Positions 1-34,692 of a DNA stretch of 34,692 nt are shown piece by piece (the first letter of the stretch is position 1; each line of letters starts with the position of its first letter). Below the pieces are notes generated by a model. That model was not told the DNA's origin. It was given only the letters and a program-made list of their open reading frames with translations, and did not search any database. Source of the stretch: Caldithrix abyssi (GTDB taxonomy: Bacteria; Calditrichota; Calditrichia; Calditrichales; Calditrichaceae); assembly GCA_011369465.1 (NCBI GenBank), contig DRQG01000060.1, positions 1 through 34,692 of the forward strand, written 5' to 3'. Made by a program: the position numbers and the translations under genes.

Positions 1-199
1 AAGTGGTTGGGATATATTTCTTTAAGATATCAACATTAAATTCACTTAGATTTAGAAACCATACCACGTCATAAATTGGATCATAAGAATCCACTTTTCT
101 TTTCTTTGAGAATGAATATTCTCTTAAGGATTCAAATCCAAGTTTATTACCAATCTCTACCAGAAAACTTTGGATATTCTTTGTTTTTTCTTTCGGCAT
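1..199 (-). CDS. Hypothetical protein, 3' end cut by the window edge
   Basis: An ATG at 197-199 opens a minus-strand frame that stays open to base 1, giving the first 66 codons of a longer gene. The start lies one base after the stop codon of the membrane-protein gene upstream, so the two are probably co-transcribed and translationally coupled. The visible N-terminus is hydrophilic and lysine-rich, begins MPKEKTKNIQSF, and contains a YDPIYDVVWFLNL stretch. An early helix carrying a Glu followed by an Asp in a beta-strand is seen in some PD-(D/E)XK nucleases, so a restriction-type nuclease is conceivable. That is only a guess from 66 residues, and I do not recognise the family. The codons are AT-rich, unlike the genes to the right. 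Confidence 0.5.
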   Translation of the reverse strand, partial: MPKEKTKNIQSFLVEIGNKLGFESLREYSFSKKRKVDSYDPIYDVVWFLNLSEFNVDILKKYIPTT

Positions 200-200
200 T

Positions 201-611
201 TTAGGTTTTATCTTTCAAAGATTCTGAATATATCATTAGATAAAAACCAAAAAACATTGTGTACACCCAATAAAAAATAATTATATTATCCTGCCAATCA
301 GCTATTACAATTTGGTCTGAAGGAAATATCGTATTAATAATATCAGGATTCATTTTTTCACTCGTACTCTGCGTGTAAGCAGAATAAACGATTGAAAAAA
401 CTGAAATATAAAAGGAAACTATAATCCAAAACCATTTACCTACAAAACCTGAGAGTATTAAGATTATTATTAATAGAATAATATGCAAAATTGGTAATAC
501 TATATTTGCATAAGGAAAATTAACATTAAATTCTGGTGTCAGACTATAATACAAAAGTACTAGTCCAATAATTACTAATAATGAAATTTTCAGTTTCATA
601 TATGTACTCAT
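201..611 (-). CDS. Hypothetical four-helix membrane protein
   Basis: This is a 136-residue protein from the ATG at 609-611; an in-frame TTG at 624-626 would add five residues, and neither start has a clear ribosome binding site. Four hydrophobic segments are visible: near the N-terminus (KISLLVIIGLVLLYY), then two in the middle (around VLPILHIILLIIILIL and WFWIIVSFYISVFSIV), and one near the C-terminus (IIIFYWVYTMFFGFY). A polar loop lies between segments three and four. No family is recognised. The DNA is very AT-rich, and the gene ends one base before the start of the truncated downstream gene. The pair looks like an accessory two-gene cassette next to core metabolism genes. Confidence 0.55.
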   Translation of the reverse strand: MSTYMKLKISLLVIIGLVLLYYSLTPEFNVNFPYANIVLPILHIILLIIILILSGFVGKWFWIIVSFYISVFSIVYSAYTQSTSEKMNPDIINTIFPSDQIVIADWQDNIIIFYWVYTMFFGFYLMIYSESLKDKT

Positions 612-735
612 AGATATTAAAATCAAAATATATTACACATTAGCTAATGTATCTATTTTATACAATAATTTAATAAATGAATCAATAATCACCGTATTTT
701 TAAAAAAAATATCGAAATGATTAATACTAAATATG

Positions 736-1755
736 TTATTTAGTTCGTTTTCCCGCAATGAATTCTTCCACCATAGTTACATCTTCTTCAGACCCAATAA
801 AGAGAGGTACCCGTTGGTGCAGCTTTTCCGGTTTAATATCCAGAATTCGGTTTTTTCCGTCACTGGCTTTACCGCCGGCTGCTTCTACAATAAAGGCCAT
901 CGGATTTGCCTCATAAATAAGACGCAGCTTACCCTGCGGGGCTTTGGAACTGGCCGGATAAAGGAAAATGCCGCCATAGAGCAGGTTTCTGTGCACATCA
1001 CTCACCATAGAACCGATGTATCGGGAATTCATGGGGCGTCCGGTGGCCTTGTCGATTTGTTTTATGTAATGCACATAGTTTTTTATGGATTGATCCCAAA
1101 AGTCAAAATTGCTTTCGTTAACACTGTAGATTTTTGCTTTTTTGGGTATCTGAATATTGGGATGAGATAAGATAAACTCGCCATAACTGGGATCCAGAGT
1201 AAAGCCGTGTACGCCATGCCCGTTACCGGTGGTATATACCAGCATGGTGCTGGATCCGTAAATAACATAACCAGCGCAAACCTGTTTTACACCCGGCTGC
1301 AGGCAGTCTTCTACGGTTCCCGGCCGTCCGTCGGGGGTAACCCGTGTATAAATCGAGAAAATTGTTCCCACGCTTACATTGGCATCGATATTGGATGAAC
1401 CGTCCAGCGGATCGAATAATACCACATATTTTCCGAGCGGGTATTGATCGGGAATGGGAATAATATCCTCTTCTTCTTCGCAGGCCATTACGCACGTATG
1501 GCCGCCGTGGTCCAAAGCATTGATCATGGTTTCATTGGCAAAGGCATCCAGTTTTTTAACGACTTCTCCCTGTACATTCGTTTCCGCAGTTTCACCTAAA
1601 ATATCCATCAAGCCGGCTTTATTGGTATGGTAGGAGATCAGCTTTGCGGCAAAAGCGATGTCGTTCATCAGATCCGTAAATTTTCCGGTGGCTTCGGGGA
1701 ATTTTCGTTGTTCTTCAATAATGTGACGGGTTAAGGTGATAATTTTTTTGCTCAT
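736..1755 (-). CDS. fbp: Fructose-1,6-bisphosphatase, class I
   Basis: The enzyme hydrolyses fructose 1,6-bisphosphate to fructose 6-phosphate in gluconeogenesis, in the cytoplasm. The class I metal-binding signature [10 protein letters not shown] is at about residues 115-124, preceded by the acidic run EEEE at 93-96. The C-terminal substrate-binding region includes [20 protein letters not shown]. Counted from the ATG at 1753-1755 the protein has 339 residues, the usual class I length. A longer frame from 1791 exists, but an AGGAGG ribosome binding site sits just before the 1755 start, which settles it. A 110-base spacer separates it from the upstream usp gene, so it may have its own promoter, although none stands out. 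No strong terminator follows. Confidence 0.95.
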
Positions 1756-1865
1756 ACATCCTCCTGAGGAACCATATTTTTCTGCATTCAACTTTAATTC
1801 GCAACACGTCTTAAATTATCAATAGGAAAGGACATACATCTGTGACGAAACATAAAAAAACAAAT

Positions 1866-2702
1866 TTATTTTGCTAATAATACCGGGCTGGCCTTGCGCA
1901 TTACCTCAACCGTCGTGCTGCCGATAATGGCCTCCCGAAAGCGGGAGTGCCCGTAACTGCCGATGATCATTAATGCCGAATGCGGCGCGTTTTTTTGCGC
2001 CGACACCAATGCTTCGGCAGCATCACCGGTTTCGTGGCGCAGTTTGTATTGCACCTTATACGGTTCCAGATATCGTTCGGCTTCTCTCAGGATCGCTTTT
2101 CGTTCCTCTTCCCCATCAAACACAGAAATTACTTCAATCGGTAAGGACATACTAACCGCCAGTTCGGCGGATATTTCCAACGCTTTATTCGCGGTGTCAC
2201 TACCGTCATATCCCAGTTGAATTGCTTCTATGGGCATAAAGTCTTTGTCAACCAGCATGACCGACTTATTTATTTGGCGGGTGACCGCTTCAACGGTTAC
2301 GCCCAGCAGTTTATCCGACCATCTTTCATATTCACCGCGTATGCCCATAATCACCATATCGTTTTCACGAGCCATTGAGCAAATTTCATCTACGGGAATG
2401 CCGGCTCTTTTATAAGCATCAAAACTCAGGTCGGAATCTCGAAGCATTTCCCCTGCTTTTTTGATGATCTGTTCGGCTTTTTCCTGCTGAATTTTTTGCG
2501 ATTCCTCCTGAAATTCCGGCGTCGGCATGATCGGTACAAAACTATCGGCGCCGGCCGACATACTCCAATCAAACAATCGGATATCAACGACGGTAAGCAC
2601 GCGTAGCACGGCATCCAGTTTTTTGGCCAGAAAAATCCCATATTCCAAAACAGCATCCGTATAGGGTGATCCGTCGATGGGTAGTAAAATGGATTTTATC
2701 AT
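1866..2702 (-). CDS. Universal stress protein with two UspA domains
   Basis: The protein has 278 residues in two tandem UspA folds, about 1-150 and 155-278. Each opens with a hydrophobic beta-strand followed by an aspartate (ILLPIDGS in the first, IQLGYDGS in the second). The second domain keeps a textbook ATP-binding signature near the C-terminus, G-2x-G-9x-G-S (GSYGHSRFREAIIGST). The first domain has ten residues instead of nine between the second and third glycines, so it may bind nucleotide poorly. Such proteins are cytoplasmic stress and survival factors without a known single reaction. A GGGAGG ribosome binding site precedes the ATG. It starts 33 bases after the gpsA stop, so it probably shares the plsY-gpsA transcript. 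Confidence 0.9.
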   Translation of the reverse strand: MIKSILLPIDGSPYTDAVLEYGIFLAKKLDAVLRVLTVVDIRLFDWSMSAGADSFVPIMPTPEFQEESQKIQQEKAEQIIKKAGEMLRDSDLSFDAYKRAGIPVDEICSMARENDMVIMGIRGEYERWSDKLLGVTVEAVTRQINKSVMLVDKDFMPIEAIQLGYDGSDTANKALEISAELAVSMSLPIEVISVFDGEEERKAILREAERYLEPYKVQYKLRHETGDAAEALVSAQKNAPHSALMIIGSYGHSRFREAIIGSTTVEVMRKASPVLLAK

Positions 2703-2735
2703 TTTATCCCTCCCGATTGATTGGACATTTAAGGA

Positions 2736-3737
2736 CTAATAATGTTCAACTTTTGATTCCCGCGTCATCAGATCAATCATAGCCTGATGGGGAGATTTAT
2801 CCTTAAACAGCGTCAGATAAATTTGTTCGGTAATGGGCATTTCCACCCGGTATTTTTGGGCCAACTCATAAGCCGAAAGCGTGGTTTTAACACCTTCGGC
2901 AACCATAACCATTTCATCAAGCACTTCCTGCAGTTTACGTCCCTTGCCAATTTGCTCTCCCACGTGCCGGTTGCGGGAATGACGGCTCATACAGGTAACG
3001 ATCAAATCACCGATGCCGCTCAATCCGGAGAATGTTTCTCTTTTGGCTCCCATTTTCATACCCAGCCGTTGAATTTCTACCAGCCCGCGCGTCATCAAGG
3101 CGGCTTTTGTATTATCGCCAAAACCGGCGCCGTCGCAGATTCCCGCGGCCAGGGCAATGATGTTTTTAAGCGCACCTCCCAACTCAACGCCAATCACGTC
3201 ATCGCTGGCGTAAACCCGGAAATAAGGTGTCATAAAAGCATTTTGCACCAGTTTGGCCGATTCCAAATTTGTTGACGCGGTTACCACGGCAGTGGGAATT
3301 TTTTTACCGACTTCTTCGGCGTGGCTGGGCCCGGACAGGGCAACTATCTTATCCGTCGGGATGCCGCCCACTTCGTTTATCACCTGTGAAATGCGTAAAT
3401 AGGTATTGTTTTCAATTCCTTTGGAAACCGTTACCCATACCGCCTGTTTGGCTTCCTCAAAGCGGACAACATCCGGCAAGGCCTTGCGGGTAACCTGTGA
3501 GGGAACGGCGTTGACGATGAGATCGGCTCCGTGTACTACTTCAGAAAGATCGGTACTGAAAAGGATATTTTCCGGAATGGCAATGCCTGGCAGATATTTA
3601 CTGTTTTCTTTTTTGGTACGTACATCTTTTACGGTGTCTTCATCTATGGTAAAGCAGGATACTTCATGTCCGTTGTCATTTAAAACCAGGGCCAGCGCAG
3701 TGCCCCAGCTCCCGGCGCCTATCATGGCTACTCGCAT
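2736..3737 (-). CDS. gpsA: NAD(P)-dependent glycerol-3-phosphate dehydrogenase
   Basis: GpsA reduces dihydroxyacetone phosphate to sn-glycerol 3-phosphate, the backbone of membrane phospholipids. The Rossmann motif GAGSWG is at residues 8-13, the conserved VSKGIE with K106 follows, then GPSHAEEV at 136-143. The catalytic lysine is K191 in ELGGALKNIIALAAG. At 333 residues it is the normal family length. A strong GAGGAGG ribosome binding site precedes the ATG. It begins 12 bases after plsY, whose product uses glycerol 3-phosphate, so the two consecutive steps are made from one transcript. Nothing is unusual in the sequence. Confidence 0.96.
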   Translation of the reverse strand: MRVAMIGAGSWGTALALVLNDNGHEVSCFTIDEDTVKDVRTKKENSKYLPGIAIPENILFSTDLSEVVHGADLIVNAVPSQVTRKALPDVVRFEEAKQAVWVTVSKGIENNTYLRISQVINEVGGIPTDKIVALSGPSHAEEVGKKIPTAVVTASTNLESAKLVQNAFMTPYFRVYASDDVIGVELGGALKNIIALAAGICDGAGFGDNTKAALMTRGLVEIQRLGMKMGAKRETFSGLSGIGDLIVTCMSRHSRNRHVGEQIGKGRKLQEVLDEMVMVAEGVKTTLSAYELAQKYRVEMPITEQIYLTLFKDKSPHQAMIDLMTRESKVEHY

Positions 3738-3749
3738 ACGTCCTCCTCA

Positions 3750-4385
3750 TTATTTTGAACTACTGAAACTGATTTTATTTTCCGTTCCCTGTAAAAGTCG
3801 TTTAATGTTGGATCTGTGAGCATACCAGATTAGAATAACTGCCGCCGCGCCGAGATAAACCAGTACATCCGGTACGGGCGTCATCCAAACGTACTTTTGC
3901 ATAAGTAAAACAATGATAAAAACCAGCGCAGCCAGTAACGAACCCAACGATACATACCGCGTGGCAGCAACAACAATGATAAAAACTACAAGCGCAATTA
4001 CCAAAGGTACTGGCGCTAATCCCATAAAAACACCGGCGGAAGTACCAACCCCTTTGCCGCCTTTAAAACCGGCAAAAATTGTCCACACATGCCCGGCTAT
4101 GGCGCCTACAGCAGCCAAAATCTGAAAGTAGATCAAATACTGCCCGTCCCCTCCGTAAATTAAAGCGGCCAGCCAAAAGACGGGAATAAAACCTTTGAGC
4201 ATATCTATTAACAAAACGGTTAATCCGGCCTTCCAGCCCAATACACGAAATACATTGGTAGCGCCGGCATTTCCGCTGCCGTGTTCGCGGATGTCTATAT
4301 TTTTTAACAATTTACCGGCTATAATTGCCGTCGGAAACGAACCGAACAGATAACTAACCAACAAAATTCCCAAAGCTTCTAACAT
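3750..4385 (-). CDS. plsY: Acyl-phosphate:glycerol-3-phosphate acyltransferase
   Basis: PlsY transfers the acyl group from acyl phosphate to glycerol 3-phosphate to give lysophosphatidic acid at the inner membrane. The 211-residue protein has several hydrophobic helices and the three conserved loop motifs: GSGNAGATNVFR at 36-47, GFKGGKGVGTS at 106-116 and HRSNIKRLLQGTENK near the C-terminus. A GGGAGG ribosome binding site lies seven bases before the ATG. It appears to be the first gene of a plsY-gpsA-usp transcription unit. The 226-base spacer upstream holds a weak candidate promoter and a structured inverted repeat. Confidence 0.96.
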   Translation of the reverse strand: MLEALGILLVSYLFGSFPTAIIAGKLLKNIDIREHGSGNAGATNVFRVLGWKAGLTVLLIDMLKGFIPVFWLAALIYGGDGQYLIYFQILAAVGAIAGHVWTIFAGFKGGKGVGTSAGVFMGLAPVPLVIALVVFIIVVAATRYVSLGSLLAALVFIIVLLMQKYVWMTPVPDVLVYLGAAAVILIWYAHRSNIKRLLQGTENKISFSSSK

Positions 4386-4421
4386 TTAGCCTCCCATATA
4401 TATCCTAAAATCAACACAGAT

Positions 4422-4458
4422 TAAACCAATCATAATTAAATAAATCTAATACAAACAA
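4422..4458 (-). promoter_or_regulatory. Candidate promoter for plsY-gpsA-usp
   Basis: Reading the minus strand, TTGTTT (4453-4458) and TATGAT (4429-4434) are separated by 18 bases. The -10 box matches the sigma-70 consensus at five of six positions but the -35 at only three. The start of transcription would fall near 4422, about 37 bases before the plsY ATG. The surrounding DNA is AT-rich, so chance matches are likely. Confidence 0.3.
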
Positions 4459-4551
4459 TCAAGTAAGTATGTAATTCTTTTTCTTGCTTTCTAGCACATC
4501 CGTTCTAAATAGATAGAAAAGATTACGTAAAAAATCAGTGTTTACAAGTTT

Positions 4552-4606
4552 CCCCCTAATAAGGCTCGTGCGCCGTGGCGTGGGGATTAAGGGGGTGTTT
4601 GGCGCA
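4552..4606 (-). repeat. GC-rich inverted repeat with a possible pseudoknot
   Basis: CCCCCTAAT at 4552-4560 pairs with ATTAAGGGGG at 4586-4595, leaving one bulged base. Within the loop, TGCGCC at 4569-4574 is complementary to GGCGCA at 4601-4606 outside the stem. Both pairings can form together as an H-type pseudoknot, or they can compete. The element begins five bases after the DUF4416 stop and is GC-rich within an AT-rich spacer. On the minus strand there is no immediate run of T, so a simple intrinsic terminator is unlikely. Confidence 0.5.
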
Positions 4607-4611
4607 AAGGA

Positions 4612-5142
4612 TTATTGCCGCTTTTGCTCCCGGTATTTCTTACGGACGGAATCAAAAAAATCCCTGGCCAGCGGCTGATTATAATCCGGATACGTCCACG
4701 GTTGGGCCTGGTAGTGTCTGTTTTGATAAATGAGATGTACATCTCCGAAAATACCTTGTCCCAAATAGAGACGATGGCTGTAGTCCTTTGTAGTGGCCAG
4801 AACCACCTTAGCTTCGGTAAGATACCCCGGGTCAATGTTAATACGTCGTTTACCGTTTTCCAGAGCGTATTCTTCCTCCAGTCGGTTTGATTGCAATTTA
4901 AATTCTACAAGTTGCTCCGCCGGATGAGGCGGTTCGAAGGATACGAATATTTTTTTTAAGTGTGTGCCCATTTCCGATGAATAGTAATCCGTGAATAGAT
5001 CAAACTCGAATACGGGACTTTGTAAATCCGTATGGCCATACATTGTTTCGAGGCGTGACAGAATGGATTCGAGATCAATATCCCGGACAAAACAAACAGC
5101 CGCGAAATACTTTACCGGAGGGTGAATCTTTGCAATCCCCAT
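4612..5142 (-). CDS. DUF4416 family protein
   Basis: This 176-residue cytoplasmic-looking protein matches the pattern I know for DUF4416: an N-terminal KYFAAVCFV strand, FEFDLFTDYYSSEMG in the middle, KLQSNRLEEEYA, then INIDPGYL, LATTKDYSHRLYLGQGI and WTYPDY towards the end. The family is common in Deltaproteobacteria, Thermodesulfobacteria and FCB bacteria and has no established reaction. The conserved acidic and histidine residues suggest a binding or catalytic site, but I cannot name a substrate. The ATG follows a short AGGG motif. It starts just downstream of the acyl-CoA synthetase terminator, so it is probably transcribed separately, although I found no clear promoter in the short gap. 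Confidence 0.8.
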   Translation of the reverse strand: MGIAKIHPPVKYFAAVCFVRDIDLESILSRLETMYGHTDLQSPVFEFDLFTDYYSSEMGTHLKKIFVSFEPPHPAEQLVEFKLQSNRLEEEYALENGKRRINIDPGYLTEAKVVLATTKDYSHRLYLGQGIFGDVHLIYQNRHYQAQPWTYPDYNQPLARDFFDSVRKKYREQKRQ

Positions 5143-5150
5143 AATTCCCT

Positions 5151-5184
5151 AAATAAAAAGAGGCTGCCTAAAAAAGACAGCCTC
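5151..5184 (-). terminator. Rho-independent terminator after the acyl-CoA synthetase gene
   Basis: On the minus strand GAGGCTG (5178-5184) pairs perfectly with CAGCCTC (5160-5166) across an 11-base loop. A T-rich tail (TTTTTATTT, 5151-5159) follows directly. It lies 20 bases past the stop codon of the gene at 5204, so it closes that transcript and separates it from the DUF4416 gene. Confidence 0.88.
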
Positions 5185-5203
5185 CGTTGAAGAATTTCTA
5201 TCG

Positions 5204-6997
5204 TTAAACTTCGTACATCTTCTCAATATCATCGTGATATTTTTGCTCGATTATCCTTCTTTTAACCTTTAATGATGGTGTCAGTTCCCCTGTCTCAATA
5301 CTGAAGGGCGCTCTGGCCAGAACAAAATTTTTGATCGTTTCGTAAGAAGCCAGATGAGGCGTCAGACGGTCAATTTCATTTTTAATCAATTCCCGCACTT
5401 CAGGCAGAGCCACCAGCTCCTCGTAATTGCTAAAAGAAAGTCCCTTTTCTTTGGCCCAACGGCTTACCGGGTCTTCCGCGGCTACAATAACTGCTGTGCA
5501 GAATTTTCGTTTATCGCCAATCATTACCGCCTGTTCGATAAACTGGCTGGTCACCAGAGCATTCTCGATTGGCGCGGGAGCTATATTTTTACCGCCGGCG
5601 GTTACGATAATATTCTTTTTGCGGTCGGTAATTTTCAGGAATCCGTCTTCCATTATACCGATATCCCCGGTATGGAACCATCCGTCTTCATCTATAGCCT
5701 CTTTGGTTTCGGCTTCTTTCTTAAAATAACCGACCATAACATGGTCACCGCGAGTGAGTATTTCACCGTCTTCGGCAAATTTAACTTCCACATTGGGCAG
5801 GATCGGCCCAACGGTGCCGAAACGGAAATTTTCCAGCTGGTTTACCGATATCACGGGCGAAGTTTCGGTAAGTCCGTACCCTTCGAGAATGCGGATCCCC
5901 ACAGCGCCAAAAAATTCTGCAATCTCCGGTGCCAACGGCGCGCCTCCACTCACCATAAAACGGTTGCGTCCGCCCAGAGCCTCGTGTAACTTGTGATAAA
6001 CCAGCTTATAGGCCAGGTTACGTTTAAATTGAAGGCCGCCCGGAATGGATTCTTTCATCATCTCCTTATAAACATATTTTTTACCGACATTGATAGCCCA
6101 GTAAAAGATTTTTCTTTTAAGAGGCGGACCGGATTCAACCTGATCAATAATTTTGGCGTAAATTTTCTCGTATAACCGCGGTACGGAAATCATCAGTGTC
6201 GGTTTTACTTCCTTTAAATTATCGGCAACCGTATCGATACTTTCTGCGTAAGCCACCGTTGTACCCTGATAGCAGCTTAAAAAATGCCCGGCCATTCGTT
6301 CAAATACATGGCTGAGCGGCAGGAAAGACAACATCGAATCATCCGGGCGGATATCTACTACCTGCAAAACACCGGTTAAATTGGAAATGAAATTCTTGTG
6401 TGTCAGAACAGCGCCTTTGGGTTCACCGGTTGTTCCGGAAGTGTAGATAATGGTCGCCCAGTCTTCCAGTCCGATTTTATCGATGGAATCGGTAACATAA
6501 TTTGAATTATCTTTTAAAAATTTTCCGCCCAATTCTTCCAAATCGTTATATGTCTTCCAGTTCTCGCCCAATTCTACGCCTTCCGGATCCATGACAAAAA
6601 AGTTTTTGGCAAAATTCAAATGCTTACGCACGGACTCTATCTTTTTCTGGTGGACTTCATGGGAAGCGATCACAGCAACAGCTTCGGAATCCTCTAGGAT
6701 ATATCTTACCTGATCCGGTAAAAGGGATGGATAGATGGGTACGGTGATAGCTCCGAGCGAGAGAATGGCATAGTCGGACAAAGCCCATTCCAGGCGGTTT
6801 TCCGACATTATCGCTACTTTGTCACCCTTTTTTACTCCCAGGGAGGCAAGACCTCCGGCGACACGTTCGGCGCGGTCAACGGCCTCTTTAAAACTCACAG
6901 AGACCCACTCACCGTCTTGCTTATACATGTAACCGGTTTTATCGCCGAACATCTCACGTTTCTTAAAAAACATGTCTGCCAGGTTTTTGTATTCCAT
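5204..6997 (-). CDS. Long-chain acyl-CoA synthetase (AMP-forming)
   Basis: The enzyme activates fatty acids with ATP to acyl-adenylates and then forms acyl-CoA, at the inner face of the membrane. The 597-residue protein carries the ANL-superfamily motifs in order: the P-loop YTSGTTGEPKG at 185-195, GYGLTETSP at 373-381, HTGD at 442-445, and DRKKNIIVTAGGKNIAP at 458-474 with the hinge and catalytic lysine region. The length and the GGKNIAP motif fit the FadD15/FAA1-like long-chain branch better than short-chain ligases. A CGGAGG ribosome binding site precedes the ATG. It is a single-gene unit with a good promoter at 7042-7077 and a terminator at 5151-5184. Chain-length specificity cannot be read from the sequence. 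Confidence 0.93.
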   Translation of the reverse strand: MEYKNLADMFFKKREMFGDKTGYMYKQDGEWVSVSFKEAVDRAERVAGGLASLGVKKGDKVAIMSENRLEWALSDYAILSLGAITVPIYPSLLPDQVRYILEDSEAVAVIASHEVHQKKIESVRKHLNFAKNFFVMDPEGVELGENWKTYNDLEELGGKFLKDNSNYVTDSIDKIGLEDWATIIYTSGTTGEPKGAVLTHKNFISNLTGVLQVVDIRPDDSMLSFLPLSHVFERMAGHFLSCYQGTTVAYAESIDTVADNLKEVKPTLMISVPRLYEKIYAKIIDQVESGPPLKRKIFYWAINVGKKYVYKEMMKESIPGGLQFKRNLAYKLVYHKLHEALGGRNRFMVSGGAPLAPEIAEFFGAVGIRILEGYGLTETSPVISVNQLENFRFGTVGPILPNVEVKFAEDGEILTRGDHVMVGYFKKEAETKEAIDEDGWFHTGDIGIMEDGFLKITDRKKNIIVTAGGKNIAPAPIENALVTSQFIEQAVMIGDKRKFCTAVIVAAEDPVSRWAKEKGLSFSNYEELVALPEVRELIKNEIDRLTPHLASYETIKNFVLARAPFSIETGELTPSLKVKRRIIEQKYHDDIEKMYEV

Positions 6998-7041
6998 ATT
7001 TCCTCCGTTTATGTGGCATTAATTAAAGGCGGGAATCGTTG

Positions 7042-7077
7042 GATACCAAATATAGGTTCAGACGATAAAACAGTCAA
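7042..7077 (-). promoter_or_regulatory. Sigma-70-type promoter of the acyl-CoA synthetase gene
   Basis: On the minus strand TTGACT (7072-7077) and TATATT (7049-7054) are separated by exactly 17 bases, each matching consensus at five of six positions. Transcription would start near 7042, giving a leader of about 45 bases before the ATG at 6997. The -35 box overlaps the stop codon of the upstream mrfB gene. Confidence 0.72.
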
Positions 7078-8291
7078 GATAATTTTCGTTTTAGCCGCTG
7101 TTGGCGGTATTCAAATTCTTCTTTTATATCCGATAAATTGTTTGTACCATATCCGTTTAATTCGTTAAGAATATCCAGATGATACAAAGCCTGCTCGGTA
7201 ATCCTAAGAGCTTCGTTATAATCTTTACGAATATGCTCCTGGTATTTGGCCAGTTCTTCCAAAACAACATAACGCTGCTCTGCCCTTTCCCGCAGTTCCA
7301 GCCAAATGGCTTCCGCTTCCGTCCATTTCTTATTTTTTTTATGAAGCAGGCTCAGCCAAAAACGACTGGTGACGTATTCCGGCGATTTCAACCTGAAGCC
7401 GGCCGAAAGACGTGACAAAAGGGTCTCATCCTGCTGTTCAAAGGCCAGCCGGGCCAAATTGAGACGTGCCCGTGGATCAGTAAGCGTGTGCGGTTGTTGT
7501 TCGATATGATCCAGAGTAAGCAGCAGCTCGGCCAGAGACACGATATCGCGATAATTATGCTCGATAATGCGGATCACATCGTGTATTACGCCGGTGCGGA
7601 TAAAGTTGAAATAGGCCTGGGGAATGTAATAACCGGGAATATCATTTTGGCGATGATGATTCAGCACGTTTGACTCGATGGTAGCCAAATCGCAGGCGTA
7701 GAAGCTGTCTTTCCAAATCCGACGTACCACGTGCAATAAATCCAGATGGGGCCATCGATCAAACACCGGCTGCAGGCGGTTCAGGATAAAGCGGTTTTTG
7801 AGCAGCGGAAAGTCATAACTTTTTCCGTTATAGGAAGCCAGTATCTCGAAGGAAGGAAAAAATTCTTCCTGAAGATGATGATACAAACCGTATTCCCGTC
7901 CGTAATCCGGCAAGAAGAATTGTCGTACGACTAAAGAGTTGTTTTCAACCCAGCCGAAGCCGAATAAAAAAGGATAGGTGCCGGCGCCGCCTGCCAGACC
8001 GGTGGTTTCCAAATCGAAAAACAAGACCGATGACAGAGGGAAAGGTCTCTCTAATTGATTTCGGGACAGAAAGGATAACTTTATTTGGGGATTGCCTCCG
8101 GCTGCCAATTCCTGCGCGTATGCGAGTGGATGCCTTCGTTCAATTTGCAGGAAGGGAGCGGACGGATTTTGAATGATTCCACAAAAATGTTCGGCCAAAG
8201 CGCTTAAAGCGGGGTTATCCGCTGTACTCTTTTCCGGCTTCTTTTTCCTTTGTTGAGATTTGTAGTATTTTAATTTTGAGTGCAGGTCCAT
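7074..8291 (-). CDS. mrfB: RNase H-like exonuclease, MrfB/YprB family, with C-terminal TPR region
   Basis: From the ATG at 8291 the protein has 405 residues. An in-frame TTG at 8300 could add three, and neither start has a clear ribosome binding site. The DEDD-type exonuclease core is visible: FFDLETTG gives D93 and E95, YNGKSYDFPLL gives D160, and NYRDIVSL gives D249. The last 140 residues look like TPR helices, as in Bacillus YprB. In B. subtilis MrfB works with the helicase MrfA in a nucleotide-excision-like repair of mitomycin C damage. Here the mrfA homologue lies upstream on the same strand but is separated by a GxxExxY gene. That MrfB excises DNA together with MrfA is inferred from the family and the proximity. 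Confidence 0.85.
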   Translation of the reverse strand: MDLHSKLKYYKSQQRKKKPEKSTADNPALSALAEHFCGIIQNPSAPFLQIERRHPLAYAQELAAGGNPQIKLSFLSRNQLERPFPLSSVLFFDLETTGLAGGAGTYPFLFGFGWVENNSLVVRQFFLPDYGREYGLYHHLQEEFFPSFEILASYNGKSYDFPLLKNRFILNRLQPVFDRWPHLDLLHVVRRIWKDSFYACDLATIESNVLNHHRQNDIPGYYIPQAYFNFIRTGVIHDVIRIIEHNYRDIVSLAELLLTLDHIEQQPHTLTDPRARLNLARLAFEQQDETLLSRLSAGFRLKSPEYVTSRFWLSLLHKKNKKWTEAEAIWLELRERAEQRYVVLEELAKYQEHIRKDYNEALRITEQALYHLDILNELNGYGTNNLSDIKEEFEYRQQRLKRKLS

Positions 8292-8308
8292 TGTTTTCAA
8301 TCAGTTTT

Positions 8309-8695
8309 TCAGAAACTCATTACAAAGCGCTTAAAATTTAAACTTTTTTCGCCAAAATTGATCAATAAGCCAACTTCAAAACGATATGCTTTTAAATAAT
8401 TCAATATTTGCGCTTTGTGAACATCTTCTAACCGCGTCAAAGCCTTTATTTCTACCAATACTTTATTTTCTACAACAAAATCAGCACGGCGAGTCCCTAT
8501 CGGTTGACTATAATCTCTATAATATATATCCTGTTCTACTTCTCTATTGAAATCCAATCCCGCGTTTCGCAGTTCCAACGCCAAAGCGCGTTGATAAATC
8601 ACCTCCTGGAAACCGTTACCCAGGAAGCTATGTACCCGCATAGCACAACCAATAATTTTTTTTGTAATATCACTATATTTATACTCTTCTGTCAT
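8309..8695 (-). CDS. GxxExxY family protein (PD-(D/E)XK nuclease-like)
   Basis: This 128-residue protein has the name-giving motif GFQEVIY and a PD-(D/E)XK-type core, ADFVVENKVLVEIKAL, in which the Asp and the E-x-K triad are intact. These small proteins occur sporadically across Bacteroidota, spirochaetes and planctomycetes, often in several copies per genome, with no known function. It lies between mrfA and mrfB, ending 17 bases before the mrfB ATG. The ATG is preceded by a GGAAG motif. The 102-bp inverted-repeat element at 8709-8810 lies directly upstream, which suggests that ORF and element arrived together. A nuclease activity is inferred from the motif only. Confidence 0.88.
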   Translation of the reverse strand: MTEEYKYSDITKKIIGCAMRVHSFLGNGFQEVIYQRALALELRNAGLDFNREVEQDIYYRDYSQPIGTRRADFVVENKVLVEIKALTRLEDVHKAQILNYLKAYRFEVGLLINFGEKSLNFKRFVMSF

Positions 8696-8708
8696 TTGCT
8701 TCCATCAC

Positions 8709-8810
8709 AGTCAGAATCACAGATTATTATGATTTACAGATGTCACTGATTTAGATTTATCCGGTTAGTCTGTGTAATTAGCGCAATCATTAAAATCAGC
8801 GATTCTGACT
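8709..8810. repeat. Inverted-repeat element next to the GxxExxY gene
   Basis: The spacer between mrfA and the GxxExxY gene is bounded by a perfect 10-base inverted repeat, AGTCAGAATC at 8709-8718 and GATTCTGACT at 8801-8810. The arms extend to 26 bases with 22 matches (8709-8734 against 8785-8810). The interior is rich in imperfect copies of words such as ACAGATT, AATCAGTG and TCTGTGTAAT. I recall similar diverged repeat words near GxxExxY genes in other genomes, but this is memory and was not checked. It resembles a MITE-like or folded repetitive sequence rather than a promoter. Confidence 0.65.
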
Positions 8811-8819
8811 TCTTTTACT

Positions 8820-11096
8820 TTACTCTTCCAAATTTAATTGGTTTAGAATCTTCAGAGCGCTTTGTTTGCCAAACAAATTACCTTCCAGAGTCGGGCCTGT
8901 ACAGCTCGGACAGCCGTGCTTACAGGAACAATCTTTAATGTGCCGCCGTACGGCGGCAAAAACGGCGCGATCCATTGCGAATAGCTTTTTACTCAGTCCG
9001 ATACCGCCCTGGTATTTGTCAAAAACATAGATGGTAGGTTTGCCGCTAAAGGGCGCGCGCACCATAGGAATAACCGAAATATCGGTTATGTCGCACATAA
9101 TGTACACCGGGATCAGGTTATGCAGGGTGTAAGCGATGCCCTGCAAGCCCTCGCCAATAACCGATTCCTTAAAATAGGGATCGACAAACAAGGCGTCGTT
9201 AAACTCCCACCAGACGGCGCTGGTCTGCATTTCGATTTCCGGCAGATACACCTTACCCAAACCAATGTTTTCGTGGGTATGAAACTTGATCTTCTTAAAA
9301 CCTGTGGTGGCCCGGCTGACGGCCACTTCGCCAAAATACTTTTTGAAATCGTCCGCTTCCCCGCTGTCTTCCTGCAAAATATCCAGCACTTTCAAATCGG
9401 TTTTGGTGATGGCGTCCGTATAATGGTCGCTTTTGACAACGTGCACATACGCTTTCTTTTCGTCCCAATCCAGATCATCCACGTGATATTGGACGCTGTC
9501 GTGGATATATATGGCGTCTTTATGCACCATTTCCGGCGCGGAAAAAAGGTCAATCTCTCCGATAACGCGGTTATTACTGGTGGTGTCGATAATGACCACA
9601 TTTTCGGAGGCAATATTGCGCAGCCCCACTTCATCTGCCGGATAGATTTCGCTCATCCAGAAATATTTCCCGTCGGTTTTGCGCAAAACGTTTTCCTGCA
9701 CCAGAAAATCCAAAAGCTGGCCGGTAATGTCTTTGGTAAAATTTTCATCTTCCGTAAAAGGCAGTTCAAAAGCGGCACATTTGAGATGACTCATCAAAAT
9801 GGCCAGGTTTTCCCGGTCAATCTGGGCGGTTTCGGGATTTTTGCGGAAGAAATAATAGGGATGTTCCATAATATATTGATCCAGGGGCGAACTGCTGGCC
9901 ACCAGAATGGTTAGCGATGTACTTTGTCGCCGCCCTGCCCTGCCAGCCTGCTGCCAGGTGCTGGCTACCGATCCCGGATAACCGGCCATAATCGAAACAT
10001 CCAACTGCCCGATATCAATGCCCAATTCCAGCGCGTTGGTGCTTACCACCACCTGAATGGAACCGTTTTTCAGGCCGCGTTCGATTTCGCGGCGCTCTTT
10101 GGGTAAATAGCCGCCCCTATAGCCGCGTACTTTATTGGCCGGTATTTTCATCTGCACGGCCAATTCCCGCAGGTACGTGGCCAAAACTTCCACCCGCTGT
10201 CTGCTGCGGGCGAAGACGATCATTTGGGCGCCAGTGGGCATAATTTTACGCACCACCTGCTTTACTTCGCTCACCACTCCGCGACGCAAGCCCAATTCCG
10301 GATTAACCACCGGCGGATTATAAAAGAGAAAATGTTTTTTTCCCCGCGGGGCGCCGTTTTCATCCACGAGAACGACGTCTTCTTCCAAAAGATTCTCGGC
10401 CAGTTCTTTGGGATTGGCGATCGTGGCGCTGGAACAGATAAACTGGGGTTTTGAACCGTAAAAATGGCAAATCCGTTTTAAACGCCGCAGCAAATTGGCC
10501 ACGTGGCTGCCAAATACCCCGCGATAGGTGTGAATTTCGTCCAGAACCACGTATTTGAGATTTTCAAATAGTTTTATCCACAACGTATGATGCGGCAGGA
10601 TGCCCTGGTGCAGCATATCGGGATTGGTGATAACGATATGTCCAGCCCGACGAATAGTGCGCCGTACATCGGCCGGCGTATCGCCGTCGAAGGTGTAGGT
10701 TTTTATATCCACGCCCAAACGTTTGACCAGATCTTCGCTTTCGCGGGTTTGGTCCTGTGAGAGCGCTTTGGTAGGGAACAGATAAACAGCCCGGCTTTCC
10801 GGGTTGTGCAGGATCTCTTCGAAAACGGGAAGGTTGTAGCTTAACGTTTTACCGGAAGCGGTGGGCGTAACCACTACCACATTCTTCCCCGCCCGTGCCT
10901 GCCGGTAGGCTTGCAACTGATGGGTGTACAAAGCCGAAATATTTTTCTCTTGCAGGGCTTCCTGTAATTTGGGATGCAAATCTTCCGGAAAAGGAACCGT
11001 GCGGGCGGGTTGGGCATCAAAAACCAGCCATTTGGACAACCGTTTGTTGAATTCCTCGTCACGCGAGAGATAATCGATCAACTGTTCCAGATTCAT
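8820..11096 (-). CDS. mrfA: DEAH-type ATP-dependent helicase, MrfA/YprA family (DUF1998)
   Basis: This 758-residue superfamily-2 helicase has motif I TPTASGKT at 77-84 and motif II DEIH at 186-189. The C-terminal RecA domain has motifs V and VI in ALELGIDIGQLDVS and QQAGRAGRR. The C-terminal DUF1998 domain ends in a four-cysteine cluster, C723, C725, C729 and C732 (CSCKHGCPSC), a metal-binding feature known in MrfA. B. subtilis MrfA is of similar length and unwinds DNA in mitomycin C repair with the exonuclease MrfB, whose homologue lies downstream. No Shine-Dalgarno motif precedes the ATG. Possible promoter boxes TTGTAA (11126-11131) and TAATTT (11103-11108) would place the transcript start at the ATG itself. 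Confidence 0.92.
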   Translation of the reverse strand: MNLEQLIDYLSRDEEFNKRLSKWLVFDAQPARTVPFPEDLHPKLQEALQEKNISALYTHQLQAYRQARAGKNVVVVTPTASGKTLSYNLPVFEEILHNPESRAVYLFPTKALSQDQTRESEDLVKRLGVDIKTYTFDGDTPADVRRTIRRAGHIVITNPDMLHQGILPHHTLWIKLFENLKYVVLDEIHTYRGVFGSHVANLLRRLKRICHFYGSKPQFICSSATIANPKELAENLLEEDVVLVDENGAPRGKKHFLFYNPPVVNPELGLRRGVVSEVKQVVRKIMPTGAQMIVFARSRQRVEVLATYLRELAVQMKIPANKVRGYRGGYLPKERREIERGLKNGSIQVVVSTNALELGIDIGQLDVSIMAGYPGSVASTWQQAGRAGRRQSTSLTILVASSSPLDQYIMEHPYYFFRKNPETAQIDRENLAILMSHLKCAAFELPFTEDENFTKDITGQLLDFLVQENVLRKTDGKYFWMSEIYPADEVGLRNIASENVVIIDTTSNNRVIGEIDLFSAPEMVHKDAIYIHDSVQYHVDDLDWDEKKAYVHVVKSDHYTDAITKTDLKVLDILQEDSGEADDFKKYFGEVAVSRATTGFKKIKFHTHENIGLGKVYLPEIEMQTSAVWWEFNDALFVDPYFKESVIGEGLQGIAYTLHNLIPVYIMCDITDISVIPMVRAPFSGKPTIYVFDKYQGGIGLSKKLFAMDRAVFAAVRRHIKDCSCKHGCPSCTGPTLEGNLFGKQSALKILNQLNLEE

Positions 11097-11157
11097 ACGT
11101 AAAAATTACACACAAGCGGGAATCTTTACAAATAAAAAGGGATGGACGCTACGGATA

Positions 11158-11215
11158 ATAAAAAATCCGGGAAGACAATGGAATAATAATTGTTATTACC
11201 TGTACATTCCCGGAT
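11158..11215 (-). terminator. Terminator after the TPR/propeller lipoprotein gene
   Basis: ATCCGGGAA (11165-11173) and TTCCCGGAT (11207-11215) form a perfect nine-base stem. On the minus strand the stem is followed at once by six T. The 33-base loop contains a smaller AATAAC/GTTATT-like pairing. It closes the long minus-strand run that starts at aroQ and isolates mrfA, which begins 60 bases further on. Confidence 0.75.
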
Positions 11216-11282
11216 AAACAGTATGTCTCTTCTCTGCGAAGGACATTAGAAAAGCATTATAATTTAAACTGTCCGCTTTCCA

Positions 11283-12623
11283 CTATTTCTGTAATTTAAT
11301 AATAGCGTTATCGATATTGCGTATCACATCCGGTGCGGAAGCCGTGCTGGATTGCTGGGTCAAATCCAGTAAAAACAAATCGTAATTACCGTCGCGATTG
11401 GAATGGAACAGAATTTTGGTTCCATCCGGCGAAAAGACCGGGTTAAGATCGTCTGCCGGGTTGGAGGTTAATCTCTGTTGAGCCGATCCGTCCGTATTCA
11501 TAAGATAAATTTCGTAATTACCGTCACGATCGGAAAAGAAAACGATTTTATCGCCACGATCGGAAATATCCGGTCCCACATCGTTGGCGTCGGGGTTAAA
11601 GGTAATTTGCTGGGCTTCTGAGCCTTTCATATCCGTTTTGTAAATTTCATAGTTACCGCTGCGGTCGGAATCGAAGTAAATCGTACCTTTGTCTTCCGTA
11701 CTGCCCGGAGCAATGCACGGACTGCCGTTATTCGCTTCCACATTCGTCAAGGCCAGTTGAAAACGGCCGTCATTTTCCATAATAAAAATATTGCCGAACA
11801 TCTCATAAAAAGGCACATCACGCAGATCGTTCCGTTCGGAAACAAAAACAATATATTTTCCATCGGGCGAATATCGGGGCCGCCAGTCGTTAGAACCGTT
11901 GGTTGTAAGATTCCATTCTTTTTGATTGTCAAAGCGGTAAATAAAGATATCGCGTAGTTTTTGGTTGTAATCCACATCGCGGTGATCGTCGCGGGTGGAA
12001 GAATACACAAAAGCCGATCCGTCGGGCGCGAAATCCGGATTTTCTTCGTGGGCAGGGGTAGTGAGCAAGGGTTTGTTGGTTTGCGTGGTCAAATCGTATT
12101 CATAAATATCCCAGTTTCCATTACGGTCGGTCTGATAAATAATTTTATTTCCGTCACCGGAAAAATTTCCAAAGGCTTCATTATCCGGCCCGCCTACTAT
12201 TTTGGTTACCTGAAAAGCATCCATGAACATTGGCGCAATCCTGTCCAGATAAGCGCTTCCCTCAGGCGTTTGCAGCACATCTTTGTAAGCGCGGTATGCT
12301 TTTAGTTTATCTCCCATACTCAAAGCAATTTCGGCATACATATACTTCATTTCCGCGTCGCTGGGATCGATTACAAAGGCCTTTTCCAACTGGTTCATCG
12401 CTTCCAGTTTTTCGCCGTTTTCGTAATATACCGTGGCCAGTTGTTTGCGGAAGATAACGCTGTTGGGGTTCTCCTCAATTTTATCTTTTAAATCTTCCAC
12501 CCGCTGCTGAACCTGTTCGTCGGCAAACACAATTTCCTTTTCCCCTTCCGGTTTGGAACCTGAACAGGAAAATACGGCCGTTAACAAGACCGCGCCTAAA
12601 AGGATGTAAAGAAAACGTCTCAT
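11283..12623 (-). CDS. Lipoprotein with TPR region and TolB-like PD40 beta-propeller
   Basis: From the ATG at 12623 the protein has 446 residues; a CAGGAG ribosome binding site five bases upstream favours this start over a GTG at 12629. Residues 1-20 are a lipoprotein signal peptide with lipobox VFSC and C20 as the acylated cysteine. Residues of about 35-120 form two or three TPR units. From about 145 there are roughly six PD40/WD40-like blades with repeats of the type SPDGxxIVFxSxRDGNYEIY, as in TolB. It should sit in the periplasm anchored to a membrane. It starts 16 bases after the giant TPR gene, so the two probably work together. TolB with a CpoB-type TPR partner is a known envelope pairing, but no Pal, TolA or TolQR gene is visible here. 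Confidence 0.88.
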   Translation of the reverse strand: MRRFLYILLGAVLLTAVFSCSGSKPEGEKEIVFADEQVQQRVEDLKDKIEENPNSVIFRKQLATVYYENGEKLEAMNQLEKAFVIDPSDAEMKYMYAEIALSMGDKLKAYRAYKDVLQTPEGSAYLDRIAPMFMDAFQVTKIVGGPDNEAFGNFSGDGNKIIYQTDRNGNWDIYEYDLTTQTNKPLLTTPAHEENPDFAPDGSAFVYSSTRDDHRDVDYNQKLRDIFIYRFDNQKEWNLTTNGSNDWRPRYSPDGKYIVFVSERNDLRDVPFYEMFGNIFIMENDGRFQLALTNVEANNGSPCIAPGSTEDKGTIYFDSDRSGNYEIYKTDMKGSEAQQITFNPDANDVGPDISDRGDKIVFFSDRDGNYEIYLMNTDGSAQQRLTSNPADDLNPVFSPDGTKILFHSNRDGNYDLFLLDLTQQSSTASAPDVIRNIDNAIIKLQK

Positions 12624-12639
12624 AATCACTCCTGTGATT

Positions 12640-15600
12640 TTATCCCCGGATTTGTTTTATTCTCTTTTCTGCTTCTTTTTTCAGGGTAAGATCGATACCC
12701 GGTCGTTTAATAATTTCCTGATACATACGCACCGCATCGGGAATTCTGCCCAATTTTTCGTAAGCCTGCCCGGAATAGTACAGAGCACTGGCTTCCCATT
12801 GCAGCTTTGTTTTTTTAGAAAGTAAAGGAATTTTTACGAATTCGGCAATAGCATTTTCATATTCGCCGGCTTTTAAATACGCGTCGCCAATGTAAAATTG
12901 TATTTCCGGTTCCGTATCACTGTCGGCTTCCCGCTTAATCTTGCGTAGATATTCGACAGCATTTTGAAATTGATTAAGATTTATGTACGAACGCCCTATA
13001 ATTATTTTTTTAACGATGATATCATCGGCATCGGGAAATTCTTCCACGTATTGCCGGGCGGTGGCCTGCGCCGCATCCCAGAAACCGGTAAAAGTATAGG
13101 TTTTGATCAGATTGGACAGAATATTTTTTTTCAGTTCACGTGTTTTGCAAATCTTAAGCGCATTGCGGAACATATTGATGGCGTCATCAAATTTTTCGGA
13201 ACGAAAATAGAGACTGCCCAGACTGTTTAACACTTCCGGCAAACGGTCGCTTTTGGGATAATTGGTATAAAAATTACTCAATATTTTAAAGGCTTCTTCG
13301 TTCTTATTCAGAGTAAGATAGGTTAAGGCCAGAAAGTACTCCGCATCGTCAGCATATTCGGAAGATCCGTATTTATTCTTGACCTGATTAAAAAATTTAA
13401 TGGCTTTATTGAATTCCTTTTGGGAACGATAATATTTCCCATATTCCAGGACGAACCAGGCCGTGTACTTTTTATCCTCTTTGTACATGCGTTTGTACGC
13501 CTTTATAAGCGGCGACGCCTCTTTAAGTTTACCCACCCTCAGCAAAGCCACAATCTGCTTACCGAAAATTTCCTGAGCTTTGTCTTTGTCCTTTACCGTT
13601 TTGCGCAATTTGCCGAAAGCCTGTGCCGCTTTATCGTATTCCTGCAAATCAAAATAAATAGTGGCTATATACAAACCGGCGTCGGTGGTCAAAGCGGAAT
13701 CGGGGCCGGACACGGTTTTAAAAAAATCCAAAGCAACCCGTTTCTGATCCTTATCAAAATAGATTTTGCCCATATTGAATTTGGTCTGCTCTGTATGTTG
13801 ACCGGAAACAGCCACATTGAGATACAGACGATACATATCCAATGCCTGTTTATCGCGGTCCAATCCGTGATAGGCTCTTGCTAAAAAGTAGATTTCGTCA
13901 TAGAGGTCTGCGGGCATATATTCCCGGGTTAAAAGATAGTCGTGAAGGAATGGCGATGTAAGGCGCGGCAACAAGAATTCTATGGCCTGTTCATATTCAC
14001 CGGCCAATACATAGATGCGTCCCAGACTTTTCTTTGTTCTCTCGGCTACATCCGAGTAGTAATACCTGTTAATCAACCGTGAGTACAACTGCTTTGCTTC
14101 GGTGTACATTTTTTGTTCTTCATAATAGCTGGCCACTTCGAATAATGCGCTCACCGCTGCATGAGCATTGGCGTATTCCAGGGCAATCTTTTTAAAAATA
14201 TCCAACGCTTTGTCGGTATCGGTCGATTTTATCAATTTGGCATAATTAAGCAGATACTCAGGATATTTGGGACTGTCCTTGTATTCATTTACCAAAATTT
14301 CAAAATATTGACGCGATTCTTTTTGATAACGCTCATCAAAAGCAAGAGTAAAGGCCAGATTCTCATACCATTCCTCCCGGTATTTACTTTGGGGATATTT
14401 AGTCAGCAACATGGTTAAAAATTTCTTTTCCCTGTCCACGGAGAGCGAATCCGGCTGCATACCGGTTTTTACCAGGCACCAGGCAGCGCCGTCCGGTTCG
14501 CTGCAGGTGTTCTTATTTTGCAGAGCTTCCTTAAAATACTTTGACGCCTGTTCCAAAAACTCCGTTGTGGTTTCATCCACATCCTGACGTCGTTGCGCCA
14601 GTTTGAGATAAGCCCGGCCAAGATACAGATAAATATCGCCCGGCCTGCGAGGGTCATTTTGCAGGGCAGCGCTGAACTGCTCGATCGCCCGTCGGTAATC
14701 CTTCAGGTCGGAATAATATATTTTTCCCAGTTCAAACTGTAAAGAAGCTTTCTCGTCGGAAATAAGCAGCTGCGACACCATATTGGCCAGGCGGTTCACC
14801 GCTTTATCCTTATCCACCACTTCATACGCTTCCAGGTATTCCAACCGTTCTTTGGCCGTTTGGTAATATTCCGAAGCGGCAAAATCGGTAATTATTTTCC
14901 GATAGAATGCGGCGCTTTCTTCAAACCGGTTTGTCTTTTCATACGCGTTGGCCAGTTCAAAATAAACGTCGTCTTTCTGCGGATAAGGATTCTGAATCAG
15001 TAAAAAATCTTCCAGCTCGCGAATAATATCCTGCCACTGTCCCATTTTCTTTAGAATTTTTACCAGGCGTAAGGTGGGCGCAACCCGACCTACAGGATCA
15101 TCGGCATGGATAATTTGTCGATGCAATGAATTAATAGCCTGCGCATAGTTGCCGTTTTCCACCAGCCACCCAAGGTAAATTTCATGTATATCCGAATACA
15201 AAGGTCCCCTGTTGTTTTTATAGGCGTCCAGGGCTTTTTGCAGGACGGAAACCGCCTCCTGAGCTAAATTTTGTTTTTTAAACGATAAGGCGTATTTCAA
15301 CTGCAAAGCAAGCCAGAGTGAATCGCCCGGTTGGTAGAGGACTTTTTCGTATTCCGCCTGAGCCAGGGCATATTTACCGTCCAGAAAATATACATCGGCC
15401 AAAATTTGATGCATACGGTTCAGGGCGCTGCTATCTTTGACCTGGCTGATATGCTGGGTCAGATACTGGCGTGCTCTGTCAAAGGCATTTTCCCGGATAT
15501 ACATATCGCTTAAAGCAAGCAGCGCTTCGTAAGAGTAAGCAGACTGGGGATATGTTTTTAATAAATCCGAATAGGTTTGCTTGGCCCGATTATAGTCCCC

Positions 15601-16263
15601 CTGGAAGGTGAATATTTGAGCCTGTACCAGCAAACCTTCTGCCGCGGTATCCCCTTGCGGATTGGATGCCAGAGCTTTTTCAACCAGCAGGCGGGCTTTT
15701 TGTGTATCGGTTTGAAGCAGGTTGGCCCGGGCCGCTTTGATCAAAGCATTTACATAGTATGGAGACGCAGGATACCGATCCAGAATCACATTAAACGACT
15801 CTATGGCCGATCCGGTGTCATCCAATTCCAGATAAATGACTCCGGCCCGGTAAATTCCTTCCGCAGCCAAAGGCGATTGCGGATAAATAAGGCGGATGGT
15901 TTTAAAGGCCTTCACCGCTTCCTTTTTATCGCCCATATTTAAATAGCACAGCCCTGTCCTGAACCAGCCTTCCGCCGCTTTGGGATGACCGGGATTTTCT
16001 ATAGCCAGCGACTGGAACTCAACCCGGGCCTGCGGATACTTTTTTAGATTGAAATAGGCCATTCCGGCATAGTACCGGGCATCACCTGCTTTGGCGCTGT
16101 TGGGATATTTGTTATAAAACTTGATAAACTGACTGGCCGCCAGATCATAAAATTTTTCGTTATACAGCTTTAAGGGATAAGAGAAGTCGCTGCTCTCGGA
16201 ATTGGATTGAGCTAACGAAAGCGAGCCGGTAATAAGTAAAAGGACCGTTATTTTTCTGAACAT
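12640..16263 (-). CDS. Giant periplasmic tetratricopeptide-repeat protein
   Basis: This 1207-residue protein begins with a Sec signal peptide (MFRKITVLLLITGSLSLAQS). The rest is almost wholly TPR and TPR-like helical hairpins, with recurring words such as YPxSxxAxxAxYxxGxxY, typical of the BamD/CpoB type of outer-membrane assembly and cell-division scaffolds. There is no catalytic domain. An LSQLLI-like stretch and polar linkers break the repeat array into blocks. A periplasmic scaffold or protein-interaction platform is the best inference. It starts 20 bases after pcrA and is followed 16 bases later by the TPR/propeller lipoprotein. No clear ribosome binding site is seen before the ATG, so its translation may depend on coupling to pcrA. 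Confidence 0.85.
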   Translation of the reverse strand: MFRKITVLLLITGSLSLAQSNSESSDFSYPLKLYNEKFYDLAASQFIKFYNKYPNSAKAGDARYYAGMAYFNLKKYPQARVEFQSLAIENPGHPKAAEGWFRTGLCYLNMGDKKEAVKAFKTIRLIYPQSPLAAEGIYRAGVIYLELDDTGSAIESFNVILDRYPASPYYVNALIKAARANLLQTDTQKARLLVEKALASNPQGDTAAEGLLVQAQIFTFQGDYNRAKQTYSDLLKTYPQSAYSYEALLALSDMYIRENAFDRARQYLTQHISQVKDSSALNRMHQILADVYFLDGKYALAQAEYEKVLYQPGDSLWLALQLKYALSFKKQNLAQEAVSVLQKALDAYKNNRGPLYSDIHEIYLGWLVENGNYAQAINSLHRQIIHADDPVGRVAPTLRLVKILKKMGQWQDIIRELEDFLLIQNPYPQKDDVYFELANAYEKTNRFEESAAFYRKIITDFAASEYYQTAKERLEYLEAYEVVDKDKAVNRLANMVSQLLISDEKASLQFELGKIYYSDLKDYRRAIEQFSAALQNDPRRPGDIYLYLGRAYLKLAQRRQDVDETTTEFLEQASKYFKEALQNKNTCSEPDGAAWCLVKTGMQPDSLSVDREKKFLTMLLTKYPQSKYREEWYENLAFTLAFDERYQKESRQYFEILVNEYKDSPKYPEYLLNYAKLIKSTDTDKALDIFKKIALEYANAHAAVSALFEVASYYEEQKMYTEAKQLYSRLINRYYYSDVAERTKKSLGRIYVLAGEYEQAIEFLLPRLTSPFLHDYLLTREYMPADLYDEIYFLARAYHGLDRDKQALDMYRLYLNVAVSGQHTEQTKFNMGKIYFDKDQKRVALDFFKTVSGPDSALTTDAGLYIATIYFDLQEYDKAAQAFGKLRKTVKDKDKAQEIFGKQIVALLRVGKLKEASPLIKAYKRMYKEDKKYTAWFVLEYGKYYRSQKEFNKAIKFFNQVKNKYGSSEYADDAEYFLALTYLTLNKNEEAFKILSNFYTNYPKSDRLPEVLNSLGSLYFRSEKFDDAINMFRNALKICKTRELKKNILSNLIKTYTFTGFWDAAQATARQYVEEFPDADDIIVKKIIIGRSYINLNQFQNAVEYLRKIKREADSDTEPEIQFYIGDAYLKAGEYENAIAEFVKIPLLSKKTKLQWEASALYYSGQAYEKLGRIPDAVRMYQEIIKRPGIDLTLKKEAEKRIKQIRG

Positions 16264-16283
16264 AGAAAACCCGTTTTTACAGT

Positions 16284-18503
16284 TTATGTCGCTTCTATGG
16301 GCGAAAGATTGGCATACTGCTTAATCAGCTTCTTTGTTATATCTTCATCGGTAAAATAAACAGTAATTTTCATATTTTCGCCCCGGCCTTCCAGGCTCAC
16401 TATTTTTCCTTTACCAAATGTGGCATGATAGACAGGCTGCCCTACTTTGAATTCGCTATCTTCATCAATCTGCGAACCGGCATGTTCAAAATAGGCCTGA
16501 ATTTTTTTACTGCGTGATTTTTTTCTACCCCTTCCGACGGAAGTTTTGCCCTTTCCCGACGTTATCATTTCGATAAGTTCCGAAGGAATTTCATCGAGGA
16601 ACAACGAGGGAGTGTTCACCACCGAACTGCTATAGCGTCGTCTCTGGCGCGTATAGCTCAGATACAGATTTTCTTCTGCGCGGGTCATTCCCACGTATAG
16701 AAGCCGTCGCTCTTCTTCCAGCTCGGCAAGCTGGGCCATGGTGCGCTGTAACGGCAGTAAACCCATCTCCAGTCCGGTAATATACACGACAGGAAATTCC
16801 AGCCCCTTGGCTGCATGTAGGGTCATTAACGTAACCGCACTGTTGGCCTGGTTCCAGGTGTCCACATCGGTTAACAGGCTTACTTCTTCCAGAAATGCGG
16901 CCAGATCCGCAGGCTGTTTATCCCGCTTACGTTCTTCTGTAAACTGTTCTATACTGTTAAAAAGTTCCCGAATGTTTTCTACACGGCTTTCGCTCTCGTA
17001 TTGGTCGTATTCGGTTTGATAGTGGTGCATAATTCCCGTTTCCGATGTGAGCGTGGAAACCAGTTCCACAAGAGACAGTTCCGAGCTAAGCCCTATAAAA
17101 TTCTTAATCAGCTTGTAAAATTCCAGAACACGGGCGCTCATAGCAGGCGAAATAGAAGCAATTTCCTCCACCCTGCCAAGGGCTTCAAAAAGAATAATTT
17201 GCTCTATCTCGGCAAATTTTTCGATTTTGGAGATGGTTGTTTCGCCAATTCCCCGCAACGGAAAATTAACAATACGTTTAAGCGAAATGCTGTCTGCAGG
17301 ATTTACAATAATTTTTAAGTAAGCTAAAATGTCTTTTATTTCCTTGCGGTCATAAAAGCGGGTGCCGCCCACGATGGTATAATTGATATCATTTTTTCTT
17401 AAAGCATCTTCAATCACGCGGCTCTGGGCATTGGTACGGTACAAAACAGCGATATCCCGGAAGTTACGCTTTTTGGTAAACATTTCGTCGTGGATGACCT
17501 CCACAATGTGTTTGGCTTCATCCAGTTCATCATCGGCCTCATATAATCTGATTTTATCGCCTGCCTGCAGTTTGGTCCATAAATTTTTTCCGATACGACT
17601 CTCGTTGTTTTTGACCACCGCGTTGGCCGCCTTAAGTATATTATCGTGGGATCGATAATTTTCTTCCAGCCGGAATACACTGGCTTCGGGGAAATCTTTG
17701 TTAAAATTAAGAATATTGGAAATATCCGCGCCGCGCCATCCGTAAATGGACTGATCTTCGTCCCCCACTACGCAGATATTATGATGATCCTGCACCAGTT
17801 TTTTGATAAACAGGTACTGGGCGTGGTTGGTATCCTGATATTCATCCACCAGCACATAGCGGAATTTATCGGCGTATTTTTTACGTATTTTTTCATTTTT
17901 ATTAAATAATTCGATGGGTTTGAGCAACAAATCGTCAAAATCCACTGCGTTATTGGACATCAGATACTTTTGATACTCTCTGTAGATATCCGGCAGATAT
18001 TCGTCCAATCCGTCCTGTGGTTCCATTTTTTCCAGATCGGCCGGAAAGAGAAAGCGGTTCTTGACGCGCGAAAGTCTGTTTTGGATCAATTTGGCGGAAT
18101 ATATCTGTTGAGGCACGCTGAGCAGAGCGATCACCTTTTTAAGGGCGCGCACCTGATCATCCACATCATAGATTGTAAAATTTTGCCCGAGGCCCAGATG
18201 TTCGGCTTCACGCCGCAGGATGCGGGCACAGATGCTGTGAAACGTACCCATCCACAAAGGGGCTATGGTAGAACCAAGGATTTCTTCAATACGGCTGCGC
18301 ATTTCCCGGGCGGCTTTGTTGGTGAAGGTAACCGCCATAACGGATGAGGGCTTAACTTTCTTTTCCAGCAACAAATAGGCAATACGGTGTGTAAGGGTCC
18401 GGGTTTTACCGCTTCCGGCTCCGGCTAATATAAGTACGGGACCTTCCGTACATTGTACGGCTTTTTGTTGTTCTTCATTCAATCCTTTAAAATTAAAAGA
18501 CAT
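16284..18503 (-). CDS. pcrA: ATP-dependent 3'-5' DNA helicase PcrA/UvrD
   Basis: This superfamily-1 helicase of 739 residues has Walker A AGAGSGKT at 27-34, motif Ia VTFTNKAAREM at about 58-68, motif II VDEYQDTN at 219-226, motif III GDEDQSIYGWRGA, and motif VI VGMTRAEENLYLS. The C-terminal 55 residues (VGQPVYHATFGKGKIVSLEGRG) form the Tudor-like domain that in PcrA contacts RNA polymerase. It acts in nucleotide excision and mismatch repair and removes recombinase filaments. The ATG overlaps the mltG stop by one base (TAATG), which implies translational coupling. Gram-positive and FCB genomes usually call this gene pcrA, and the distinction from UvrD is a matter of naming. Confidence 0.95.
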   Translation of the reverse strand: MSFNFKGLNEEQQKAVQCTEGPVLILAGAGSGKTRTLTHRIAYLLLEKKVKPSSVMAVTFTNKAAREMRSRIEEILGSTIAPLWMGTFHSICARILRREAEHLGLGQNFTIYDVDDQVRALKKVIALLSVPQQIYSAKLIQNRLSRVKNRFLFPADLEKMEPQDGLDEYLPDIYREYQKYLMSNNAVDFDDLLLKPIELFNKNEKIRKKYADKFRYVLVDEYQDTNHAQYLFIKKLVQDHHNICVVGDEDQSIYGWRGADISNILNFNKDFPEASVFRLEENYRSHDNILKAANAVVKNNESRIGKNLWTKLQAGDKIRLYEADDELDEAKHIVEVIHDEMFTKKRNFRDIAVLYRTNAQSRVIEDALRKNDINYTIVGGTRFYDRKEIKDILAYLKIIVNPADSISLKRIVNFPLRGIGETTISKIEKFAEIEQIILFEALGRVEEIASISPAMSARVLEFYKLIKNFIGLSSELSLVELVSTLTSETGIMHHYQTEYDQYESESRVENIRELFNSIEQFTEERKRDKQPADLAAFLEEVSLLTDVDTWNQANSAVTLMTLHAAKGLEFPVVYITGLEMGLLPLQRTMAQLAELEEERRLLYVGMTRAEENLYLSYTRQRRRYSSSVVNTPSLFLDEIPSELIEMITSGKGKTSVGRGRKKSRSKKIQAYFEHAGSQIDEDSEFKVGQPVYHATFGKGKIVSLEGRGENMKITVYFTDEDITKKLIKQYANLSPIEAT

Positions 18504-19561
18504 TAATTCACTTTCCTTGCTTTTTTCTTTTCCAGTCTCACCCTGCGGCGTACCTTATCAAATTGTTGTTTGGCACGGGCATGTTCTTTTGCCGTGCGTG
18601 AAAAAACATGACTGCCGTCGCCGCGGGCTACAAAGTACAAATAATTGGTATTTGCCGGAAAAAGCGCCGCCAAAATGGACAGCCGGCCCGGGTTATTGAT
18701 CGGCCCCGGCGGCAATCCTTTGTATTTATAGGTATTGTACGGCGAATCTATTTCCAGGTCTTTAAGCAGCAGACGTCGCGGCGGACCTTCCACAATAAAT
18801 TGAATTGTGGGATCGGCCTGTAAGCGCATGCCCCGGTTTAACCGGTTGTAATATACGGAAGCGATTGTAGCCCTTTCATTGTCCAGAATGGCTTCACCCT
18901 CTACTATCGATGCTAAAGTCAAAATATCATGTACGCTCATCTTCAATTGTTTTAAGGCGGCCTGAACGCTGTCGGGTTTAAACAGGGCCATCGTCTGCCC
19001 GACTAAAAACCGTATGGCCTGCTCTTCCGATGTACCCCATAAAAAAGCGTAGGTATCCGGCAGTAAATATCCCAACAAATTCGGTTCATCTATACCCAAC
19101 CGTCGAATAAAGGCTTCATCACTACAAAGCGAATCGAACTTTTGCGCATTAAGACCGATTTTTTGAGCCAAGGCATTTGCGATTTGGCGGTTGTCCCATC
19201 CTTCGATCAGCGTAACAAATATTTCTTTGGGCGGCGCTTTTATTAGATATCTCAGTACCTGTAACTCGTTTAAATTTTTAGGAACCTGAAACAGTCCGGC
19301 TTTTAACCGGGTTTCGTAACCTAATATTTTTGCCCAGTAAATAAAAGAATTTTTATTATCAATTATATGATAAAATAACAATGTATCGGCCACCTGCGAA
19401 AGCGCCAACCCTTTCTCAATTTTAACCGTTACCGTTTCCTGCCGATTGTTCTCAGGTGGCACCGTAAAGTATTCTACTATATTGCAGATAAACAAAGGCA
19501 GAAGGAATACAATAAGTAACAGCGCTTTCCACTTACCGGAAATATTAACTCGATTCCGCAT
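18503..19561 (-). CDS. mltG: Endolytic murein transglycosylase
   Basis: MltG cleaves nascent glycan strands at the periplasmic face of the inner membrane and sets glycan chain length. From the ATG at 19561 the protein has 352 residues, near the normal family length. One transmembrane helix (WKALLLIVFLLPLFICNIV, about 11-29) is followed by the LysM-like N-lobe and the YceG domain. The catalytic glutamate is E221 in ASIVEGEA, followed by ASVYYNRLNRGMRLQADPT. A longer frame back to 19654 would add 31 residues before the membrane helix and is unlikely. The gene overlaps aroQ by 17 bases and pcrA by one base, so the three should be translated from one message. Confidence 0.93.
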   Translation of the reverse strand: MRNRVNISGKWKALLLIVFLLPLFICNIVEYFTVPPENNRQETVTVKIEKGLALSQVADTLLFYHIIDNKNSFIYWAKILGYETRLKAGLFQVPKNLNELQVLRYLIKAPPKEIFVTLIEGWDNRQIANALAQKIGLNAQKFDSLCSDEAFIRRLGIDEPNLLGYLLPDTYAFLWGTSEEQAIRFLVGQTMALFKPDSVQAALKQLKMSVHDILTLASIVEGEAILDNERATIASVYYNRLNRGMRLQADPTIQFIVEGPPRRLLLKDLEIDSPYNTYKYKGLPPGPINNPGRLSILAALFPANTNYLYFVARGDGSHVFSRTAKEHARAKQQFDKVRRRVRLEKKKARKVN

Positions 19562-19859
19562 TATTTTTCTGTAGCTCTTTTTCGTAATTATCTTTTTCCA
19601 GACGGCGTGATTCATCGATAATTCGTTCGTAAAGTCGGCGCATAGCATCCTCACTCAGGGGACCTGGATTTTGTTTTTGGACATGCGCGATCACTTGTTC
19701 CTCTCTGCTCGGTACATAAACGGGTAACCCCAATTCACGCTTAATCTTACCAATTTCGTTAGCGTATTCAGCGCGTGTATTCAATAATTTAACAATTTTT
19801 GCGTCAATCTCATCAATTTTTTGGCGGTAGAAGTTAATTTTTTTCTGGCTATCTTTCAA
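19545..19859 (-). CDS. aroQ: Chorismate mutase, AroQ (type II) class
   Basis: This 104-residue all-helical protein has the AroQ pattern: helix 1 INFYRQKIDEIDAKIVKLLNTRAEYANEIG with the conserved active-site Arg, then GKIKRELGLPVYVPSREEQVI with a conserved Lys and Arg, and the C-terminal helix LYERIIDESRRLE. It converts chorismate to prephenate for phenylalanine and tyrosine synthesis. The start is a TTG at 19857-19859, with a GGGAGA ribosome binding site four bases upstream; no ATG or GTG is available before the conserved helix. It overlaps mltG by 17 bases. It is a stand-alone mutase with no attached prephenate dehydratase or DAHP synthase domain. Confidence 0.88.
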   Translation of the reverse strand: MKDSQKKINFYRQKIDEIDAKIVKLLNTRAEYANEIGKIKRELGLPVYVPSREEQVIAHVQKQNPGPLSEDAMRRLYERIIDESRRLEKDNYEKELQKNNAESS

Positions 19860-19984
19860 GCGTTCTCCCGTGTAAACTTCTTTCTTGTCGCTAACTTCAG
19901 CAAATTCTGATTTTTTTGGATGAATACCGCTTATTACAATCCCAGCCGGGATCAGACCATTCCGTTCTTACGAAGTCATCCGGT

Positions 19985-20971
19985 TTATTTATTGGACACT
20001 TCAATCAATCGGTTCAATCGGTTTAGCGCAGCACCCTCATCTATAGATTTTTGTGCCAGGGCAATCCCTTCCTGTAAGGAATCCACTTTCCCGCTTACTT
20101 TTATCGCGGCTCCTGCATTAAGCAGCACCACATCGCGCGCCGGCCCCCGCTTGCCTTTCAGAATATCCATGATAATCTGTTTGGTCTGTTCACAGGAACC
20201 GGTTTGGATTTCGGTTAGAGGGGCGCTTCTCAGAGCAAAATTTTCCGGAGTGATTTCATACTCATAAATTTGACCGTCAATCAGTTCGATAACATACGTT
20301 TTACCGCTGATGGTAATTTCATCAAGACCTTCTTCGCCATGTACCACCATCACTTGCACAGCGCCCAACTCGCGCATCACTTCAATAACCGTGTGCATAA
20401 GCGAACGGTCATACACACCGATGACCTGACGGCGGATTCTGGCCGGATTGGTGAGCGTACTGAGGATATTGAAGATGGTGCGTGCGCCGATTTCCCGACG
20501 CGGGCCGAAAGCGTAAGGGGCGGATTTCTGAAATTTCTGCGAAAACACAAAAGTAAGGCCGACTTCTGCCAAACACCGTTCGATCCGCGGTTTGGTCAAA
20601 TTAATATTCACACCAAGTGTTCGTAAAATATCTGCGCTGCCGCATTTGCTGGAAACCGATCGTGTTCCGTGCTTAGCTACATGCACCCCCGCGCCTGCCG
20701 TGACAATAGCGGCTGTTGTAGATATATTGAATGTGTTCAGGTTATCGCCGCCGGTGCCGCAAATATCCACCACATTTTCGTATTCCAGATGAACGGTTTT
20801 CGACTTTCCGGTTAAAGCCTCTGCCGATCCGGTAATTTCATCAACCGTTTCGCCCTTCATACGCAGGGCAACCAGATAGGCGGAAATCTGGGCGTCGGTA
20901 GCCTTGTTCTCCAGTATTTCATTCATAACCAGCCGGCTTTCCATACGGGAAAGGTTTTTTCCGTTCATCAA
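19985..20971 (-). CDS. trpD: Anthranilate phosphoribosyltransferase family protein
   Basis: TrpD joins anthranilate to phosphoribosyl pyrophosphate in tryptophan synthesis. The phosphoribosyl-binding CGTGGD is at 71-76, followed by NTFNIST, VAKHGTRSVSS, GARTIFNIL at 162-170 and VHGEEGLDEI. Two conserved spots differ from the usual family: KHGTR replaces KHGNR, and STLTNPA replaces GPLTNPA. The coordinates use the TTG at 20969-20971. The frame stays open upstream and encodes a typical TrpD first helix (KDSKIIRDAITKL), with GGGAGA placed just before an ATC-ATT pair at 21008-21013, so translation may begin there at a rare codon. The rest of the trp operon is not in the window. Thymidine phosphorylase was considered but the DEI and GTGGD contexts fit TrpD better. 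Confidence 0.85.
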   Translation of the reverse strand: MMNGKNLSRMESRLVMNEILENKATDAQISAYLVALRMKGETVDEITGSAEALTGKSKTVHLEYENVVDICGTGGDNLNTFNISTTAAIVTAGAGVHVAKHGTRSVSSKCGSADILRTLGVNINLTKPRIERCLAEVGLTFVFSQKFQKSAPYAFGPRREIGARTIFNILSTLTNPARIRRQVIGVYDRSLMHTVIEVMRELGAVQVMVVHGEEGLDEITISGKTYVIELIDGQIYEYEITPENFALRSAPLTEIQTGSCEQTKQIIMDILKGKRGPARDVVLLNAGAAIKVSGKVDSLQEGIALAQKSIDEGAALNRLNRLIEVSNK

Positions 20972-21017
20972 TTTTGTAATGGCGTCGCGTATAATTTTAC
21001 TGTCTTTAATGATTTCT

Positions 21018-21023
21018 TCTCCC
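21018..21023 (-). promoter_or_regulatory. Ribosome binding site that suggests an upstream trpD start
   Basis: GGGAGA on the minus strand lies seven bases before an in-frame ATT (21008-21010) and four bases before an ATC (21011-21013). No ATG, GTG or TTG start is available in frame near it. The TTG at 20971 has no such motif. An in-frame TAA lies further upstream, so the start must be downstream of that. Confidence 0.5.
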
Positions 21024-21088
21024 TGTCCAAATAAATTAAAAATTTTTAATTAAATTAAGGATAGAATAGTCACAAAAACAATACAATA

Positions 21089-22003
21089 TTAATATTGATT
21101 TTTGTTCTTTTTATGAAAATACTCGATTATTCTTCTTACGTTTTTATCGGTATCATATTTTTTAGTTACCGCTTTTCGCTCAACATTCCACTGCACTTTA
21201 TTATCCGTTCCGATGAATAAACGGATAATAGTCAGATACTCCCCATCGCTGCAGCCGCCAACAATAGTAGTCGCCCCCCTTTTTTCGATCAGATTGCTCT
21301 GCTCATGCGCCCATAAAATCAAATCTGTTTTGGGATAGGCTTGCACAAACCGCCGTAAGGCTGCCGCTGTGCCGTGAAAAACCGTCACAAATATAGAGTT
21401 TGCTGTCCGATTTGCGTAGATGTCCTCAAATTCTTTTTCGTTAAACCGGATGTCATCCGGTATTTTTTCACTAAAGCTGTCCGGGCTTAAATACCCTGCG
21501 ACAGCCAGCATCCTATTCCCATCCAACGCCCGATGAAGCACTTTACCCGCTGGAAACGAAGCAAAGCGGAAGTTTGACCCGAGTATGTTATTTTGTTTAA
21601 ATAGTCGTGTAAGCAGAACCTTATCCTCCGCAAATTCCTGATCGCCGGGTAAAAAACCTTCCGGTCGGATCAGTAACAGGATATCCGCTGCAGCTTCGTT
21701 CAAAGCTAAATACGGGTAAGAATTAAAATAATCCCCACCATCGATGAATAAGACCGGAGTGCTTTTTCTTCGTTCATTTTTTATTAATGTAGCCAGATAG
21801 TCCAATCCACCCAAGGGTGGATCGCCGCAATTGCAATTTTCGATGTTGCCGTTAATATTGGCGGTAAATAAAACTGTTACCAGCGGCATTTGGGCGTCAA
21901 AATCCGGATCGGAGTCCAAAGCACATATTGAAGTTCCGGCGGTAAGCATTATAAGTGAACTTATAACGAAAAACCAATATCCATGATTTATATTTTTCTT
22001 CAT
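21089..22003 (-). CDS. Secreted UshA/metallophosphatase-like protein with altered metal site
   Basis: The 304-residue protein starts with a signal peptide (hydrophobic 10-27). The fold resembles 5'-nucleotidase/UshA-type calcineurin-like phosphatases, in particular the envelope subgroup with a CxC-containing first loop followed by LGGL (C57, C59, then PLGGLDYLATLI). Metal-site motifs are partly lost: the first D-x-H is N-x-N (NIN at 49-51), the GNHE box reads PGDQEF at 119-124, and the last GHxH reads WAHEQ. GGD at 89-91 and a VFHG histidine remain. An active di-metal phosphatase is therefore doubtful. It is flanked upstream by the STAS terminator and is probably its own unit. No clear ribosome binding site precedes the ATG. 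Confidence 0.7.
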   Translation of the reverse strand: MKKNINHGYWFFVISSLIMLTAGTSICALDSDPDFDAQMPLVTVLFTANINGNIENCNCGDPPLGGLDYLATLIKNERRKSTPVLFIDGGDYFNSYPYLALNEAAADILLLIRPEGFLPGDQEFAEDKVLLTRLFKQNNILGSNFRFASFPAGKVLHRALDGNRMLAVAGYLSPDSFSEKIPDDIRFNEKEFEDIYANRTANSIFVTVFHGTAAALRRFVQAYPKTDLILWAHEQSNLIEKRGATTIVGGCSDGEYLTIIRLFIGTDNKVQWNVERKAVTKKYDTDKNVRRIIEYFHKKNKNQY

Positions 22004-22045
22004 CGACTAAACAAATTACTAACTATCCCCAGGAAGACCTTAAAG

Positions 22046-22083
22046 AATAATAAAAATGCGAAACCATATATGATTTCGCATTT
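22046..22083 (-). terminator. Terminator after the STAS gene
   Basis: AAATGCGAAA (22054-22063) and TTTCGCATTT (22074-22083) form a perfect ten-base stem with a ten-base loop. On the minus strand it is followed by TTATTATTCTTT. It lies 20 bases past the stop codon of the STAS gene and closes the secD-secF-STAS run. Confidence 0.8.
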
Positions 22084-22103
22084 CGGTTAAATCTTTTATT
22101 TTT

Positions 22104-22439
22104 TTACATAGAAGCGATAGCGGCATCGAGATCAGGATGCATATTGAAGAGCGTTTGCAGCTTCGTTATTTTTAACAGGTTTTCTACCCGATCGGATACA
22201 TTTATTAAAGCGAGCTGTCCATCATTGTTTTTGAGTGTTGTAATAGCGCCGATCAGAATACCCAGGCCCGAGCTGTTCATCCATTCCACATCATTCAGGT
22301 CAATCACAATCTTTTTTTTACCCTCATCAATCAAATTATTAATCTGATTGTTAATTTCCCCTGCTTCCGGTCCGCCCATTATTTTTCCGGAAAGTTGAAG
22401 GATAACAACGCCTTCTTTTTCTGAAACTTGGATACTCAT
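22104..22439 (-). CDS. STAS-domain anti-sigma factor antagonist
   Basis: This 111-residue single STAS domain is of the SpoIIAA/RsbV type. The phosphorylation site sits in VEWMNSSGLGILIGA, with S57 at the position of the phosphorylated serine of SpoIIAA. When unphosphorylated, such proteins bind a kinase-type anti-sigma factor and free a sigma factor; others regulate phosphatases or transporters. No cognate anti-sigma kinase or PP2C phosphatase is visible in the window. It starts 25 bases after secF and ends in a terminator, so it probably shares the secDF transcript. An AAGGA motif eight bases before the ATG is the likely ribosome binding site. Confidence 0.92.
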   Translation of the reverse strand: MSIQVSEKEGVVILQLSGKIMGGPEAGEINNQINNLIDEGKKKIVIDLNDVEWMNSSGLGILIGAITTLKNNDGQLALINVSDRVENLLKITKLQTLFNMHPDLDAAIASM

Positions 22440-22464
22440 TGCTTATTTCCTTACACTAAGGATT

Positions 22465-23358
22465 TCAGGCCTTTTTGGTTTTCCAATCCACAACAATGGG
22501 GCTGGCAATAAATATCGATGAATAGGTACCTACTATGATGCCGATAATCAAAGCTAAGGCAAAGGTACGCAGCACTTCACCGCCAAAGAAATAGAGCACC
22601 AAAACAACAATCAGGGTTGTACCGGAAGTAACAATGGTACGGCTAAGCGTTTCGTTGATGCTTTTATTAACCAGACCCGGCAAATCCGGGACAACTTTTT
22701 TAAAACCTTTTAAATTCTCCCTTATACGGTCATACACAACAATGGTATCATTCAGGGAATACCCCACAATAGTAAGCACTGCGGCAATGATGGGAGAGGA
22801 TATTTCAATATCGAGCAATGAAAATATTCCGATGGTAATGGTTACGTCATGCATCAGGGCAACGATAGCGCCGATTGAGAATTTTAATTCAAACCGCCAC
22901 ATTACATAAATGAGAATGAGTATCATCGACCAAAAGATGGCCCACAACGCCTGTATGATCAGTTCGTGCCCTATCTTCGGTCCAACTTTTTCCACTCGTT
23001 GCACTACAAAAGGGTTATCCGGCAAGGAATTACGGATACTTTCCTCCATAACAATGGATAACTCTTCTGCCGTACGCTCAACACCGGCGCGAATAGAGAC
23101 CTCATTGGGGTTACCGAAGTGTTTAATCTCCGCTTTGCCAAATCCCTTGGCACTTAAAGCTTTACGTACATCTTCAATTTTCACCGGCTTATCAAACTTC
23201 AGGTGCAGCAATGTACCACCGGTAAAATCGATATTGTATTTTGGGCCGCCGTGTATGATTAGAGAAACGATAGAAGCAAGAATCAGCAATCCGCTAAGCA
23301 TATACCCCATTTTACGGCTTTTAACAAATTGAAATTTTGTGTCCACAAATAATTGCAT
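22465..23358 (-). CDS. secF: Protein translocase subunit SecF
   Basis: SecF pairs with SecD in the inner membrane and uses the proton gradient to help proteins exported by SecYEG leave on the periplasmic side. The 297-residue protein has an N-terminal helix, the periplasmic domain opening with YNIDFTGGTLLHLKF, and five C-terminal helices containing VGYSLNDTIVVYDRIREN and the conserved TSGTTL segment. Length and motifs are normal. An AAGGAG ribosome binding site lies about ten bases before the ATG. It follows secD after 35 bases. Confidence 0.96.
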   Translation of the reverse strand: MQLFVDTKFQFVKSRKMGYMLSGLLILASIVSLIIHGGPKYNIDFTGGTLLHLKFDKPVKIEDVRKALSAKGFGKAEIKHFGNPNEVSIRAGVERTAEELSIVMEESIRNSLPDNPFVVQRVEKVGPKIGHELIIQALWAIFWSMILILIYVMWRFELKFSIGAIVALMHDVTITIGIFSLLDIEISSPIIAAVLTIVGYSLNDTIVVYDRIRENLKGFKKVVPDLPGLVNKSINETLSRTIVTSGTTLIVVLVLYFFGGEVLRTFALALIIGIIVGTYSSIFIASPIVVDWKTKKA

Positions 23359-23393
23359 TTTAATACTATCTCCTTAAAAATCCTATTGACGCG

Positions 23394-25274
23394 TTAAATG
23401 CTCATCTTTTTCATCCAGTTCTTTTCCAGAACAAAATCAAAAATAACTCTGGTTACCACTATGGCCGTGAACATACTGGCCAAAATACCGATCATCAGCG
23501 TTAAGGCAAAACCTTGTATGGGCCCGGAACCGTATGTGTATAATACAAAACCGGCGATAAAGGTGGTCACATTAGCATCAAGGATGGTACGGAAAGCGCT
23601 GCTGTACCCATCGTCAATGGAAGCGCGCACTGTTTTACCACGCCTGAGCTCCTCACGAATACGCTCAAAAATAAGTACGTTGGCGTCCACCGCCATACCG
23701 ATGGTCAGGATGATTCCGGCGATGCCCGGCAGCGTTAAGGATGCGTGGAAATATGCCATAACAGCCATAATGAATACTACATTCAGAACCAGAGCCAGAT
23801 CGGCGACGAGTCCTGAGAATTTATAATAAAATATCATAAATATAACGACCAGCGCCAAACCGAGCATGGCCGAATAGGAACCGGAGATAATTGAATCAAG
23901 ACCAAGCGAAGGACCGACTGTCCGTTCTTCTATAATGCGAACCGGCGCCGGAAGCGCACCGGCCTTTAAAACGATAGCCACGTCTTTGGCCTCTTCCATA
24001 GTATCCAAACCGGTAATGCGCGCCCGGCCGTTGCTAATCTTCACTTTTAGTTCCGGTGCAAGAAAAACCTTGTTATCCAAAACAATGGCTAACCGTTTTC
24101 CGATATTTGCACCAGTTACCCGGGCAAAGGTACGCGCGCCTTCATCATTCAATGTTAAAGAGACTTCATATTTACCAATGGATGAAGGATCGTTCATACT
24201 TCCCGGCTGAGGCGAGGCGTCGGTAATGGTATTTCCGGCCAGTTCCACATGTTTGTTGACCAGATAAACCTGGTAGTACTTGCCATTCACAACCGGCTTG
24301 GAACCCCACAAGTACTCTGCGTTACCGGCTTCCTGAGCAATAATCTTTTTAACTTCGGGTAATTCCAGTATTTTTTTGAATTTGGCTTCTTTTTCCACCG
24401 GCACCAACAGGGTTTGCCGGTCACGCGGGTCGAGGAAAAAGAGATTTTCCTCAAATAAAGAAACAGTCGTATCGGACTCGGCTACAGTGGTTTCTCCCTG
24501 GTCAGTGGTGTCGATACCGAACATTTCTTCCAGTTCGGTTGTTGATGTATCTTTGTCGGCAGCTTTTTCCTCTTTTACGGTATCGATGGGTGAAATTTTA
24601 CTCATTATGTAGTTATTCAATTTTTCCGCTACCTGGTTGGCAACAATGTTATCCTTAAGCAGCTTAAATTCCAGTAAGGCTGTTTTACCTATTAACTGGC
24701 GTACCCGGGTTGGGTTGGTTACGCCGGCCAGCTCTACAATAATGCGCCGTTCACCCTGCTTTTGGATGATCGGTTCGGACACACCGAATTCATCCACGCG
24801 GTTGGTCAAAATTTCTTTAGAACGATCCACCGCTTCCGTTGTTTGGTCCCTGAGGAATGCCAGCACATCGTCTTCCGTGCGACGTTCCGCGGATGAATAA
24901 TAGCGGGTGATTTTTACATTTTGCTCGTTTAATTTGCGATTAAAAACAGCAATAAAATCTTCGTCCGTTTTTTCCACTTCCCGATCAGCCTCTTCCAGGG
25001 CCTTGTAAAAGGCGTCGTTCTTATTTTTAGCCAGCTTATCCAACAGCTCTTTAATATCCACTTCCAGAACCACATGCATACCGCCCTGCAAATCCAAACC
25101 AAGATTCAGGGCTTTAGCCTTCAGGGCGAAAAACTCTTTCTGGTTTTCAACACGCATTTTTTCCTTTTCTTGCTCGCTCATCTGACTTAATTTATACGTA
25201 GGATACAGCAGATAAATGGCGATAAGAAGGACTGCAAATATCAAAATGAATTTGGTCGTTGTCTTCGATTTCAT
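23394..25274 (-). CDS. secD: Protein translocase subunit SecD
   Basis: This 626-residue RND-family subunit of the Sec accessory complex has an N-terminal membrane helix, then LNLGLDLQGGMHVVLEVD, the large periplasmic domain, and six C-terminal helices with GIILTIGMAVDANVLIFERIREEL. A polar, Thr/Asp/Glu-rich stretch near residues 230-275 (KEEKAADKDTSTTELEEMFG and beyond) looks like a flexible insertion in the periplasmic domain and is probably lineage-specific. An AGGAGG lies about 15 bases before the ATG and a closer GAGG is also present. It is the first gene of secD-secF-STAS, with a promoter at 25334-25369. Confidence 0.96.
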   Translation of the reverse strand: MKSKTTTKFILIFAVLLIAIYLLYPTYKLSQMSEQEKEKMRVENQKEFFALKAKALNLGLDLQGGMHVVLEVDIKELLDKLAKNKNDAFYKALEEADREVEKTDEDFIAVFNRKLNEQNVKITRYYSSAERRTEDDVLAFLRDQTTEAVDRSKEILTNRVDEFGVSEPIIQKQGERRIIVELAGVTNPTRVRQLIGKTALLEFKLLKDNIVANQVAEKLNNYIMSKISPIDTVKEEKAADKDTSTTELEEMFGIDTTDQGETTVAESDTTVSLFEENLFFLDPRDRQTLLVPVEKEAKFKKILELPEVKKIIAQEAGNAEYLWGSKPVVNGKYYQVYLVNKHVELAGNTITDASPQPGSMNDPSSIGKYEVSLTLNDEGARTFARVTGANIGKRLAIVLDNKVFLAPELKVKISNGRARITGLDTMEEAKDVAIVLKAGALPAPVRIIEERTVGPSLGLDSIISGSYSAMLGLALVVIFMIFYYKFSGLVADLALVLNVVFIMAVMAYFHASLTLPGIAGIILTIGMAVDANVLIFERIREELRRGKTVRASIDDGYSSAFRTILDANVTTFIAGFVLYTYGSGPIQGFALTLMIGILASMFTAIVVTRVIFDFVLEKNWMKKMSI

Positions 25275-25333
25275 TATAGTCGCCTCTTCCTCCTGATTAA
25301 TAACAATTTCATCTGTTGAGATAATTATATAAA

Positions 25334-25369
25334 AGTTTATAATTTATGTTTACTGCATTTTAAAGTCAA
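25334..25369 (-). promoter_or_regulatory. Promoter of secD-secF-STAS
   Basis: On the minus strand TTGACT (25364-25369) and TAAATT (25341-25346) are separated by exactly 17 bases. The -35 box matches consensus at five of six positions and the -10 at four. Transcription would start near 25334, leaving a leader of about 60 bases. Confidence 0.6.
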
Positions 25370-25443
25370 TTAAATTTACAGCGTCTCCCGGCTGTGGTTA
25401 AAGATACGAAAAGCGTGGTATAACATAGAAAACAGGTGCTTCT

Positions 25444-27453
<2,010 letters not shown>

Positions 27454-27467
27454 CTATATTTTTTACC

Positions 27468-27503
27468 GCCTTAAAATTTAGCTTCGCATGGCTTCAGATA
27501 CAA
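27468..27503 (-). promoter_or_regulatory. Candidate promoter of ligA
   Basis: On the minus strand TTGTAT (27498-27503) and TAAATT (27475-27480) are separated by exactly 17 bases. The -10 box is identical to the one proposed for secD. Transcription would start near 27468, about 27 bases before the GTG start codon. Confidence 0.45.
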
Positions 27504-27589
27504 GCAGGAATACAGTTATTCGGGAACTAAATCAGACAGAGATTAATTTAAAGTATTCAAAGAAATTTCACTTTTTTTTACGGCTTTAA

Positions 27590-27625
27590 TTGAATGCGGG
27601 CGGTTAATTTATTAAAATGCAATTA
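27590..27625 (+). promoter_or_regulatory. Promoter of the lipoprotein pair
   Basis: TTGAAT (27590-27595) and TAAAAT (27613-27618) are separated by exactly 17 bases; the -10 matches consensus at five of six positions. Transcription would start near 27625. This places the first in-frame ATG (27617) inside the -10 box and supports translation from the ATG at 27638. The region between this promoter and that of ligA is the divergence point of the window. Confidence 0.55.
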
Positions 27626-27637
27626 ATGTGGATTTAC

Positions 27638-28267
27638 ATGAAACACATAAGAAAAATAGTTTTTCTATCGATCTTAACCTTTACGTATTGTACAAATCCG
27701 TTCAGCGTTCGCGACGTCGAGGAACCGGGGTTTGGATCCGATTGGGTGCGTTATGCTCCGGCTACTTCGCCGGACAGCGTGATGTATAATTTTCGGCTGG
27801 CCATAGCCAATAAAAATGTAGAAGAATATATGAGGACATTTGTTGACCCCTTGAAAGCCGACGCCCATCAATATCGTTTTGTTCCCGATCCGTATTACAC
27901 CAACGATTTTCCTACCGCCTGGACATTGGATGATGAGCGTAACTTTTTCAGTCAGTTAGTGCAATCGGATAAACAAGACTACCCAAAACTACGGCTCGAT
28001 TTTTTAACCCCGCTGGTTTTAACCGGAATCACACCGATTTCTGTGGACGATTCCGTTGAAAGCAATAACCTGGAATATACCCTTCAGGTTGATTACGGTG
28101 ATTCATCGGAAGTTTATACAGGCATTGCTCGTTTCAAACTGTACCATTCCAAATCGGCACCGCCGGAGACCTGGCACATATATTACTGGCAGGATAACGC
28201 TGTGGAACAAAACCATGATAAAACATGGACATATTTAAAACGTTTCATCTTTAACCCGTCGTTCTGA
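27638..28267 (+). CDS. Hypothetical lipoprotein, first of a tandem pair
   Basis: From the ATG at 27638 the protein has 209 residues; an ATG at 27617 is in frame but lies within the proposed -10 box. Residues 1-18 form a lipoprotein signal peptide with lipobox FTYC and C18, followed by TNPF. The mature part has a predicted alpha-beta layout (SVMYNFRLAIANKNVEEYMRTF) resembling NTF2/SnoaL-like lipoproteins, but no family is certain. There are no catalytic motifs. It overlaps the next lipoprotein gene by one base (TGATG), so both should be made in fixed proportion. It is presumably attached to a membrane facing the periplasm. Confidence 0.8.
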   Translation: MKHIRKIVFLSILTFTYCTNPFSVRDVEEPGFGSDWVRYAPATSPDSVMYNFRLAIANKNVEEYMRTFVDPLKADAHQYRFVPDPYYTNDFPTAWTLDDERNFFSQLVQSDKQDYPKLRLDFLTPLVLTGITPISVDDSVESNNLEYTLQVDYGDSSEVYTGIARFKLYHSKSAPPETWHIYYWQDNAVEQNHDKTWTYLKRFIFNPSF

Positions 28268-28806
28268 TGAAAACCATACTTCTACATTCTCTTTTTTTAC
28301 TGGTTTTTGTGGCTTTACTGCTGGAAGGATGCGTAAATCCGTTTGCCCCCGCGCTTACGGAGGCCGGGGGGAGTCACGAACTTATTTTAAGCGAGCAGGA
28401 TACGCCGGAAGGCGTCTTTGTCAATTTCAGCTATTCATACAATTTTAAGGATTCGCTGGTGTACAGCGATTTACTGGACAGCACGTTTCTGTTTATTTCA
28501 AAAAATTACGCCACAACACCCGTAACGGACTTAACCTGGGGCCGCGACGTGGATATCAAAACCACCGTTGGGCTGTTCCGGCATTTTCAGACCTTAAATT
28601 TAAAATGGGAAGCCACCATTTTTGAACGTTTTTTGGGAACGGACAGCAGCCGCAAAGAAATAAAAAAACGGTTTCAACTCACCTTTGACGGCGGACAGGA
28701 AATTCCCACCATCAATGGTGATGCCTTATTCATTTTAAAGAAAAAAACGCGTAACAAAAAACCCTTCTGGCAGATTACCCGCTGGGAAGATTTGTCCACA
28801 TTTTAG
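28267..28806 (+). CDS. Hypothetical lipoprotein, second of a tandem pair
   Basis: This 179-residue protein has a lipoprotein signal peptide, lipobox LEGC with C22, followed by VNPF, the same NPF motif as in its neighbour. The mature chain is rich in beta-prone stretches (VFVNFSYSYNFKDSLVYSDLL, FLFISK) and ends in RNKKPFWQITRWED. The family is not recognised and no catalytic site is visible. Its start codon overlaps the stop of the first lipoprotein gene. The shared NPF motif and size suggest that the two proteins are distant relatives or partners. A 100-base AT-rich spacer separates it from the PdxJ-like gene. Confidence 0.82.
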   Translation: MKTILLHSLFLLVFVALLLEGCVNPFAPALTEAGGSHELILSEQDTPEGVFVNFSYSYNFKDSLVYSDLLDSTFLFISKNYATTPVTDLTWGRDVDIKTTVGLFRHFQTLNLKWEATIFERFLGTDSSRKEIKKRFQLTFDGGQEIPTINGDALFILKKKTRNKKPFWQITRWEDLSTF

Positions 28807-28906
28807 TATTTTTTTAGGCAATCACTCAAATTTGTTTCTTATCATCCTATTTTTCAATATATTATAAAATTAATTTTTATCAGAAAAGGATATAAAGGGA
28901 GGTTGT

Positions 28907-29617
28907 ATGCATCGTTTTGCGCTCGATATTGATCCGGTTAGCTATGTACGAAATATGCTGGGTGGCGACACTCCTGATCCGGTACAGGCTGTTGTTTTGG
29001 CGGAATTAGGTGGAGCGGAAAGTATTGTGTGCTATTTGCGCGATGACCTGACCACAACCAGCGAAAGAGACCTGGCTCTTTACCGTCAGATCGTAAAAAC
29101 CTACCTCAATGTCCGCTCCAATATCACAGAAGAAAACATCCGTAAATTATTACGGGTAAAACCGGATATGATCACCTTTGTAACCCCGGCAGAGGTATCT
29201 GTGGTGGAACCCAACCCTTTGAATGTGGAGTTATATGAAAATCAATTACAAAACTATATTCCCGAATTGCGCTCAAACAATATTTTGAGCTCTGTTTTAA
29301 TCGACGCGGATATAGCCAAAGTAAAATTAGCCGGTAAATTGGAATTCGATTACATCGAAATTGACGCTACACCGCTAAGCGAAGCGCCGGATATGGATAC
29401 CGAGATGCAGTTTCTGAATCAAATTGAAGAAATCGCTATGGCAGCCAATAAGCTGGGTATGGGCGTCAACGTTTCCGGTAAAATCGGCTACGAAAATATC
29501 CGCGACATAGCCAATATCGCCTATTTGGAAGATATCGTTGTGGGTAAGCCTGTGCTCATACGTGCATTGGCCATCGGCTTTGAACAAGCCGTACGCGACA
29601 TTCTTACGTTGCTTTAA
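28907..29617 (+). CDS. PdxJ-like protein lacking the catalytic histidines
   Basis: The 236-residue chain aligns along its length with pyridoxine 5'-phosphate synthase (PdxJ, about 243 residues), a TIM barrel of vitamin B6 synthesis. The scaffold is conserved: PDPVQA at 23-28, AELGGAESIVCYLRDD, VLIDAD, and YENIRDIANI near the end. The active site is not: NIDH reads DIDP (His to P10), VHLREDRRHI reads CYLRDDLTTT (both His lost), NLEM reads NVRS (Glu to R70), NAGHG reads NVSGK, and NIGH reads VVGK. It is probably not a working PdxJ. It may bind a phosphate ligand or have another role. A GGGAGG ribosome binding site precedes the ATG. The downstream GH2-like gene starts 34 bases later. Confidence 0.8.
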   Translation: MHRFALDIDPVSYVRNMLGGDTPDPVQAVVLAELGGAESIVCYLRDDLTTTSERDLALYRQIVKTYLNVRSNITEENIRKLLRVKPDMITFVTPAEVSVVEPNPLNVELYENQLQNYIPELRSNNILSSVLIDADIAKVKLAGKLEFDYIEIDATPLSEAPDMDTEMQFLNQIEEIAMAANKLGMGVNVSGKIGYENIRDIANIAYLEDIVVGKPVLIRALAIGFEQAVRDILTLL

Positions 29618-29651
29618 TCGTTTTGTACCAATCTACTCCGAGTATATAAAT

Positions 29652-32195
29652 ATGCTTAATAACCGGAACGGTTTCATGCTCCATTGGGTAGGGCTGTTTT
29701 TAATCTGGCTGTTTCTACCTGTCAATGCAGTTAAGGCGCAGGACTCCGGCCTACCTGTATTGGTTCATTTTGAATCCGGGGCAACTCCCCCACCCTCTTA
29801 CTTACCTCTGAATATAAAACAAATTAAAGTGCAAGACTGGCAGGTCGAAACGGCTCCGGAACACTGGCGTTCCATTCGGCTGCCGTTTTATACGGAATAT
29901 CCCCGGCCCAAAATTCACCTTAAGGGTCGATTCCTTTATAAAAACAGCGCACACGATTCCCGGCTGATTCTGTACAGCGGCGGGATACACGGATTTGCCG
30001 AAATAAAAATCAACGGTTCGCTGATTGCTCAACAGAATTTTAACTATCTTCCTTTTGAAATTGCCATTAACAAAGATGCTCTGACCGAGGGCGTCAATGA
30101 GATTGAAATACATTTACGGGCTCCGGAAAAATTAGAAGAAGGATTTCCTGTTTTGCCCAAAATATATGCGGAGCAGCGCGTTTTCGGTCTTTTGCGACCG
30201 CTCTTTTTTTACCCCCAATCAACCGCTTCTCTCTCCGGGCTTAAGGTGAGGTTGCAAAATTTTGCCGGGTCCAAAGCCGAAATAGCCTACCGTTACCGTT
30301 TCGACCTTCCTGCTGAGGTTAAAGCAAAAGCCAAACTAATTAAGGCGGAAGAATGGTTTCTTAACGAAAACAACAAAGTAGTTTTTCACAGCATTAAGTT
30401 TATACCGGCAGGTCGGAATTTTCGTGAAAATACCTTTTCGCTGGATACAAGTTATGTATGGTCTGTTCAAAGACCTGTACGTCTTAAACTGAAAATTGTT
30501 CTAAGCACGGATCGATCTGCTCTGTTGTCTCAAACTTATCGGATTGCAGCACGAACAGTTCAATATCGCAACAACGCATTGCATCTGAACGGTCAACGGC
30601 TCACTATTCGTGGTGTGAATTATCACCAAAATATCGGTTCTTACCGCAATAAGGGCTATTATGATATGGTAAAGGCCGATTTTTCCGCATTGAAAGAGGC
30701 CGGATTTAACGCCGTGCGTTTTCCACATTATCTACCCGACCCTTCATCGGTAGGAATAGCGGATTCGCTTGGATTGCTGTTATTTTGCGAAATACCCGTA
30801 TGGCAATACCCGGCTGCGTTATTATCTGAGCCTGCCGTCCAAAAACAAATGAAAAACATTCTTTTAAATTTTGAACGGTATTATGGTTTAAGTCCCGCCG
30901 TTACCGCTTTTTCTTTGGGCCAGGAACTTCCGCTGCATAAGAGCCGCATATTGCGCCGGTTTATTGTGCTTCACAGTCTGGCTAAGGAGAATATCTCCGT
31001 ACCTACCTATCTTTCACCGATTCCAGACCGTGAATTACCGTTGCGGGAGGCCAGCGATTTTTATATTTATGATGCTTATCATCCCATTCTGACCGAAAGC
31101 AAATTCTTTTTACAACACAAACTGTTCAACCTGATTGGAAAACTTGGTGTTCTCTACTCTCCCGCATTTCTTAATGCCGCAGAAGAAGCAAATTCTGATA
31201 TGCGTATGAGGATGCTTCGTTCTGAAGTTGGTTTATTAAATGAGATACCCAATTTACAGGGGGGCTTTATCCAGAGCTTTAATGACTGGAAACCGGTACG
31301 TTCCAGCTTAATTACCAAAATAACCGATTCCGGAGCCATCATGCCCGACGGTTTATTTACTTACGGGCATCGCGCCAAATACCGTATAAATGAATTGCGG
31401 GATATATGGAAGACGAAAGACAGCATTATTACAAAGGAAAAGAGGATGCGCTCCAACTTTTTCTCGATTGCGGTGTTTTTTGCCTCAATCGTCTTTTTTC
31501 TTATGTACAGACGAAGGAGACGGCTAAGTGATAATATTAAACGTTCGCTTCGGCATCCTTACGGATTTTACATAGATTTACGTGAACGCCGCACCATACC
31601 GGTGTATGATTCTTTTATATTGGGCATCTTCATTTCATTTATTTTAGCGATTACCGTATCGTCGATTGTGTATTATTACCATTTTACCGGTACCTTTCAG
31701 GAAATATGCGCCGTTTTGTTTGTTAATTCGAGGATATATGAGACCGTTTTGTCTGTTTGTAATACGCCTTATCAGCTTGTAATTGTATTTTTTATACCCA
31801 TTCTCATTTTTCCGTTTGCTCTAAGTCTGATACTTAAAACCGTTTCCTTATTTACGCACACATCCATACGGATTCGCCAGTTTTTGGCCATAAGCTACTG
31901 GTCGGGTTCGCCTTTGCTCTTTATGATCCCTCTGGCGCTTATTGCCTACCATTGGCTGGTTTATCTGGATATGAAGATATATCTTTTGGTTTTTGTTGCG
32001 GTATTTATTATTTGGATTAACTGGCGTCTTATTTATAGCATCCGTATCTTTTTTCACGGTAAATCTTTTACTATTTTGCTCGTATTGCTATTGTCTTACA
32101 CAGTTCCTTTCCTTATCTTAGGAGCTGTTTTTAAACCATTTCCCTATTGGTTCAATTATCTGATATTTCTGGCTGAAATGCACAGTTTGTATTAA
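29652..32195 (+). CDS. GH2-like secreted domain fused to a multi-helix membrane domain
   Basis: From the ATG at 29652 the protein has 847 residues; another ATG at 29676 is possible, and neither has a strong ribosome binding site. It begins with a signal peptide (VGLFLIWLFLPVNAVKA). A jelly-roll and Ig-like part (about 40-330) leads into a GH2-type TIM barrel: RGVNYHQ, LKEAGFNAVRFPHYL, SLGQE with E425 at the acid/base position, and GGFIQSFNDW at 537-546. Typical GH2 enzymes have SLGNE and a nucleophile Glu in a kPxxxSEyG strand; here that strand reads GKLGVLYSPAFL with no Glu. After about residue 610 come one helix, a cytoplasmic basic loop and four or five further helices resembling Yip1-type domains. 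It is likely inactive or altered as a glycosidase. Confidence 0.72.
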   Translation: MLNNRNGFMLHWVGLFLIWLFLPVNAVKAQDSGLPVLVHFESGATPPPSYLPLNIKQIKVQDWQVETAPEHWRSIRLPFYTEYPRPKIHLKGRFLYKNSAHDSRLILYSGGIHGFAEIKINGSLIAQQNFNYLPFEIAINKDALTEGVNEIEIHLRAPEKLEEGFPVLPKIYAEQRVFGLLRPLFFYPQSTASLSGLKVRLQNFAGSKAEIAYRYRFDLPAEVKAKAKLIKAEEWFLNENNKVVFHSIKFIPAGRNFRENTFSLDTSYVWSVQRPVRLKLKIVLSTDRSALLSQTYRIAARTVQYRNNALHLNGQRLTIRGVNYHQNIGSYRNKGYYDMVKADFSALKEAGFNAVRFPHYLPDPSSVGIADSLGLLLFCEIPVWQYPAALLSEPAVQKQMKNILLNFERYYGLSPAVTAFSLGQELPLHKSRILRRFIVLHSLAKENISVPTYLSPIPDRELPLREASDFYIYDAYHPILTESKFFLQHKLFNLIGKLGVLYSPAFLNAAEEANSDMRMRMLRSEVGLLNEIPNLQGGFIQSFNDWKPVRSSLITKITDSGAIMPDGLFTYGHRAKYRINELRDIWKTKDSIITKEKRMRSNFFSIAVFFASIVFFLMYRRRRRLSDNIKRSLRHPYGFYIDLRERRTIPVYDSFILGIFISFILAITVSSIVYYYHFTGTFQEICAVLFVNSRIYETVLSVCNTPYQLVIVFFIPILIFPFALSLILKTVSLFTHTSIRIRQFLAISYWSGSPLLFMIPLALIAYHWLVYLDMKIYLLVFVAVFIIWINWRLIYSIRIFFHGKSFTILLVLLLSYTVPFLILGAVFKPFPYWFNYLIFLAEMHSLY

Positions 32196-32255
32196 ATATC
32201 AGGGATTTCAACTGACTAAATTTTATGGAATTACGCCAAACAATTATGGAGAATA

Positions 32256-34692
32256 ATGTACTTATCCCGTTTACAGCTTATTGGTTTTAAATCTTTTGCT
32301 CACAAAACAAAGCTCGATTTTAACGAAGGCCTTTCCTGTATAATCGGTCCTAACGGCTCCGGTAAATCCAATATTGTTGACGCCGTACGTTGGGTACTTG
32401 GCGAACAACGTGTTTCTTCCCTGAGAAGCGATAAAATGGAAAACGTGATTTTTAGCGGTACGCGTACACGTAAACCCATGGGGATGACCGAAGTCTCAAT
32501 GACCATTCAGAATAATAAAAATATCCTTAAAACCGAATTTGAAGAAGTGGTTATTTCGCGCCGTTTGTACCGTTCGGGCGAGAGCCAGTATCTGATCAAC
32601 AAAACGCCTGTTCGTCTAAAAGACATTCAGGATATATTTATGGATACCGGTATGGGCGCCAATTCCTATTCGGTAATCGAATTAAAAATGGTGGAAAGCA
32701 TTTTAAGCGAAAATAAGCAGGAACGGCGCTTATTGCTGGACGAAGCCGCAGGCGTTGTTAAATACAAGGTGCGCCGTAAATCGGCCTTACGCAAACTGGA
32801 AGCTACCCGCCTTGATTTAAACCGTATTAACGATATTATCAGCGAAGTGGATAAGGTGGTGCGTTCGCTATCCAGACAGGTTGGCAAAGCCAGACGCTAC
32901 ATCGAATATACCGACGAGCTTAAAAAACTGGAAATCGGCCTGGCGCGATTCCGATACCATCGCTATCTGGAAGATATTCAACCCCTTCAGGCACAGTTGA
33001 AGGAATTAAGCAAGATAAAGGAAGAAAGTCATCATCAGATTACCATTGACGAAGCGCTGCTGGAAGATTACAAACGCGAAATAATCCAGATTGAACAGGA
33101 TTTACAAAAAATAAACGCCGAATTACATCAACAGGACAGCCGCGTGGCGCAAATTAACCAGGAAGAAGCGGTGGCCCGTACCAAACTGGAAGAAATGGAG
33201 AAAACAAAACAGCGTTTTGCGCAAGAAATCGCTGAATACGAACAGAAGATTTCCCTGTTACAAACAAACCTGACCGAATACGAGGCCGAACTCACTCAGC
33301 TGAATGAGCAGGCCGAATTAGCTCAGGAAGAATATCGTCGCATTGCCGCAGAACGCAATGATGAACTTGAACAAATCCAAAAAGAAAAACACGAGATCGA
33401 TCAACTTAATGATACTTTCCGCAAACAACTTCAAATACTTACCGGGGAAAAAGATAAACTAAAACAGAGCGAATTAAAAGCCGGATTTTTAATTGATCAA
33501 AAGACCGAAATTCAAAAGGAAATCGAACGCTCCGGAGATACCTTTAAGGAATTGCAGGACAGATTATCAACTCAGCAAAAACTCAGACAGGAAAAAGCCC
33601 GCCTTCAGACCGAACTGCAAGATAATATAACGCAACTCGAAAAGCGGATAGAAGAACAAAAAGAAAGCATCGCTGCCACGCAGGAAGAAAAAAATAAAAT
33701 CATAAACGAGTTAGAACGGCTAAATTCCCGTTTGAACTTTCTCAATCAAATCATTTCCAGCTATGAAGGACACAGCAGCAGCACCCAATTTGCCATGCAG
33801 CAAAAAGACCGACTGAAAGGTATTCACGGCACAGTGGCGGAAATCATTTCAGCCGACCCGGAAGCTTCAGGACTAATTGAAATTATTTTAAGCGATGCTT
33901 TAAACTATATCATCGTATCCGATGTGCCTACTGCCCGCGAATTGATCGAAATCGTTCGTAAAGAGAATAAAGGGCGCATTACTTTGGTGCCATTGGATCG
34001 TTTAAAGACCCTGTCTGTTCCCGACCCGGTCTATCCTGACGGTATAGATCCGCTGATCAGGCATATCAAAACAGATCAACAATATCAGCCGCTGCTGCGG
34101 TTGTTACTGGGTGACGTCGTGATAACGGACGATCTCGACACCGCACTGCGCCAATCGGAAAAATATCCCGAATTTCGTTTCATTACACGAAACGGCCATA
34201 CACTGGCCGGTCAACAACGCATTTCCGGTGGATCGGTCAAGAAAAAAGAATACTCTCTTATCGGCCGGAAAGATCAGCTGCGTCAGATTGAACAGGCCAT
34301 CCGGGATAAGCAAAATACGCTGAACAAGGTATCCTCCACCCTTACCGAATACAATGCGCTTCTGCAAAAGAGCGAAAAAGGACTTACAGAATTGCGGGAG
34401 CGGGTAAAAGTAACCCGAGAAGAGTTTTTCAAAACAGAGGCGATTGAGAACCAGTTAAAATACGAAATCGAACAACATGAAAGAAGTAAAGCGGAACAGC
34501 GTAACCAGATAAAAACGATCGAACAGAATTTAAAGGCGTTGAATGAAGAAATAAAGAAATTACGGGCGGAAGTGGAAACCAAACAGTCCGAACTAAACAA
34601 ACTGGAAAGCGAAACAATCCGCCGCACCGGAGAATTTGAGCGGAAAAACGAGATTCTGCAAAACATGACCGATGAAGTGCAGCAAGCGCAGC
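32256..34692 (+). CDS. smc: Chromosome segregation protein Smc, C-terminal part beyond the window
   Basis: The first 812 residues are visible. Walker A GPNGSGKS is at 31-38 in the N-terminal head, followed by VRWVLGEQ. The head also contains DTGMGANSYSVIELKMVESI and DEAAGVVKYKVRRK. The SYSVIEL form replaces the usual IGQG and resembles Bacteroidota Smc proteins. A long coiled coil (about 170-500) leads to the hinge domain (about 519-660, with GIHGTVAEI, DALNYIIVSD and RISGGSV), then the returning coiled coil runs to the window edge. The ABC signature and Walker B lie beyond it. Smc forms the ring-shaped condensin that organises and segregates the chromosome. A GGAG motif is placed four bases before the ATG. 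The reverse-strand frames over it are shadows. Confidence 0.95.
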   Translation, partial: MYLSRLQLIGFKSFAHKTKLDFNEGLSCIIGPNGSGKSNIVDAVRWVLGEQRVSSLRSDKMENVIFSGTRTRKPMGMTEVSMTIQNNKNILKTEFEEVVISRRLYRSGESQYLINKTPVRLKDIQDIFMDTGMGANSYSVIELKMVESILSENKQERRLLLDEAAGVVKYKVRRKSALRKLEATRLDLNRINDIISEVDKVVRSLSRQVGKARRYIEYTDELKKLEIGLARFRYHRYLEDIQPLQAQLKELSKIKEESHHQITIDEALLEDYKREIIQIEQDLQKINAELHQQDSRVAQINQEEAVARTKLEEMEKTKQRFAQEIAEYEQKISLLQTNLTEYEAELTQLNEQAELAQEEYRRIAAERNDELEQIQKEKHEIDQLNDTFRKQLQILTGEKDKLKQSELKAGFLIDQKTEIQKEIERSGDTFKELQDRLSTQQKLRQEKARLQTELQDNITQLEKRIEEQKESIAATQEEKNKIINELERLNSRLNFLNQIISSYEGHSSSTQFAMQQKDRLKGIHGTVAEIISADPEASGLIEIILSDALNYIIVSDVPTARELIEIVRKENKGRITLVPLDRLKTLSVPDPVYPDGIDPLIRHIKTDQQYQPLLRLLLGDVVITDDLDTALRQSEKYPEFRFITRNGHTLAGQQRISGGSVKKKEYSLIGRKDQLRQIEQAIRDKQNTLNKVSSTLTEYNALLQKSEKGLTELRERVKVTREEFFKTEAIENQLKYEIEQHERSKAEQRNQIKTIEQNLKALNEEIKKLRAEVETKQSELNKLESETIRRTGEFERKNEILQNMTDEVQQAQ

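Follow-up and report, generated by a model that had tools for sequence, protein, structure and literature searches.

Genes at the locus

The window, i.e., the whole stretch of 34,692 nucleotides that was analyzed, contains an ORF for a PdxJ-like protein, preceded by two lipoprotein genes and followed by a gene for a GH2-like membrane protein (Table 1). The coordinates of the ORF were verified (ATG at 28907, stop at 29617), and a Shine-Dalgarno-like GGAGG is located just 5′ of it. PF03740 covers the protein end to end (residues 4–235, 180.6 bits, 3.4e-53), E. coli PdxJ matches it end to end as well (phmmer, 4e-27), and the closest solved structures are PdxJ without exception. The two full-length matches bear out the first-pass annotation, which had recognized signatures of the PdxJ fold. 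The protein falls below all NCBIfam PdxJ equivalog cut-offs (top score of 152 bits vs. 190; TIGR00559, 126.9 vs. 192.75). An AlphaFold2 model based on an alignment of the window protein and two loci reached a pLDDT of 40 and a pTM of 0.34. In the following, the disarmed form of PdxJ is named PdxJ*.

Table 1. Genes in and around the PdxJ* cluster of the window
Gene	Position	Strand	Remarks
LigA (NAD-dependent DNA ligase)	25444..27441	-	divergent neighbor in most Calditrichota families
Lipoprotein A (LpA)	27617..28267	+	lipobox LTFTYC, no Pfam match; likelier start 27638
Lipoprotein B (LpB)	28267..28806	+	paralogue of A; overlaps the stop codon of A by one base
PdxJ*	28907..29617	+	PdxJ fold without PNP-synthase catalytic residues; 236 aa; PF03740 match and alignment
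GH2-like membrane protein (GH2m)	29652..32195	+	GH2 TIM barrel matched in part; membrane segments at the C-terminus
SMC chromosome-segregation protein	32256..34692	+	continues beyond the window; found downstream in f1–f3

Lipoprotein A is the first gene of a conserved lipoprotein-lipoprotein-PdxJ* cluster, and the order LigA (reverse strand), LpA, LpB, PdxJ* is found across the Calditrichota families f1–f6; the genes for the GH2-like membrane protein and SMC follow PdxJ* in f1–f3 only. In the phylum of genome G084, the order is lipoprotein, YibQ (PF04748) and PdxJ*, with a lipoprotein of the same family as lipoprotein A, and canonical pdxJ genes of that phylum are found in the same order. YibQ or lipoprotein-YibQ also lies 5′ of canonical pdxJ in several other lineages. 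No YibQ was detected beside PdxJ* in Calditrichota or in the f59 group, and the lipoprotein-YibQ cluster was not seen in the phylum of families f59 and f135. The earlier argument that this location is unlike a B6 operon has, consequently, to be dropped, as lipoprotein-(YibQ)-pdxJ is how canonical pdxJ is normally arranged in a related phylum and several other lineages. Since the neighborhood is common to canonical and disarmed pdxJ, this is an inherited pdxJ locus and not a foreign one. The ORF appears to be a pdxJ orthologue by descent; for Calditrichota, this assignment is based on the lipoprotein family that the loci have in common. None of the metabolic genes is associated with PdxJ* across classes.

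Two further observations concern this neighborhood. A pair of uncharacterized, paralogous lipoproteins without Pfam match (27617–28806 in the window) accompanies pdxJ in at least two phyla. Further, HD-domain and DUF4921 proteins recur beside the lipoprotein-YibQ-PdxJ* cluster in the G084 phylum (loci L145–L181).

Lost and retained pocket residues

In a multiple alignment with E. coli PdxJ, every loss of a histidine or glutamate listed in the first-pass annotation turned out to be real (window/E. coli: P10/H12, Y43/H45, T50/H52, R70/E72, G191/H193, K214/H216). Following UniProt for E. coli PdxJ, we take H45, E72 and H193 to be catalytic and the other listed positions to be substrate-binding. 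Additional losses in the window protein (E. coli numbering) are N9, replaced by D, R20, replaced by L, and T102. Among the binding residues N9, D11, H12, R20, R47, H52, T102, G215 and H216, only D11, R47 and G215 are kept; E153 is retained. The lid-loop signature E96, E100, T102–E104 and G106 is also gone, the lid loop of PdxJ comprising residues 95–105 (PMC10471632). In window numbering, the pocket residues are D7, D9, P10, Y43, R45, T50, R70, E151, S190-G191-K192, G213 and K214.

H45, E72 and H193 are all present in 68 of 69 canonical PdxJ sequences, mostly of other phyla, whereas 69 of 74 disarmed relatives have kept none of the three and five have kept one; chance is, therefore, excluded. 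The lid-loop residues E96, E100, T102, T103, E104 and G106 each occur in less than 20% of the PdxJ* sequences. A glycine somewhere in 192–194 is found in all 74 of them, and G215 in 92%; this glycine motif (192–194, 215), located where strands 7 and 8 end, is the site holding one phosphate in PdxJ. The PdxJ* pocket is not random but has class-specific invariant residues. D9, D11, R72, E153 and G193 are invariant (100%) in the 19 sequences of f1–f3; in class A (f51, f127, f128 and others), C9, N11, D52 and Q153 are invariant, and A72 and R193 nearly so. E72R and H193G with a retained E153 are found in Calditrichota f1–f3, f59, f123 and f125, and position 72 is H or R in f4–f6. The residues staying across classes are A14, R17, P27, G38, D57, N70, P88, G215 and G226.

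One PdxJ (L108, G094:C99) is only partly disarmed, E72 and H216 being kept and the remaining histidines replaced by R or Y. It adjoins YibQ in a genome with PdxS and is possibly an intermediate toward the disarmed form.

B6 genes in Calditrichota

The genome of the window (G000; Calditrichota, 98.5% complete) was searched for a second, canonical pdxJ, a check which the first-pass annotation had called for. None was found, the ORF being the sole PF03740 gene. pdxS and pdxT are adjacent on another contig of this genome (G000:C142, 61736–63168). PdxH, represented by the PNP oxidase C-terminal domain PF10590, is absent from G000 and G001, the latter taken to be Caldithrix abyssi, and from most of Calditrichota. 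A PdxJ-family gene was detected in 35 of 40 Calditrichota genomes, and the catalytic residues are missing in all 35, including G001. A conserved clade with the same substitutions, also asked for earlier, thus exists and is the whole phylum. PdxS is found in 37 of the 40 genomes, and nearly all have a strong PdxT match.

E. coli PdxJ (PNP synthase; PDB 1M5W, 1HO1, 6RG0) and PdxJ* agree in length, in PF03740 and in their end-to-end alignment, and both have the strand-7/8 glycine motif, D11 and E153. However, PdxJ* is without H45, E72, H193, N9, H12, R20, H52, T102, H216 and the lid loop 95–107, remains under every NCBIfam PdxJ equivalog cut-off, and is accompanied by PdxST but not by PdxH. As judged from its sequence, PdxJ* is not a standard PNP synthase.

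PdxA is encoded in f1 and f3 only (at G000:C131:3175–4038 and in 13 other Calditrichota genomes, none with a working PdxJ) and is missing in f2 and f4–f6. PdxJ* occurs in all six families, and a coupling of PdxJ* to PdxA was rejected on this basis. As PdxA in f1 and f3 is found without a working PdxJ, it probably has another role there, similar to PdxA2, a PdxA-family paralogue outside PLP synthesis (PMC9997740). PdxA2 resembles PdxJ* in being a member of a B6-pathway family with another role, which misleads pathway annotation; PdxA2, however, retains catalytic chemistry and PdxJ* does not. In two f3 genomes (G022, G023), PdxA and PdxJ* are found without PdxS, and the only glutaminase match is weak, possibly reflecting either a hole in B6 synthesis or missing contigs.

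PdxJ* and PdxS across phyla

The search also covered about 105 genomes outside Calditrichota. Canonical PdxJ scored about 260–348 bits in this search, with all residues intact, and the few low scorers were disarmed. The G084 phylum (82 genomes) has 38 canonical and 38 disarmed PdxJ, with PdxS detected in 37 of 38 genomes of the disarmed group vs. none of the 38 canonical ones. A third phylum (that of G092) was set as a test of the rule that PdxJ* occurs together with PdxS, with the prediction made beforehand. In this phylum, family f59 is disarmed and f135 is canonical, and the rule held (PdxS in five of six f59 PdxJ* genomes vs. neither of the two canonical f135 genomes). Overall, PdxS is present in 77 of 83 PdxJ* genomes vs. 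one of 100 canonical ones, some of the latter classed by score alone (Fisher 4e-43, a p-value which ignores shared ancestry). The repetition of the split inside two phyla is stronger evidence than this p-value. PdxJ* is retained by one whole phylum and by lineages in at least two others, nearly always together with PdxS/PdxT.

Six PdxJ* genomes, most of them incomplete, are without PdxS (G003, G022, G023, G191, G234, G129). The main exception to the rule is a very divergent disarmed PdxJ (L106, G129:C131), which lies beside glmM and YbbR/CdaA-like genes in such a PdxS-less genome. Conversely, G127 alone combines a PdxJ of canonical score with a full-scoring PdxS and may truly have both B6 routes. 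A scan of viral contigs with the PdxJ* profile found no relatives; tblastn against plasmid and phage records gave PdxJ matches, mostly annotated as PNP synthase and known by this annotation only.

Selection on PdxJ*

In close PdxJ* pairs, dN/dS is 0.03–0.10, which is near the value of canonical PdxJ (about 0.02–0.04). With LigA as a yardstick of conservation, the mean identity of the sequences of the phylum to their counterparts in the window is 59% for PdxJ*, 60.5% for LigA, 58% for LpB, 39% for LpA and 30% for GH2m; the latter is conserved in place in f1–f3, yet fast evolving. At equal YibQ distance, the divergence of PdxJ* is about twice that of canonical PdxJ. Constraint on PdxJ* is, hence, relaxed but strong. 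Of 35 Calditrichota genomes, 33 have an intact gene; of the other two copies, one has an in-frame stop and one is split at contig ends. The former (L013/L042, G008:C30) is the only PdxJ* with an in-frame TAA and represents either a recent pseudogene or a sequencing error.

The first-pass annotation had proposed selection for a new function instead of decay. Selection is supported by dN/dS and by an identity similar to that of LigA. The new function is likely only, since canonical PdxJ may already have had a non-catalytic role, which would agree with the data equally well, and the pocket differs between classes. With its catalytic residues lost and its gene under purifying selection, PdxJ* would be classified as a pseudoenzyme.

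Number of origins

In a PdxJ tree built with the functional columns removed, PdxJ* falls into several well-supported groups in no firm mutual order, and at least two changes are needed. A single PdxJ* origin was not rejected by the AU test (p = 0.325). In the YibQ tree, four changes are needed, without forced support. Convergent origins of PdxJ* are suggested by these trees.

Discussion

PdxJ* is very probably a repurposed protein which is no longer a PNP synthase. The best explanation overall, to which we give an even chance, is an in-place pdxJ orthologue that lost PNP synthesis after PdxST and became a pseudoenzyme binding one ligand. The lineage would have moved PLP synthesis to PdxS/PdxT, and pdxJ would have been kept in place and stripped of its chemistry after this takeover. 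Judging from the residue losses, the two-substrate condensation site would be gone, and the barrel would bind one phosphorylated metabolite, either a B6 vitamer or a sugar phosphate. It would work as a sensor or as a protein partner, perhaps of the envelope proteins whose genes lie alongside. We propose a ligand-binding pseudoenzyme because the condensation site is apparently gone, the glycine motif is kept, and class-invariant charged residues (here D9, D11, R72, E153) line the pocket. Non-catalytic ligand binding as the actual mechanism is put forward tentatively, with slightly less than even confidence. One ligand shared by all classes is at variance with the pocket chemistry, which is R72/G193/E153 in one class vs. 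A72/R193/Q153 in another.

An enzyme would be just as compatible with invariant charged residues in the pocket. PdxJ* could be neofunctionalized, with new catalysis on a single phosphorylated substrate via the class-invariant D/R/E pocket, and the five fully invariant residues in the 19 f1–f3 sequences, the recurrence of E72R/H193G with E153 in f1–f3, f59, f123 and f125, and purifying selection all agree with this. However, the second large class has C9, N11, D52, A72, Q153 and R193 in the same neighborhood, and a linked metabolic gene is missing across classes, which makes a new enzyme rather unlikely. Further, a structural or partner-binding role of canonical PdxJ, independent of the pocket and tied to lipoprotein/YibQ, might alone have survived. 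The neighborhood common to both forms and the constancy of fold and scattered residues despite a pocket varying between classes point in this direction, and YibQ (SddA) of E. coli deacetylates septal peptidoglycan (PMC12440217). Nevertheless, we consider such pure moonlighting improbable, as the residues common to the classes seem to serve the fold, YibQ does not accompany PdxJ* in Calditrichota or the f59 group, and class-invariant pocket residues would be needless.

That PdxJ* is still a PNP synthase with its catalytic residues relocated within the pocket would agree with its membership in PF03740, with the conservation of D11 and E153, and with C. abyssi being scored as having the DXP-dependent route (PMC9997740). 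It is very improbable given the loss of all three catalytic residues, DXP-binding H12, H52 and T102, R20 and the lid loop, the presence of PdxST, the lack of PdxH in most of the phylum and the lack of PdxA in f2 and f4–f6 despite PdxJ*. A decaying leftover on its way to loss is hardly credible: the faster divergence relative to canonical PdxJ and the TAA in G008 (L013) would fit, but low dN/dS, 33 of 35 intact copies and an identity equal to that of LigA contradict it.

No description of a catalytically disarmed PdxJ was found in the open-access library that was searched. PDX1.2 of Arabidopsis is named as a pseudoenzyme of the PdxS family in a citation in PMC6385983 and, as far as this citation goes, resembles PdxJ* as a barrel of B6 synthesis maintained despite loss of key catalytic residues. 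PDX1.2 is, however, a paralogue alongside active PDX1 proteins, whereas PdxJ* is the only PdxJ of its genome, disarmed in place, with no active paralogue in G000.

The DXP-dependent route has been recognized by pdxJ as its signature gene, and C. abyssi is among ten genomes listed with both B6 routes, the DXP-dependent set of which looks incomplete (PMC9997740). Assuming that G001 is C. abyssi, its “PdxJ”, going by its residues, cannot be a standard PNP synthase, and a disarmed PdxJ therefore explains the reported “two pathways”. More generally, pdxJ is undermined as a marker, since the inference drawn from it breaks down in one entire phylum and in parts of at least two more. The disarmed genes represent a natural series in which orthologues, not duplicates, of an essential enzyme were converted in place, and the active form persists in sister families as a control; the fate of an enzyme after its job has been taken over is, therefore, directly testable.

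It is conceivable, although we regard it as unlikely, that diderm lineages swapping B6 pathways repeatedly and independently converted pdxJ in place and gave it one and the same additional role, E72R and H193G being convergent in several phyla. If true, the repeated conversion would show that the PdxJ barrel has a further, hidden function, possibly tied to envelope or septal peptidoglycan proteins, and canonical PdxJ may also carry this function.
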